Part shown: positions 1 to 57,577 of the stretch, piece after piece | Numbering within the stretch: the stretch's first letter is position 1 | Layout: each line of letters starts with the position of its first letter | From: Sphingobacteriaceae bacterium | Lineage (GTDB): Bacteria; Bacteroidota; Bacteroidia; B-17B0; Aurantibacillaceae | Length of the DNA stretch: 57,577 nt | Direction of reading: 5' to 3' | NCBI GenBank assembly: GCA_023251775.1 | Contig: JAHEYC010000011.1 | Location: 1-57,577, forward strand | Made by a program: the position numbers and the translations under genes | Notes under the pieces: generated by a model | Told to the model about the DNA's origin: nothing | Seen by the model: only the letters and a program-made list of their open reading frames with translations | The model's database searches: none

Positions 1-281
1 ATAATGCACCGGTTGGATTGGTAACGGATGGAATTGAAACATTGCGCAAATCTGATTATCCTATTTACGTATTAAGAGCAGAATATTCTGAAAAGAACTT
101 TATTCAAAATTTGATCCGCTTAAAGACCGAAAATCAGATAACTCGTATTGCGGCAGTATTAAATGATGTAGATATGAGTCGTAAGCGTTACGGTTATAGC
201 TATGGTTATACATACGGATATGGTTACGGAACCGGATATTATACCGATGATGCCGAATCTAAAAAGAAGAAGAAAAAGTAA
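1..281 (+). CDS. C-terminal end of a Wzc-like polysaccharide tyrosine kinase/chain-length protein (partial)
   Basis: The reading frame is open at the left edge of the window, so only about the last 92 residues are present. The visible start (NAPVGLVTDG) matches the region after Walker B in bacterial BY-kinases of the Wzc/CpsD type, where a D-x-PPVG-like motif precedes the last helices. The tail is very rich in tyrosine alternating with glycine (residues coded about 190-245) and ends in a run of lysines. Such tyrosine clusters are the autophosphorylation sites of the family. The next gene (rfbC) begins directly after this stop codon, which supports a polysaccharide operon. The kinase domain itself is outside the window, so the call rests on the tail and the context. 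Confidence 0.8.
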   Translation, partial: NAPVGLVTDGIETLRKSDYPIYVLRAEYSEKNFIQNLIRLKTENQITRIAAVLNDVDMSRKRYGYSYGYTYGYGYGTGYYTDDAESKKKKKK

Positions 282-827
282 ATGGAAGTTACAGAAACAT
301 TCATAAAAGGATTATTCGTAATTAAACCACGTGTTTTCGAAGATGCGCGCGGTTATTTTTTTGAGAGTTATAATCAAGCCATGTTCGAAAAGGCGGGATT
401 GAATTTAGATTTTGTGCAAGACAATCAATCGCTTTCACAAAAAGGTGTTCTAAGAGGTTTGCATTTTCAGGATCCGCCATTTGCCCAAGGAAAATTGGTG
501 CGTGTGATCACCGGATCAGTGTTTGATGTAGCTGTAGATATTAGAAAAGGATCGCCAACTTACGGAAAACATTTTGGATTAGAACTAACCGAAGCCAACA
601 AATGGATGATGTATGTTCCCCCGGGATTTGCACATGGATTTTTAACGCGTGAGGATAATACTGTATTTTCTTATAAGTGCACTAATTATTACAATAAAGC
701 ATCCGAAGATTGCATTTTATGGAACGATCCGGATATCGGTATCAATTGGGATCTGAAGAACGAACCCTTGTTATCTGATAAAGATAAAGAAGGAAAAAGG
801 ATCAAAGATTTTGTAACGAAATTTTAA
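282..827 (+). CDS. rfbC: dTDP-4-dehydrorhamnose 3,5-epimerase
   Basis: This 181-aa cupin enzyme epimerises C3 and C5 of dTDP-4-keto-6-deoxyglucose on the way to dTDP-L-rhamnose, a cytoplasmic step in surface polysaccharide synthesis. Family hallmarks are visible: DARGYFFESY near residue 21, the LRGLHFQ motif with the catalytic-base histidine at about residue 61, VDIRKGSPTYG near 86, PPGFAHGF near 113, and the tyrosine in FSYKCT near 131. The length is normal for RmlC/RfbC. The ATG directly follows the stop codon of the kinase gene and the stop is followed directly by the next ATG, so the three genes are translationally coupled. RmlA, B and D are not in this window. Confidence 0.95.
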   Translation: MEVTETFIKGLFVIKPRVFEDARGYFFESYNQAMFEKAGLNLDFVQDNQSLSQKGVLRGLHFQDPPFAQGKLVRVITGSVFDVAVDIRKGSPTYGKHFGLELTEANKWMMYVPPGFAHGFLTREDNTVFSYKCTNYYNKASEDCILWNDPDIGINWDLKNEPLLSDKDKEGKRIKDFVTKF

Positions 828-1892
828 ATGTCTTCCACCTCAAATACGCATCTTACCCTCATCTCTTTAGTTTTCTTTAGTTTCGTTATCTCTCTTCTTA
901 TCAATTATATTTTATTAAAGTTTGCTCGTACCTTAGGTATTCGCACGCGCGCCTCTGCCGAAATTCGTTGGGATCCCCAGCACAAACCTTCTTTGGGCGG
1001 GATATCATTTTATTTGTGCTTTCTCTTTTCTTTCATTTTTTTAGCACTTCTTAATCCCGATTTCAGTGATTTCAGGTGGACCGTGTTTGGTTTTTTAGTT
1101 GCATGTTCACTTGCTTTTTTGATGGGATTGGCCGATGATGCTTTTAATACGCAACCTTTATTAAAACTCATCACGCAGATCATTTGTTCACTTATACTTG
1201 TGTATTCAGGAATTCATATACGTTTGTTCGAGAATTTACTTTTGAATTATGCCTTAACTGTGTTTTGGATCATAGGAATGATGAATTCATTTAATTTGCT
1301 TGATAATATGGATGGCATTACCGGCCTCATTACTGTGGCCATCACGGGATTTTTCATTGCGGTAACTGTTTCGTTAAAGATCACCAACTCCTATATCACC
1401 ATTTTTAATGTGTGCATGCTTGGATCCATAGTTGGTTTTTTGGTGTACAATTTTCACCCTTCAAAAATGTATATGGGCGATTCCGGAAGTCAATTCATTG
1501 GATTTTTTCTCGCCGCCATTGGAATTGAAGTTTGCTGGAATAATGGTTTACCTTTTGGATTATATCATGGCGAATTAGAGAACATCTCACTTGTGCTTTT
1601 AGTATTTCTTTTACCTATTGTTGATACAACCACCGTTTTTATTAATCGCATTGCAAAAGGAAATTCTCCTTTCATTGGCGGCAAGGATCACACTACACAT
1701 CATCTTTTTTTTAAAGGCATCACCGAGAAAAGAATTGCAGCCTTATACCTCCTGATCTCAGTAATAGCCTGTGTTCTAGCCTATAACCTTATTTTTAGTT
1801 TCAGTTATAACTTGTTGTATCTCTCACTAATTTTCTTTGTAATAGTGTTTTTAATTTTGTATCTTAATACTATTATAAAGAAAAGAACTTGA
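828..1892 (+). CDS. WecA/MraY-family undecaprenyl-phosphate sugar-1-phosphate transferase
   Basis: This is a 354-aa polytopic membrane protein of glycosyltransferase family 4. The family transfers a HexNAc-1-phosphate from a UDP-sugar to undecaprenyl phosphate at the inner membrane and so starts a glycan chain. Visible motifs are the aspartate pair in LADDAFNTQPLLK (about residue 100), NSFNLLDNMDGI (about 153), the YMGDSGSQFIG loop (about 215) and the histidine-rich GKDHTTHHLF loop (about 285). About ten hydrophobic segments are seen. It follows rfbC directly, so WecA-like priming of a surface polysaccharide is more likely than the MraY role in cell-wall synthesis. The exact sugar cannot be read from the sequence. 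Confidence 0.88.
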   Translation: MSSTSNTHLTLISLVFFSFVISLLINYILLKFARTLGIRTRASAEIRWDPQHKPSLGGISFYLCFLFSFIFLALLNPDFSDFRWTVFGFLVACSLAFLMGLADDAFNTQPLLKLITQIICSLILVYSGIHIRLFENLLLNYALTVFWIIGMMNSFNLLDNMDGITGLITVAITGFFIAVTVSLKITNSYITIFNVCMLGSIVGFLVYNFHPSKMYMGDSGSQFIGFFLAAIGIEVCWNNGLPFGLYHGELENISLVLLVFLLPIVDTTTVFINRIAKGNSPFIGGKDHTTHHLFFKGITEKRIAALYLLISVIACVLAYNLIFSFSYNLLYLSLIFFVIVFLILYLNTIIKKRT

Positions 1893-2938
1893 GTGTTTTT
1901 TATGACATAAAGAATAATACCCTCAAGATCGTATTGTTCCTCACGATCTTCCTTATCTTCTATTTTCTCGAGATCACCTTCCTTAAAAGCCCTAATAGAA
2001 GTGATGTGGCCTATGAGAATAATAACTTCAAGGTATTCGGACTCAATATCCCATCCAATCTTAGATTTTGTGATGAACCAATTCCGGTTGATAATTACGA
2101 GATAAGAACAAATCTCGAAGGAGAATTCTTTACAAATAAATATTGGAAAAATAATTCGGCTATCTTATTCAATAAAGTTGCAAAATGGTTCTCCTATATT
2201 GAACCCATCTTAAAACAAGAAGGTGTACCCGATGATATCAAATACATTGCCGTTATCGAAAGTCATTTGTCCAACCAAATTTCTCCCGCAGGCGCTGTAG
2301 GCTTTTGGCAATTGATGCCTTCGGCTGCTCGCAGCTACGGACTTATTGTGAACGATGAAGTGGATGAGCGATTAGATGTTGAAAGATCAACACGCGCGGC
2401 TTGTAAATTTTTTAAAGATGCACACAAACGGTTTAATAATTGGACACTCGCCGCCGCCGCTTATAATTTAGGAATGGGTGGAATCGAACGCGCGTTAAAA
2501 GAACAAAAGACCAATAATTATTATGATCTTTTATTAAATGAGCAAACCGGAGAATTTGTATATAGATTGATGGCGTACAAAACACTTTTATCAAGTCCTA
2601 TGCATTTTGGAATTAAACGTAGTAAAATAAAATACTATTCCAAAATTCCGGTAAAAGTAGTAAGCATCGATTCAAGTATCACCGATCTTACGTATTTAGC
2701 GAAACATCTCAAATGCAATAAAACGCAAATAAAATTAATGAATCCTTGGTTGGTAAAAGGAACACTTCATAATCCCGATGGACAAGTGTATAAATTCAAG
2801 ATCCCAAAGAATCTTAAAAAGGATTACTCTACATATTACCTCGATCTTATTTCGGAAGATGGGTACATGTATGATAGAGAAGAGGCTGAATCGATCGAAC
2901 TTCCTAAGGTCGATACCTTGGCCGCAAAGATCAATTAA
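1889..2938 (+). CDS. Membrane-anchored lytic transglycosylase (SLT domain, MltD-like)
   Basis: This 349-aa protein starts at a TTG that overlaps the stop of the preceding gene by four bases. A hydrophobic segment at residues 13-32 anchors or exports it. Residues about 110-220 form an SLT family-1 domain: IESHLS with the likely catalytic glutamate at about residue 124, the GAVGFWQLMPSAA block, and AAAAYNLGMGG. The C-terminal part (about 255-305) resembles the LysM-like peptidoglycan-binding tail of MltD proteins, though only weakly. The family cleaves glycan strands with formation of anhydro-muramic acid. Being last in a polysaccharide operon, it may open the wall for export, but that is inference. 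Confidence 0.85.
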   Translation: MSVFYDIKNNTLKIVLFLTIFLIFYFLEITFLKSPNRSDVAYENNNFKVFGLNIPSNLRFCDEPIPVDNYEIRTNLEGEFFTNKYWKNNSAILFNKVAKWFSYIEPILKQEGVPDDIKYIAVIESHLSNQISPAGAVGFWQLMPSAARSYGLIVNDEVDERLDVERSTRAACKFFKDAHKRFNNWTLAAAAYNLGMGGIERALKEQKTNNYYDLLLNEQTGEFVYRLMAYKTLLSSPMHFGIKRSKIKYYSKIPVKVVSIDSSITDLTYLAKHLKCNKTQIKLMNPWLVKGTLHNPDGQVYKFKIPKNLKKDYSTYYLDLISEDGYMYDREEAESIELPKVDTLAAKIN

Positions 2939-2954
2939 CAAGGTTATCCCCATT

Positions 2955-3046
2955 TTAGCCACGAAAAACACGAAAAAATCGTTACGAAAGCCACGAAATG
3001 TTTTTTGTGTTTTTCGTGTAAAAATTTCGTGCTTTTCGTGGTTAAC
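2955..3046. repeat. Palindromic intergenic repeat, CACGAAA subfamily
   Basis: The segment begins TTAGCCACGAAAAACACGAA and ends with TTTTCGTGGTTAA, so its ends are imperfect inverted repeats, and further CACGAA/TTCGTG words lie inside. It fills most of the gap between the lytic transglycosylase and uvrA. Its right arm is closely similar to 6735-6767 upstream of purD. The ends (CCACGA...TCGTGGTTAA) resemble the CCACAGAG repeats found elsewhere in the window. The transcript would fold into a long A/T-rich hairpin. Confidence 0.7.
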
Positions 3047-3075
3047 ATTTACAATTTCTTATCATAATTTAAAGT

Positions 3076-3102
3076 TTTGTAAGGCAAGATTCTGTAAATT
3101 TG
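3076..3102 (+). promoter_or_regulatory. Candidate Bacteroidota promoter for uvrA
   Basis: TAAATTTG at 3095-3102 matches the Bacteroidota -7 consensus TAnnTTTG exactly. A TTTG at 3076-3079 could be the -33 element, but the 15-base spacing is shorter than the usual 19-20. The uvrA ATG lies 16 bases downstream. Confidence 0.5.
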
Positions 3103-3118
3103 CCTTGTTATTTTTGTT

Positions 3119-6028
3119 ATGCCAAAAGAGGAATTTGAAACTGAATTAAGAGAGGAAGAGGAATTGTTCGACGAGGAAGTGATCGAAGTTATTGGTGCGC
3201 GTGCCAATAACCTTAAAGATCTTAGTTTAACTATTCCACGAAATAAATTAGTGTGCATTACCGGCTTAAGCGGAAGCGGAAAATCATCCTTGGCATTTGA
3301 TACCATTTATGCAGAAGGACAAAGACGTTATATCGAAAGTTTTTCTTCTTATGCCCGTCAATTTTTAGGAACACTCGAACGCCCCGATGTAGATAAGATC
3401 ACTGGATTAAGTCCTGTTATTTCCATCGAACAAAAAACCGTAAATAAAAATCCGCGTTCAACTGTTGGAACAATCACCGAGATCTACGATTTTATTCGTT
3501 TATTATTTGCGCGTGCAGGCGAAGGATATTCATATGTAACAGGTGAAAAAATGGTAAGATACAGCGATGATCAGATCGTTGATCTTATTTTGGAAGAGTA
3601 TAAGGGCAAACATATTTTATTATTAGCACCTACTGTAAGATCACGTAAAGGGCATTACCGCGAATTATTTGAAGATGTTCGCAAGAAAGGATTCACAAAA
3701 ATTCGTGTTGATGGAGAAGTAAAAGATATTCTTCCAAAAATGCAAGTGGATCGATACAAAATTCACGATATCGAATTAGTGATCGATCGTTTGGAAATTA
3801 CAAAAGATATTCGTGCACGATTATACCAATCGCTTCAAACAGCCATGAAACAAGGTAAAGGAACTATTATGGTTCAAGAAGCAGATCTAAACGAAAAGAA
3901 GAAAACTACAAAAACAAAAGCACCCGCTTCTAAAGTACGTTTCTTTAGTCGCTTATTAATGTGCCCAACTTCAGGAATTTCATACGACGAACCGGCACCA
4001 AATTCTTTTTCGTTCAATTCTCCTTATGGTGCTTGTCCAAAATGTAACGGTTTAGGCGAAGTTTCGGAAATTGATATTAAAAAAATTGTTCCAAACCCAA
4101 AACTCTCCATAAAAAAAGGAGCTATTGCCCCAATAGGCCCCTTTAAAAAGAATTGGATCTTCACGCAAATGGAAGCCATTGGAAAACGTTTTGATTTTGA
4201 TATGGATATGCCTTTTGAAGAAATATCGGAGGAAGCAGTTGGTGTTTTGTTATACGGAACCGAAGAATTGATCCATGTTGTTACCGATACAGGTGAATAT
4301 AATTCAACTTTTGAAGGCATCGCCAATTTTATTTCCAAACAAGCCGATGAGGATGATAGTCCCGCCATTTCGCGTTGGGTTGAAGGATTCACGAATAAAG
4401 TAAAATGTACCCAATGCAATGGCACACGATTAAAAAAAGAAGCTTTATATTTTAAGATCGCCGATAAAAATATCGCCGAGCTTTCCAATATGGATATTGT
4501 TTTTTTAGCGGAATGGTTCGAGACCGTAGAAAAGAAATTAAATAAACAACAAAGTGTTATTGCCAAAGAAGTTTTAAAAGAAATAAGAGCGCGTATTGGA
4601 TTTTTATTGGAAGTTGGTTTAAGTTATGTTACCCTCAATCGCTCTTCGAGAAGTTTAAGTGGAGGAGAAGCACAGCGGATTCGCTTAGCAACGCAAATTG
4701 GTTCGCAATTAGTTGGTGTATTATATATTTTAGATGAACCAAGCATTGGTTTGCATCAGCGCGATAACGCACGATTAATAACGGCGCTTAAAAATTTGCG
4801 TGACATTGGAAATTCGATCATTGTTGTAGAACATGATAAAGATATGATCATAGAAAGCGATTATGTGATCGATATTGGTCCGGGTGCAGGCGTGCATGGT
4901 GGAAGATTGGTTGCCGCCGCTACACCAAAAGATATGCTCAAACAAAATACCATTACAGCGCAATATATCAATGGAACAAAAGAGATCAGTATTCCAAAAC
5001 AACGTCGTAAAGGCAATGGCAAAAAAATAAGTTTAAAGAATGCCACCGGAAATAATTTAAAAAGTGTATCGTTGGATATTCCTCTTGGGAATTTTGTAGT
5101 TGTAACAGGAGTAAGCGGAAGTGGAAAAAGCACTTTGATAAATGAAACCTTGTATCCAATTCTTTCAGCACATTTTTATAATTCCGAAAAAAAAACTCTT
5201 CCTTACAAGTCAATTGCGGGAATTGAACATATTGATAAAGTGATCGAGATCGATCAAAGTCCTATTGGAAGAACACCGCGCAGTAATCCTGCAACGTACA
5301 CAAAAGTTTTTGACGAGATCCGACGTTTGTATGCCGAAATTCCCGAAGCAAAAATAAGAGGCTATCAACCGGGGCGATTTTCATTTAATGTAAAAGGCGG
5401 ACGATGCGAAGGGTGTGGTGGTGCGGGAATAAAAACCATTGAGATGAATTTTTTACCCAATGTGTATGTTCATTGCGACGATTGTAATTCAAAACGCTAT
5501 AATCGCGAAACATTGGAAGTGCGTTACAAAGGAAAATCGATCAGTGATGTATTGAACATGACCATTGAGCAATCCTGCGAATTCTTCCAACATATTCCTT
5601 CGATCTTCCGTCATTTAAAAACGTTGAACGATGTTGGCTTGGGTTATATCACACTTGGTCAACAAGCAACAACCTTAAGCGGAGGAGAAGCACAGCGTGT
5701 AAAATTGGCCACAGAATTAAGTAAAAAAGATACAGGAAATACATTTTATATTTTGGATGAACCAACAACCGGTTTGCATTTTGAGGATATTCGCATTTTA
5801 TTAGATGTGTTGAATCGTTTGGTAGAAAGCGGAAATACAGTTTTGGTGATCGAACATAATATGGATATTATCAAAATGGCCGATTGGATCGTAGATCTTG
5901 GTCCCGAAGGCGGAAAGAACGGCGGACAAATATTATTTCAAGGCACTCCGGAGCAGTTCATCAAAGAAAAAAACAACAGCACCGCGTATTATCTCAAAAA
6001 GGAATTCAAGGCGCTTAAATCGTTATAA
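3119..6028 (+). CDS. uvrA: Excinuclease ABC subunit A
   Basis: UvrA (969 aa) is the damage-sensing ABC ATPase of nucleotide excision repair and loads UvrB onto lesions. Both ATPase halves are complete: Walker A GLSGSGKSS near residue 48 and GVSGSGKST near 663, and signatures LSGGEAQR near 512 and 854. The second zinc finger is intact (Cys 763, 766, 786, 789). In the first finger the ligand set is Cys 282, Ser 285, Cys 306, Cys 309, so one cysteine is replaced. I believe this variant is common in Bacteroidota UvrA, but could not check. The N-terminal acidic extension (about 17 residues) is unusual but short. The gene appears to be transcribed alone. Confidence 0.97.
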   Translation: MPKEEFETELREEEELFDEEVIEVIGARANNLKDLSLTIPRNKLVCITGLSGSGKSSLAFDTIYAEGQRRYIESFSSYARQFLGTLERPDVDKITGLSPVISIEQKTVNKNPRSTVGTITEIYDFIRLLFARAGEGYSYVTGEKMVRYSDDQIVDLILEEYKGKHILLLAPTVRSRKGHYRELFEDVRKKGFTKIRVDGEVKDILPKMQVDRYKIHDIELVIDRLEITKDIRARLYQSLQTAMKQGKGTIMVQEADLNEKKKTTKTKAPASKVRFFSRLLMCPTSGISYDEPAPNSFSFNSPYGACPKCNGLGEVSEIDIKKIVPNPKLSIKKGAIAPIGPFKKNWIFTQMEAIGKRFDFDMDMPFEEISEEAVGVLLYGTEELIHVVTDTGEYNSTFEGIANFISKQADEDDSPAISRWVEGFTNKVKCTQCNGTRLKKEALYFKIADKNIAELSNMDIVFLAEWFETVEKKLNKQQSVIAKEVLKEIRARIGFLLEVGLSYVTLNRSSRSLSGGEAQRIRLATQIGSQLVGVLYILDEPSIGLHQRDNARLITALKNLRDIGNSIIVVEHDKDMIIESDYVIDIGPGAGVHGGRLVAAATPKDMLKQNTITAQYINGTKEISIPKQRRKGNGKKISLKNATGNNLKSVSLDIPLGNFVVVTGVSGSGKSTLINETLYPILSAHFYNSEKKTLPYKSIAGIEHIDKVIEIDQSPIGRTPRSNPATYTKVFDEIRRLYAEIPEAKIRGYQPGRFSFNVKGGRCEGCGGAGIKTIEMNFLPNVYVHCDDCNSKRYNRETLEVRYKGKSISDVLNMTIEQSCEFFQHIPSIFRHLKTLNDVGLGYITLGQQATTLSGGEAQRVKLATELSKKDTGNTFYILDEPTTGLHFEDIRILLDVLNRLVESGNTVLVIEHNMDIIKMADWIVDLGPEGGKNGGQILFQGTPEQFIKEKNNSTAYYLKKEFKALKSL

Positions 6029-6081
6029 TCCACAAAAAATAACCCGGTTTTGTTGATATTTAGGGCTGTGTGCTGCGCTAA

Positions 6082-6516
6082 ATGCCGTTTTTTTGTGCTT
6101 TCTTGCAGGTTAGGAGCAATTTTCGTATTTTTATTAGATTGAATAGACTTGTACTCATATTAACATTCTTGATCTTTACCGGCCTGGTAACCAACGTTTA
6201 TGCGCAAACGGGGGGTAAAAAGCGGGAGCATCGCAACCAACGCCGCGGAAGTTCTAAGTTCAGAGGTGCTAAAAGCGCTGGTAATGCCGATGCATTTGCA
6301 AGAGGCGGAAAGCGTGGTAAAAGTCGCAAAACAGGTGCTTGGGTGTATCGACCAACGCCTAGTTCAAGAAAAATGAATAAAGAGCAGCGCTTCATTTTTA
6401 CACGGTATAGAACCAAGGGAAAAAGACAGCGTGATGGTATTCTTACCAAACAAAATAGCGAACGATCGCACAGAAGGGTTAGAGGAAATAAAGTATTTCA
6501 CAAACGTAAATTCTAA
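6082..6516 (+). CDS. Small, very basic secreted protein of unknown function
   Basis: I do not recognise this protein. It has a hydrophobic segment followed by a VYAQ-type signal peptidase site (about residues 22-42 from the ATG), then about 100 residues very rich in Arg, Lys and Gly (KKREHRNQRRGSSKFRG and similar). The ATG at 6082 gives 144 aa. An in-frame TTG at 6139 would give a more typical signal peptide and 125 aa, so the true start is uncertain. Its C-terminal composition resembles that of the secreted protein at 34946-35578. A terminator follows directly. The mature protein would be strongly cationic and could bind polysaccharide, nucleic acid or the envelope, but there is no domain evidence. 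Confidence 0.6.
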   Translation: MPFFCAFLQVRSNFRIFIRLNRLVLILTFLIFTGLVTNVYAQTGGKKREHRNQRRGSSKFRGAKSAGNADAFARGGKRGKSRKTGAWVYRPTPSSRKMNKEQRFIFTRYRTKGKRQRDGILTKQNSERSHRRVRGNKVFHKRKF

Positions 6517-6523
6517 ACAATAT

Positions 6524-6550
6524 ATCCCCCGCTTTTAGGGGGATTTTTTA
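6524..6550 (+). terminator. Rho-independent terminator
   Basis: A five-pair CCCCC/GGGGG stem (6526-6530 with 6538-6542) with a seven-base loop is followed by an AT-rich tract with six T residues. It lies just after the stop of the small basic protein gene. Confidence 0.8.
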
Positions 6551-6561
6551 TTGAAGATTTT

Positions 6562-6767
6562 TAGAGGCAGAAACCACAGAGGACGCTAACGCGTCTCACA
6601 GAGGTTCACAGAGAAATGGAATTATCATTTAATAGGAAGTTTGGAATTTGTAACGCATAAAAGAGGACACAGAGTTCGTGTCGGACCTTTCGGTCCTCCT
6701 TGTATCCAGCAATTGTTAGCAGATTTAGTGTCTTTCGTGTAAAATTTTTGTGCCTTTCGTGGTTAAA
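6562..6767. repeat. Composite intergenic repeat region upstream of purD
   Basis: The left end, TAGAGGCAGAAACCACAGAG at 6562-6581, is identical over 20 bases to the left end of the palindrome at 51623. It is followed by a GACGC-TAAC-GCGTC hairpin and more CACAGAG words. A GGACC-TTTC-GGTCC hairpin lies at 6683-6696. The right part (6735-6767) instead matches the CACGAAA subfamily at 2955-3046 and ends in GTGGTTAAAA. The region therefore looks like two partial elements side by side. No gene or clear promoter is seen in the 6551-6804 gap. Confidence 0.65.
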
Positions 6768-6804
6768 AGCCTCACCTAAAATCCTATTTTTACTCTTTTA
6801 AATT

Positions 6805-8091
6805 ATGAATGTATTAATATTAGGATCGGGTGGAAGAGAGCATGCATTTGCATGGAAAATTGCGCAGAGCAAACGTCTCGAAAATTTATACATAGCACCC
6901 GGAAATGCAGGAACTGCGATGTGCGGCGCCAATGTGAATATTCAAGTGAACGATTTCGAAAGCATTAAAAAATTAGTTTGGGAAAAAAGTATCGACATGG
7001 TGTTGGTTGGTCCCGAAGATCCTTTGGTAAATGGCATTCATGATTTCTTTTTGAATGATGATGTTTTAAAAGATGTGGCAGTTATTGGTCCAAAAAAAGA
7101 TGGTGCCTTGATCGAAGGAAGTAAAGATTTTAGTAAACGTTTGATGGAAAAATATAAAATTCCTACAGCGCGATATAAAAGTTTTACCAAAGCAAATTTA
7201 GAAGAAGGCTATAAATTTTTGGAAACACTCAAAGCACCGTATGTGTTGAAAGCAGATGGTTTGGCTGCGGGTAAAGGTGTTTTGATCTTGAACGATATTG
7301 TTGAAGCAAAAACAGAGCTTAAGAATATGCTCATGGATGCAAAATTTGGAAATGCAAGCGCTACAGTTGTTATAGAAGAATTTTTACACGGAATAGAATT
7401 ATCGGTTTTTGTTTTAACTGATGGAAAGAGTTATAAAATTTTACCGTCAGCAAAAGATTATAAACGTATTGGTGAAGGTGATACAGGTTTAAATACAGGC
7501 GGAATGGGCGCCGTGAGTCCTGTACCATTTGCAGATGCAGCTTTTATTAAAAAAGTTGAGGAGAGAGTAGTTGTCCCAACAATAAATGGTTTACGAAGCG
7601 AGGGAATAGATTACCGTGGTTTTGTTTTTGTAGGATTGATGAATTGCAATGGCGAACCTTATGTGATCGAATATAATTGTCGTATGGGCGATCCGGAAAC
7701 AGAAGTGGTAATTCCACGAATAAAATCTGATCTATTAGATCTGTTAGAAGGCGTGGCAAAACAAAACTTGCACGAAAAGAATTTTGAAGTGATCAGCGAA
7801 ATTGCAACTACAGTTGTTTTGGTAAGTGGAGGATATCCCGAAGAGTATGAAAAAGGAAAATTAGTTAAGGGATTAGATGCTATTAAAGAATCGCAAGTGT
7901 TTCATTCGGGCACACAATTAAAAGGAGATGAGGTTGTAACAAATGGCGGACGTGTATTTGCAATTACGTCGTTCAGTAATAATATTAAAGGAGCCGTTGA
8001 TAAAAGCATGAAAGCCGCTCAGCAAGTTCATTACGATAAAAAATATTATCGCAAGGATATTGGTCTTGATCTTATCAATTGGAATTCATAA
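6805..8091 (+). CDS. purD: Phosphoribosylamine-glycine ligase
   Basis: PurD (428 aa) joins glycine to phosphoribosylamine with ATP, the second step of purine synthesis, in the cytoplasm. The N-terminus MNVLILGSGGREHAFAWK is the family signature. The ATP-grasp core is visible: LKADGLAAGKGV near residue 148, NTGGMGAVSPVPF near 231, and the metal-binding EYNCRMGDPETE near 289. The length is normal. It overlaps the 3' end of a convergent small gene by six bases. No other pur gene is adjacent, as is usual for scattered purine genes in this phylum. Confidence 0.97.
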   Translation: MNVLILGSGGREHAFAWKIAQSKRLENLYIAPGNAGTAMCGANVNIQVNDFESIKKLVWEKSIDMVLVGPEDPLVNGIHDFFLNDDVLKDVAVIGPKKDGALIEGSKDFSKRLMEKYKIPTARYKSFTKANLEEGYKFLETLKAPYVLKADGLAAGKGVLILNDIVEAKTELKNMLMDAKFGNASATVVIEEFLHGIELSVFVLTDGKSYKILPSAKDYKRIGEGDTGLNTGGMGAVSPVPFADAAFIKKVEERVVVPTINGLRSEGIDYRGFVFVGLMNCNGEPYVIEYNCRMGDPETEVVIPRIKSDLLDLLEGVAKQNLHEKNFEVISEIATTVVLVSGGYPEEYEKGKLVKGLDAIKESQVFHSGTQLKGDEVVTNGGRVFAITSFSNNIKGAVDKSMKAAQQVHYDKKYYRKDIGLDLINWNS

Positions 8092-8421
8092 ACTTCCTTC
8101 CGGCTTGAACACCAATTTAATTTCCGGAAAAAGTTCTGTATCTATCTCTTTAAAGAATTCTTTGTAATACTGTCCTTCTTTTTTAAGCGCTTTGATGAAA
8201 TCGTAGAATACTTGTTTTTCCATTACGCAATTGCAAAGATCCTTACTGCAAAGTTCTATCAGGATCAATAATTGACAACACGATCCATTCACAGGAATTG
8301 TTTTTATGGTGAGTTGTTTTATTTCATGACTGAGATCGTAAATACTATACACTGCTTTTTTTATCAGATCGTAACTTAAGGAATAGTCGCCAAGTCTTAT
8401 AAAGTTGTTTGATGTTTCCAT
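8086..8421 (-). CDS. Hypothetical 111-aa protein
   Basis: I do not recognise this protein. It is a small, probably cytoplasmic protein with no signal peptide or membrane segment, with hydrophobic helices and several cysteines (CCQL, CSKDLCNC) in the middle. It has normal codon use for the window and its 3' end overlaps that of purD by six bases. It lies downstream of the hydrolase/cytochrome pair on the same strand but is separated from them by 235 bases that include a likely terminator, so it is probably transcribed alone. Confidence 0.55.
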   Translation of the reverse strand: METSNNFIRLGDYSLSYDLIKKAVYSIYDLSHEIKQLTIKTIPVNGSCCQLLILIELCSKDLCNCVMEKQVFYDFIKALKKEGQYYKEFFKEIDTELFPEIKLVFKPEGSL

Positions 8422-8565
8422 GTTGTGTATTTTAATGTAAAGTTCGCTCTACTTAGCAACCAAATAAAACGGCAATGCACGATATAACTTTTAAAAATGA
8501 CACAAAATACTTGGACGGTCATGGAAGTGTCATAGCAATCTGAATTTCAGTATTAAATAATTAAA

Positions 8566-8595
8566 CAAAAAAAATTGCTTGCGTTTAATGCAATT
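8566..8595 (-). terminator. Probable terminator of the carB-hydrolase-cytochrome transcript
   Basis: Read on the minus strand, AATTGC (8595-8590) and GCAATT (8578-8573) form a weak stem with an 11-base loop, followed at once by a T run. A second perfect inverted repeat, AATTGATC/GATCAATT with a seven-base loop, lies beside it at 8596-8618. The stems are AT-rich, so confidence is moderate. Nothing else is seen in the gap 8422-8656. Confidence 0.45.
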
Positions 8596-8656
8596 AATTG
8601 ATCACGAAAAGATCAATTGGAAGAACATCCATAAGAATTATTAACGCTAAACTATT

Positions 8657-8995
8657 TTATTTTTGAACAGGAGCATTTGCTTCTCTGTACGAAAGGAGGT
8701 ATTTGCTTAGTTTTTCTTTTTGTGCATCGGTCAGTTTTGCCTTGGGCGACATATCATCTATCTCGTGTTTCCACTTCTTTTCGCTGAATTTTGTGATCGT
8801 AAAATTCTTGTGGCATTCTGTACATTGACCTTTATAAATGGCTTGCCCTTCTTTTAATTCGTCAAGCGTTGTTCCCGGCCATGTTTTTTGTGCTGTGGTC
8901 AATTCTTTTTCAGTAGGATCGGCTGCGGCTATGCCTTTGGTTGTTTTACATTGAAATAATGCAAGAGCAAAAGCAAATACAAGAACATATTTCAT
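8657..8995 (-). CDS. Single-haem cytochrome c-type lipoprotein
   Basis: The likely start is the ATG at 8995 (112 aa), because it is followed directly by a lipoprotein signal peptide (MKYVLVFAFALALFQC, lipobox cysteine at about residue 16). A longer frame from 9040 would bury the signal. One haem c motif, CTECH, lies at about residues 60-64, and a methionine in the DDMSP segment is a possible sixth ligand. The protein would be an electron carrier anchored to a membrane. It sits five bases after the hydrolase gene, which follows carB by ten bases, so the three are probably co-transcribed. The redox partner is unknown. Confidence 0.82.
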   Translation of the reverse strand: MKYVLVFAFALALFQCKTTKGIAAADPTEKELTTAQKTWPGTTLDELKEGQAIYKGQCTECHKNFTITKFSEKKWKHEIDDMSPKAKLTDAQKEKLSKYLLSYREANAPVQK

Positions 8996-9000
8996 AATAA

Positions 9001-9735
9001 TTATTTTTTTGGTTTTAAAAATACTTTTAGTGATTCCCAATATTCTAAATTATCGGGATTATTTTCCCACAAGGCTTTGGAGCCATGTTTGCCTTCTTTT
9101 TTTGGTTTAAAGAAGGTGATGTTATTTTTTTTAAGGCCTTTAAATAGTTTTTCTGTCTCAGCTATTTCCTCTTTGGAACATGTGATCCAAACGGGTATGT
9201 CTAATTTTTTTAAACTTTCGCGCACGATGGTGCTATCATGAAAATATTCACCGGGACTAAACGAAACAACAGCTTCTATTTTATCTTTTTCGGCGGCCGC
9301 AACTTTTAAAACCAATCCTGCTGAGTAGGAACTTCCTATAAGTGTAATTTTTTTACCGTACTTATTAAACAAATAATGCACTGCCGCTCTAATGTCCATT
9401 TCCGCATTTTCATAATCGGTAGGGAGTCCCATTTTTTTGGCATGCTCCGCGGTTTGATTTACATCATCATTTACTTTATCGCCCGAACGTTGATCAATGG
9501 CCAGGCAAGTGTATCCAAGTTTATTGAATTTAGGAGCGGTTTCCTTGTATTCGCCTTTGCTGTAACGTGCTTGGTGACAAAGCAGCATCATTTTAGTTTC
9601 TTTAGCATCGGTAATGTAGAGTTTGGCATGAACTAAAACAGCATCAGGTGTTGGGAACACTTCTTCGTTCTGAAATGTCTGAGCATTGCTAAAAAAAGTA
9701 ACAAAGAAAGCTATAATTACAAAACGAAATTTCAT
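9001..9735 (-). CDS. Secreted alpha/beta hydrolase (dienelactone-hydrolase-like)
   Basis: This 244-aa protein has a signal peptide ending at FFSNAQ (about residue 18), so it is exported. The fold is an alpha/beta hydrolase: a strand ending LLCHQARYSKGEY, the region AIDQRSG, and the nucleophile elbow GSSYSAG at about residues 133-139. The WITCSKEE strand and the histidine in EGKHGSKALW are candidate Asp/Glu and His triad sites. The closest description is a dienelactone hydrolase or BAAT-like esterase; the substrate is unknown. It lies between carB and the cytochrome c gene in the same direction with short gaps. Confidence 0.75.
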   Translation of the reverse strand: MKFRFVIIAFFVTFFSNAQTFQNEEVFPTPDAVLVHAKLYITDAKETKMMLLCHQARYSKGEYKETAPKFNKLGYTCLAIDQRSGDKVNDDVNQTAEHAKKMGLPTDYENAEMDIRAAVHYLFNKYGKKITLIGSSYSAGLVLKVAAAEKDKIEAVVSFSPGEYFHDSTIVRESLKKLDIPVWITCSKEEIAETEKLFKGLKKNNITFFKPKKEGKHGSKALWENNPDNLEYWESLKVFLKPKK

Positions 9736-9745
9736 TTCAAATAAA

Positions 9746-12559
9746 TTATTTACTTAAATATAAATTCCGTTCGCTGTAAATGTTCTGAAAATACTCGTCG
9801 TTAAGATTGTCAATAAAATAAATAGCCTCACCGGTTGATTTCATTTCAGGACCTAATTCTTTTTGTACTTCAGGGAATTTCTCATAACTGAATACCGGAA
9901 TTTTAATGGCATATCCTTTTTTCTTTGGTGCAAATTTAAAATCTTTCACTTTTGCACCTAGCATCACTTTAGTTGCGTAATTTACATAAGGCTCATCATA
10001 GGCTTTTGCTATAAATGGAACGGTTCTGCTGGCGCGAGGATTTGCTTCAATGATATATACTATTCCATCCTTAATTGCGAATTGAATATTGATCAAGCCA
10101 ACAGTTTTTAAAGCAACAGCAATGGTGCGTGTATGTTTGTCAATTTGTTTGAGGACATCTTCCGATAGATCAAATGTTGGAAGCACAGCATAACTATCAC
10201 CACTGTGAATTCCTGCAGGTTCAATATGCTCCATAATGCCAATGATGTAAACATCTTTACCGTCACAAATGGCATCTGCTTCGGCTTCAATAGCGCCTTC
10301 TAAAAAGTGATCTAACAAAACTTTATTATCCGGAAGATCGTTCAATAATTTTACCACATGCTGTTCCAATTCATCTTCGTTGATCACGATCTTCATGCTT
10401 TGTCCGCCTAATACGTAACTCGGACGAACCAACAAAGGAAAACCTAATTCTTTTGACAACGCAATTGCTTCTTCGCTATCTTGTATCACACCAAATTTTG
10501 GATAAGGAATTTTGTTTTCTTTTAAAAGTGTAGAAAAACTTCCGCGATCCTCGGCAAGATCTAATGATTTAAAATCAGTACCAATTATTTTTATTCCGTA
10601 GCGATCTAATTTTTCGGCAAGCTTTAAAGCGGTTTGTCCACCCAATTGCACAATAACACCTTCGGGTTTTTCGTGTTGAATGATATCGTAAATATGTTCC
10701 CAGAATACAGGCTCAAAATATAATTTATCGGCTGTAGAAAAATCAGTTGAAACGGTTTCGGGATTACAATTGATCATGATCGTTTCATAACCTAATTCTT
10801 TTGCGGCTAAAACACCATGCACACAACTATAATCAAATTCTATTCCTTGTCCTATGCGGTTTGGACCACTACCTAAGATCACCACTTTTTTCTTATCGCT
10901 GCGAACACTTTCGTTCTCATCTTCAAAAGTAGAGTAGTAGTAAGGGGTTTTTGCTTCAAATTCGGCCGCGCATGTATCAACTAATTTGTAAACGCGTTTA
11001 ATGCCCATCTCGTTGCGTTTGTTGTACACCGCACTTTCCAAACAGTCTAATAAATGTGCAATTTGTCTGTCGGCATAACCTTTTTGTTTGGCTTCGTACA
11101 GCAGATCTTTTGAAAGTGAATCTATTTTATATTTTGAAATTTCATTCTCTAACGCGATCATTTCTTCTATCTGCGTTAAGAACCACATATCGATGCGTGT
11201 AAGTTTTTGAATTGTTTTGATAGAGATCCCTAATTTCATGGCATCGTAGATCATGAACAAACGATTCCAACTTGGTTTTTCTAAAGCATTTAATAATTCT
11301 GCCTGATTTGTAATTTCTTTTCCATCTGCTCCTAATCCATTACGTTTTATCTCTAAACTCTGACATGCTTTTTGTAATGCCTCTTGGAAACTTCGTCCTA
11401 TTGCCATTACCTCACCAACCGATTTCATTTGGAAACCTAATTCGCGATTACTGCCTTTGAATTTATCAAAATTCCAACGCGGAATTTTTACGATCACATA
11501 ATCTAAGGTTGGTTCAAAATAAGCGGAAGTTGATTTAGTGATCTGATTGATCAATTCATCTAAGTGATAACCAATTGCTAATTTACTTGCAATTCTTGCA
11601 ATAGGATAACCTGTTGCTTTACTTGCTAAAGCTGAAGAACGCGAAACGCGCGGATTAATTTCAATAGCGATGATATCTTCTTTATCATCATTGCTCACCG
11701 CAAACTGCACATTACAACCTCCTGCAAAATTTCCAATGCTGCGCATCATCATAATGGCCATGGTACGCATTTTTTGATAGGTTGAATCACTTAATGTCAT
11801 CGCAGGGGCAACGGTGATGCTGTCTCCTGTGTGAACACCCATGGGATCAAAGTTCTCTATCGAACAAATAATAGCAACGTTATCATTTTTATCACGCAAT
11901 AATTCTAATTCGTATTCTTTCCAGCCCAAAACGGCTTTATCAATTAATACTTCATGAATGGGTGAAGTTTGTAAACCGCGATTCAAGAGTGAATCAAAAT
12001 TTTCTTTTTCGTAAACTACCGAGCCGCCGCTTCCGCCTAAAGTAAACGAAGGACGAATTACCAAAGGGAAACCAAATTCCTGTGCAATAGATTTTCCTTC
12101 CAAAAATGATTTTGCAATTTTGCTTGGCGCCATTGGTACACCAATTTCTTCCATGCGAACACGGAACAACTCGCGATCTTCGGTAACTTTGATGGCGTTG
12201 GTGTCAACACCGATCATGCGTACATTATGTTTTTTCCAAATGCCAAGGTCTTCGCATTTCATTGCTAAATTTAAAGCAGTTTGTCCGCCCATGGTTGGAA
12301 GCACCGCATCAATTTTGCGTTCGCTTAATATGTGAATAATGGATTTTACATCCAGAGGTAAAAGATAAATATGATCGGCTGTAACTTTATCGGTCATGAT
12401 AGTTGCAGGATTACTATTGATCAAAGTAACTTCTACGCCTTCTTCGCGTAAGCTTTTTGCGGCTTGCGAACCGGCATAATCAAATTCGCAGGCCTGACCG
12501 ATAATAATTGGACCTGAACCGATAATTAGTACTGATTTTAGTGATGGATCTTTAGGCAT
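9746..12559 (-). CDS. carB: Carbamoyl-phosphate synthase large subunit, lacking the MGS domain
   Basis: CarB makes carbamoyl phosphate from glutamine-derived ammonia, bicarbonate and two ATP, feeding pyrimidine and arginine synthesis. Both ATP-grasp halves are present: the N-terminal half begins VLIIGSGPIIIGQACEFDYAG in motif terms and the second half repeats it as VVILGSGPNRIGQGIEFDYS near residue 560. At 937 aa it stops where the roughly 135-residue MGS-like allosteric domain starts in the E. coli enzyme (1073 aa). I recall shorter CarB proteins of this kind in Flavobacteria, so this is probably typical of the lineage and not a local truncation. carA is not in the window. The hydrolase gene follows after ten bases. 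Confidence 0.95.
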   Translation of the reverse strand: MPKDPSLKSVLIIGSGPIIIGQACEFDYAGSQAAKSLREEGVEVTLINSNPATIMTDKVTADHIYLLPLDVKSIIHILSERKIDAVLPTMGGQTALNLAMKCEDLGIWKKHNVRMIGVDTNAIKVTEDRELFRVRMEEIGVPMAPSKIAKSFLEGKSIAQEFGFPLVIRPSFTLGGSGGSVVYEKENFDSLLNRGLQTSPIHEVLIDKAVLGWKEYELELLRDKNDNVAIICSIENFDPMGVHTGDSITVAPAMTLSDSTYQKMRTMAIMMMRSIGNFAGGCNVQFAVSNDDKEDIIAIEINPRVSRSSALASKATGYPIARIASKLAIGYHLDELINQITKSTSAYFEPTLDYVIVKIPRWNFDKFKGSNRELGFQMKSVGEVMAIGRSFQEALQKACQSLEIKRNGLGADGKEITNQAELLNALEKPSWNRLFMIYDAMKLGISIKTIQKLTRIDMWFLTQIEEMIALENEISKYKIDSLSKDLLYEAKQKGYADRQIAHLLDCLESAVYNKRNEMGIKRVYKLVDTCAAEFEAKTPYYYSTFEDENESVRSDKKKVVILGSGPNRIGQGIEFDYSCVHGVLAAKELGYETIMINCNPETVSTDFSTADKLYFEPVFWEHIYDIIQHEKPEGVIVQLGGQTALKLAEKLDRYGIKIIGTDFKSLDLAEDRGSFSTLLKENKIPYPKFGVIQDSEEAIALSKELGFPLLVRPSYVLGGQSMKIVINEDELEQHVVKLLNDLPDNKVLLDHFLEGAIEAEADAICDGKDVYIIGIMEHIEPAGIHSGDSYAVLPTFDLSEDVLKQIDKHTRTIAVALKTVGLINIQFAIKDGIVYIIEANPRASRTVPFIAKAYDEPYVNYATKVMLGAKVKDFKFAPKKKGYAIKIPVFSYEKFPEVQKELGPEMKSTGEAIYFIDNLNDEYFQNIYSERNLYLSK

Positions 12560-12781
12560 AGTAAAAAAACGTCTTAAAATGATGATCTACCAATGAGATA
12601 AACCGTGTAAAGATACAGTTAAGAGGGGGTTTAAAAAAAGAAGATATTGACAAGGTAATAACAACTATAGAGGGCGTTAATCGAACCATTTAACCACAGA
12701 GTAAACAGAGTTTTTTCACAGAGGACACGAAAAAATTTGAAAATGCTATAAAACATAGCAAGCAAACGTTGATTATGGAAG

Positions 12782-12789
12782 TAATTTTG
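12782..12789 (+). promoter_or_regulatory. Candidate -7 box of the GxxExxY gene
   Basis: TAATTTTG fits TAnnTTTG exactly and ends six bases before the ATG at 12795, so the transcript would have almost no leader. No well-spaced -33 TTTG is seen. Confidence 0.5.
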
Positions 12790-12794
12790 ACCTC

Positions 12795-13172
12795 ATGACA
12801 GATTACGAATTAACAAGTAAAATAATTGGAAATGCTATCGAAGTGCACAAGATCCTTGGCCCGGGCTTACTTGAAGCGGCTTACAAGGAGTGTTTATATT
12901 ACAATTTGAAGGAAAGCGGCCTTAAGGTTGAAAAAGAAAAACCAATGCCATTATTGTTTAAAGAAGTAAGAATGGATTGCGGATATAGAATAGATCTATT
13001 AGTGGAAGGAAGGATCGTAATTGAGCTTAAAACTGTTGAAGAAATAAATGATGTTCACATTGCTCAAACTCTTACTTACATGAAAATAGGCGAGTTCAGA
13101 AGAGGTTTATTGATCAATTTCAATGTTTCACTTTTAAAGAATGGGATCAAAAGGCTCGTAAACGGTTATTAA
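12795..13172 (+). CDS. GxxExxY family protein (PD-(D/E)XK nuclease-like)
   Basis: This 125-aa protein belongs to the GxxExxY family, which has a PD-(D/E)XK nuclease-like fold. The name-giving motif is G24-LL-E27-AA-Y30. The catalytic core pattern is D67 followed by E77-x-K79 in IVIELK. The whole family domain is present, so the gene looks intact. The function of the family is not established; the fold suggests nucleic-acid cleavage. The gene is alone inside a unit bounded by 36-bp inverted repeats. Its left neighbour is carB (divergent) and its right neighbour is an unknown protein (convergent), and neither suggests a pathway role. Confidence 0.92.
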   Translation: MTDYELTSKIIGNAIEVHKILGPGLLEAAYKECLYYNLKESGLKVEKEKPMPLLFKEVRMDCGYRIDLLVEGRIVIELKTVEEINDVHIAQTLTYMKIGEFRRGLLINFNVSLLKNGIKRLVNGY

Positions 13173-13304
13173 ATTTTCATAGTGCAACCTATAAACCTCC
13201 GTTTGACCCGAAGGGTCCCAATGGTTAAAATTAGGTTAACAAGTATTATTTTTCCTAAGTGACCTCTGTGAAAAAGCTCTGTTTACTCTGTGGTTAAAAA
13301 GGAC

Positions 13305-14981
13305 TTATGTCAATTTAAATTCCATCAGATCTCTAACATAATACTTCTGAAATGGAAATTTATTATAACTAAGTATATATTCAAACTCATTCGTCCCTTT
13401 TTCTTTGATCAATTTGACCATTTGCAATTTGTCCTTTGCGTTTATCTTCTCAATATCCAAACAAAATGCCACATACAAACTCAATTTATCAAAACCGACT
13501 TTTTCGTTGTGTTTTAATTTAGAATATACTGATCCCAATTTTGTTTTTAAAAGCTGTTTAGCTTTTTCTTCGGCCAATTTTCTATCGCCGTTATATTGTT
13601 TGGCAATTATATTGGTAATAAAATAACTTATGTGCGAAGGAGAAATACCCGGTTCATCTTTACCAAAATTTACGCCAAGATTGGAGTAAGTAAATTGTTT
13701 TAAAACATCAATAGAAGAACGATAACCTTTTGTACTTAGAATTTTTTGATGTTCCGTTTCCGAAAGTTCATATAATTTTTGATCTAAAGGTCTAAATCCA
13801 AAGCGATGATAGAACCAAAACGCACCGGATGTTAAGCCCTCAGGATTATTTTTCCCAAATTGATAAGGCTCCACTTCAAATTGTTCGGCACCAAAGGCCT
13901 GACGGTATGTGCGAAGTAATTGTGCAAATACAAAGGCCGATTCTCCTCCGCGAAATGCTTCAAAAATATTTATGCCTATTAAAGATCGCTTTCCAAACAA
14001 CCAAGCCCCGCCATAACTCATAGGATATCCATTTTTGAACATCATAAAACCAATATAACTCTCCATTGGCAAACGCCATGGAGTATTGATGCTAAAAAGA
14101 GCAATACTCAAACCATGTTCCAGATCAAAAACTTTTATGCCTTCGGGTGAGCAGTAAGTTATTGGATCCGTTTCGCGATGAAGTAGGGCCAAAGCAATTC
14201 GAGAGGCCGAAATAACTTCTTCTTTTTGAGCTGTACTTAATTTTTTCTCTTTAGGAAGTTTGGTATTGATCAATTCATGCTCATTGAATTTTTTTAAGAT
14301 ACCGTTTGAGTGAAAATAACGCGAAGAAATACTTACACTTCCAAAACTTCTTGAGAATTTTGGATCGCTAGGACTAATGGTCGTATATAATTTAGTACTC
14401 TCAAACAATTGTTCTTTGAGTTGATCTTTCAAAGGCAATTCATCAACTTTTTTTAAATACCACTTTAAAATATCTTTATTCTTTTTAAAACCGCTTGCTT
14501 TTTGCAGCCATTTGTGTTTGCTCAATTTTTCATCGCTTATCATCTCAAATTCCATCTCGTTCATGCCGTATTTTAATAGTTCTTTTGGATGAAGACCTTC
14601 TTCATCAAAGGAATGAATGGAAACATCTTCCGGAAAATTATCCACCAACCACAGCATGATCTTTAAACTAAAACTACTTTGTGTTTGGGTAAAAGCAATA
14701 CCGCTGCTGCTTAAACCATCTTTTTTTACATCGCTCAACTCCAATACCGCATCGCACAAACGGTTCATTTCTTCCATGGCCATATCAAAAACATCTTTGC
14801 TCTCGGCATAACCGCATAAAAATAAAAGCGCATCGTGGTAGGCCATAAACTCTTTTGACCTTTGAATTTTAACTTGAGAACACTTTGCAAGTAGATCCAA
14901 TTTGTTTTTAGTTCCTTCGGGACTAAAGTCTGTAATTACTTTGGCGAGGGATTCGAAGGGGGATTGGAGGAGAGTTTGCAT
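13305..14981 (-). CDS. Uncharacterised 558-aa protein, possible GNAT-like C-terminal segment
   Basis: I do not recognise this protein. It is long, cytoplasmic in appearance (no signal peptide, no membrane segments) and mostly helical, with many charged residues. Around residues 310-400 the pattern SYGGAWLFGKRSLIGINIF, a helix with R-x-Y, and SGAFWFYHRFGFRP resembles the acetyl-CoA-binding half of GNAT acetyltransferases, where a GFxP-type ending is common. This is a weak, visual match. Only seven bases separate its stop codon from the right end of the GxxExxY unit, so that unit may have inserted just behind it. Confidence 0.55.
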   Translation of the reverse strand: MQTLLQSPFESLAKVITDFSPEGTKNKLDLLAKCSQVKIQRSKEFMAYHDALLFLCGYAESKDVFDMAMEEMNRLCDAVLELSDVKKDGLSSSGIAFTQTQSSFSLKIMLWLVDNFPEDVSIHSFDEEGLHPKELLKYGMNEMEFEMISDEKLSKHKWLQKASGFKKNKDILKWYLKKVDELPLKDQLKEQLFESTKLYTTISPSDPKFSRSFGSVSISSRYFHSNGILKKFNEHELINTKLPKEKKLSTAQKEEVISASRIALALLHRETDPITYCSPEGIKVFDLEHGLSIALFSINTPWRLPMESYIGFMMFKNGYPMSYGGAWLFGKRSLIGINIFEAFRGGESAFVFAQLLRTYRQAFGAEQFEVEPYQFGKNNPEGLTSGAFWFYHRFGFRPLDQKLYELSETEHQKILSTKGYRSSIDVLKQFTYSNLGVNFGKDEPGISPSHISYFITNIIAKQYNGDRKLAEEKAKQLLKTKLGSVYSKLKHNEKVGFDKLSLYVAFCLDIEKINAKDKLQMVKLIKEKGTNEFEYILSYNKFPFQKYYVRDLMEFKLT

Positions 14982-15015
14982 GAGGATTAAAGATAAGAAT
15001 TTGTTTTTAAAAAGC

Positions 15016-15023
15016 TATCTTTG
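15016..15023 (+). promoter_or_regulatory. Candidate -7 box of the peptidase gene
   Basis: TATCTTTG matches TAnnTTTG exactly and ends five bases before the ATG at 15029. A TTTG at 15000-15003 is too close (12 bases) to be an ideal -33 element. Transcription would start at or very near the start codon. Confidence 0.45.
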
Positions 15024-15028
15024 ACCTA

Positions 15029-16024
15029 ATGAAAAACCTCCTTTTTATACTATCATTTGCTATTGCATTAATTTCTTGCAACATCCCCTCCAAAGATGAC
15101 GCCGCTTATTACGAACCTATCGAACCCGGTATTCAAAGCGGAGGAGTAAAAGTAATTCCTATTCAAACGCCCAAAGGTGTTTTTAAAGTATGGACCAAAC
15201 GCATTGGCAATAACCCAAAAATAAAAGTGTTGTTGTTAAATGGAGGGCCGGGTTGTACGCACGAATATTTTGAATGCTTTGAGAGTTTTTTTCCAAAAGA
15301 GGGAATTGAATTTATTTATTACGATCAAATGGCTTGCGGAAATTCGGATAACCCAAAGGATACATCGTTGTATGATCTGGATAGATATGTGGATGAAGTA
15401 GAACAACTTCGCAAAGCATTGAATTTAGATAAGAACAATTTTTATTTGCTCGGGCATTCGTGGGGAGGAATTGTGGCCATGCAATATGTTTTGAAATATC
15501 AAGATAATATGAAAGGCCTTATTATTTCGAATATGATGGCGAGTTGTCCTTTGTATGGAAAATATGCCGATGATGTTTTGTCGAAACAAATGGATAAAGC
15601 TGTTTTGGATAGCATTAACGCTATAGAGAACAGAAAAGAATTTTCGAACCCGAGGTATATGGAATTGTTACTTCCCAATTTTTACATGAAACATATTTGT
15701 CGTTTACCCGAATATCCTGAGCCGGTAAAACGTTCGTTTGATAAATTGAATGGAGAGCTTTATACAATTATGCAAGGTCCGAGCGAATTTGGAATTGCAG
15801 GGAAATTGACCAATTGGGATGTAAGCAAAGAATTAAAAAAAATAAAAATTCCAACTTTGGTTATTGGTGCAACCTATGATACCATGGATCCAACCTATAT
15901 GGAGTGGATGAGTAAGGAAATTCCCGGTTCTTCGTTTTTACTTTGTAAAAATGGAAGTCATATGTGTATGTGGGATGATCAGGAAACTTATATGAAGGGG
16001 TTGATCAAGTTCTTGAGAAATTAG
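15029..16024 (+). CDS. Proline iminopeptidase-family lipoprotein (alpha/beta hydrolase, S33)
   Basis: This 331-aa protein has a lipoprotein signal (MKNLLFILSFAIALISC, Cys at about 17), so it is a membrane-attached, exported enzyme. The core matches peptidase family S33: the oxyanion motif LNGGPG at about residues 70-75, YYDQMACGNSD near 103, the nucleophile elbow GHSWGG near 142, an aspartate in GATYDTMDP near 280 and a histidine in NGSHMCMW near 309. The family removes N-terminal proline or other residues from peptides. A role in degrading peptides outside the cytoplasm fits, but the substrate is unproven. It stands alone, followed by a palindromic repeat. Confidence 0.85.
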   Translation: MKNLLFILSFAIALISCNIPSKDDAAYYEPIEPGIQSGGVKVIPIQTPKGVFKVWTKRIGNNPKIKVLLLNGGPGCTHEYFECFESFFPKEGIEFIYYDQMACGNSDNPKDTSLYDLDRYVDEVEQLRKALNLDKNNFYLLGHSWGGIVAMQYVLKYQDNMKGLIISNMMASCPLYGKYADDVLSKQMDKAVLDSINAIENRKEFSNPRYMELLLPNFYMKHICRLPEYPEPVKRSFDKLNGELYTIMQGPSEFGIAGKLTNWDVSKELKKIKIPTLVIGATYDTMDPTYMEWMSKEIPGSSFLLCKNGSHMCMWDDQETYMKGLIKFLRN

Positions 16025-16030
16025 TCCATT

Positions 16031-16139
16031 TTTAACCACAGAGTCAACAGAGTTTTTGCACAGAGGAAACAGAGCTTATTTAAACCTATTATTATCTGTG
16101 TGTCCTCTGTGTAATGGCTCCATGACCTCTGTGGTTAAA
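16031..16139. repeat. Palindromic CCACAGAG element, gene-less (MITE-like)
   Basis: The left 36 bases match the left inverted repeat of the GxxExxY unit at 34 of 36 positions. The right end is CCTCTGTGGTTAAA, the reverse complement of the start. The interior is about 60 bases with more CACAGAGG/CCTCTGTG words and no reading frame. It looks like an internal-deletion derivative of the GxxExxY unit. Confidence 0.7.
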
Positions 16140-16249
16140 AGGGGGGCATTCCTTCAAAATCCCCCAAAATCTTACATACGTCATGCCTTTCAGGTTAACG
16201 GATTCCAAATAATGCCATAACTGCGCATCTTTGTATCTAAAGGAACTAT

Positions 16250-16603
16250 ATGACGATCTATGATTACATAAAATTAAATGATAGGCAAAAGGAGAATATA
16301 TTAAAGAATGATGCTTTGTATATGGAGTTCTATGCTTCGGAAGATACTTTGATCCATGTTTATTTTTTAAATGGATTTTTTATCGAGGTAACCATGAAAA
16401 ATGGTTTGATCATCGATAATATTCCTTATAAAAGAGGATATAAGTTCGACACAAAAACTGTTCATTCGCTCGAAAAACGAAATGTGTTTAAGGAATTAAA
16501 AGAAAAGATATCCAACTATATTGGAGAAACAAGTATTGTAAGCTTAAACGTTACAAAAAGCGTAAGATCACGAATGATACGAATGTTAATGCTGGAGAGT
16601 TGA
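16250..16603 (+). CDS. Hypothetical 117-aa protein between two palindromic repeats
   Basis: I do not recognise this protein. It starts MTIYDYIKLNDRQKENILK, has no signal or membrane segment, and alternates short helices and strands (LIHVYFLNGFFIEVTMKNG). It ends in a basic stretch (KSVRSRMIRMLM). The middle looks like a small beta-sheet with hydrophobic strands. The gene is bounded by CCACAGAG-type elements at 16031-16139 and 16610-16697, and its flanks have no other gene. It could be cargo moved with these repeats, or a normal small gene with repeats on either side; the sequence cannot decide. Confidence 0.6.
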   Translation: MTIYDYIKLNDRQKENILKNDALYMEFYASEDTLIHVYFLNGFFIEVTMKNGLIIDNIPYKRGYKFDTKTVHSLEKRNVFKELKEKISNYIGETSIVSLNVTKSVRSRMIRMLMLES

Positions 16604-16609
16604 GGGTTT

Positions 16610-16697
16610 TTTAACCACGGAGTACACGGAGTTTTTTCACGGAGTAAACAGAGCTCCGTGTAACTCTATGCGACCTCTATGTTCCTCAGTGGTTAAA
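16610..16697. repeat. Palindromic CCACGGAG element, gene-less (MITE-like)
   Basis: It starts TTTAACCACGGAGTACACGG and ends CCTCAGTGGTTAAA, about 88 bases with inverted ends and inner CTCCGTG words. It is nearly the same as 23563-23681 apart from about 31 extra central bases there. A CTGAGCTTGTCGAAG word (16704-16718), typical of another Bacteroidota repeat, follows directly. Confidence 0.7.
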
Positions 16698-16725
16698 TTT
16701 ATCCTGAGCTTGTCGAAGTGTGGTT

Positions 16726-19014
16726 TTAAACTCTCTTCCCAAAAACCAAAATATCATCCACCTGATCAAGATCGCCTTTCCATTCATCAAATGTAGACGC
16801 AATTTTTTCGCGTTGAACATTTATCGGATCTGTAGCGCATGAAAGTAAGAGTTCTTCAAAATTTCTTCTTCTGAATTTTTTACCTAATGGTCCGCCAAAT
16901 TGATCAGGATAACCATCGGTAAATGCATAAATCATATCATTTTTTTGAAGTTGTATTTTTTGAAGCGTAAATGGAAGATCTTGTTTTGGCGATCGCCCTA
17001 CCGCCATTTTATCAGCTGCGAAAGTTAGAAATTCATTATTTCTAAGGATCAAAATGGGATTATTGGCGCAAGAAAATTCAAGAATATTAGTTTTGAAATT
17101 GAACGACATCAAACTGCAATCCATTCCGTCGTTATTTCCTTCTGTGCTATTATCAAAAGCAAGATCTTCTATCAAGCGGGCTCTTACATAACTCAATATG
17201 TCGTTTGTTGATCGTATTTTTCGTTCTTTAATAGCTTCGCTTAGAAATCCAATATTCAGTAAACTCATAAATGCTCCCGGAACGCCGTGTCCGGTTGAAT
17301 CGGCAATGATAAGGTAAAAATATTCTTCTGTTTTTGCGGCCCAGTAAAAATCACCGCTTACAATATCCTTTGGATTAAAATAAATAAAATGATCCTTAAG
17401 GTTTGCATCAAGCAAAGTTTTACTCGCCATAATAGTTTGTTGGATCCGTTTGGCATAATTTATACTTTCGGTGATCTCTTTATTCTTTTCATCTACCAAA
17501 TGTTTTTGCGCTTCTACTTCTTGCTTTTGATCAAGAATCGTTCGATTGGCATTTTGAATTTGTTTTCGGCTTCTGAGAATAAACCCCGAAAAAACAAGCG
17601 CAATTAAAAGCACCGACAAAATACTGATCACAATAATATTTTGTCGTCTTTTTTCTTCTTCTGCCTGCAAAAGCAATCTCTTTTTTTCGGCATTAGCTTC
17701 GGCGGTAATTAATGCTTCTTTTTTATCGAAGTCGTATTGAAACTGACTATAAATAGCAACTTTTCTATTTTCCTGATTAACTATACTATCGCGGGAAACA
17801 ACCATGAGCTCATACATTTTGAGCGCCATACCGTCATTATTATTTTTTTTGTAACACGAATACAATAGCGAACTGGCATTTCTTGTGTTTTCGGTACTTC
17901 CCAACTCTTGTGAAATAGCTAAGGACTCATTGCCATATTTAATTGCTTCCGAAATTTTTCCTTGTCCAAGATATATCTTACCAAGATTAAAAAGTACAGA
18001 AGTTAATCCTTTTTTATTCCCGATACTTTGGTTGATGGCTAAACTCTTATTCAAATAAATTAAAGCAATTTCAGTACAGTTGTTTTGAATATATGCATTT
18101 GCAATATTGGTTATTACATTAGCAATAGCAAGTTTGTCGCCGATCTCTTCGGATGTTGCCAAACTTTGTCGGTAATATTTAAAAGCGCTCACTGTATCTC
18201 TAGAAGTACCGTAACTGCTGCCCAAACTATTTAATGCATAGGCAATACCGCGTTTGTTCTTGCTTTTTTGAAAAGTTTGTAATGCTTTATTATAAAACTC
18301 ACGGCCTTTTAGCGAATCGTTTTGTGTTACATAAATGGAACCGATATTAGCGTATGAATAACCTTCGCCATCAAGGTCATTTAATTTTTCTCTGATCTTA
18401 AGGGCTGCAAAATGTTGTTCGAGGGCTCTTGAAATGTCACCTTGTTCTTGATAGATATAAGCCAAATTATTAATGCAATTAGATTGATTTTCCAGATCGT
18501 TATGTTGTTTATAATAATTCAAACATTCCACAAGGATCTCGATGGCTTTTGTGGTTTGGCCCAGTTGAACATAAATGGAAGCAAGATTTGTGAGGGTAGG
18601 GATCTTCATTTCCACTTCTTTAATGGACTTAAAGATCGAGATCGCTTTTTCAAAATTCAAAAGGGCTTGCGGAAAATCACCATGCTGCATATTCATGTAA
18701 CCTTGATTATTAATTGCAGCGGCGAGGCATTTAAATGTGAGGTTGATTTCTTGCCGTGATAGTTTTTGAGTTAATGAGTCCTTAAGATGTTTTTCGGCAT
18801 AAAATCGTAACTGTTTTGTGTATTTTTCCCATTCGCCATCAGGTGTATTTTCCGAAAGGAACAGTAAGCATTTTAAGCGAATTGTATCGTGTTTGGCAGT
18901 TTTAAAAGCGAGTTTAACTGAATCTACATTGCCTTGAGCTTTTTGTTGATGGGAGCTCAAGATAAAAAGGATAACAAGTATAAACGAGAAATGTGTATTT
19001 AGTGATTTTCGCAC
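16726..19014 (-). CDS. TPR-containing membrane SpoIIE-type PP2C phosphatase
   Basis: This 762-aa protein has a signal peptide or N-terminal anchor (about 9-27), about eight tetratricopeptide repeats (about 50-400), a coiled coil, a membrane segment near 455-476 (IIVISILSVLLIALVFSGFI), a second coiled coil and a C-terminal SpoIIE phosphatase domain (about 540-762). Catalytic-domain motifs are DIVSGDFYW, IADSTGHGVPGAFMS and AFTDGYPDQ, with metal-binding aspartates present. The family dephosphorylates anti-sigma-factor antagonists. The arrangement, periplasmic TPR sensor and cytoplasmic phosphatase, is common in Bacteroidota. No partner kinase or anti-sigma gene is adjacent, so the target is unknown. 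Confidence 0.9.
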   Translation of the reverse strand: MRKSLNTHFSFILVILFILSSHQQKAQGNVDSVKLAFKTAKHDTIRLKCLLFLSENTPDGEWEKYTKQLRFYAEKHLKDSLTQKLSRQEINLTFKCLAAAINNQGYMNMQHGDFPQALLNFEKAISIFKSIKEVEMKIPTLTNLASIYVQLGQTTKAIEILVECLNYYKQHNDLENQSNCINNLAYIYQEQGDISRALEQHFAALKIREKLNDLDGEGYSYANIGSIYVTQNDSLKGREFYNKALQTFQKSKNKRGIAYALNSLGSSYGTSRDTVSAFKYYRQSLATSEEIGDKLAIANVITNIANAYIQNNCTEIALIYLNKSLAINQSIGNKKGLTSVLFNLGKIYLGQGKISEAIKYGNESLAISQELGSTENTRNASSLLYSCYKKNNNDGMALKMYELMVVSRDSIVNQENRKVAIYSQFQYDFDKKEALITAEANAEKKRLLLQAEEEKRRQNIIVISILSVLLIALVFSGFILRSRKQIQNANRTILDQKQEVEAQKHLVDEKNKEITESINYAKRIQQTIMASKTLLDANLKDHFIYFNPKDIVSGDFYWAAKTEEYFYLIIADSTGHGVPGAFMSLLNIGFLSEAIKERKIRSTNDILSYVRARLIEDLAFDNSTEGNNDGMDCSLMSFNFKTNILEFSCANNPILILRNNEFLTFAADKMAVGRSPKQDLPFTLQKIQLQKNDMIYAFTDGYPDQFGGPLGKKFRRRNFEELLLSCATDPINVQREKIASTFDEWKGDLDQVDDILVFGKRV

Positions 19015-19079
19015 AATAGAAACTAAATGTACGCTAATTATTTTGATCGACTAGTTGTGAATAAGCGCTATTGAGTGAA

Positions 19080-19436
19080 TTAGAAGACATATTTAGTAAA
19101 GATAAGAACGGCAATGCTTACCGACCCTAAGCACAAAGCTAAAACAGCCCCAGCGCTTATGTCCTTAATGTATTTTATTTGCGAATTGCGCTCTAATGTG
19201 ATCAGATCGCAGGTGCGTTCAATAGCAGTATTAATAAGTTCGGCAGATATAACAATGCAACAACATGCTATTAAGATGATCCATTCGGTTGGAGTTATTT
19301 TTAAGAATATTCCTCCTGTTATTACAACAAGGGTGGCTAACATGTGGATCTTTACATGTGTTTCTTTTTTATAACCTTGTACCAATCCGGTAAAGGCATA
19401 TTCAAACGCTTTTACTCTTGCTTTAAGAAATTTCAT
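19080..19436 (-). CDS. dgkA: Diacylglycerol/undecaprenol kinase family membrane protein
   Basis: This 118-aa protein has three membrane helices and the family signature EINTAIE-type motif (here VISAELINTAIERTCDLI, about residues 61-78). The family phosphorylates diacylglycerol or, in many bacteria, undecaprenol, for lipid or cell-wall precursor recycling. Its start overlaps the end of the upstream DUF1361 gene by 14 bases, so it is translationally coupled. It is the last gene of a seven-gene minus-strand operon. Which lipid it uses cannot be told from the sequence. Confidence 0.88.
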   Translation of the reverse strand: MKFLKARVKAFEYAFTGLVQGYKKETHVKIHMLATLVVITGGIFLKITPTEWIILIACCCIVISAELINTAIERTCDLITLERNSQIKYIKDISAGAVLALCLGSVSIAVLIFTKYVF

Positions 19437-20064
19437 TTGTATTTTTGTTTTGATGGATCAAGATCTCATACAATTCGTAGATGAGGAATAAGAAGGCTGC
19501 AAAGGTAAGTGTCATACCCCATGTTTCTTTGAAGTGATCGTGATGAAGAACAGAGCGAGCCATATCGTGCGCTAAGTGAAATGGATCTGAAATAATATCC
19601 CAACTATTAAACTGCAAGAATCTGCCAAGATAAACGCCATAAGCGCTAAGTAACATTAAAGCTATTTTGCTAAATAAATGGATGCGTTGGGTATTTCTAA
19701 ATCTTTTTATCAAAACAAGCAATTCCTGAATTGTAAGAATAAAAAATACCAATCCTGCTAATGCAAAACTTAGGATCAGAATTGTATCTAACCAAATTGG
19801 CGCTGCTAATTCTTTTTTCAAATGAAAAAGATCGGTAACAATGTAGGGCGCATTGGGAAGGAATAAAATGGAACAAAGGATCAGGCTTATCTTTTTCCAT
19901 GTAATATTAGTTTGATCAAATAATTTTACAAAGAAGTAGGGGAGCCATGCCAAAAAAAGATTCCATGTGAGGAAAAAAAATCCGACTTTATGGGTCATGA
20001 ACATTCGCAGGATCAATAATCCTAAGCAAAATCCTATCAGTGTTATCAGTTTATCTCTTTTCAT
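19423..20064 (-). CDS. DUF1361-family membrane protein
   Basis: This 213-aa protein has about six hydrophobic segments. The family pattern is visible: WNLFLAWLPY near residue 33, LFLPNAPYIVTDLFHL near 67, and GVYLGRFLQFNSWDI near 145. The biochemical function is unknown. It overlaps dgkA downstream by 14 bases and the DUF4173-like gene upstream by 14 bases, so these membrane proteins are made together. Confidence 0.82.
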   Translation of the reverse strand: MKRDKLITLIGFCLGLLILRMFMTHKVGFFFLTWNLFLAWLPYFFVKLFDQTNITWKKISLILCSILFLPNAPYIVTDLFHLKKELAAPIWLDTILILSFALAGLVFFILTIQELLVLIKRFRNTQRIHLFSKIALMLLSAYGVYLGRFLQFNSWDIISDPFHLAHDMARSVLHHDHFKETWGMTLTFAAFLFLIYELYEILIHQNKNTNEIS

Positions 20065-21511
20065 AGTGTTTTAGTTTAATTGATCTTAATGCTTCACGGT
20101 TTTGTTCATTACGCAGGTTATAACTTTGCCATGTACTGAATTTGAGTTTCTCCACAACGTTCACCAATTTTCGTTCAAGCCAATAATAAGTGTCCCATTC
20201 GTTCTTTATCACAATGGTGCTGTCTTTTAAATGGTAGAGTTCTATTAATTCGGGAATGTTTGCATCCGAAAGGCGAGTGATGTATTCTTTGTCCAAACGT
20301 TTTACATTTGTAACATGGTTAATATTGTACTTGGTGATGATCTTATCCCAATTAAGACACGAACTTAATGCAAGCAAAAGGAACCAGGTCTCAAAATTAC
20401 GAGTTACCAAATTCCATGCGCTTTTTTGGTAAGCAACCTTAAGAAAGGTATGGATCAAACCAATAAGTGAAAGAATTAAGAATGTATAAACACCAATTCG
20501 AAGATACGTTAATTGATATTCCTGAATGTACCAACTATTGCGGATCATGGTGCTTAATACCATTATGATACTTTGAATGATCCAAGCGTATACAAAGAAT
20601 TTTACTTTTTTACCGTACAAATTAAAATTCAATTCACCCTTAAAGAACCACATGATCAATGAGCTCGCAATAATTATCGAAACTACAGTACTCCAAACAG
20701 CTTGATGTACAAAGCTTGAAAGTGTGATGCCTTTTGGAAGGGCTTTTGTGATAAAAATGCTGTTGATGTCGAGAATATTGATCAACAGCAACATGACATT
20801 TAAAATAATAAATAAGGAGAGCGCGATCACTGATGAATATTTTAAATGCGAATTTTCTTCTTCCTGTTTTTTATTGGATATATTTTGTAGTGCTGAAATA
20901 TCCATGGAAGCAAGGATAGGGATCCTCCGGTTCTTTATCAAACCATAGATCATTAAGAATCCCCAAAACGTGAACATGATCCATGCGAAACTTAACCAAT
21001 CCAAATTAATGTATTTGGTTAGATCTTTAAATAAGGGGTTGGCTTCTCTATATAAACAAAAGAACAGTAATGCGATCATGATGGCGATCAATACGCCAAT
21101 GAATTTTCTTCTTGTTTTCCTTTTTTCACTTGAATCAACTTCCTCATGCTTGGTAGAAAGATCAATGATCCAATAAATGAGGGATGATAGAACCGAGAAC
21201 ACAGAAAATCCAAACGCAATAAAAACGGAATTATCGCGATTCACTGTTTTCCCGCACAACATTATAATTGAGCAAACGCATGCAAAAATACTAAGCGCAC
21301 TATTTATGCAAACCACCATTGTTCCCGATAGCAATGCTAAAGCTGCATAATACCACCACTGTTTATCATACAATTTTTCGGGATTGAACAGAATTAATAG
21401 TCCGCTTATCATAGCAGTGAGTAAGAGAAAATTTAAGCCGGCGTCTTGTTTGTAAAATAGAACGCTAAATGTAATAGCGCTCAATAAGAACAATACATCA
21501 TTTTTTTTCAT
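20051..21511 (-). CDS. DUF4173/DUF4153-like polytopic membrane protein
   Basis: This 486-aa protein has about ten hydrophobic segments in the first 390 residues and a soluble tail of about 90 residues. The segment LSSFVHQAVWSTVVSII and the following STMIRNSWYIQEYQLTYLRIGV resemble the conserved core of DUF4173/DUF4153 proteins (an R-x-x-Y-x-x-Y-G-L-T-x-x-R pattern). No enzymatic function is known for these families. Its start overlaps the stop of the Coq4-like gene by four bases and its end overlaps the DUF1361 gene. The assignment to DUF4173 over DUF4153 is by eye. Confidence 0.68.
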   Translation of the reverse strand: MKKNDVLFLLSAITFSVLFYKQDAGLNFLLLTAMISGLLILFNPEKLYDKQWWYYAALALLSGTMVVCINSALSIFACVCSIIMLCGKTVNRDNSVFIAFGFSVFSVLSSLIYWIIDLSTKHEEVDSSEKRKTRRKFIGVLIAIMIALLFFCLYREANPLFKDLTKYINLDWLSFAWIMFTFWGFLMIYGLIKNRRIPILASMDISALQNISNKKQEEENSHLKYSSVIALSLFIILNVMLLLINILDINSIFITKALPKGITLSSFVHQAVWSTVVSIIIASSLIMWFFKGELNFNLYGKKVKFFVYAWIIQSIIMVLSTMIRNSWYIQEYQLTYLRIGVYTFLILSLIGLIHTFLKVAYQKSAWNLVTRNFETWFLLLALSSCLNWDKIITKYNINHVTNVKRLDKEYITRLSDANIPELIELYHLKDSTIVIKNEWDTYYWLERKLVNVVEKLKFSTWQSYNLRNEQNREALRSIKLKHYEKR

Positions 21512-22020
21512 AGGTGTTTGGTTTTAAAAAGGGATAATTTTATTTTATCAAGGTCTTCATGGAGCAGGGCCTTGGGATCGAGTTGTAAAATATCGACGCA
21601 TTCTTTTCCGCGTTTATAACTTGCTTTGAGATAATTCCATTGAGTAGGGAAGATGCACCAGGCACCAATTGATGTGCCAATGGAAGCGAGAGAGGTTTTA
21701 CCATTTCCCCAGAGAAAGAATTGTAGGCCTACTTCATCTTTGAAGGATGTTGAATAATCAAAGAGTATATGATATACATCGTGCGATTCGGCACGTGAGA
21801 GAGGTTCTAACCTGTTCTTTTTTAGGAATTCGCCAAGCGTTTTGCCAACTGTGCCTTCGGGATACTGAAGAAGATCATTGGTTGTAATGTTCCATGCATT
21901 TTCTTTTGGACCGAAATTAAATACAATAGGACCAAGAATTTGAGCCGTGCGGTTGGAGATCTTTTCGTGAATATCCATTAAAAAGGTATATCCGGGGAAG
22001 AATTGTTTTTGTGTTTCCAT
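21508..22020 (-). CDS. Coq4-like protein
   Basis: This 170-aa soluble protein carries the Coq4 hallmark HDxxH-x11-E: His80, Asp81, His84 and Glu96 (SHDVYHILFDYS, then KDE). The preceding YPEGTVGKTLGEFLKKNRL also fits the family. In eukaryotes and proteobacteria Coq4 acts in ubiquinone synthesis and binds metal and lipid. Bacteroidota normally make menaquinone, so a ubiquinone role is doubtful here and the substrate may be another hydrophobic molecule. It overlaps the next gene by four bases and lies two bases after the upstream membrane-protein gene, in the middle of an otherwise all-membrane operon. Confidence 0.78.
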   Translation of the reverse strand: METQKQFFPGYTFLMDIHEKISNRTAQILGPIVFNFGPKENAWNITTNDLLQYPEGTVGKTLGEFLKKNRLEPLSRAESHDVYHILFDYSTSFKDEVGLQFFLWGNGKTSLASIGTSIGAWCIFPTQWNYLKASYKRGKECVDILQLDPKALLHEDLDKIKLSLFKTKHL

Positions 22021-22022
22021 TT

Positions 22023-22466
22023 TTAGCGTTTTAGTTTATTTATACAATGTAAAATAAAATAGAGGTAGAGAATGCCAATAACCCCAAATGAGCAATCGAT
22101 CAATTGATGAAAGAAGGGAATGTGACGAATTGGTCCGCAAATAAATGCTAAAGGAAAAACAAGCATGCATGCGATCATACCTACATATAAAATTGCTTTA
22201 TGTTTAACGGGATCCAAATAAACAGGGACAAAAAACAAAGTGATGATGATATGCGCAAAAGCCAACCAATCGGTTCCGTAAAACATAACATCAGGGGTAG
22301 AGTGGAGGTTAGTGTAGAGTTTTGTGATCCACTCAGTAAAGACAGGAGGAAATGAAGTGTGGTGTTTATACATAAAGTCAATTTCGGTTTGTATTGGAAA
22401 AGCTGTGATACCGCTGAGCATAAGTATGAACATGAACAGAGCGAGGTGTAGTTTTATTGTTTTCAT
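22023..22466 (-). CDS. Hypothetical 147-aa membrane protein
   Basis: The likely start is the ATG at 22466, where MKTIKLHLALFMFIL begins a hydrophobic segment; a longer frame from 22523 adds 19 residues of poor fit. Four hydrophobic segments are visible, with the soluble loop FMYKHHTSFPPVFTEWITKLY between the first two. No domain is recognised. It is two bases before the Coq4-like gene, and 64 bases after the regulator gene. The loop is rich in aromatic residues and may lie outside the membrane. Confidence 0.62.
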   Translation of the reverse strand: MKTIKLHLALFMFILMLSGITAFPIQTEIDFMYKHHTSFPPVFTEWITKLYTNLHSTPDVMFYGTDWLAFAHIIITLFFVPVYLDPVKHKAILYVGMIACMLVFPLAFICGPIRHIPFFHQLIDCSFGVIGILYLYFILHCINKLKR

Positions 22467-22530
22467 GGATTTTGTTTTAATATATTTTAACAAAGTGCTT
22501 TGAATAACAAAGTAAATGAACAAAAAAAAT

Positions 22531-22830
22531 CTATTTTCCCTTGATCAGTTTTTCCAATGCATCCAAATGCTCTTCAAAAGCCCTAATGCCGGGCTTTGTA
22601 GCGCTGTATGTGGTTAAAGTTTTCTTGTTCACTATTTCTTTTTTAATGTGTATCAATCCTTCTTTTTCTAAACCGGCGGCATGACTTGCCAAATTCCCAT
22701 CAGTAACTTGAAGCAGATCTTTTAGCGAATTGAAATCCATACTGTCATTAACCATCAGCACACTCATCATTCCAAGTCGCACTCGGTTCTCAAACGCTTT
22801 ATTTAATTTATGAATATTTATTTTACTCAT
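22531..22830 (-). CDS. Winged-helix transcriptional regulator (HTH_34/MarR-like)
   Basis: This 99-aa protein is a single winged-helix domain. The pattern is that of small Bacteroidota regulators: NRVRLGMMSVLMVNDSMDFNSLKDLLQVTDGNLASHAAGLEKEGLI (helix-turn-helix, about 18-60), then a beta-wing KKTLTTYSATKPG (about 68-80) and a C-terminal helix for dimer formation. It starts directly after the stop codon of the 213-aa membrane protein gene, a pairing often seen in this phylum. It is likely an autoregulator of this operon. Confidence 0.85.
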   Translation of the reverse strand: MSKINIHKLNKAFENRVRLGMMSVLMVNDSMDFNSLKDLLQVTDGNLASHAAGLEKEGLIHIKKEIVNKKTLTTYSATKPGIRAFEEHLDALEKLIKGK

Positions 22831-23472
22831 TTATGTTTTGCGGTCGTACTTGAACCACATGATAGTACCGTAGATGATGTGCAATACGCCAAAGCCTAAT
22901 GCCCAAAATAATAATCCTTTACCTAAAAAAAAGCTTGCGCTAATTCCAAGGGCGATCTCTAAATAACCTAAATATTTTATATCGTGCAAGGTAAATTTGC
23001 TTGAACTTACTAAGGCTAGTCCGTAAAAAATAAGCATGGCGGGACTAATAAAAAGAGCGCAATGTCCGCCATTATACAAAAGTGCTAAACAAAAAATGCC
23101 ACCTGCTCCTAAAGGCACCATCATATTCCAAACTAATTTTTTGCTGGTATGATCAAATAATTTCTCGCCGCTTTTTTTAGCTTTATTGGCTGAAAAGATC
23201 AGTGCTGTAATAATAGACAAAGAAAGTACACAAAAGCAGATCAAAAAGAAACGCATAATGAGGGCTTGGTATTCAACCATAAATGCTTCTTCGCCTCTTG
23301 GATAACCAAAATTAAAATCCATGATGGCTTTATGTGCCAGCCAGGCACCAATTAAGGCATATACGCCTGCAATTACCCCCGAAAGACCGCTCAGGGAAAG
23401 GAATTTAGAGGATTCCTTCATCATCTTGCGAATGTCGTGCAGGGCTTCTAGTTGTTGTTTTTCATTTTCCAT
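22831..23472 (-). CDS. Membrane protein paired with the HTH_34 regulator
   Basis: This 213-aa protein has a soluble N-terminal part (MENEKQQLEALHDIRKMMKES, probably a coiled helix) followed by about six hydrophobic segments. I do not recognise a named domain. It is the first gene of a run of seven same-strand genes ending with dgkA; a good promoter lies just upstream (23492-23522). Coupling with a winged-helix regulator suggests a sensing or stress role, but this is inference. Confidence 0.68.
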   Translation of the reverse strand: MENEKQQLEALHDIRKMMKESSKFLSLSGLSGVIAGVYALIGAWLAHKAIMDFNFGYPRGEEAFMVEYQALIMRFFLICFCVLSLSIITALIFSANKAKKSGEKLFDHTSKKLVWNMMVPLGAGGIFCLALLYNGGHCALFISPAMLIFYGLALVSSSKFTLHDIKYLGYLEIALGISASFFLGKGLLFWALGFGVLHIIYGTIMWFKYDRKT

Positions 23473-23491
23473 GATAAAGTACTTTGTAGTT

Positions 23492-23522
23492 CAAAGTTAG
23501 ATAAAAATCTTTGACCAACAAA
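23492..23522 (-). promoter_or_regulatory. Bacteroidota promoter of the seven-gene operon
   Basis: On the minus strand TTTG (23522-23519) and TAACTTTG (23499-23492) are separated by 19 bases, an exact match to the TTTG-N19/20-TAnnTTTG pattern. The start codon at 23472 is about 20 bases downstream of the -7 box. Confidence 0.75.
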
Positions 23523-23562
23523 ATTATTTTACGAAATAGGAAATTTTAACAGATTGGTTTTG

Positions 23563-23681
23563 TTTAACCACGGAGTACACGGAGGTTTGCACGGAGTACC
23601 ATAGAGCTCACCAACCGCCTAATTGAACACAGCTTTTCTCCGTATAACTCTATGAGACCTCTATGTTCCTCAGTGGTTAAA
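23563..23681. repeat. Palindromic CCACGGAG element, gene-less (MITE-like)
   Basis: Same family as 16610-16697: it starts TTTAACCACGGAGTACACGG and ends CCTCAGTGGTTAAA, with about 31 extra bases in the middle. It fills most of the gap between the operon promoter and the era stop codon. Confidence 0.72.
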
Positions 23682-23688
23682 ATGCCGT

Positions 23689-24561
23689 CTAATACCCAAA
23701 ATTCTTCAACCGCAGATCATTATTACGCCAATCCTTATCCACCTTCACAAATAATTCGAGATAGACTTTCTTTCCAAAAAATGTTTCACATTCTTTTCGC
23801 GATTGTTCACCCACTTTTTTAAGCGCAGAACCTTTATTGCCGATGATAATTCCTTTTTGACTATCGCGTTCTACCAAAATGTCGGCTTGAATTTTTACAA
23901 TGGTTTCTTCGTCTTTAAAGGAATTGATGTTTATCTCAACGCTGTAAGGAATTTCTTTTCGGTAATTCAATAATATTTTTTCGCGGATGATCTCGCTCAC
24001 AAAAAAACGTTCGTTCTTATCGGTGAGTGTATCCTTATCGTAAAATGCTTCTCCTTCGGGTAGGAGGGCAATAATACGCTTCATCACTTTATCCAAATTC
24101 ATTTTTTCTAAAGCAGAAATGAATAGGAGTTCGGAGTTTGGCAATAAGCCTCTCCACTTTTTTGCTTTTTCTTCCAATTTTTCTGAAGTAGCTGCATCAA
24201 TTTTATTGATCAATAAAAGAATGGGTGTTTTTGTTGACTTTAATTTTTCAAGATAGGTTGGATCCAATTCAATATCTTCGAACACATCGGTGATCACTAA
24301 AAACACATCGGCATCATCTAAAGCACTGATCACGAACTGCATCATTTTTTCTTGCAATTTGTAATTTGGTTTTAAAATTCCCGGCGTATCGCTAAACACA
24401 ATTTGATGATCCGGTCCGCTTACAATACCCATAATTCTATGACGCGTTGTTTGTGCCTTAGAAGTAATAATGCTAAGCTTCTCGCCAACCAATGCATTTA
24501 AAAGCGTTGATTTCCCAACATTAGGACAACCTATGATATTTACGAATCCTGCTCTGTGCAC
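23689..24561 (-). CDS. era: GTPase Era
   Basis: Era (290 aa) is a Ras-like GTPase that binds 16S rRNA during 30S subunit assembly. The P-loop GCPNVGKST lies at about residues 11-19, DTPG (here FSDTPGILKP) near 58, NKID near 119, and the C-terminal KH domain has GNKGSALKKVG near 247. The length is normal. The start is a GTG at 24561, preceded by an in-frame stop, which supports it. It is divergent from the tRNA gene and shares its upstream region. Confidence 0.97.
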   Translation of the reverse strand: MHRAGFVNIIGCPNVGKSTLLNALVGEKLSIITSKAQTTRHRIMGIVSGPDHQIVFSDTPGILKPNYKLQEKMMQFVISALDDADVFLVITDVFEDIELDPTYLEKLKSTKTPILLLINKIDAATSEKLEEKAKKWRGLLPNSELLFISALEKMNLDKVMKRIIALLPEGEAFYDKDTLTDKNERFFVSEIIREKILLNYRKEIPYSVEININSFKDEETIVKIQADILVERDSQKGIIIGNKGSALKKVGEQSRKECETFFGKKVYLELFVKVDKDWRNNDLRLKNFGY

Positions 24562-24586
24562 GGCTTTTAGCTGTTAATAAGATTTA

Positions 24587-24618
24587 TTTGCATTACAAAG
24601 AAAGTAAATATATCTTTG
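24587..24618 (+). promoter_or_regulatory. Bacteroidota promoter of the initiator tRNA
   Basis: TTTG (24587-24590), then 20 bases, then TATCTTTG (24611-24618): a full match to the phylum's -33/-7 consensus. Transcription would start about 35 bases before the tRNA. Confidence 0.78.
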
Positions 24619-24657
24619 CAGCGCAATTTAGTAAGGCATTATTAACCAAAGATATAG

Positions 24658-24732
<75 letters not shown>

Positions 24733-24738
24733 AAAGGA

Positions 24739-24761
24739 CCTCAGTTTACTGAGGTTTTTTT
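24739..24761 (+). terminator. Terminator after the tRNA
   Basis: CCTCAG (24739-24744), loop TTTA, CTGAGG (24749-24754), then seven T residues. The GIY-YIG start codon follows six bases later, so this terminator separates the tRNA from that gene. Confidence 0.85.
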
Positions 24762-24766
24762 CTTTT

Positions 24767-25042
24767 ATGGAATTCGTAGTTTATATACTTTATTCAGAAA
24801 AAAGTAATCGTAATTATACGGGTTATACTACGCATTTGATAGAGAGATTTAGATCTCATAATATTTATGGAAAGGATAGCACCAAGCTATATAGGCCTTG
24901 GATAGTAGTTCATGTTGAGTTTTATGAAACCAAGGAACAAACGATGAAAAGGGAAAAGTATTTTAAATCTGGTCGTGGCTCTTTGTTGAAGAATCAAATT
25001 ATTAATGAATTTGTATCTCGGTGGGCTCATACCCTTCCCTGA
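24767..25042 (+). CDS. GIY-YIG nuclease domain protein, inserted at the tRNA
   Basis: This 91-aa protein is a single GIY-YIG domain. It starts at the ATG at 24767; an upstream in-frame start lies within the tRNA and is unlikely. The two core motifs are VYILYS (GIY position, about residue 4) and YTGYT (YIG position, about 17), followed by LIERFRSHN (catalytic Arg), and a helix with MKREKYFKSG carrying the metal-binding glutamate. The last residues WAHTLP and the stop are encoded by duplicated tRNA sequence. Such small proteins are often called UPF0213/YhbQ-like or annotated as endonucleases; the function is unknown. The gene lies between the tRNA and a copy of its 3' end. Confidence 0.85.
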   Translation: MEFVVYILYSEKSNRNYTGYTTHLIERFRSHNIYGKDSTKLYRPWIVVHVEFYETKEQTMKREKYFKSGRGSLLKNQIINEFVSRWAHTLP

Positions 25043-25080
25043 GGGAAGGGCGGGTGTTCGAATCACCCTCCCGCTACCAA
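25017..25080 (+). pseudogene. Partial copy of the initiator tRNA 3' part (direct repeat)
   Basis: Bases 25051-25080 are identical to 24704-24733 (30 bases: T arm, acceptor 3' strand, ACCA and one A). Just before, 25017-25031 resembles the anticodon arm (CTCG then TGGGCTCATA). Between them lies a CCCTTCCCTGAGGGAAGGG hairpin (25032-25050) not found in the tRNA. The copy lacks the acceptor 5' strand and D arm, so it cannot be a tRNA. The repeat distance is 347 bases. Confidence 0.9.
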
Positions 25081-25084
25081 CAGG

Positions 25085-25118
25085 AAACCCTCGAGAGTGA
25101 AAGCTTTCGAGGGTTTTT
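25085..25118 (+). terminator. Terminator after the tRNA fragment
   Basis: AAACCCTCGA pairs with TCGAGGGTTT (25085-25094 with 25107-25116) and the stem extends inward, followed by a T run. It is stronger than the terminator at 24739 and might be the original terminator of the tRNA gene. Confidence 0.8.
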
Positions 25119-25178
25119 GATTTTTGATCCGACTTCGATTTTCTGAAGCAGATTAAACATAGATTAAACTCATACTTT

Positions 25179-27731
25179 TTACTCAATAATTATTTTTTGA
25201 GTTGAAATTACTTCACTTTTTTCTGAAAATATCTTACTAAAATAAATTCCTTTAGCAATTTGACTAAGATCCAATACTGTTTTTCCTGAAAGTAATTGTT
25301 CTGTAAATACTTTTTGTCCGATCTGATTATACACTTCAATTTTATTTTTTCCGGAAATAGTCTTTAGGTCAATCGTGAAAATTCCTTTACTTGGATTAGG
25401 ATATAAATTAATAGAGTTTGTTATACTTTTCTTGTTTAACGATGTTGTAACAGTAAAAAGTGATGATTCCCATAATCCTCTTCCAAAAGTAGCAGCACGT
25501 AAATTGCCCGAACTATATTGAATTTCTAATTCTTGTACACCAACATTTGGTAAACCTGTCATGTATGGCGACCAATTTGCAGAAGTACTATCTTTAAAAA
25601 ACACACCAATGTCGGTTCCGATGTACAAATTATCGGGACTATTTTTTTCGTACACAATACAATTTATTGGAACGGCTGGAAGATTAGATGAAATATTTGT
25701 CCAAGTTGCACCGCCATCAACTGTTTTAAATACTCTGTTGTTGGGAGAATATCCCGAAATAGTTACCCAAGCTGTATTTGGTTTTGTTGGATGAACTTCA
25801 ATATCGCTAATGGCCGAGCAGGTAAAACATCCTGCACTCACCGGTAAATTACTTGTGATATTTTGCCAGCTTGTTCCTGCATCAATTGTTCGGTAAACAA
25901 CAACAAGCGATGCTCCATATAAAACGCTATCTGGTTTTGAATCGGAAGTTGCTAATGAGCGGATCATCCCACCACCAACATTATCTGCAACAGTTAAATT
26001 GTTCGAATAATTTGTCCATGTATTAAAACGATTGGTTGTACGATAAATATCTTTGGCGCCATAATAAATTATTTTTGGATCAATCGGATGCATCACGTAA
26101 GGCGCTACCCAATATGAAAACGTTGAGTTTCCCGAAGTAGGAGGAGGCGTAAATGGTCCCAAACCGGTTCCCCATCGTGAAATATTTCCGTATTGTGAAG
26201 CTGTATAATAAATGGTTGAATCGGAATGATCAATGATACACTCCATACCATCACCTCCGCCGATCTTTGTCCAATTAGGAATAAAATGCCGCATCGTGCC
26301 ATTATCCTGCGCACCGGTTAATACCATACTTGATTTTGTAGCTGAGCATCCCAAGCGATAATATTGAAAAGTTTGTAATGTTTTATTCAAATTGATCCAA
26401 TTTAAACCATCGTTATACGATTTATAAATTCCCCCATCGCACGAATTAAATAAAGCTTTACTTCCAGGACGATAATCCAAACCATGATTATCAAAATATC
26501 CTCCACTCGCAGCGTTGGTTGTAATGCCTGCGTTCGCCGTTCGATACATGGATTGTCCGCCATACATTAATTTATTTGAATCAATTGGCGAAACTGCCAA
26601 AACCCAATCATAAACTCCCTGCGTTGCAAAAGAATAAGTGTTTTGTACGGTCCAAGTTAAACCTGTATCGAAAGATTTATATAATCCAATTGTATTTCCT
26701 GAATTATTAACCCATTGCACATACACTACATTTGGATTTGCAGGCGTTACTGCAATTTTTGCGGAGGTTTGTCCCACCGATGGAAAAACAGTTGATGTCA
26801 TGGTACTCCATGTTAAACCTGCGTTAGTAGAACGCAACATATAACTGTAAGCTGACGCGTAAACAATATTTGGATCAGCGGGATCAAATTCCATATCGTA
26901 TTTTGAACCGCCGTAAACATTTGTCCAAGTTGTGCCATCATCGGTTGAACGCCAAATTCCTTTTGGGGCACCATTAACTGCTGCAACCGAAACTAAAAGA
27001 ATATTTGGTTGGGTTGGATGAATGAGTACACGCTGAATAGTTGGCTGATCGGAATAAATAAATTGTAAACTTGTATTGTTCCATGTGGTTCCACCATCGG
27101 TACTTTTCATTAATCCAATAGAATAAGGATTGCTATAATAATTAGCAGCATCTTTATCACCGGTGGCCATGTACATAATAGTTGGTGTTAGCGAATTGAT
27201 AGCTATTTCTGAAACGCCAATGTTTGGAAGATTATCTGTTTTTGGTAACCATGTTTGTCCGCCATCTATTGTTTTCCATAATCCACCCATGGGAGTTCCA
27301 ATGAACATGGTATTTGTATCGGTAGGATGAAAAGCAATGCAATTCACTCTTCCTGCATTTCCGTTAACGGGAAATCCTATAGCTGGCTCTAAGGGCATCC
27401 AATTTGCAGGATTTACGGTTGAACTACTTTTCGCCGAATAATTATTCTTGAATTTTTCTATTTCGTTCAATAAATGATCTCCCGAAGGAAATTTACCGCT
27501 TGGGTAAACACGGGGCTCCATAAAATATTCCCAACGTTTGAATTTTGTTTCTTCATTATCATTTTCTAATACACTTTCGGTATGCTGTTTTTTTACTTCA
27601 GCAAGATGTTGAAGCCAAGCTTCTCGCACGCTATAAAAATTTGACGGATCTTTGATATTATCTTTCCAACTTTGAGCTTGTGAAAAGAAGATCGTTAGGA
27701 TCATACCTAAACATACATAATACTGTTTCAT
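25179..27731 (-). CDS. Secreted BNR/sortilin-like beta-propeller protein with T9SS sorting domain
   Basis: This 850-aa protein has a signal peptide (MKQYYVCLGMILTIFFSQAQ), then many repeats of the BNR/Asp-box type (K-T-x-D-G-G-x-T-W, for example KTIDGGQTWL, KSTDGGTTWN, RSTDDGTTWT, KTVDGGATWT) that build a sortilin/Vps10-like or exo-alpha-sialidase-like propeller, and a C-terminal T9SS type A sorting domain (about 775-850, INLYPNPSKGIFTIDLKT to the end). The T9SS exports such proteins and attaches or releases them at the cell surface. No catalytic residues of a glycosidase can be identified, so it may be a binding protein. It seems to be transcribed alone. Confidence 0.88.
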   Translation of the reverse strand: MKQYYVCLGMILTIFFSQAQSWKDNIKDPSNFYSVREAWLQHLAEVKKQHTESVLENDNEETKFKRWEYFMEPRVYPSGKFPSGDHLLNEIEKFKNNYSAKSSSTVNPANWMPLEPAIGFPVNGNAGRVNCIAFHPTDTNTMFIGTPMGGLWKTIDGGQTWLPKTDNLPNIGVSEIAINSLTPTIMYMATGDKDAANYYSNPYSIGLMKSTDGGTTWNNTSLQFIYSDQPTIQRVLIHPTQPNILLVSVAAVNGAPKGIWRSTDDGTTWTNVYGGSKYDMEFDPADPNIVYASAYSYMLRSTNAGLTWSTMTSTVFPSVGQTSAKIAVTPANPNVVYVQWVNNSGNTIGLYKSFDTGLTWTVQNTYSFATQGVYDWVLAVSPIDSNKLMYGGQSMYRTANAGITTNAASGGYFDNHGLDYRPGSKALFNSCDGGIYKSYNDGLNWINLNKTLQTFQYYRLGCSATKSSMVLTGAQDNGTMRHFIPNWTKIGGGDGMECIIDHSDSTIYYTASQYGNISRWGTGLGPFTPPPTSGNSTFSYWVAPYVMHPIDPKIIYYGAKDIYRTTNRFNTWTNYSNNLTVADNVGGGMIRSLATSDSKPDSVLYGASLVVVYRTIDAGTSWQNITSNLPVSAGCFTCSAISDIEVHPTKPNTAWVTISGYSPNNRVFKTVDGGATWTNISSNLPAVPINCIVYEKNSPDNLYIGTDIGVFFKDSTSANWSPYMTGLPNVGVQELEIQYSSGNLRAATFGRGLWESSLFTVTTSLNKKSITNSINLYPNPSKGIFTIDLKTISGKNKIEVYNQIGQKVFTEQLLSGKTVLDLSQIAKGIYFSKIFSEKSEVISTQKIIIE

Positions 27732-28009
27732 GCAAAAGAGTTTTGTATACGAATATAAGAAATTACACGGGAAAACAATAGGACGAGGATAAAAATATGC
27801 ATGGAATTGAGTGAACTGTACTTTGGAGTTAATGAAGTGTTGGTTTGTAAGGTTTGAGCGCCAAATTACTGTAGGAGTGAGTGAGGCATTGTTCTAAATT
27901 AGTTTTAAAGATCGATCTTACTTTAGTAACTTGTAAATTTACCTTTAATAAAAAGTATTTATTTTGCCATTTACAATTGAGTATAATTAAATTTAAAAAA
28001 TAGAATAAA

Positions 28010-30787
28010 ATGAAACTAAAAATCACAAGATCTGTTCTACTAATGTGTTTAACATTAATGACTTTTGGATCAAAAGCTCAAACCTGGGTTAGCGCAGCAA
28101 AAATTGGAACTACTGCACTAGGATTTAATAATATGAATGATCCATATATGGCCCCATTAGCAACTGATCCGTTCAATAATGTTGTAAAGGTTTATAATTA
28201 CTGGTATTCTACTACCATTGGTGCAAATACATATACAAACAGTGGTGGTGGTGGTGTAACAACTATGGTTGTTGTAAAAAGCGACATTAATAATAATCTT
28301 ATTTGGTCGCGCAATTTAGCATATGGCCCAAATAACTATGTGTTGTCGGCTTCTGTTTATTGCGACAATTCATCTAATATCTATGTTACAGGTATTTTTG
28401 GTGAACCTGCAGCCACTGCGGTTTTGAATTGCAATCCTTTCCCTTTAACTGCAGTAAATTGTTATAAATCGTTTATTATTAAGTATGATCCTTCGGGTGC
28501 TGTTCTTTGGAGTAAAGATATAAAGATCTCAACCACTCAAACGATCGTAAGCGCAAATGGATTCTACGCCGTTTCCGGCAACGGTACAAATAGAGTTTCA
28601 TTTACAACGCCATTGGATCCAACGGCCTCAATGATCACTATTGCTTCAAATACAGTTGATCCAACAAAATCTAATTGCATGATAGCAACATTGGATAATA
28701 ATGGGAACTGGATAGGGGCGTATGGATTTCCAATAAAAGGTAATTATAAAACCTATGGCCAGTCAATCGCTTACGCATCCAACAATGATATTTTTATTTC
28801 AGGTGTTAATAATGATACACTTAAATTCGGAGGTTCTATTGGTAACATCATCAGTAATGGAACTGAGAATGGTTTTATTTTTAAATTAGATCCAAGTCAC
28901 CAACCGGTTTGGGCCAAGCATGTAGCGTCTTGTCCGGGAGCATTTCCTCCTGTTGCACTTTCCAATGGTAACGACGTTATATTAAATGGAGGCTTTCAAA
29001 ATACTGTTACACTTGGAGCAACAACATTAACTACAAGCGCAACGTACGCAAACTATTTTACAAAGATCGATAACGCCGGTAATTATTTAATGGCGAAAAA
29101 AATGGGCGACGGTGTTTCTTTTCAAAAAGCCGTTAGGAATGCTACGACACTATTTTTGCGTGGTGGATTCCCAAATTATTTTACCACTTTACAAGTTGAT
29201 GCAGTTAATCTTTCAGCACTGTTAACTCCAACAACAAATAATAATCCTACTTATATAGTTGAATCCGATCTTAATGGTAATACACTCAACGGAAGTATAA
29301 CTTATCTAAATGATTACGCAAAAGGATTTACGTGCGACAACGCAGGTAATGCATACTTGGCAGGACCACACAACAGTTTTGAACGTTTTGGTTATTATAC
29401 AGTAACAGGTGCTGCGGTAACTTATAAATATTTTTACTTTGCTAAATATCATAATCAGGGAAATATGTTAGGTGGAAGAACTTTTTATGACTTTAATTCA
29501 AATAGTGTTTTTGATGGTAATGATGTTCCATACAATAGTGCCATAACTACAAGAAGTGCTACAGATACACTTGTTGTATACTCAAATTATTTGTATAAAA
29601 CCTTTCCGCCGGCCGGCACTTACAGTACACAATTAACAAGCGCTCCTTTGTATTATACGTATACGCCGACATCTTATGTAACTACATTTACTGCTAACTT
29701 TGGTCAAACTGATACAGTAAATAATTTCGTTTTACAACCGGTACCCGGGCAAAATGATCTTAAGGTGATGATAAACGGTACACCTTTTAACAGACCTGGT
29801 TTTCCGGGATATCTGTATGCAACAATTAAGAACGTTGGAACAACAAATAAGACCGGAGTTGCCAGTGTGGTATTGGATCAAAATTTGAATTATACCAATA
29901 CATATCCGGCTGCTGCGTCGGTTAGCGGAAATACTGTTAACTTAAATTATACATTAACTCCTACGCAGATCAAAACATACCTGATCACTTATTCCATTGC
30001 ACCAACTGTTACTGTTGGAACGAATTTGCTAAGTATACTTACTGCAACTAACACCGGCGAGCTTACCCCAAATGATAATATAGATTCTTTAAAAAGGGTT
30101 GTAACCGGCTCTTATGATCCAAACCTAAAGGAAGTTTCGGCCCCACCAAGTATCAGTCCGCAATTTATCAGTAATGGTAATTATTTGAAATATACCATAC
30201 ATTTTCAAAATACAGGAAATGACACAGCGTTTACAGTGATCCTTAATGATACCCTAAGTTCTAATCTTGATCTATCAACTTTTGAAGTACTTAATTCAAG
30301 TCATACTGTTCTTACCGATATCACAAACAACATCGCCAACTTCAGATTCTATTCTATTAATTTGCCGGATAGTACAACCAATAACCTTAAAAGTCATGGT
30401 TTTGTTGAATACCGCGTTAAACCAAGATCTACATTAATTGTTGGTGATAAGGTAAAGAACAGGGCTCATATTTATTTTGATTATAATTCGCCTATTTCAA
30501 CTAATCAAACTATTAATACAGTTACCATTCTCACCAACATTAATGAGAACACTTTCGAAAGTTCAATACGTTTATATCCTAATCCGTCGGATGGCGTATT
30601 AAACATTAAAGCTGAGAGTACAATTAGTAAGGTAGAAGTAATAAATTCAGCTGGACAACTTATTATCAGTAATTCGTACAACGATGTAAATGGAATTATT
30701 GATCTAAGAGACCTTGCACCTGGAATTTACTTGGTAAAAGTTAGTACCTCAGAAGGTACGGCTGTAAAAAAGATACTTAAGAAATAA
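28010..30787 (+). CDS. Large secreted protein with DUF7619-like repeat domain and T9SS sorting domain
   Basis: This 925-aa protein has a signal peptide ending FGSKAQ (about residue 24), an N-terminal region of about 450 residues that resembles SBBP-type beta-propeller proteins (repeating D-x-x-G-N and G-N-A-Y-L elements), a short linker with a dockerin-like RTFYDFNSNSVFDGNDVPY, then the conserved GSYDPNLKEV ... NTGNDTA ... VKNRAHIYFDYNSPI block known from T9SS cargo (DUF7619-like, about 700-830), and a type A sorting domain at the end (SIRLYPNPSDGVLNI). It is a surface or secreted protein; its ligand is unknown. A terminator follows. Confidence 0.86.
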   Translation: MKLKITRSVLLMCLTLMTFGSKAQTWVSAAKIGTTALGFNNMNDPYMAPLATDPFNNVVKVYNYWYSTTIGANTYTNSGGGGVTTMVVVKSDINNNLIWSRNLAYGPNNYVLSASVYCDNSSNIYVTGIFGEPAATAVLNCNPFPLTAVNCYKSFIIKYDPSGAVLWSKDIKISTTQTIVSANGFYAVSGNGTNRVSFTTPLDPTASMITIASNTVDPTKSNCMIATLDNNGNWIGAYGFPIKGNYKTYGQSIAYASNNDIFISGVNNDTLKFGGSIGNIISNGTENGFIFKLDPSHQPVWAKHVASCPGAFPPVALSNGNDVILNGGFQNTVTLGATTLTTSATYANYFTKIDNAGNYLMAKKMGDGVSFQKAVRNATTLFLRGGFPNYFTTLQVDAVNLSALLTPTTNNNPTYIVESDLNGNTLNGSITYLNDYAKGFTCDNAGNAYLAGPHNSFERFGYYTVTGAAVTYKYFYFAKYHNQGNMLGGRTFYDFNSNSVFDGNDVPYNSAITTRSATDTLVVYSNYLYKTFPPAGTYSTQLTSAPLYYTYTPTSYVTTFTANFGQTDTVNNFVLQPVPGQNDLKVMINGTPFNRPGFPGYLYATIKNVGTTNKTGVASVVLDQNLNYTNTYPAAASVSGNTVNLNYTLTPTQIKTYLITYSIAPTVTVGTNLLSILTATNTGELTPNDNIDSLKRVVTGSYDPNLKEVSAPPSISPQFISNGNYLKYTIHFQNTGNDTAFTVILNDTLSSNLDLSTFEVLNSSHTVLTDITNNIANFRFYSINLPDSTTNNLKSHGFVEYRVKPRSTLIVGDKVKNRAHIYFDYNSPISTNQTINTVTILTNINENTFESSIRLYPNPSDGVLNIKAESTISKVEVINSAGQLIISNSYNDVNGIIDLRDLAPGIYLVKVSTSEGTAVKKILKK

Positions 30788-30809
30788 TTAGTTTAGAGTG
30801 TAATTAGGG

Positions 30810-30846
30810 TCCCATTGCGATAAAAAGTGACGGGACTTTTTTTTAA
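30810..30846 (+). terminator. Terminator after the 925-aa T9SS protein
   Basis: A GTCCC/GGGAC stem with a long AT-rich loop (about 30810-30836) is followed by eight or nine T residues. Confidence 0.65.
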
Positions 30847-30875
30847 TTCGGTTAACGAAATAGCATGAGTGTAAT

Positions 30876-32078
30876 TCAACTTAACTTCGCACTCTTCGTA
30901 AAAAATCTTACAGGATAAAGCGCTGCAAAAAATCCAATGAGCATGATCAAGCAAAAGATCCAAATAAAATCTTTGGTCTGTAATTCAATGGGGTAGTAGG
31001 GGATCACAAACTGATCGCCGAAAGTTACCAAATGAAATTTGATCTGTAACCAACACACAAACAAACCTGTTACCAATCCTATTGCAGCGCCAACGCCTGT
31101 AATTAAAAAACCTTCACGCATAAAAATGTTTCGAACTAATGCAAGATCTGCGCCCAAGCTAAATAAGGTTTTGATATCTTTTTTCTTTTCAATGATCAAC
31201 ATTGTTAAAGCGCCAATGATATTGAATGTAGCAATGATCAAAATAAAAGCAAGAATAATAAACGTGGCGAGTTTTTCTGTTTCTAATGTTTTAAACAGAA
31301 CATCATTCAATTGATAGCGGTTCTTTACAACGTAATTATCGCCAAGTAGTGCTGTCAATTTTTCCTGAACATCTTTGTTAGCATTGCATTTTATCTCAAG
31401 TGCACTTACGCGAATGCTATCGCTAAATAATTCGCGGGCTGTTCTTAAACTCACAAATACAAATTGATAATCAAATTCGTCATTTAAGGAGAAAACACCG
31501 TTAGGGGTTAAATATACTTGCGTAAAATTATTCTGAGGGTTTAAAGTAGTTGCTTTTCCCTTGGCAGGACTCAACAAACTCAGCTCACTCGAAATTTCCA
31601 TAATATTTACGCCCAATGTATTTGCCACACCGCGACCTAATACAATAAAATTCTTTTGTTGGTTGATCAAGTATTTTCCTTCTACAATGGAAGAATCAAC
31701 TTTGGTAACACTTGTAAAATCATCATCAACCCCTTTTACCGAAACTAAAGTTTGCTTTTCGTTATTTTTAATAAGTGCTTTATCCGAATAAGTTTGCGAA
31801 ATGGCTTGTATGCCATCGATCGCTTTTATTTTTTTCATAAAAGCATCATCGGCTGTAAAATATTTTCCTTTCGCCGCAGTAATTTTAAGATCTGGCTCAA
31901 AGGTATTGTACAATCCTGCCACAGCACCTGTTAAGCCATTCATGGCCGAAAGAATAACAATAAGTGCGGCGGTTGTAATAGCAATAGCAATAATGCTTAT
32001 CCAACTAATGATATTAATGGCATTGTTGGATTTTTTTGAGATAAGATAACGGCGTGCTATGAAAAAACTGAGATTCAA
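30876..32078 (-). CDS. LolC/LolE-like ABC transporter permease (FtsX domain)
   Basis: This 400-aa protein has one membrane segment at the N-terminus (about 20-45), a large extracytoplasmic MacB-like domain (about 50-270) and three segments near the C-terminus (FtsX domain, about 275-395). The pattern SNNAINIISWISIIAIAITTAALIVIL is typical of LolC/E. Such permeases extract lipoproteins for transfer to the outer membrane together with LolD. The ATPase is not in the window. It follows rbfA by two bases on the same strand, so they are co-transcribed. Confidence 0.85.
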   Translation of the reverse strand: MNLSFFIARRYLISKKSNNAINIISWISIIAIAITTAALIVILSAMNGLTGAVAGLYNTFEPDLKITAAKGKYFTADDAFMKKIKAIDGIQAISQTYSDKALIKNNEKQTLVSVKGVDDDFTSVTKVDSSIVEGKYLINQQKNFIVLGRGVANTLGVNIMEISSELSLLSPAKGKATTLNPQNNFTQVYLTPNGVFSLNDEFDYQFVFVSLRTARELFSDSIRVSALEIKCNANKDVQEKLTALLGDNYVVKNRYQLNDVLFKTLETEKLATFIILAFILIIATFNIIGALTMLIIEKKKDIKTLFSLGADLALVRNIFMREGFLITGVGAAIGLVTGLFVCWLQIKFHLVTFGDQFVIPYYPIELQTKDFIWIFCLIMLIGFFAALYPVRFFTKSAKLS

Positions 32079-32080
32079 TT

Positions 32081-32419
32081 TTATTTTTTTAATAGACTTT
32101 CAATTTTCATGGCGTAATCCAGCGAATCATCCAAATAGAAATGCAATTCGGGAACAATACGCAATTGTTTCCCAACTATATTTCCCAAACGTTTACGAAT
32201 AGGAGCCCTTTGATCTTCTACCAATTTGAAAATAGCGTCGCGGTCTTTTGTGGCCATGATACTAATATAAACTTTAGCTATACCAAGGTCGGGACTAACC
32301 CTTACTTGTGTTACCGTTATAAAAGCTCCGCCAAACAAATTCTTCGATTCGCCCCTGAAGATCTCGGCCAGTTCTTTTTGTACTAATTTGTTTATTTTTT
32401 GCTGTCTTACACTATCCAT
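32081..32419 (-). CDS. rbfA: Ribosome-binding factor A
   Basis: RbfA (112 aa) is a KH-fold factor that binds the 30S subunit and helps 16S rRNA 5'-end maturation. The typical start (MDSVRQQKINKLVQKELAEIF), the strand ITVTQVRVSPDLGIAKVYIS and the end PELHFYLDDSLDYAMKIE match the family. The length is normal. It is divergent from the MsbA-like gene and two bases upstream of the LolC/E-like gene. Confidence 0.95.
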   Translation of the reverse strand: MDSVRQQKINKLVQKELAEIFRGESKNLFGGAFITVTQVRVSPDLGIAKVYISIMATKDRDAIFKLVEDQRAPIRKRLGNIVGKQLRIVPELHFYLDDSLDYAMKIESLLKK

Positions 32420-32507
32420 AGGCTAAAGGTAATCATTTTCGCATAATAATAAGGCATTTGCTACGTTATACATCTCCCGCTCAGGTAGCTGCAAACGTTA
32501 TAATTCG

Positions 32508-32515
32508 TATATTCG
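32508..32515 (+). promoter_or_regulatory. Weak -7-like box of the MsbA-like gene
   Basis: TATATTCG differs from TAnnTTTG at one position and ends six bases before the ATG at 32522. No clear -33 TTTG is seen. Confidence 0.35.
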
Positions 32516-32521
32516 CACAAC

Positions 32522-34363
32522 ATGAAGAAGCTTTTTTCTGCTTTAAAATATATTAAGAATTACAAGGGCAATACCGCGCTTAATATCCTATTCAATATTA
32601 TTTTTGCGCTCTTTTCGGCCGGAACTTTGGGTTTGATAGTGCCTTTTTTAGAATTATTGTTCAAGAATGATATAAGCAACATTGCACTTTTGATCGAAAA
32701 AGGTAAACCGGCCTTCTCATTTTCATCAGCCTATTTAAAAGAAGCCACTAATTTTTATTTGGCAAGCATGGTTATTGCAAAAGGGAAAGCAGGCGCATTA
32801 ATTTTTATTTGCATCATTGGATTTTTAATGACCTTGATAAAAAATATCTCGCGTTACATGGCCATGTTCTTTATTGCACCTATACGTAATGGAGTTGTAA
32901 GAGACCTCCGTAATAAAATGCATCAAAAAGCACTTCAATTACCATTGAGTTATTATAGTGATGAAAAGAAAGGCGATTTGATGAGTAGAATGACAACCGA
33001 TGTGATGGAAATTGAGTGGAGCATTATGCAAACTCTTGAAATGATCTTTAGAGAACCTTTAACGGTGATCATTATTTTAACGGGAATGTTATTGGTAAGT
33101 GTACAACTCACCGGTTATATGATGATATTATTACCCTTTGCGGCTTTATTTATTGCCTTGATATCAAAAAGTTTAAAAGGTGCTTCGCGCAGAGCAAAAG
33201 AAACTTTGGGAAGTTTGATCAGCTTGATAGAGGAAACCTTGGGAAGTATTAAAGTGATAAAAGCATTTAATGCCGAAAAACATTTACAAGAAAAATTCAA
33301 AACAACAAACGAGAAATTCTATAAGCAATCGGTGCGAGTTTATCGTCAAACTGATATTGGGTCGCCGCTAAGTGAAGTGGTGGTTACGGCTATATTGATG
33401 TTAGTACTTTTTATTGGGGGAACAATGGTGTTTAAGGGAGAACTGGAACCTTCCTTATTTATTTTCTATTTTATTTTAGCATCGCAATTGGTCCCACCGA
33501 TAAAGCAATTAACTCAAGCGTATAACAACATTCAAAAAGGAATTGCGAGTGAAGAACGCATTAATAAAATATTGGATGCCAATATGGAGATCCATGAAAT
33601 TGCGAATCCAAAAGAGATCAAAAATTTGAATTCAACTATTGAATACAAAAATGTATCATTCATGTATCACAAAGAAGGCGTTGGTTACGTATTGAAAGAT
33701 GTAAATTTAAAAATTGCCAAGGGAAAAACCATTGCTTTAGTAGGGCAGAGTGGAAGCGGTAAAACAACCATGGCTGATATGTTGCCGCGTTTTTACGATA
33801 CGGATAAGGGAGAAGTATTAATTGATGGACAAAACATCAAGGACATTAGCATTAAATCGTTAAGAAGCATTATTGGGGTTGTAACACAAGAGAGTATTTT
33901 ATTCAATGATAGTATTTACAATAATATTGTTTTTGGAATTGAAGGAAAAACGGAAGCACAAGTAATTGAAGCGGCTAAAAAAGCGAATGCACATGAATTT
34001 ATTGCTGAAATGCCAAATGGTTATCATACGAATATAGGGGATAGAGGAAGTAAACTAAGCGGCGGACAAAAACAACGTATCAATATTGCGCGCGCTGTAT
34101 TGAAAAACCCTGACATTCTAATTTTGGATGAAGCAACCTCGGCTTTAGATACAGAAAGCGAAAAATTAGTTCAAGATGCTTTACAAAAATTAATGCACAG
34201 TCGTACCAGTATTGTAATTGCTCATCGTTTATCTACTATTATAAGTGCTGATGAAATAATTGTAATGAGTAAAGGCGAAATTGTTGAACGTGGCAATCAT
34301 CAGCAACTATTGGCGCTGAATGGTCAGTATAAGAAGTTGTGTGATATGCAGAATATTGCTTAG
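32522..34363 (+). CDS. MsbA-like ABC exporter (ATPase fused to permease)
   Basis: This 613-aa half-transporter has six membrane helices (about 20-330) and a C-terminal nucleotide-binding domain. Walker A GQSGSGKTT is at about residues 408-416, the signature LSGGQKQR near 512, Walker B ILILDEATSALD near 531, and the H-loop AHRLST near 566. The most similar family is lipid A/lipid flippase MsbA, but multidrug exporters share the layout. It has its own weak -7 box. A lipoprotein gene follows 24 bases later. Bacteroidota carry several such exporters, so msbA is not assigned as symbol. Confidence 0.88.
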   Translation: MKKLFSALKYIKNYKGNTALNILFNIIFALFSAGTLGLIVPFLELLFKNDISNIALLIEKGKPAFSFSSAYLKEATNFYLASMVIAKGKAGALIFICIIGFLMTLIKNISRYMAMFFIAPIRNGVVRDLRNKMHQKALQLPLSYYSDEKKGDLMSRMTTDVMEIEWSIMQTLEMIFREPLTVIIILTGMLLVSVQLTGYMMILLPFAALFIALISKSLKGASRRAKETLGSLISLIEETLGSIKVIKAFNAEKHLQEKFKTTNEKFYKQSVRVYRQTDIGSPLSEVVVTAILMLVLFIGGTMVFKGELEPSLFIFYFILASQLVPPIKQLTQAYNNIQKGIASEERINKILDANMEIHEIANPKEIKNLNSTIEYKNVSFMYHKEGVGYVLKDVNLKIAKGKTIALVGQSGSGKTTMADMLPRFYDTDKGEVLIDGQNIKDISIKSLRSIIGVVTQESILFNDSIYNNIVFGIEGKTEAQVIEAAKKANAHEFIAEMPNGYHTNIGDRGSKLSGGQKQRINIARAVLKNPDILILDEATSALDTESEKLVQDALQKLMHSRTSIVIAHRLSTIISADEIIVMSKGEIVERGNHQQLLALNGQYKKLCDMQNIA

Positions 34364-34387
34364 TTTACCAGAATAGACCAACATTTC

Positions 34388-34900
34388 GTGAAAAATATAT
34401 CACCCATACTAATACTGTATACTCTTCTGGCAAGTTGTTCCACGAGTCCTGAAAATGAATACTATTCGGACCATAAAAAATATAGCAAACTGGAGTTTTA
34501 CGAGAACATGACAAAGATCAAATTGCCCGAAGAATCGAGACTAATAAGCGTAATTGATACTAACTTTATATCAATTGGAATTATACGCTTCCACAAATTA
34601 TACAGTTTAAAATTCTATACCGATAATAAATTCATGCCAATAAACGATACATTTTCTCAAACACTCCTTGGGATACAATATCTTGACACGTCGTTGCAGC
34701 AGCTTCCCGACAATAGTAAATTATTAAGAAGGCGAGGCAAAGGTAATGGAACTTTATGGATGTGTTTGCTCGACACAACAACCTGCACACTATACTTCAA
34801 CTTTAGTTATCCAGATACTCAAGGAAACACTAAAGCAATTTGGTATGATCCGTTTCAAGAAGATCTTTCGGCTGAGAAGGAAAAATTTTCAAAACAGTAA
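34388..34900 (+). CDS. Hypothetical lipoprotein
   Basis: The start is a GTG at 34388 giving 170 aa. The N-terminus is a lipoprotein signal with lipobox cysteine at about residue 17 (ILYTLLASC). The mature part has no recognised domain; it contains a few tyrosines and a segment GNGTLWMCLLDTTTCTLYFNFSYPD with two cysteines that may form a disulphide. It lies 24 bases after the MsbA-like gene and may be transcribed with it. It ends before the convergent 210-aa gene. Confidence 0.65.
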   Translation: MKNISPILILYTLLASCSTSPENEYYSDHKKYSKLEFYENMTKIKLPEESRLISVIDTNFISIGIIRFHKLYSLKFYTDNKFMPINDTFSQTLLGIQYLDTSLQQLPDNSKLLRRRGKGNGTLWMCLLDTTTCTLYFNFSYPDTQGNTKAIWYDPFQEDLSAEKEKFSKQ

Positions 34901-34945
34901 GCAAGTAAAATGTATTATACGGGTGGGAACCCAAGTCGTTAAGCA

Positions 34946-35578
34946 TTACTTCCAATGATAACAAGCCGAAGTAACCCTCTTCCTCTTCCAAATATCCCAA
35001 CCACTCACACAAAAAATTCTCTTTATTTGTTTATAACGCGCGCTATGCTTTTTGCGTTTGCCTTTCCAATGTTTGGTGGTATTACTTCGTGAGCCAAACG
35101 AACTCGAACCTGAGCGACCCATTTTTTGTTCGGAAACGATTAGTTCTCCAGGGTCCTCATTTATTTTACCAAGAACATTATCACCTTGACTAATATTGAT
35201 CCTTGCCAGGTCGTCGGAACTTATGCCTCCAAATTTTTGATCCTCATTGGCCTTGTCTTGTTTATTTGTTTTCCCCTGTTCATCTTCACTTATCCCTTCA
35301 AAATGATTCGCAAATGGATCTACATGTTGCGGGTTAACGATCTTTTTATCATCATTAGCAATATTCACTTCTTTATTTACTACATTATTTAGCGCCAATA
35401 ATTTTTTAAACTCATCATCCGCGAGTTTTTGGTATTTATGGCAAGGACAATCAGGATTTCTGGGATCGTTTATAGGAAAAGAAGTTTGAGCAAACGTCAC
35501 ATTTACAAAAAGGAAAATAAGAGCGGTGAATACACCACTCTTATTTCCTGTTTGATTATTTACTCTGCTAGACTTCAA
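34946..35578 (-). CDS. Hypothetical secreted protein downstream of the A2M-like gene
   Basis: I do not recognise this 210-aa protein. It starts at a TTG that follows the stop of the upstream A2M-like gene with no gap, so it is translationally coupled. It has a signal peptide (about residues 15-31, ending VTFAQ), a short cysteine-containing PDCPCHKYQKL motif, a long charged region rich in Asn, Asp and Lys, and a basic C-terminus (KHWKGKRKKHSARYKQ). The C-terminal composition is like that of the small basic protein at 6082. Coupling suggests it works with or is chaperoned alongside the A2M-like protein, but this is inference. Confidence 0.62.
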   Translation of the reverse strand: MKSSRVNNQTGNKSGVFTALIFLFVNVTFAQTSFPINDPRNPDCPCHKYQKLADDEFKKLLALNNVVNKEVNIANDDKKIVNPQHVDPFANHFEGISEDEQGKTNKQDKANEDQKFGGISSDDLARINISQGDNVLGKINEDPGELIVSEQKMGRSGSSSFGSRSNTTKHWKGKRKKHSARYKQIKRIFCVSGWDIWKRKRVTSACYHWK

Positions 35579-38500
35579 TTACGATGCTTTTTTAATGGTT
35601 ATTTTACTTAGTCCTGCCCATGTTTTAAATTCATTGGTATAATATAAGTAAGCTGTCGACGCAGGAGCATCATATTCGCCAGGCATTTCTGCTTTAAGAT
35701 CTAAGTTGATCTCTTTTACAGCTTTTGCAGCCATACCTCTGTAATACACCGCTAAATTATTTCCTTTGATCTCGTAATAATCAAATACACCTTTTTCTTG
35801 CAATTCTTTTAATTGCCAAGGTTGTATGGAGAAACCTGCAGGTACACCAATAATGGCCATCGTGCTTGGCACCTCTTCATTTTTCTTGTTAGAAATTGTT
35901 GCAGTTAAACGAATTGTTTCACCAACATTTGCAGTTGTAGCAGCCATCTTAGTTTTCAAGTCGATATTACATTCTGCATCACTTTGTGGTAACGATGTAC
36001 TCCAGTTAATTGCTAGTGAATAAGGCAATGGTGTTTTTACGCCAATGTATTTCACTTTCACTGTGTGTTTACCTTCGCCTTTGATGAATTGCTCTAAACC
36101 TTCGGCAGTGATCGCATTTTTATCTCCGGCTTTGTATTCTTTTTCAATTACTTTTTTACCGTCAACATAAATTGCTATTGTACCATCCTCACTTGTTTTT
36201 TTACTGGCCTTTGCATATTCAGTTAATGCTTTCAGCGCAAGAATTGTTCCTTGTGTTGAACTAAATACACCTGAACCTTGACGCATACTTACTAAGTATT
36301 GCACAGCTTTGGTTAATTCACCCGGATTTTTATTTGCTTTCAACATTGATAAAATTGCTAAGGATGTTGTTTCGATCAATAGTGATTGTCCTTGTGAATA
36401 TGTGATCGAATGCGTTAATCCATTGAAGCTTCCGTCTTTTTGTTGTTTGCTCATCAATACTTTCATGGCTTCATCTCCTTTGCTGTTTTCTTTTAAAGAA
36501 TACGCAGCGTTTGCCATCATGGCCAACATATAAGGATCTTTGCTATCCATGGCTTTATCAAAAGAAGTGTTGAATTCTTTTTTGAAATCGCTATATCCTG
36601 CTTCTGCTAAAGCGTAAACAATATAAGCGTTCAAAATATCATCGCTAATTCTTCCGAAATCGTGATACGCATGTTTTTCTCTTGCAAAACCACCTTTACC
36701 GTCTTTATGACTCATTAACCAAGTAGACGTACGATTCAACATAGTTTGATCCACATTTTGTCCGGCTTTTTTCATATCATTGAATTCCATCAAGCCATAT
36801 GCCGTTAATCCTTCATGTCCGGGATTTGAACCAAACCACTCATAACCTTTTTGCGAAGCTTCAAAACCGATCAAACGCTTGTAACCTCTTTCTAAAAGAT
36901 CAGTAGCTTTTGCTAAGGTTTTGGTGTCTTTGCTATCTGTGGTTTTTAAATAATCCATTACCATAGCATTAGGATAAGCAGTACACGATGTTTGTTCAAA
37001 ACAACCGTAAGGCTCTTGTAAAATTCCTTCCACACCTTTCATTAGATCATTCACAACATTTGGATACGCGCTAAATGTTGCTTTTAATGATCCGTTCACC
37101 ATTTTATTGATCTCGAATTCATATTCTTTTTCTACTTCTTGTGCCGAGAAAGATGTTTCAACAGGGAAACCTTTAGATACAATGCGAATGGTTTGTGTAA
37201 ATGCATCACCTAATCCACAAGCCTTAAAGCTGATGGTAAAATCGCCATAACCAATTTTATCTAATACTTTATAGTCTAAATAAATTACTTTGGCTTTGCC
37301 CGGCATAATAGTTTGAACTGAAGGAACAATTCCAACTTCTTTTAATCCGTCGGGAGCAATGATTGAAATTACACCGCCTAAAGGACCATCGGTATTATTT
37401 TTTAAAGTTAAAGGAATAGAAACAAAATCTTCCGTAGCAACTTCTACAGGAATTTTGGTGGTCATAGCAAATGGTAATTGCGAGAAGAAATTCTTTTCAA
37501 CTCTTCCAATGGTTCCATCATTTCCAATACCTTCAACCGTTGAGCGGAATGACGTGATATCATCGGATGCATAGAACTCAATTGTTTTTTTACCGCTAAA
37601 ACCTACTTCTACATTTGGATTCCAGTAAATAGTATTACGGAAATCGGTGCGATTCTCAACATTCGTTTGAACTTCGTATTTAGGTGCGTAATACTGACGT
37701 GCACGATAATATACATTTTGCACTACTTGATTTGGTTGATCAAGGTCTTCACCCATTTCATCATCCATTACAAATTTATCGCGTCTGTCGTGTGCACGTG
37801 CAAGTTCTTTTTTGCCTGCAACTGATGCTAATGCTTTTATATCCTTCGATGCCACTTTATTTTGCTCTTCAACTTTTGGACCTTTAGCTAATTTTTGTTG
37901 AGCATTATCATTCTTTTTTTCTTCTTTCGGTTTTTTTACAGCCAAAGCATCTTTTGGGGCATTTTTTGCCATAGGTTCACCTTTGAACATAGGAGCTTTT
38001 TCGTTTACCATGCCTGCACCTTGCGCAACAGAGGCCGGAACTTCCATTTCCGGTACTGCTTCCCAATTACCTGCACTTTTTCTGCTTTTAGATTTATATC
38101 CGTAATAGTTATTTTGTTTTTTGTAAAGATAGATCACCATATTTTGGTTATAGTCTCTTAGATATTGCACTTGAGGATAGTAACCTTCTGAATTGAACGA
38201 AAGATTTACTTGATCAACAAGATCCAATTTTTTGAAAATGAATTTACCATTATCATCTGTGGTAAGTTCTGTTCCATTATTAGCTTTGATCTTCACATCA
38301 CACATTGGTTTTCCTGTTTCCGAATTATAAACAATACCCGAAACAACCGCTTTTTCGTTCAAGAAACTGATCACCGGCATTTCTTCGTTAATGATCTTTT
38401 CCCAAGTAAAACGTCTCCAACCTGAGGTCATTAATACATAGTCTAATGCCTTATCAGCTTTCACTTCTTTTTTATTGAAATAAAATGCAGGCTCTTCAAT

Positions 38501-40042
38501 TTTTTCATGAATATCTTGCTCTAATAATAATTGCGATAATATATTTCCGCTTTTATCATCTGCAAAGCTCAAGAACTGATCGTTCACCACAGCCATTGAT
38601 AGATTTGCAGGCATTGGTAAACCGCGCTCGTCTTTTACCGAAATGGTCATTTTTACTTTCTCACGCGGTAAATATTTTTCTTTTTCTGTTTCAACTGAAA
38701 TGTGCATTTGTTTGTCCTTATTTACAAAAGCCAAACGCTCGCAACGTGCAATTCCTTTTGAATCGAACAGTGTAATTTGCGAAACACCAATTGGGAATTC
38801 GTTTGTTGGAAAAGTTATTTTATTACTTCCCGGTTTTACATCCAACACAGTTGTATAATAAATTTTACCTCTTACTTGTGCCACTAATGATAATTCTTCT
38901 TTTTCCGTGGTATTCACAGCAACTTCCACTTCGTTTGGTTTAGTTTGCTCAACATGCAAAGCATAACCGCGCTCCAATGGCTCCGGTAATTTATAAGTTT
39001 GTGTGATGCCTGCAGGTTTTGTGATCTTCACTACATAATTCTCGCCTAATTGCGGATTAAGTTTAAATGATCCCATGCCTTGATGAAAACTGCTGAACGA
39101 AGCCACTTTACTTCCTTTATCAGTTAATACCACACCTTCAATATCGGCGGGTTTATTGAATTCGTTCATCGCTTTAAATGCAACAACATTTTCCACATCA
39201 TTTAAAAGATCTCCACCTTCAGGAAAAAGTGTAAGCGCGATCTTATTTAAAACAATAGGAATAGAACGCGAGATACTTTCGGTACTTCCGTTATAATCGA
39301 TCATTACATTTAATAGACCATCGTTTGTTTTTAGTTCTTTTGGAAGATCGAATTTTATATAACGGATCCCTTCTTCATCGGTAACTTCGGTAAGATCCAA
39401 TAATTTTTGTCCGTCTAAATTAGCAACGCATTTAATTTTATAATTGGCCAATGGTTTGTTCTCATTGGTATTCAATTCAATTTTTGCAATTACGTTATCG
39501 CCTGCACCAAATGCTTTGCGTTCAAAATCCAATTTCATTTTTAAATTCGGGAGGATCACTTCTTGAACTTGAAGTTCTTTTACGAAAGCATTTTCAGGTC
39601 CGTCATTCTTCATCCACTTTGTATAAGCGCGAATTTTATACATTCCGCCTAATGCTTCTTTATCAATTCCAAAATCACCGCAGGCTTTTCCGTTCTTAGC
39701 GATCAAACTTATTTTTTTCTCAACAGTTCCTTTCGGATTTATTAATTCCACATGAATGATATCACTTTTATCGGATGCTTTTAATGTGATCCCGTCTCTT
39801 ATATACGCCGAGATCCATATATCATCGCCGGGTTCGTACATGGGTTTATCTAATTGAAGATATACCCTGTCTTCCGCAGCGGTTTTGTTAAATAATGTGA
39901 GCTTTTCTTTCAGCTCTTTAATAAAGTTGTTTTCCAACGCGGCTTGATAATAGCTGTTTGGTGTTACGTAAGCCAGAGTACTGATGCCAATGGCGCCAAC
40001 AACCGACAAATACGAGAATTTCTTGTTAATTTTCCTTTCCAT
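35579..40042 (-). CDS. Alpha-2-macroglobulin-family protein with thioester motif
   Basis: This 1487-aa protein (start at the ATG at 40042, where a signal segment MERKINKKFSYLSVVGA begins) has an MG2 domain near the N-terminus (LQLDKPMYEPGDDIWISAY), further macroglobulin domains, a carboxypeptidase-regulatory-like beta-sandwich at about 590-660 (VSGIVYNSETGKPMCDVKI), a linker rich in Lys, Glu and Ala (about 690-790), an A2M domain, a thioester motif GCFEQ (about residue 1010) and a helical thioester-bearing domain. The family traps proteases through a thioester formed by Cys and Gln. It would act in the periplasm or at the surface. No penicillin-binding protein gene is adjacent, unlike the classic bacterial pairing. 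A small secreted gene follows with coupling. Confidence 0.88.
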   Translation of the reverse strand: MERKINKKFSYLSVVGAIGISTLAYVTPNSYYQAALENNFIKELKEKLTLFNKTAAEDRVYLQLDKPMYEPGDDIWISAYIRDGITLKASDKSDIIHVELINPKGTVEKKISLIAKNGKACGDFGIDKEALGGMYKIRAYTKWMKNDGPENAFVKELQVQEVILPNLKMKLDFERKAFGAGDNVIAKIELNTNENKPLANYKIKCVANLDGQKLLDLTEVTDEEGIRYIKFDLPKELKTNDGLLNVMIDYNGSTESISRSIPIVLNKIALTLFPEGGDLLNDVENVVAFKAMNEFNKPADIEGVVLTDKGSKVASFSSFHQGMGSFKLNPQLGENYVVKITKPAGITQTYKLPEPLERGYALHVEQTKPNEVEVAVNTTEKEELSLVAQVRGKIYYTTVLDVKPGSNKITFPTNEFPIGVSQITLFDSKGIARCERLAFVNKDKQMHISVETEKEKYLPREKVKMTISVKDERGLPMPANLSMAVVNDQFLSFADDKSGNILSQLLLEQDIHEKIEEPAFYFNKKEVKADKALDYVLMTSGWRRFTWEKIINEEMPVISFLNEKAVVSGIVYNSETGKPMCDVKIKANNGTELTTDDNGKFIFKKLDLVDQVNLSFNSEGYYPQVQYLRDYNQNMVIYLYKKQNNYYGYKSKSRKSAGNWEAVPEMEVPASVAQGAGMVNEKAPMFKGEPMAKNAPKDALAVKKPKEEKKNDNAQQKLAKGPKVEEQNKVASKDIKALASVAGKKELARAHDRRDKFVMDDEMGEDLDQPNQVVQNVYYRARQYYAPKYEVQTNVENRTDFRNTIYWNPNVEVGFSGKKTIEFYASDDITSFRSTVEGIGNDGTIGRVEKNFFSQLPFAMTTKIPVEVATEDFVSIPLTLKNNTDGPLGGVISIIAPDGLKEVGIVPSVQTIMPGKAKVIYLDYKVLDKIGYGDFTISFKACGLGDAFTQTIRIVSKGFPVETSFSAQEVEKEYEFEINKMVNGSLKATFSAYPNVVNDLMKGVEGILQEPYGCFEQTSCTAYPNAMVMDYLKTTDSKDTKTLAKATDLLERGYKRLIGFEASQKGYEWFGSNPGHEGLTAYGLMEFNDMKKAGQNVDQTMLNRTSTWLMSHKDGKGGFAREKHAYHDFGRISDDILNAYIVYALAEAGYSDFKKEFNTSFDKAMDSKDPYMLAMMANAAYSLKENSKGDEAMKVLMSKQQKDGSFNGLTHSITYSQGQSLLIETTSLAILSMLKANKNPGELTKAVQYLVSMRQGSGVFSSTQGTILALKALTEYAKASKKTSEDGTIAIYVDGKKVIEKEYKAGDKNAITAEGLEQFIKGEGKHTVKVKYIGVKTPLPYSLAINWSTSLPQSDAECNIDLKTKMAATTANVGETIRLTATISNKKNEEVPSTMAIIGVPAGFSIQPWQLKELQEKGVFDYYEIKGNNLAVYYRGMAAKAVKEINLDLKAEMPGEYDAPASTAYLYYTNEFKTWAGLSKITIKKAS

Positions 40043-40108
40043 GACAATAGTTTTATATTGAGATGCAGAAGAAAGAGGGATTCCATAAAGTTGATCTATT
40101 TTATTATT

Positions 40109-40311
40109 TGGGCGTGCCGGCAACGCTCACCGGATACACGCTGGAAGTTCGGTTGCCGTCGCGCTTTTCGCTACAAGCTTGCTTGTCCTTTGCTATGTTT
40201 GTAGGGCTGCGGTGGCTCCTAAGGTCGCCTCCTCGCCCAACAAACATTAGCAAAGTCCTAAGCAAGGCTTTCCGCTTCAATCGCTCACGCGGCATTCGGG
40301 TAAAAAAGTAA
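40109..40311. repeat. GC-rich structured intergenic repeat
   Basis: This segment is much richer in G and C than its surroundings and has no convincing gene. It begins with TTGGGCGTGCCGGCAACGCT and ends with CACGCGGCATTCGGGT, and contains several short inverted words. I recall a family of GC-rich GGGCGT-type repeats with similar wording in many Bacteroidota genomes. It lies upstream of the A2M-like gene. The rest of the 40043-40449 gap holds AT-rich sequence and the hairpin at 40361-40386. Confidence 0.5.
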
Positions 40312-40360
40312 TGGGAGTTTTAACATTGCGATTAAAAACGCAATAGACTTTAAAAACAAA

Positions 40361-40386
40361 GGACGCTAAGGTGTTACTTAGTGTCC
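40361..40386. repeat. Hairpin and degraded repeat words
   Basis: GGACGCTAAG and CTTAGTGTCC (40361-40370 with 40377-40386) form a near-perfect inverted repeat with a six-base loop. Close by are TTCGTG and GAGCTTGTCGAA words and a final GGTTAAA, so this may be a decayed copy of the palindromic repeats. Confidence 0.45.
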
Positions 40387-40449
40387 TTCGTGAAAAAACA
40401 TCGTGTCTGTAGTTTATAGTGAGCTTGTCGAACTATGGTTAAAGAAGGA

Positions 40450-41874
40450 CTACTCTTTCACCACTTTAAAAACTTTACTTTCATTATTTGATCTTAGTCT
40501 TATATAATACACCCCATTTGAAAGGTTGCTTATATTAAGGTCTGTTTTATTTTCAAAAGTAGTTTTACTTAAAACAATTCTTCCTGTCAGATCCATCACA
40601 TCAATTTGTTTTTGTGAACCGTTCGCTAACTCAACCGTAAACAATCCATTAGAAGGATTCGGGAAAATGCGAATTGTTTCGCTTGCAATATTTGGATCAT
40701 AAATACTTGTGCAAGTGGTCATGTAAATAGATAAAGTTGTATTGGTAAGACATCCTACAGTATTTGCGCCTGTGATGGTATAAGTTATGTTTGTTGTAGG
40801 CGCCACAAGAATAATTGCGAATTGCTGGTTACCCGGTTGCCATGTATAACCATTAGTTGCGCCGGCTGCCACAAGAGTTCCACTCATGCCCGGACAAAAA
40901 CTTGCAGTAGGTTGAGCATTCAAACTTATTACAGGGCCTTGTACTACGCCAATGGTACATGTAACTTGCGCGGTACATGATGGTATACTTGTTCCTTTCA
41001 CTGTATACGTAGTATTTGCCGTTGGAGTAGGCGTAATAACATTTGAATTAGACGATGTGCTCCAGGTATACGAAGTTGCTCCCGCAGCTGTAAATGTTAT
41101 TGGTAAACCTGAACAAACAGTTGGTTGCGATGCAGTAACCGTAATGTTTGGAGCAGGACATGGTGGTGTCCAAACATAACGTTGTCCATTTGCCGGAATG
41201 AAAGGTGTTGACGTTATTTCGCAAAAATTAGATTGACTAGTTCCGGGAGTTGATGTTGGCCATGTATTTATACTTTCTATTACCGATCGATTATTGTAGT
41301 CGAGGTACGAATTTCCTCTTAAACCAACTTCATAAGCATTAGCCACTGCGGCACAAAAGAATGAACCATAGAATACTTCGATGATATTGGAAGTTTCATG
41401 TAATCGGATCTGGAAATAGAAATTATCTGATTCGCCATAATAGGTATAATCTTCCCACTGGGCAATAAAGATCTGATTAGGCGCTGTTCCGATGGTGGTG
41501 TAAGTTAAAGCACCATTTGTGTTGGATTGAATATCGGCCCCAAGTGCTGCTGCGCAAGTGTCATCGCCGCTGCTATTACTTATAGGCTGTTGTGTTGACT
41601 GATTAAATGGATAACCAAATTTAATATAACCATTAGAGCACACAGACACAGAGTAATGCGGAACGCCGCAATAAGTGAACGTAAAACCAATTGGAATATC
41701 ATCAAAATACTGATCATCATTTGTATCGTCGCCCAATACATTTCCATTAACAATAGTAGTATAAGTGCCGATAGTAGAGGAAAATGTATAATTCGCAGCA
41801 AGAACTTGTGCGTTTAGTTTACTCAGTGTAAAAAATAAACAAACTAAAACTAATTTTGTAAATGTTTTTTTCAT
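40450..41874 (-). CDS. T9SS-secreted protein, paralogue A of a tandem pair
   Basis: This 474-aa protein starts at the ATG at 41874 (a longer frame exists but begins before the signal peptide MKKTFTKLVLVCLFFTLSKLNAQ). After the signal is a beta-rich domain (YTFSSTIGTYTTI, PIGFTFTYCGVPH, NGYIKFG) of about 200 residues, one or two Ig/PKD-like repeats (PTVCSGLPITFTAAGATSYTW) and a type A sorting domain (IRIFPNPSNGLFTVELANG). The protein is thus exported by T9SS and probably surface-attached. The neighbouring gene at 42015 is a paralogue of the same length, with an identical stretch of about 55 residues in the second Ig-like region. Confidence 0.85.
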   Translation of the reverse strand: MKKTFTKLVLVCLFFTLSKLNAQVLAANYTFSSTIGTYTTIVNGNVLGDDTNDDQYFDDIPIGFTFTYCGVPHYSVSVCSNGYIKFGYPFNQSTQQPISNSSGDDTCAAALGADIQSNTNGALTYTTIGTAPNQIFIAQWEDYTYYGESDNFYFQIRLHETSNIIEVFYGSFFCAAVANAYEVGLRGNSYLDYNNRSVIESINTWPTSTPGTSQSNFCEITSTPFIPANGQRYVWTPPCPAPNITVTASQPTVCSGLPITFTAAGATSYTWSTSSNSNVITPTPTANTTYTVKGTSIPSCTAQVTCTIGVVQGPVISLNAQPTASFCPGMSGTLVAAGATNGYTWQPGNQQFAIILVAPTTNITYTITGANTVGCLTNTTLSIYMTTCTSIYDPNIASETIRIFPNPSNGLFTVELANGSQKQIDVMDLTGRIVLSKTTFENKTDLNISNLSNGVYYIRLRSNNESKVFKVVKE

Positions 41875-41896
41875 GAGATGAGGGGTTATAGTCAAG

Positions 41897-41927
41897 TAAA
41901 TTTATGAAAATTAAACATAGCATCAAA
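41897..41927 (-). promoter_or_regulatory. Promoter of paralogue A
   Basis: On the minus strand TTTG (41927-41924), 19 bases, then TAAATTTA (41904-41897): the -7 box differs from consensus only in the last base. The paralogue at 42015 has the same layout. Confidence 0.6.
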
Positions 41928-42014
41928 GCGATGTATTCCGCCTCGTAGATGTTAAAAAGGCAATAAAAAAGCAGGGTTTAATGACCCTGCTTTAATGACA
42001 AAAGGAAACAAATT

Positions 42015-43439
42015 CTATTCTTTCATCACTTTAAAGACTTTACTTTCATTATTTGATCTCAATCTTATATAATAAACACCATTTGAAAGATCGCTTATAG
42101 TAAGTTCTGTTTTATTTTCAAGAGAAGTTTTACTTAACACAATTCTCCCTGTAAGATCCATCACATCAATTTGTTTTTCTAAACCATTTGCTAATTCAAC
42201 TGTAAATAAACCATTGGAAGGATTCGGGAAAATACGAATTGTTTCACTTGCAAAGTTTGGATCATAAATACTTGTACAAGTGGTCATGTAAATTGAAAGC
42301 AATGTAGTTGTTGTACAGCCTTGAGTATTTGCACCAACAATGGTGTAAGTAATATTTGTAGTTGGCGCCACAAGAATAATAGCAAATTGCTGATTACCCG
42401 GTTGCCATGTATAACCGTTAGTTGCACCGGCTGCGACAAGAGTTCCACTCATACCCGGACAAAAACTTGCGGTTGGTTGCGCGTTCAAACTTATCACAGG
42501 TCCTTGCTGTACGCCAACGGTGCATGTGATCTGCGCTGTACACCCCGGAATGCTTGTTCCTTTTAAAGTATACGTTGTACTTACAGATGGTGTAACAGTA
42601 ATAGAAGAAGCATTAGATGCATTACTCCAAGTATAAGATGTTGCACCGCTTGCAGTGAATGTTACAGGTGAGCCATTACAAATTGTTGGCTGAGATGAGG
42701 CTATGGTCATGTTTGGAGCAGCGCAGGGTGGTGACCAAACATAACGTAAACCATTATTGGGTGCCCAAGGTGTCGGGTCTAATTCGCAATAGGTATTACT
42801 AGATGAACCCGGAGTGGAGGCCGACCATGCATTTGCATTAAGGATCACTTTACGATTATTAAAATCGCTACTAGCCAATTTGCCTCTTAAGCCAACCTCG
42901 TTAAACGTATTTACATCAATAAAATAAGTACCGTAATAGATCTCGATCATATTTGAAGTTTGATACAATCTAATTTGAAAATTCATGTTATCACCGTTTC
43001 CAAATGACGTATAATCTTCAAATTGCATAACAAATATTTGATTTGGAGAGATGCCAATGGTTTTATATTGCATGGCACCTGCTGAGTTTGATTGAAGATC
43101 CTGACCCATTGCAGAAACTAGTGAATCATCCGTACTGCCATCACTAATGGGATTATAGCTAACATTATTAATAGTTGCGCCAAATTTTAAGTAGCCATTA
43201 GCGCATACAGATACTTGTGTATGTGTAACACCGCAAAATACAAATGGAAATCCGATCGGTAGGTTATTAAAGATATCGTCGTCGTTTGCACTATTTCCTA
43301 AAAAAACGCCACCTGTAATAGAGGTATACGTTCCAACCGTAGAGGAAAACGTATAGTTGGAAACAAGAACTTGAGCGTTTAGTTTACTCAAAGTAAAAAT
43401 TAAACAAACCAAAACTAATTTTGTAAATGTTCTTTTCAT
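42015..43439 (-). CDS. T9SS-secreted protein, paralogue B of a tandem pair
   Basis: This 474-aa protein starts at the ATG at 43439 with the signal MKRTFTKLVLVCLIFTLSKLNAQ. The layout is the same as paralogue A: N-terminal beta-rich domain (PIGFPFVFCGVTHTQVSVCANG), Ig-like repeats (PTICNGSPVTFTASGATSYTW), and a type A sorting domain (IRIFPNPSNGLFTVELANG). The N-terminal domain differs more than the C-terminal half, so it may set the ligand specificity. The region around GPVISLNAQPTASFCPGMSG is identical in protein sequence to paralogue A, with many silent DNA differences. Confidence 0.85.
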   Translation of the reverse strand: MKRTFTKLVLVCLIFTLSKLNAQVLVSNYTFSSTVGTYTSITGGVFLGNSANDDDIFNNLPIGFPFVFCGVTHTQVSVCANGYLKFGATINNVSYNPISDGSTDDSLVSAMGQDLQSNSAGAMQYKTIGISPNQIFVMQFEDYTSFGNGDNMNFQIRLYQTSNMIEIYYGTYFIDVNTFNEVGLRGKLASSDFNNRKVILNANAWSASTPGSSSNTYCELDPTPWAPNNGLRYVWSPPCAAPNMTIASSQPTICNGSPVTFTASGATSYTWSNASNASSITVTPSVSTTYTLKGTSIPGCTAQITCTVGVQQGPVISLNAQPTASFCPGMSGTLVAAGATNGYTWQPGNQQFAIILVAPTTNITYTIVGANTQGCTTTTLLSIYMTTCTSIYDPNFASETIRIFPNPSNGLFTVELANGLEKQIDVMDLTGRIVLSKTSLENKTELTISDLSNGVYYIRLRSNNESKVFKVMKE

Positions 43440-43460
43440 AAGATTGAAGATTAGCATAGT

Positions 43461-43491
43461 TAAATTTAGGAAAATTTAAAACAATTTCAAA
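43461..43491 (-). promoter_or_regulatory. Promoter of paralogue B
   Basis: On the minus strand TTTG (43491-43488), 19 bases, then TAAATTTA (43468-43461). This is the same arrangement as upstream of paralogue A, so the duplication included the promoter. Confidence 0.6.
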
Positions 43492-43493
43492 TA

Positions 43494-44831
43494 CTATTGC
43501 CTTAAATGCTTCTTATATAAATACCTGAACCTCCAGAAAAGTGTTAAACCCACGAACATCAAGCTAGCCAGGAGGCCTATCCAAACCCCAATAACCTCTA
43601 GTTTAAAGGTAAAGGCTAATAAATAACAAAGTCCTAAGGCAATTACCCAGTATCCAATAAATGTAATGAGGGTTGAAATTCTAACATCCTCTAAGCCTCT
43701 TAAGATACCAATAACGGTCACTTGCAAACCATCAAATAATTGAAAGAGCGCTGCAATAAGTAATAATTGCGAAGCTAATTCCACAACCGATGTTTCGTTG
43801 CTAAATACCATTGGCAAATAGCGATTGAGCACTAAAAAAATTAAACCGCAACTGCCCATGACGATCAATACTAATTTAATTGCTGCTAAACCGGCATTCT
43901 TTACTTCTTGCCAATTATGTTGCGCATTAAAAATTCCAATACGAATTGTTGCAGCACTTCCAATTCCACTTCCAAACATATAGGTAAATGCTGCAATGTG
44001 TAAGGCAATTCCATGCGCATCAATTTGTTCTTTGCCAAATGATCCTGCCATTAAACCGGCAATAACAAATGCAGCAACCTCAAATGTAAATTGCATTGCA
44101 GAGTTAAAGCCAATTTTTGCTAATTCACCAAGGTGTTTCATATTTACCTTTACTTTTTTGAACACTGTAAATATGGCATTGAGTGCCGGTGTTTTATATA
44201 TGAGGTATAAAAAGCCTATGCCCATAAAACTTCTGGCAATAAATGTTGCCCAGGCCGAACCCATATAACCCATTTTTGGTAAGCCTGCATAGCCATTGAT
44301 CAATAAATAATTTAGAACGATGTTGAGGAGATTTCCTAGAATACTAATAAGTAAAGCAGCACGCGTATTACTTAATCCTTCGCAATATTGTTTACAAACA
44401 AAAAATAATGACAAAGGCAACAACGAAAAAATAAGCACTTCATAAAAGGGCGTTGCTAATTTTACTACATCCTCGGGTTGTTGTAAATAAATTAAAAGTG
44501 GTGCGGAGAAAAATAAAATAAAGAAAAGAATAATCGATGTCCCAAAATTCATGAACAATGAATTTTTAAATAAGGATGCTTTTTCTTCGAGGTCATTTTT
44601 TTCGTTAGCAGCTGTAACAAGTGGAGTAGTGGCATAACTTAATCCAATGCCAAAAACCAAAAGTAGAATGTAAATATTATTTGCAAAGATCCCCGCTGCT
44701 TGTTCGGCAACTCCAATTTGTCCCAAAAAAACAGTATCTACCATACCGGTAATAATATGTCCTACCTGAGTTAATATCAAAGGCCAGGCGAGGTTAAATG
44801 TTTCTTTATAATGTTGTTTAGCGGTAAGCAT
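43494..44831 (-). CDS. MATE-family efflux transporter
   Basis: This protein has twelve membrane segments and fits the NorM/DinF-type MATE family, which exports drugs or metabolites with a cation gradient. The likely start is the ATG at 44831 (445 aa, typical for the family), because MLTAKQHYKETFNLAWPLILTQ begins the first helix. An upstream frame to 44933 would add 34 residues coded by an intergenic palindrome. Family features include TQVGHIITGMVDTVFLGQIG near residue 22. It is downstream of the kelch gene; substrate unknown. Confidence 0.87.
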   Translation of the reverse strand: MLTAKQHYKETFNLAWPLILTQVGHIITGMVDTVFLGQIGVAEQAAGIFANNIYILLLVFGIGLSYATTPLVTAANEKNDLEEKASLFKNSLFMNFGTSIILFFILFFSAPLLIYLQQPEDVVKLATPFYEVLIFSLLPLSLFFVCKQYCEGLSNTRAALLISILGNLLNIVLNYLLINGYAGLPKMGYMGSAWATFIARSFMGIGFLYLIYKTPALNAIFTVFKKVKVNMKHLGELAKIGFNSAMQFTFEVAAFVIAGLMAGSFGKEQIDAHGIALHIAAFTYMFGSGIGSAATIRIGIFNAQHNWQEVKNAGLAAIKLVLIVMGSCGLIFLVLNRYLPMVFSNETSVVELASQLLLIAALFQLFDGLQVTVIGILRGLEDVRISTLITFIGYWVIALGLCYLLAFTFKLEVIGVWIGLLASLMFVGLTLFWRFRYLYKKHLRQ

Positions 44832-44867
44832 TTGCGGGTGCGAAGATACAGTTTTTTGGGGAAGAGT

Positions 44868-44936
44868 TGGCAGTATTAAGTTGGCAATTCTCAGTGCACG
44901 TGAAACTGCCCATTGCAAGCTGCCTACTGCCAACTA
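44868..44936. repeat. Inverted repeat GTTGGCAGTA before the MATE gene
   Basis: The left arm begins AGTTGGCAGTATTAAG and the right arm is the reverse complement of AGTTGGCAGTAGGCAGCTTG, so the two ends form an imperfect palindrome of about 69 bases. It lies between the kelch stop and the MATE start. Its wording resembles dispersed repeats seen in other Bacteroidota genomes. Confidence 0.6.
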
Positions 44937-46112
44937 ACGATAAATGATTATCTTTTTGTTCACGATAGAATTCTCAAGCGAAATACTGAGATTATAAATG
45001 CCATTTGGAAGTTCTTTTACAGAAATTGTTTCGGAATTCGTTTCTAATAGTGTTTTACCAAGAATTGAAGTAATGAGGACTTTTTTTATTTCGTAATTAC
45101 TTTGAATATGTAGTTGATCCGAAACCGGGTTCGGAAATACATTTAATTCAATTTGCAGTGAGCTTTTTTCTTTAATTCCTACAAACTGATCGTTCTTCCA
45201 TGTTTCTTTTGTTCGGGCCAATGCTGAGGTAAGACCTGTGGTGATGTAAAAAATATTATTTATTGAGAATGACATTCCGCCTTTTCGTCCTAACGTTGGA
45301 ATGCCGGGATAAATGGTAACACTATTCGTAATTGGATCGAATAAACGCACATCATTGGTGATATTATAAGTAGAATCTTGTCCGCCATACAAAAAAGCTT
45401 TATTACTTGTTACGGCGCACGCCACATAATTTCTTGCCGGTAAATTAATGTTCGATATCATCAACCAAGTATCATTCAATTGATCGTACTGATAAATATA
45501 ACGATTGAAGTTAGCGTTGTTAGTTAATCCATAACATACATAACCAATTCCGCTTATTTGAAAAGCAACTCCTCTGAACATTCCGGCAAAGGGCAAATTA
45601 TTTTTTTGTGTCCATGAAGATGTTGTGATATTATATTCCCATACATCATTAAAAACTGTTCCTAAACTATTGCGACCACTAATAATATAAGCTTTATCTC
45701 CAATAACAAAATTACTAGCGCCTTGTCGTGCTTGTCCCGGAAAATTTGCTAATGCACTCCAAGTATTCGTTGCTTGATCGTATTTGAACATATCGTTTAG
45801 GCAAACACCCGGACAAGTAATTCCTGTAAGCATATAACCCGTATTAGAATAAGAAAAAGCTGTGGCATACTGACGTTCTTTTCCCGCCGGTAAACTTGCC
45901 ATATTTCCCCAAACATTATTTACGCCATCATACACAAAACCATCCAAAGTACACGCACTTCCATCTGAGCCTGTAAAACAATAGGCTTTATTTCCAATGG
46001 TAAAAATACTTCCGTCATCTCTTGCGCTTCCGGGGAAATCAGAGATCTGCAACCACGATTGCGCGTGGAGGAGGGGACTAAAAATTAAAAATATGTAATT
46101 TATTTTTTTGAT
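44934..46112 (-). CDS. Kelch-repeat T9SS-secreted protein, possible ATC start
   Basis: The visible standard start is a TTG at 46052 (372 aa), but it lies just after a signal peptidase site. The frame stays open upstream and encodes a good signal peptide, KKINYIFLIFSPLLHAQ before SWLQIS. The first sensible start is ATC at 46112 (392 aa); in-frame TAA lies three codons before it. The mature part has about five kelch motifs (for example NKAYCFTGSDG, YMLTGITCP, YIISGRNSLG, AFLYGGQDS) that form a beta-propeller, and a type A sorting domain (LNVFPNPVSDQLHI). It follows miaA by 27 bases in the same direction. Confidence 0.82.
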   Translation of the reverse strand: MKKINYIFLIFSPLLHAQSWLQISDFPGSARDDGSIFTIGNKAYCFTGSDGSACTLDGFVYDGVNNVWGNMASLPAGKERQYATAFSYSNTGYMLTGITCPGVCLNDMFKYDQATNTWSALANFPGQARQGASNFVIGDKAYIISGRNSLGTVFNDVWEYNITTSSWTQKNNLPFAGMFRGVAFQISGIGYVCYGLTNNANFNRYIYQYDQLNDTWLMISNINLPARNYVACAVTSNKAFLYGGQDSTYNITNDVRLFDPITNSVTIYPGIPTLGRKGGMSFSINNIFYITTGLTSALARTKETWKNDQFVGIKEKSSLQIELNVFPNPVSDQLHIQSNYEIKKVLITSILGKTLLETNSETISVKELPNGIYNLSISLENSIVNKKIIIYR

Positions 46113-46139
46113 CTTTAATTAAACGACTATAAGTACTGT

Positions 46140-47084
46140 TTATTGCCTGCTATCTTTGAGACTCGAGATCAATTGCTCAGCGTTTTCCAACTCCACCCAT
46201 TCAATTTCAATTCCATGCTTCTCCATCCTTCGATACCAGGTCATTTGGCGCTTGGCAAATTGATGAATGGCGGTGCTTAATTGTGTAAATAATTCTTTTT
46301 TGTTGATCTGTTTCAAAAGGTAAAATGAAATGAATTTATATTCTAGTCCCAAAAATTGCAAACGCTCATGCGAAACTCCTTTTTTTAATAAACCTTCCAC
46401 TTCTTCTATCAAACCATTTTCTAAACGGTATTTTAAACGGGCATCAATACGTTTGTTGCGTTCTTCCTTGGTGATCTTAACACCAATATATTTTGGCTTA
46501 TAAATATTCTCTTGTTTTTCGGGAAGAGGATGATCTTTTAAATACTCTGCGATTTCAATTCTTCGGATGATCCGCTTTTTTGAATCCGTCTCAATATCAT
46601 CTTTTACCGGTATGATGGCTTTTTGGGTTGGAGGCGATTTAATTTCTCTAAACAATTTTATCAATTCTTCCCTACTTAATTCATTTAATTCTTTTCTGCG
46701 CTCATGATTTTCCTGAATTTGAGTTAAGGAGTGATCTTTTTCTAAAGCTTCTAAATATAATCCGGTTCCACCACAAATAATTGGAATATGACAACGCACT
46801 GAAATATCAATAAAACACTTTTTTAATTCGCGAATAAAATCATGTAAATAAAATTGAGTATTTGCATCGCATATATCAATTAAGTGATAAGGAATTTTTT
46901 CGCCTTTTATTTTGTATTCTTTCAGATCTTTTCCGGTTCCGATGTTCAGTTTTTTATAAACTTGCCGCGAATCGGCACTAATGATCTCGCCATTTAAATG
47001 ATAAGCCAATTGACAGGCTAGGAGGGTCTTTCCACTGGCGGTAGGACCCAACACAACAAGACAATTATACTCAGTTCTTATCAA
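46140..47084 (-). CDS. miaA: tRNA dimethylallyltransferase
   Basis: MiaA (314 aa) transfers a dimethylallyl group to A37 of tRNAs that read codons starting with U. The P-loop GPTASGKT (about residues 12-19), DSRQVYKKLNIGTGK near 38, GGTGLYLEAL near 104, and the C-terminal QFAKRQMTWYRRM near 270 are family hallmarks. The length is normal. Its start overlaps the end of the GNAT-like gene by 14 bases, so the two are coupled. Confidence 0.96.
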   Translation of the reverse strand: MIRTEYNCLVVLGPTASGKTLLACQLAYHLNGEIISADSRQVYKKLNIGTGKDLKEYKIKGEKIPYHLIDICDANTQFYLHDFIRELKKCFIDISVRCHIPIICGGTGLYLEALEKDHSLTQIQENHERRKELNELSREELIKLFREIKSPPTQKAIIPVKDDIETDSKKRIIRRIEIAEYLKDHPLPEKQENIYKPKYIGVKITKEERNKRIDARLKYRLENGLIEEVEGLLKKGVSHERLQFLGLEYKFISFYLLKQINKKELFTQLSTAIHQFAKRQMTWYRRMEKHGIEIEWVELENAEQLISSLKDSRQ

Positions 47085-47829
47085 ACGTATAAACTAATTT
47101 CAAGTTACCAAGATTTTTTGTGATATAGAAATTTTTTGGATCAAATTTCCCTTCTTTATAATAATCTCTTTCGAAAGTTCTGCTATTCACTAAAAATTCT
47201 TGCTTTTTTGTTTCGCTATGTAATTTAAAACCACATTTTAAATACGAAACGCCTTCGCTTAGTTGTTTGTCAACGTAGGTCATGATGTCGCCTGGAGTTT
47301 TTTCATTTGCAAAGCACTTTAAAAGTTTTGTTAAGCCTCCCGTAACAGTTATTCCTTCTTTACAACAAAATCGTACTAATTCAAACGAGCGTTGATGTTC
47401 TTCTAACCGGTTCATCCTTCTTCCTTTGGAAAACGAGGCCACTGCTACTAATTCGGCACTATCAAACAAACCATAATGAAAAGCACTTTTGGTGTACGAC
47501 ATTAAATGATGATCATTCAAAAATTTTTCTGCCACTATGGATTCAATTCTACGAGCAATACATTGTCGCGCATATATTTTGCGAGTATAATGTAACTTAG
47601 ATTGAATAGTGGAGATGAGTTTATCTTGTTTGGTCACCAAAAGATCAATTGGTAATTGCAAGCCGTTGAATTTTGGTAATGGCTCCTCTTTAAAAAAATA
47701 AATATAACATTTGTGCTGTTGGTACGTTAGGCAAATGTGTTGATCCTCTTGTTTGGTTTTGGTATCCTTGGGAAGTTCTTTGATCAACCTCTTAGTAAAA
47801 TGATCAATTATTTTATTGGATGATCTCAA
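47071..47829 (-). CDS. Mom-like GNAT-fold protein of unknown function
   Basis: This 252-aa protein has an N-terminal charged region (about 1-80) and a middle part (about 88-205) that resembles the GNAT-like domain found with Mom DNA-modification proteins and some phage endonucleases: [54 protein letters not shown] and SYLKCGFKL. The match is by eye from memory of the pattern. No DNA-methylase or restriction gene is nearby. It overlaps obgE by four bases and miaA by 14 bases, so it is part of this operon. It may modify nucleic acid, or be a fossil of a mobile gene; neither is shown. Confidence 0.6.
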
Positions 47830-48842
47830 AAATCATAATGATTTAACTTTTCCCACAAAAGATCTTTCAATTGCGTAATATTTTTACCGCTTACAGCCGA
47901 AATAAATATAAAAGGAACTTTCTTCTTTCCTTTTAATCCTTTGGTCACCTCTTTTGTTAACCCTGCCTCAAGTTCCGCATCTAGCATATCGCTTTTGGTA
48001 ATGGCAAGCACGCGTTCTTTTAAAAGTAATTCAGGATTGTATAATTTTAATTCGTTCAATAAAATATTGTATTCTTCAACAATATCCTTGCTATCACAGC
48101 TCACCATAAATAATAAAAGCGAGTTACGTTCAATGTGACGTAAGAAACGGAGGCCTAATCCTTTTCCTTCGTGTGCACCCTCAATAATTCCGGGAATATC
48201 GGCCATCACAAAACTTTTGTAATCACGATATTCAACAATTCCCAAATTTGGAACTAATGTTGTAAAGGGATAATTCGCTATCTCAGGTTTTGCAGCACTC
48301 ACCACCGAAAGTAAAGTTGATTTTCCTGCATTCGGGAAACCAACCAAACCTACATCGGCTAAAACTTTTAATTCTAATATTTTCCATTCATTTCTTCCGG
48401 CTTCGCCCGGTTGTGCATGACGAGGCGTTTGCATGGTAGGCGATTTAAAATGCGAATTACCTAAACCACCTCGTCCACCTGCAACAATAATATGTTCTTC
48501 TCCGTCTTCTTTTATTTCAAAAAGTACTTCACCTGTTTCGGCATCCTTGGCAATTGTACCAAGTGGAACTTCTAAATATTCATCTTTACCTTGTTTTCCA
48601 CTGGAGTTGGAACTTCCGCCACTTTCACCTTCTGTAGCAATTACATGTTTACGATATTTTAAATGGATCAAGGTCCACAATTGTTTATTACCTTTTATAA
48701 TAACATGTCCACCGCGACCTCCATCGCCTCCATCCGGTCCACCTTTAGCAGTGAACACATCACGGTGCAAATGCCTAGAGCCTGGTCCGCCTTTTCCGCT
48801 TCTGCAGCAGATCTTCACATAATCAACAAAATTAGTATCCAC
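47826..48842 (-). CDS. obgE: Obg/CgtA GTPase
   Basis: ObgE (338 aa) is an essential GTPase bound to the 50S subunit that takes part in ribosome assembly and stress response. The N-terminal glycine-rich Obg domain ([15 protein letters not shown] and GGRGGLGN motifs, residues 1-160) precedes the G domain with GFPNAGKST near 167, [16 protein letters not shown] near 211 and TKSD near 281. No C-terminal OCT domain is present. It is in the hpt-adk-obgE order known from Bacteroidota and overlaps the next gene by four bases. Confidence 0.96.
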
Positions 48843-48874
48843 AAGTATAATTTTTTATCCGTATTTAAGGAGGG

Positions 48875-48961
48875 GTCACACTGAGCGTAGTCGAAGTGCT
48901 GACTTGATTAGAAATAACTGAATTTGACCTTCAGTCGTCCTTCGACTACGCTCAGGATGAC
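48875..48961. repeat. Palindromic CTGAGCGTAGTCGAAG repeat between adk and obgE
   Basis: CTGAGCGTAGTCGAAG (48881-48896) and its exact reverse complement (48940-48955) form 16-bp perfect inverted ends; the GTCA/TGAC flanks are also inverted. Related single words are at 16704 and about 40420. The element lies inside an operon, so it could act as a transcription or RNA-stability element. Confidence 0.75.
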
Positions 48962-48994
48962 TTTAGGTCAAATAGAGATGAGATTAATTTAAAT

Positions 48995-50071
48995 TTATTT
49001 ACGTTTTTTTCTTCCTTTGGCAGATGTTTTTTTTGCTGCTTTCTTCACGGTTTTTTTCTTCACCACTTTTTTAACAGTTTTCTTTTTGGCAACAACCTTT
49101 TTCTTCGCGACTTTCTTCGCAGTTTTTTTAGCAACCTTCTTTTTAGTTACTGTTTTCTTAACTACTTTCTTTTTTGCTACTTTTTTTGCGGGTTTTGCTT
49201 TTGCTTTCTTAGAAGGTTTCTTAGCAGCAGGCTTGCTTGTCATCTTTTTAATATTTGCAGCCTTTTTTTCACCTGTTTTTGAGTGACCGTTACTTTTCGA
49301 ATGTTCCTTGCTTGAATTTGCTAACTGGATCACGGCAGTTTTTCTTTCCTCCTCTTCTTCAGCTTCCACACGTTTAATAGCATCAATTTCCAATAGTAAA
49401 TGTGGTTCAATTTCATCGGCTACTTCAAAATCATTTACCGTAAGATCTAAATGTTCAAGGTCGGTTTCTAATTGGGTAAGATCAACTTCAGCTTTAATAA
49501 AGGTAATGCGATCCACTAAATTTTGGAAAATTGTTTCTTGAGTTCCAACACCATCTATCGAATGAAATTTTCCTTGCTCGCTATAATATGTTTTTAACGG
49601 TGAGGTTTTCATATTGTATTCGTTAATACGATTACGAATAATGCCTTCGTTCTTATCGTCTTCGCGTCCACTTGCTTGTCCGCGTAACAATAATCGTTTA
49701 GTTAATTCTTCATCATCCACTTCTAATGCTAACATGGCATGAATAGCTGTTCCTTTCTTTTGTAAAAGATCATCCAATGCAATTGCTTGAGCAGTTGTTC
49801 TTGGAAAACCATCAAAAATAAATCCTTTCACATTAGGATTTCCATCTAATTTCGATTCTGTCATTCCAATAACGATCTCATCACTCACAAGATCACCACG
49901 ATCCATAATAGCTTTAGCTTGCAAACCAAGCGCTGTTCCGCGTGCAATTTCCGAACGCAAAAGATCGCCGGTGCTTAAATGCACTAAGCCGTATTTATTA
50001 ATAAGATTTTCTGACTGTGTACCTTTGCCTGCGCCCGGAGGTCCAAAAAGTACAAGATTTAGCATTTCCAT
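48995..50071 (-). CDS. adk: Adenylate kinase with acidic linker and histone H1-like tail
   Basis: Residues 1-190 are a normal adenylate kinase: P-loop GPPGAGKGTQ near 9, GDLLRSEIARGT near 36, FDGFPRT near 85, and the LID RLLLRGQASGREDD near 123. The enzyme interconverts AMP, ADP and ATP. After it comes an acidic segment (about 195-245), then about 100 residues of Lys/Ala/Val repeats (KKVAKKKVVKKTVTKK and similar) like the C-terminal domain of histone H1. The whole 358 aa is one uninterrupted frame, so a fusion. Usual Adk length is about 190-220. hpt is 19 bases upstream and obgE follows after a 152-base gap. Confidence 0.93.
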   Translation of the reverse strand: MEMLNLVLFGPPGAGKGTQSENLINKYGLVHLSTGDLLRSEIARGTALGLQAKAIMDRGDLVSDEIVIGMTESKLDGNPNVKGFIFDGFPRTTAQAIALDDLLQKKGTAIHAMLALEVDDEELTKRLLLRGQASGREDDKNEGIIRNRINEYNMKTSPLKTYYSEQGKFHSIDGVGTQETIFQNLVDRITFIKAEVDLTQLETDLEHLDLTVNDFEVADEIEPHLLLEIDAIKRVEAEEEEERKTAVIQLANSSKEHSKSNGHSKTGEKKAANIKKMTSKPAAKKPSKKAKAKPAKKVAKKKVVKKTVTKKKVAKKTAKKVAKKKVVAKKKTVKKVVKKKTVKKAAKKTSAKGRKKRK

Positions 50072-50089
50072 GTTGTTGTTTTTTATTTT

Positions 50090-50620
50090 TTATGCGAGAA
50101 TATATATGTCCTTTAAATTTCTTCCTTGTCCGTCGTAATCCAAACCGTAACCAATTACAAATTCATTTGCTATCGTTAAACCTACATAATCGATCTTATG
50201 TTTCTTTTTGTAGGCTTCCGGTTTAAATAATGCCGCAGCAACTTTTATTTTTTTTGTTTTGGTTAAGGAGTCCATTAGTTTATCAAGTGTATTACCCGAA
50301 TCAACAATATCTTCAACAATAACCACTGTTCTGTTCTCAAGATCCTCGCTTAAACCAATAAGTTCGGAAACAATTCCGCTACTGGATGTTCCTGAATAAC
50401 TTGAAAGTTTAATAAAGGAGATCTCGCACGGAATAGTTACTTCTCTTAAAAGATCAGCAGCAAACATAAAAGAGCCATTTAAAACTACTAAAAAAATCGG
50501 AAGTTCGTTGGCCAGTTCTGAATTTATTTTTTCGGCAATATTTTTTACGGCCTCATTTATCTTTTGAGCGCTAATGTAGGGCTTGAATTGTTTGTCTTTT
50601 AAAGTGATCAACTGACTCAT
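50090..50620 (-). CDS. hpt: Hypoxanthine phosphoribosyltransferase
   Basis: Hpt (176 aa) converts hypoxanthine (and possibly guanine) to the nucleotide with PRPP in purine salvage. The PRPP-binding motif VVIVEDIVDSGNTL lies near residue 96 and the FIKLSSYSGTSSSG segment near 70. The length is normal. It is the first gene of the hpt-adk-obgE cluster. Its ATG is 10 bases from a -7 box that overlaps the inverted-repeat promoter shared with the YwlC gene. Confidence 0.95.
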   Translation of the reverse strand: MSQLITLKDKQFKPYISAQKINEAVKNIAEKINSELANELPIFLVVLNGSFMFAADLLREVTIPCEISFIKLSSYSGTSSSGIVSELIGLSEDLENRTVVIVEDIVDSGNTLDKLMDSLTKTKKIKVAAALFKPEAYKKKHKIDYVGLTIANEFVIGYGLDYDGQGRNLKDIYILA

Positions 50621-50629
50621 AATGAGGGC

Positions 50630-50658
50630 GCAAATATACGGCTTTTACGTATATTTGC
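50630..50658. promoter_or_regulatory. Divergent promoter formed by an 11-bp perfect inverted repeat
   Basis: GCAAATATACG (50630-50640) and CGTATATTTGC (50648-50658) are exact reverse complements with a seven-base spacer. Each arm contains TATATTTG, which fits the -7 consensus TAnnTTTG: the right arm points to the YwlC gene, the left to hpt. No TTTG is found at the -33 distance on either side. Both genes would have very short or no leaders. Confidence 0.6.
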
Positions 50659-50662
50659 GGCT

Positions 50663-51625
50663 CTGGCACACATAGGAAACGATATATTAAAAGCAAAAGA
50701 ATTGCTCCAAAAAGGCGAGTTAGTGGCTATTCCTACCGAAACGGTATACGGTTTGGGTGCCAATGCCCTTGATACCAAAGCTATTTTGAGGGTATATGAG
50801 GTAAAACAACGTCCGCATTTTGACCCATTGATCATTCATGTTTTTGAGATGAATGAGGCTTTAAAGTATGCAGACCTTAAGGATGAACGTTTAAAAAAAT
50901 TGGCACAAAAATTTTGGCCCGGACCATTAACTCTTTTATTACCTAAAAAAAATATAGTTCCTGACCTTGTTACTTCAGGTTTAAGTCAGGTTGCAGTTCG
51001 TGTTCCAAAACATGAACTCACCTTGCAATTATTAAAGCAATTAAATTTTCCCATCGCCGCTCCAAGTGCAAATCCGTTTGGATATGTGAGTCCTACCGAA
51101 CCCGAGCATGTAAATAAACAATTGGGAGATAAAATAGATTATATTTTAGACGGTGGAAAATGCACAGTTGGAATTGAGTCTACCATTATCGGAATTGAAG
51201 ATGGCGAAGTTTGTGTTTATCGTTTGGGCGGGTTAGCAATAGAAGATATTGAAAAAGAAGTTGGAAAAGTAAGTTTAAGAATAAATAATTCGAGCGATCC
51301 AAAAGCGCCGGGACAATTGAAAGATCATTATGCCCCAAATAAACCATTATATATTGGAAATTTGGATGAGTTGATCGCAAAACATAGCACAAAAAAAATT
51401 GCAGCCATTTGTTTTGGTAAAACACCTTCTGCAAAACAAAATGTAACGTACTTTTATTTATCGGAAAAGGAAAATTTAAAAGAGGCTGCGATAAATTTAT
51501 TTTCTTTTTTAAGAAGAACGGGAGAAGGAGATCTTGATGTGATAGTGGCAGAGCTATTGCCGGAGAAAGGTTTGGGAAGAGCGATCAACGACCGGTTAAG
51601 GCGGGCGGAAACGAAAACTCTTTAG
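50663..51625 (+). CDS. L-threonylcarbamoyladenylate synthase (Sua5/YwlC), likely CTG start
   Basis: The enzyme makes threonylcarbamoyl-AMP for the t6A37 modification of tRNAs. The YrdC domain is visible (VAIPTETVYGLGANALD, KQRPHFDPLIIHV, PGPLTLLLP, VAVRVPKHE, SANPFGYVSPT) followed by a Sua5 C-terminal domain with SSDPKAPGQLKDHYAPNKPL. A TTG at 50702 would start directly before the core, but the frame upstream (50663) reads AHIGNDILKAKELL, which fits the usual N-terminus of the family (IGxDIxxAxxLL). The first start-like codon there is CTG at 50663 (320 aa), three to five bases after the -7 box. Confidence 0.88.
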   Translation: MAHIGNDILKAKELLQKGELVAIPTETVYGLGANALDTKAILRVYEVKQRPHFDPLIIHVFEMNEALKYADLKDERLKKLAQKFWPGPLTLLLPKKNIVPDLVTSGLSQVAVRVPKHELTLQLLKQLNFPIAAPSANPFGYVSPTEPEHVNKQLGDKIDYILDGGKCTVGIESTIIGIEDGEVCVYRLGGLAIEDIEKEVGKVSLRINNSSDPKAPGQLKDHYAPNKPLYIGNLDELIAKHSTKKIAAICFGKTPSAKQNVTYFYLSEKENLKEAAINLFSFLRRTGEGDLDVIVAELLPEKGLGRAINDRLRRAETKTL

Positions 51626-51765
51626 AGGCAGAAACCACAGAGCGCTAACGCTGCACAGAGGTTTGCACAGAGGTCACTATGAAAAGAAAGCGAAGTTTTC
51701 TTTTTTTTATGCGGTTAGTTGTTCCTCTGTGTTCTCTGTGTAAATCTCTGTGGTTTCTGCCTCTA
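51623..51765. repeat. Palindromic element with 20-bp perfect inverted ends
   Basis: TAGAGGCAGAAACCACAGAG (51623-51642) is repeated in exact reverse complement at 51746-51765. Inner CACAGAGG words add to the palindrome, and a short GAAAGCGAAG-T-rich segment lies in the centre. The left end is identical to 6562-6581. It sits between the convergent YwlC and PrsW genes and could act as a bidirectional terminator. Confidence 0.75.
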
Positions 51766-51770
51766 GAAAA

Positions 51771-53129
51771 TTAGTAATTCACTCTGCTAATTTCATTATC
51801 CGCCTTCACATACACCCATTCCAAAAATTTTAATTCCGATATCTTGGTTGGGAAACTTTCAGGTGTTTCGTCGTGCAATAATTCGTTTATGGGATATGCA
51901 TCATCAATTTTGGTCTTTCCCCTTGTTTTCGGTTTCAAATAAAATCGATTATTCATTTTCTCATCGGTGAATTCAATAAGGTAAACGGTTGTATCACCAT
52001 CAAAAAATAATTTGTCGCTTACTTTTACGGTGACTGTTCGCTGTAAAAAACTTCTCTTTGGGTTAATAGGACTAATATCAATCATTTGTCCGATCTTGGC
52101 CGTTAAAAAATATTCGTGCGAATTTTCTCCGCGAATCTTAATATCTATAATATTAAATAAACTAAAATCCTCATCGTTATTCTTTGTAATGTAAAACGGA
52201 AGTTTGATAGTGATGGGTTGGTAGTAATTCTTATAGATCTTGAATCGGCTTACCCTTAGAATTACCAATACAAACAAAAAACCATTACTAAAAACAGCCG
52301 TAAAAGAATCGGATAGGGCAGATGTAAAACCTTTGGTATACGTTTTATAAAAAATTCCAATGAGCATGGTAAAAAAATACCAAAGCATGAGCCTGTAAAA
52401 GATACTTCCTGAATAATGGATCTTTGAGTAATTAAAATAGGAAGAAAAATTAACCGCGTTGTTTAACATAGTGATCCAAAAATTTATTCCAATGAGATAA
52501 ACAATAATTACGAATACCGGCGCCACATAATGAAAACTCGGATTCATGATAAAATAATCAAATAAGCCATGAGAGCTGATAGCTGTTGCGAAACCAATTA
52601 ACGTATTTGCTAAATGATTTCCGCGATTAAATATCTTAAAACGACAATAACCGTAAGTGATGATGCTGGTGTTGATGATGTGTTCTAATACAGAATAAAA
52701 AGATCGATCGGTAATAATATCAATTCCGTAACGTCCAATGTACATGGTATTCTCAACCAAAGCGAATCCTAATGCGACCATTCCTGCATAAATTAAATAA
52801 TCAACCGACTCGTTCACTTGTTTTTTGAGTAATTGAAAAACGATGATAACGCCAACAACTTTACTTAATTCTTCGGTGAATCCAATTCCAAGGATGGAAT
52901 AAATAAGGTCATTGAGTGGTTCTCCATTTAAAGCAAATGCTACCGTTTCATGAAACCGGTACATTAAAATACTTAGGTAGGGAGTTCCGCACCCAATTAA
53001 AAGTGCAATTACTAAATAAATGATGCGTTCAGGTTCAAAAACATCTATGCGTCGGAAATAATCTATCCAAACGATCACCGAAACAAGTGCCGATAAAACT
53101 ATGGCGGTTATTAGAACGTATGGACCCAT
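51771..53129 (-). CDS. PrsW-family intramembrane protease
   Basis: This 452-aa protein has about eight membrane segments in its first 290 residues and the PrsW motifs: FTEELSK with paired glutamates at about 86-87, ALVENTMYIG with a glutamate at about 126, and SSHGLFDY with His and Asp at about 187 and 191. The family includes site-1 proteases for anti-sigma factors. A C-terminal soluble region (about 300-452) is longer than in minimal PrsW and unrecognised. No anti-sigma gene is next to it, so the substrate is unknown. It is convergent with the YwlC gene. Confidence 0.88.
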   Translation of the reverse strand: MGPYVLITAIVLSALVSVIVWIDYFRRIDVFEPERIIYLVIALLIGCGTPYLSILMYRFHETVAFALNGEPLNDLIYSILGIGFTEELSKVVGVIIVFQLLKKQVNESVDYLIYAGMVALGFALVENTMYIGRYGIDIITDRSFYSVLEHIINTSIITYGYCRFKIFNRGNHLANTLIGFATAISSHGLFDYFIMNPSFHYVAPVFVIIVYLIGINFWITMLNNAVNFSSYFNYSKIHYSGSIFYRLMLWYFFTMLIGIFYKTYTKGFTSALSDSFTAVFSNGFLFVLVILRVSRFKIYKNYYQPITIKLPFYITKNNDEDFSLFNIIDIKIRGENSHEYFLTAKIGQMIDISPINPKRSFLQRTVTVKVSDKLFFDGDTTVYLIEFTDEKMNNRFYLKPKTRGKTKIDDAYPINELLHDETPESFPTKISELKFLEWVYVKADNEISRVNY

Positions 53130-53240
53130 TAAACAAATATATCAAATGAAATGGTTAAATGACACTTTTAGGTTTATAATATAATAATAGGCGAATTTTA
53201 ATTTTAATGAAAACCTAAAAAAATAGTTAACTTTATTACT

Positions 53241-54482
53241 ATGATACGGGTGTGTGTTTTTATACTTATGCTTTATGCATCAGGGTGTATTGCTCAAAAT
53301 AAGGCCATTGATTCGCTGATCAATATTTTGAATAGTGGAAAACAGGATACAGTGCGTGTTTTGCGTTTGTGTTCTTTATGTAGCGAATACAGATCGATAG
53401 GCCAATATGATAACGCGTTGGCGCATGCAAAACAAGCATATCAATTATCGGGACAACTAAAGTTTAATCATGGTCTTGCCCGTTCGAGCAGCAACATGGC
53501 CAATGTTTATTACAAACAAGCGAATTATCCGTTAGCGTTGAAAAGTCATTTTGAAGCTTTAAAGATCAGGCAAGAAACTAATGATAAATGGGGAATGGCC
53601 GAAACATACCATAATCTTGGTGCTGTATACGAGAAAATGAGCGATTACCCTAAAGCACTTGAAAGTTATTCTACTTCATTGGACATGCATCTTAAATTGG
53701 GAGATCAGGATAATATAACCAAAACGTATAGTAGTATGGGAATTGTGTACGAGAAGCAGGGAAAATATAACAAAGCCCTTGAATGTTTTTCTTTATCTAT
53801 TGCAGGATTGAGTGAAAAGGAAAGGGAGAATAGTTCGTTGTACTCTGCTGACCTGATGAATATAGGAAATACTTATATACAACAGGGAAATTATGAAGAG
53901 GCTTTAAAATATGAACAGTCTTCTTTGGAAATGGAGAGAAAAAAGGGGAATAAGCAGGGAATTGCTGATGCTTATAGTAATATTGGTGTTATCTATGAGA
54001 AGCAAGGTAAATACTCTAATGCAAAGAAGAATCATAACAATTCTCTTGACATAAAAAAAGATCTTGGAGACAAACAAGGTATCGCTAGTTCATATAATAA
54101 TCTTGCGATACTCGAAAAGAAAAAAGGTGATTATCCGGAGGCTCTTAAAATGCAGTTTGCAGCATTGGCTATTTACCAGGAAATAGGCGATAAAGAGAAT
54201 ATTGCTATTTCTAATTGTAATCTTGGTTTATTGCAAGCCATACTTAAAAAATTCAAGGATGCAGAACGGTGTTTTGATAAAGCGCTGAAGCTTTCCCTCG
54301 AAATTGGAAGCAAAAGCTTGGTAACAATAAGCTATAGAAATCTTGCTTCACTATATAATGAGATGTCGACTTTAAAAGGCGTTAGTTTGAAGGAGTCAAA
54401 TTCATATCAGTTAAAAGCGCTTGAGTTTTTTAAACAATACACTGCTGACATGGAAGCTATTAATAAAAGAGAAGAGGAGTAG
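53241..54482 (+). CDS. Secreted TPR-repeat protein
   Basis: This 413-aa protein has a signal peptide (MIRVCVFILMLYASGCIAQ, ending near residue 19) and about eight tetratricopeptide repeats of 40 residues with the pattern GxAxxYxNLGxxYxxxGxYxxALxx. The lipobox-like ASGC may instead make it a lipoprotein. Related proteins in this phylum usually continue into a membrane helix and a kinase, cyclase or SpoIIE output domain; here the protein ends after the TPRs with the charged tail NKREEE. purA follows convergently 28 bases later. It may be a soluble scaffold or a reduced sensor. Confidence 0.82.
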   Translation: MIRVCVFILMLYASGCIAQNKAIDSLINILNSGKQDTVRVLRLCSLCSEYRSIGQYDNALAHAKQAYQLSGQLKFNHGLARSSSNMANVYYKQANYPLALKSHFEALKIRQETNDKWGMAETYHNLGAVYEKMSDYPKALESYSTSLDMHLKLGDQDNITKTYSSMGIVYEKQGKYNKALECFSLSIAGLSEKERENSSLYSADLMNIGNTYIQQGNYEEALKYEQSSLEMERKKGNKQGIADAYSNIGVIYEKQGKYSNAKKNHNNSLDIKKDLGDKQGIASSYNNLAILEKKKGDYPEALKMQFAALAIYQEIGDKENIAISNCNLGLLQAILKKFKDAERCFDKALKLSLEIGSKSLVTISYRNLASLYNEMSTLKGVSLKESNSYQLKALEFFKQYTADMEAINKREEE

Positions 54483-54510
54483 GTTTGCCGTTTTATTCTG
54501 TGAGCAAAGA

Positions 54511-55779
54511 TCACATTCGTATCGTCTGCGTTCTATCCGGTCCAACTGATACAATTGTAATTGGAGTCTCCGTTTCTTTTTCAATGAATTTAATATAATC
54601 CATTAATTCCTTTGGAAGCTTGCCTTTGTCAGTTACACCAGTTAAGTCAACACTCCAGCCTTTTACCGTAGTGTAAACCGGTTGTAAATATTTTGGATCT
54701 ATATTATAAGGCAGGTAATCAATTTTTTTACCATTGTGTAAATAGTGCGTGCAAATATCTAACGATTCAAAATCACTTAACACATCGGCCTTCATCATCA
54801 TTAATTCTGTTACACCATTAATGGTGATCGCATATTTTAATGCAGGAATATCTAACCAGCCTGTTCTTCTCGGACGACCGGTTGTACTTCCAAACTCTCT
54901 ACCTATTTGACGCATTTTTTCACCGATAGGATTATCTAATTCTGTAGGAAATGGTCCGCTGCCTACGCGCGTGCAATATGCTTTAAATATTCCAATAACA
55001 TTTCCAATTCTGTTCGGTGCAATTCCTAATCCGTTACAAGCGCCCGCGCAAATAGTGTTTGAAGATGTTACAAATGGATAAGATCCAAAATCAATATCCA
55101 ATAACGAACCTTGCGCGCCTTCGGCCAATATTTTTTTACCGGCTTTAATGGCATTGTTCACGTAATGTTCGGTATCAACAAATTGCAATTGCTTTAAATA
55201 GTCAATTGCCTCAAACCAAGTTGGCTCAAGTTCCGCTAAATTATATTCAAAATTATGGTAGGATAATAATTGCTTGTGTTTTTCAACTAAGGCATCGTAT
55301 TTTTCTTTGAATTCTTTTGTTTCAATATCGCCAATGCGTAATCCGTTGCGTCCGGTTTTGTCCATGTAAGTCGGACCAATTCCTTTTAACGTAGAACCAA
55401 TTTTATTTTTTCCTTTAGAAGCTTCACTCGCAGCATCCAACAAACGATGCGTTGGTAATATCAAATGTGCGCGGCGACTGATCATTAATTTACTTTTTAC
55501 ATCTACTTTTAAAGCCGCTAATGCATCTAATTCTTTTTTAAAGATCACGGGATCAATTACCACACCATTTCCCACAACATTTACTGCGGTAGGATGGAAA
55601 ATTCCGCTAGGAATAGTATGAAGCACATGTTTGATGCCATTGAATTCTAAGGTATGCCCGGCATTTGGTCCGCCCTGAAAACGGGCAATAATATCATACG
55701 CAGGGGTTAAAACATCCACAATTTTCCCTTTTCCTTCGTCGCCCCACTGCAGGCCTAATAATACATCAGCTTTGTTCAT
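54511..55779 (-). CDS. purA: Adenylosuccinate synthetase
   Basis: PurA (422 aa) makes adenylosuccinate from IMP, GTP and aspartate. Family hallmarks are QWGDEGKGKIVD at residues 11-22, GGPNAGHT near 36, GIGPTYMDKTGRNGLR near 132 and TTGRPRRTGWLD near 293. The length is normal. A -7 box lies 18 bases upstream. It is monocistronic and convergent with the TPR gene. Confidence 0.97.
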   Translation of the reverse strand: MNKADVLLGLQWGDEGKGKIVDVLTPAYDIIARFQGGPNAGHTLEFNGIKHVLHTIPSGIFHPTAVNVVGNGVVIDPVIFKKELDALAALKVDVKSKLMISRRAHLILPTHRLLDAASEASKGKNKIGSTLKGIGPTYMDKTGRNGLRIGDIETKEFKEKYDALVEKHKQLLSYHNFEYNLAELEPTWFEAIDYLKQLQFVDTEHYVNNAIKAGKKILAEGAQGSLLDIDFGSYPFVTSSNTICAGACNGLGIAPNRIGNVIGIFKAYCTRVGSGPFPTELDNPIGEKMRQIGREFGSTTGRPRRTGWLDIPALKYAITINGVTELMMMKADVLSDFESLDICTHYLHNGKKIDYLPYNIDPKYLQPVYTTVKGWSVDLTGVTDKGKLPKELMDYIKFIEKETETPITIVSVGPDRTQTIRM

Positions 55780-55796
55780 TTTATAAAAGTAAAGGG

Positions 55797-55804
55797 CAAA
55801 TATA
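55797..55804 (-). promoter_or_regulatory. Candidate -7 box of purA
   Basis: TATATTTG on the minus strand (55804-55797) matches TAnnTTTG, 18 bases before the purA ATG. No -33 TTTG is seen at a good distance. Confidence 0.5.
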
Positions 55805-55913
55805 TCATAATTGCAGAAGTAAGTATGAGCATTTTATTAACTATTATGGCATGTTTTTAATATTGGCCAATTAGCAAATAAAATACTAAATTAGCACCTC
55901 TTAATAAGTAAAT

Positions 55914-57302
55914 ATGCAATACGATATCATTGTTATAGGAAGCGGACCGGGCGGTTATGTTACTGCCATTCGCGCTGCGCAATTGGGTTTTAAAACAGCC
56001 ATTGTAGAAAAAGAAAGTTTGGGCGGTGTGTGTTTAAATTGGGGTTGTATCCCAACCAAAGCGCTTTTAAAAAGTGCGCAAGTATTTGAATATTTAAATC
56101 ATTCGAAAGATTACGGAATTAGTGCCGATAATATTAAAGCAGATTTTAGCGCGGTTGTAAAACGGAGCAGAGATGTAGCCGATGGCATGAGTAAAGGTGT
56201 TCAGTTCTTGATGAAGAAAAACAAGATTGATGTGATCATGGGAACTGCAAAAGTAAAAGCGGGGAAGAAAGTTAGTGTTATAGGTGCAGACGGAAAACTA
56301 GAAGAACATTCGGCCAATCATATTATTATTGCAACAGGAGCACGTTCGCGCGCACTACCAAATTTACCACAAGATGGTAAAAAAATAATTGGTTATCGCG
56401 AAGCAATGGTTTTACCTAAACTTCCAAAAACCATGGTAGTTGTGGGAAGCGGGGCTATTGGTGTTGAGTTCGCTTACTTTTATGCAACGATGGGAACGAA
56501 AGTTACTGTAGTTGAATTTTTACCAAATATTGTTCCTGTAGAAGATGAAGATGTAAGTAAACAATTGGAACGTTCATTCAAAAAAATTGGAATTGATATC
56601 ATGGTGGATTCTTCGGTGGAGAGTGTTGACACAAAAGGAGAAGGTTGTAAAGTGAATATCAAAACAAAAACAGGGAATATAAGCTTAGATGCAGAGATCG
56701 TTTTATCAGCCGTTGGAATTGAAGCAAATATTACAGGACTTGGTTTAGAAGAAGTAGGAATTAAAACCGACAAAGGAAAAATTGTTGTCGATAAATTTTA
56801 TAAGACAAACATTCCGGGTTATTATGCCATTGGAGATTGTGTTCCCGGTCAGGCTTTAGCGCATGTGGCAAGTGCCGAAGGAATTACCTGCGTAGAAAAA
56901 ATAAAAGGCACACATGCCGAAGCCATTGATTATAATAATATCCCCGGCTGTACGTATTGTCAACCCGAAATTGCATCGGTTGGTTTTACCGAGAAAAAAG
57001 CAAAAGAAGCAGGCTATACCATTAAAGTTGGAAAATTTCCATTCTCTGCCTCAGGCAAAGCAAGTGCATCAGGCGCAAAAGACGGATTCATAAAATTAAT
57101 TTTTGATGCCAAATACGGTGAAGTATTAGGCGCGCATATGATAGGTGCCAACGTTACCGAAATGATAGCCGAAATTGTTGCTATTCGTAAATTGGAAACT
57201 ACAGGACACGAATTAATAAAAACTATCCATCCACATCCAACCATGAGCGAGGCTATAATGGAAGCTGCAGCGGCGGCTTATGGGGAGGTGATACATTTGT
57301 AG
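55914..57302 (+). CDS. lpdA: Dihydrolipoyl dehydrogenase
   Basis: LpdA (462 aa) reoxidises lipoamide of 2-oxo-acid dehydrogenase complexes with NAD. The FAD-binding GSGPGGYVTAIRAAQ is at about 9-23, the redox disulphide C40-LNWG-C45, the NAD-binding GSGAIGVEFA near 181, and the C-terminal catalytic HPHPTMSEAI near 442. The length is normal. No lipoyl E1 or E2 gene is in the window. It is transcribed away from purA. Confidence 0.96.
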   Translation: MQYDIIVIGSGPGGYVTAIRAAQLGFKTAIVEKESLGGVCLNWGCIPTKALLKSAQVFEYLNHSKDYGISADNIKADFSAVVKRSRDVADGMSKGVQFLMKKNKIDVIMGTAKVKAGKKVSVIGADGKLEEHSANHIIIATGARSRALPNLPQDGKKIIGYREAMVLPKLPKTMVVVGSGAIGVEFAYFYATMGTKVTVVEFLPNIVPVEDEDVSKQLERSFKKIGIDIMVDSSVESVDTKGEGCKVNIKTKTGNISLDAEIVLSAVGIEANITGLGLEEVGIKTDKGKIVVDKFYKTNIPGYYAIGDCVPGQALAHVASAEGITCVEKIKGTHAEAIDYNNIPGCTYCQPEIASVGFTEKKAKEAGYTIKVGKFPFSASGKASASGAKDGFIKLIFDAKYGEVLGAHMIGANVTEMIAEIVAIRKLETTGHELIKTIHPHPTMSEAIMEAAAAAYGEVIHL

Positions 57303-57359
57303 TAACTTTTGTCACCCAGAGCGAAGTAGAAGGGTGCTTAATTTTTATATATTTGGTTT

Positions 57360-57577
57360 ATGAAAATAGAGGTAGCTGTTCTTATGTTGTTCGCCTGTTT
57401 GGTCTTCCTTGCTTGTAAAAAAGAAGAAAAACAAACAACTGTAGTAACTAATCCTAATGCTCCTGCACCAAGCCCTCCAGCCACTAGTAGCGCAACCGTT
57501 TTTTCAGGCATATTCAGCGCTACTTCTTATACATCTTATGGGGTTGGAAGTTCAGTCCCAGTTATAACCATGTACGC
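57360..57577 (+). CDS. Start of a lipoprotein gene (partial)
   Basis: The frame begins MKIEVAVLMLFACLVFLACKK with a lipobox cysteine at about residue 19, followed by a proline- and threonine/serine-rich linker. It is cut by the right edge of the window, so the mature domain is not seen. The gap from lpdA is short and includes a GTCACCCAGAGCGAAGTAGA word resembling dispersed repeats. Confidence 0.6.
   Translation, partial: MKIEVAVLMLFACLVFLACKKEEKQTTVVTNPNAPAPSPPATSSATVFSGIFSATSYTSYGVGSSVPVITMY

Follow-up and report, generated by a model that had tools for sequence, protein, structure and literature searches.

At positions 12689 to 13298 of the DNA analysed here (the window, a stretch of 57,577 nucleotides from a Sphingobacteriaceae bacterium) a single small gene lies between two inverted repeats. 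The locus raises the question whether gene and repeats belong together as one mobile unit and, if so, which enzyme acts on the repeats.

The gene, its product and its ends in the window

The unit (610 bp, forward strand) consists of a left end (12689-12728, forward strand), a gene for a GxxExxY protein of 125 aa (12795-13172, forward strand) and a right end (13259-13298, reverse strand). The left end contains CACAGAG at 12695-12701, a degenerate AACAGAG at 12704-12710 and a further CACAGAG at 12717-12723; the right end is an inverted copy with the same three-unit array. The first-pass annotation of this DNA had described ends of 36 bp identical at 35 positions. Coordinates and identity were both correct, and over the longer arms 38 of 40 nucleotides are complementary (95% over 40 nt). 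The best inverted repeat across the gene scored 35.5, compared with 12 for shuffled sequences and displaced controls. As had also been stated, no other gene lies between the arms and no target duplication is visible at the unit. The -7 box that had been assigned to the gene is present (TAATTTTG at about 12783), but a -33 box at the usual spacing was not found by eye. On either side of the unit lie genes in the opposite orientation, carB and an acyltransferase-like gene, the names of which are our reading of the sequence.

The family assignment of the product was confirmed by matches to TIGR04256 (GxxExxY; E 2e-42, 144 bits with a cut-off of 35) and to PF13366 (PDDEXK_3; E 8e-40, 136 bits with a cut-off of 22). 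No other Pfam match was found in the unit, which carries this gene alone. The protein contains the conserved elements GxxE27xxY30, D67, E77-x-K79 and Q91xxxY95, a motif set that, judged by sequence, is that of PD-(D/E)XK enzymes with the QxxxY motif of the Cas4/RecB type. Across 32 sequences H18, G22, G24, E27, Y30, D67, E77, K79, Q91 and Y95 are invariant, and the PD-(D/E)XK active site (E27, D67, E77, K79, Q91 and Y95) is thus intact. An AlphaFold2 model of the window protein (pLDDT 95) had Cas4 SSO0001 and lambda exonuclease as its closest folds in Foldseek searches; for SSO0001 (4ic1) the Foldseek probability reached up to 1.00 and the VIA Z score was 9.8. A search by sequence yielded no convincing solved homologue, and no solved member of TIGR04256 was found. 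Going by motifs and predicted fold, the GxxExxY protein is a small PD-(D/E)XK nuclease of the Cas4/RecB type, for which cutting is inferred. It shares the fold and the D..ExK..QxxxY motif with the Cas4/RecB/lambda exonuclease branch of PD-(D/E)XK proteins but is shorter (125 aa as opposed to about 200) and constitutes a separate family, TIGR04256. None of 50,697 phage records gave a match indicating carriage by phages. An open-access paper mentions GxxExxY just in passing, as a neighbour gene.

Design, distribution and specificity of the ends

The genome from which the window derives (3.6 Mb in 144 contigs) contains four GxxExxY genes, each of which has a distinct pair of inverted ends, 28-43 nt long (TTTAACCACAGAGTAAACAGAG..., TTAGCCACGGAGGCGCGGAGCCACGGAG, TTATTAGCCACGAATTACACGAATTTCAC... 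and TGCCACAGATTACGCGGATTCACGCAGATT...). These ends differ in sequence and have a common design, namely tandem C-R-C-N-R-A-K heptamers facing inward, with about three heptamers per arm that are mostly 8-10 bp apart; in the window unit the heptamer is CACAGAG. The 36-bp end of the first-pass annotation is therefore one version of a variable array and not a fixed sequence common to all GxxExxY genes.

The occurrence of ends at other GxxExxY genes was assessed by scoring the best inverted repeat across each gene, a score of at least 14 being taken as significant. In the GTDB family of the window's genome, 53 of 73 loci had inverted ends, compared with 1 of 275 displaced controls and 4 of 365 shuffles. 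A search by protein similarity supplied a second set of 76 named loci, mostly from Bacteroidota but also spanning Acidobacteria, Proteobacteria, Chloroflexi, Cyanobacteria, Verrucomicrobia, Planctomycetes and others; here, 55 of 76 had inverted ends (displaced controls 8/397, shuffles 3/380). Plasmid-borne copies from Bacteroides, Bernardetia, Sphingomonas (between fabD and fabG) and Gemmatirosa agreed with this picture. With the same score no significant ends were detected for copies from Prevotella, Fusobacteria, Treponema and Persicobacter, and by this measure about a quarter of the GxxExxY loci lack significant ends. Inward arrays of at least two CRCNRAK heptamers at both ends were present at 44 of 73 loci in the family (0/276 controls) and at 39 of 80 named loci (1/284 controls). 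The same design thus recurs at all four GxxExxY genes of this genome and at most of 149 further loci; absence of such ends from other GxxExxY genes, which the first-pass annotation had named as a refuting outcome, is thus not what is observed.

Two other families of solitary genes from the same genomes, TIGR02436 four-helix-bundle genes and GIY-YIG genes, served as specificity controls. Inverted ends with a score of at least 14 were found at 15 of 30 TIGR02436 loci (4/118 controls), the end types being AGTATTGAGATATGAG, ATATGAG, TTGTAC, AATAGGG and TTCAAA. Solitary GIY-YIG loci had inverted TGTCATTTCGAGCGAAGTCGAGA-type ends in 16 of 28 cases (1/92 controls). A CRCNRAK array occurred at none of the 30 TIGR02436 and none of the 28 GIY-YIG loci, indicating that this end unit is specific to the GxxExxY family.

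We also compared the ends with the proteins. On a tree of 149 GxxExxY domains, 119 rows could be labelled with one of the unit classes CACnRAG, CGCnRAG, CACnRAT, CGCnRAT and CATAnAAG. The unit class required 18 changes on the tree as opposed to 57 after shuffling, and 13 as opposed to 37 within the window's family alone; the alignment has few columns, and near-copies inflate the test. Classes separate even among the paralogues of a single genome. Gene and ends form a unit whose ends are family-specific and matched to lineage, although such a match is expected for any co-inherited unit and is not by itself proof of recognition. That a normal gene merely lies beside unrelated interspersed repeats, for which the abundance of the repeat family in this genome might speak, deserves hardly any credence given the displaced and shuffled controls, the CRCNRAK counts and the agreement between end class and tree. 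This coincidence is refuted by the displaced controls together with the two other gene families.

The two arms of a unit were then compared position by position in 81 units. They agree at C1 in 97%, at C3 in 99%, at A6 in 98% and at K7 in 98%, whereas N4 agrees in only 71%, below the spacers (79%). If pairing of the arms were maintained, N4 would match as well, and the pattern instead points to recognition of the sequence of each heptamer unit by a protein, a deduction from sequence comparison for which there are no binding data. The same figures bear on an explanation at the RNA level like that of the intervening sequences (IVS) of 23S rRNA, in which the ends would form an mRNA stem trimmed by RNase III, insertion into operons would be harmless and the protein would be secondary. 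In its favour, terminal inverted repeats are excised by RNase III in the Coxiella IVS (PMC4990558), the hairpins of the present elements fold strongly, and 111 of 143 units are flanked by a co-directional gene pair, a configuration that is also frequent in the control (20/32). We regard this explanation as very unlikely, since the low agreement at N4 means that pairing is not the conserved feature, the window unit runs antisense to both its neighbours and no known RNA family in Rfam was matched.

Gene-less copies, occupied and empty sites

The first-pass annotation had noted the same ends without the gene nearby, and this holds on the scale of the genome, in which the left end used as BLAST query gave 47 matches. 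TTAACCACAGAG occurs 25 times as opposed to 0 for the reversed control, and AACCACDGAG 109 times as opposed to 7; within the window, ACCACAGAGTAAACAGAG with up to 3 mismatches is found 7 times where 0.04 are expected. Most copies are convergent pairs 80-175 bp apart, i.e. hairpins without a gene, of which about 45 pairs are dispersed in the genome and four lie in the window. The copy nearest in sequence to the unit's ends is situated 2.7 kb downstream of the unit (16031-16139); its left end is 93% identical to the unit's own (fold z -7.3, DNA). A second hairpin (16610-16697) is a CACGGAG version (fold z -4.0, DNA), a third is a convergent pair of AACCACNGAG ends (core coordinates about 23566-23678) and the fourth (51616-51772) has the longer outer end TTTAGAGGCAGAAACCACAGAG. 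Some copies combine a longer outer end, TTTTAGAGGCAGAAACCACAGAG, with small TTCG-type mini-hairpins inside each arm.

The outer ends of the short elements of this genome are either TTTAACC or TTTAGAGGCAGAAACC, and a single element often has both; mini-hairpins of the GCCTTCGGC type are inserted within their arms. On contig C28 of the genome, a TTTTAGAGGC-type end of a short element (about position 1240 of locus L172) provides the stop codon of an rdgB-like gene.

Genomes with more GxxExxY genes also tend to have more AACC arrays (rho 0.65, 87 genomes). The partial correlation is 0.53 given genome size and TIGR02436, that for TIGR02436 is -0.01, and the correlation is 0.41 once two ends per gene are subtracted. 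At least 10 arrays were present in 26 of 68 genomes with GxxExxY and in none of 19 genomes without it; 15 of these 19 have zero arrays and the maximum is 5. The genomes are related, so that p-values of these correlations are indicative only. On informal inspection the array class tends to fit the resident gene, for example AACCGC in genome G008 with its GxxExxY locus L077, and CACTAAG in G004 and G012.

The presence of the unit varies at orthologous sites. In genome G025 both genes flanking the window's unit are present at the syntenic site and the unit is absent. In G008 related ends (ACCGCAGAGGACACGGAG, ACCGCAGAG-type) at the orthologous carB/acyltransferase junction surround a different open reading frame (locus L168, about 345-1035). 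The same gene in unrelated flanks at this place, which would have spoken against a mobile unit, was therefore not encountered. The reading frame in G008 looks like that of a secreted protein, i.e. other cargo within related ends.

Considerably stronger evidence comes from a junction in Flavobacterium. With one GxxExxY locus 121 genomes were searched, and about 70 species were readable at the junction, which lies between a HemW-like and a cyclase-like gene (names again read from the sequences). About 21 species have a GxxExxY unit there, mostly of 480-590 bp, and in more than 30 the site holds a hairpin without a gene, the ends of which fall into several classes; in 8 species the site is empty or nearly so, with 14-33 nt from stop to start. 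Three species have different ends there, around a unit of about 360-380 bp that apparently encodes a GIY-YIG protein. The inserts occupy the whole gap between stop codon and start codon, one near-empty junction retains a possible scar (GTTTAACC-TTCCGG-TAAAAA), and species with and without the unit have flanks that are about 90% identical. At this one junction the entire unit including its ends is hence either present or absent, which was a further point raised by the first-pass annotation. Whether some of the junction hairpins are in-place deletions of gene-bearing units remains open. As a separate observation, this intergenic junction (L310-L363) harbours several unrelated element families across species.

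Related units at different places were seen at two loci, L197 and L204, at which a unit of about 700 bp, 85% identical between the two, lies in unrelated flanks. Direct repeats of 9 bp (CCCCGGGGA; CTGCCCCCG) adjoin the outer ends GCTACTC, and it seems that the GxxExxY gene and an inner array hairpin ride here inside another transposon-like unit. These repeats were rejected as a target duplication of the unit itself because they belong to the different outer ends. No general target duplication was detected either: at 95 clear-ended units the longest direct repeats equalled those of permuted flanks, and duplications of up to 4 bp cannot be excluded. A fixed target duplication, including TTAA as a component of the target, was discarded since ends without TTAA exist and the direct repeats equal the permutation. 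No near-identical recent insertion was seen at strain level, and the GxxExxY copies within one genome are divergent, without any burst of identical copies.

These data allow the possibility that the array ends are those of a MITE family mobilised by a different enzyme (IS transposase or HUH protein), with the GxxExxY gene as mere cargo. Related ends around a different gene in G008 demonstrate that ends and gene can be uncoupled; L197 and L204, with their GCTACTC outer ends and direct repeats of 9 bp, look as if carried by another transposon, and the majority of copies have no gene. However, the end unit accompanies GxxExxY and not the TIGR02436 or solitary GIY-YIG genes of these genomes, its class tracks the GxxExxY tree, and genomes without the gene have almost no arrays. 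We consider the cargo explanation unlikely, though not to be set aside.

Ten close pairs of GxxExxY genes gave dN/dS values of 0.03-0.10 at stationary as well as relocated loci. The nuclease is under purifying selection, and the low values at both kinds of loci indicate that the protein is required wherever a unit is retained; some copies contain in-frame stops. Since orthologous loci that stayed in place have values just as low, it may be a function for the host and not mobility that is under selection, which leaves room for GxxExxY to serve the host. Taken further, the protein could be a domesticated regulator or defence nuclease, serving the host as RAYTs may do, with the arrays as operator or processing sites and movement ancient or incidental. 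The divergent, non-bursting copies fit this proposal, as do the hits in PADLOC defence annotation, which were limited to weak matches to Cas4 and RTasPDDEXK. It is nevertheless improbable in view of the presence/absence turnover between species with about 90% identical flanks, the dispersal of gene-less copies and the finding of related units in unrelated places.

Relation to known elements and a proposed mechanism

REPINs are thought to be moved in trans by RAYTs, the genes of which are few per genome and mutually distinct (PMC3116915). The GxxExxY system resembles REPIN/RAYT (TnpA-REP) in that a dedicated DNA-processing enzyme is paired with its own class of inverted repeats, many extragenic hairpin doublets without a gene are dispersed in the genome while the enzyme genes are few and distinct, and a general target duplication is not seen. 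It differs in that the enzyme is of the PD-(D/E)XK type, no HUH/Y1 tyrosine transposase being encoded in the window unit, and in that the ends are CRCNRAK arrays instead of one REP palindrome, with no GTAG or CGTC tag recognised by eye. Moreover, the arms are conserved as units and not via pairing, and the gene-bearing unit itself is present or absent and found at different places.

With the 23S rRNA IVS (S23p/TIGR02436) the units share one small open reading frame within terminal inverted repeats; in Coxiella heptamer repeats precede the S23p reading frame (PMC4990558), and in the window's family TIGR02436 genes have inverted array ends. Here, in contrast, the reading frame encodes an unrelated protein (TIGR04256), the TIGR02436 end units are different and the elements are not confined to rRNA. 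MITEs and insertion sequences likewise have inverted ends, gene-less derivatives and interspersed copies, but the GxxExxY unit contains no DDE, HUH or recombinase gene, shows no fixed target duplication and has array-type ends that vary by lineage. Judged by its enzyme and ends, the unit is neither a REPIN/RAYT system nor a classical IS nor a 23S IVS, although its logic is that of REPIN/RAYT and it has a resemblance to the IVS.

We think it probable, without regarding it as settled, that GxxExxY units are a REPIN/RAYT-like family of miniature elements whose driving enzyme is a PD-(D/E)XK nuclease recognising the ends of its own unit. The description of the locus as a minimal mobile unit in the first-pass annotation is supported, while its suggestion that the protein recognises or cuts the ends is unproven, as is any role of the protein in driving movement. 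According to our proposal, each gene-bearing copy would comprise a single GxxExxY gene closed by inward arrays of about three C-R-C-N-R-A-K heptamers. The protein would most likely bind, both in cis and in trans, the arrays belonging to its subfamily, and its nuclease activity would cut or process DNA there. Host repair or replication may then complete the copying or moving of unit and hairpins into intergenic sites without a fixed target duplication, and hairpins lacking the gene would be mobilised in trans, by analogy with REPINs and RAYTs. The data show the unit itself, its specificity, the dispersal of gene-less derivatives, presence or absence at orthologous sites and selection on the nuclease; that GxxExxY binds and cuts the arrays, and that this activity drives movement, is inferred, and the same applies to the direction of movement and to movement at the present day.

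A wider and distinctly more tentative idea groups GxxExxY, TIGR02436 and solitary GIY-YIG genes into a single, hitherto unrecognised class of self-recognising miniature elements; the three would be independent members, each with ends specific to its family. GxxExxY would then be a lone PD-(D/E)XK transposition enzyme acting on heptamer arrays, outside the DDE, HUH, tyrosine and serine recombinases.

Miniature elements bounded by inverted repeats and served by a dedicated enzyme are already known, and there is a fair chance that the GxxExxY mechanism will prove new. Neither a description of a GxxExxY inverted-array element nor the end sequences of the units were found in the open-access literature, an absence that is no proof of novelty. 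GxxExxY proteins are common and their function is not known; their regular packaging within inverted arrays of their own gives them a testable role. The arrays explain an abundant class of interspersed repeats and add a type of nuclease that was not linked to miniature elements in the literature searched. The match between end unit and protein clade provides a natural data set for a DNA-recognition code.

Apart from the GxxExxY unit, the window contains a GIY-YIG gene (about 24768-25041) that comes after a tRNA-Met gene (24658-24732). A copy of the 3' part of this tRNA-Met gene (about 25020-25081) ends past the GIY-YIG gene, as if insertion had duplicated part of the tRNA gene.
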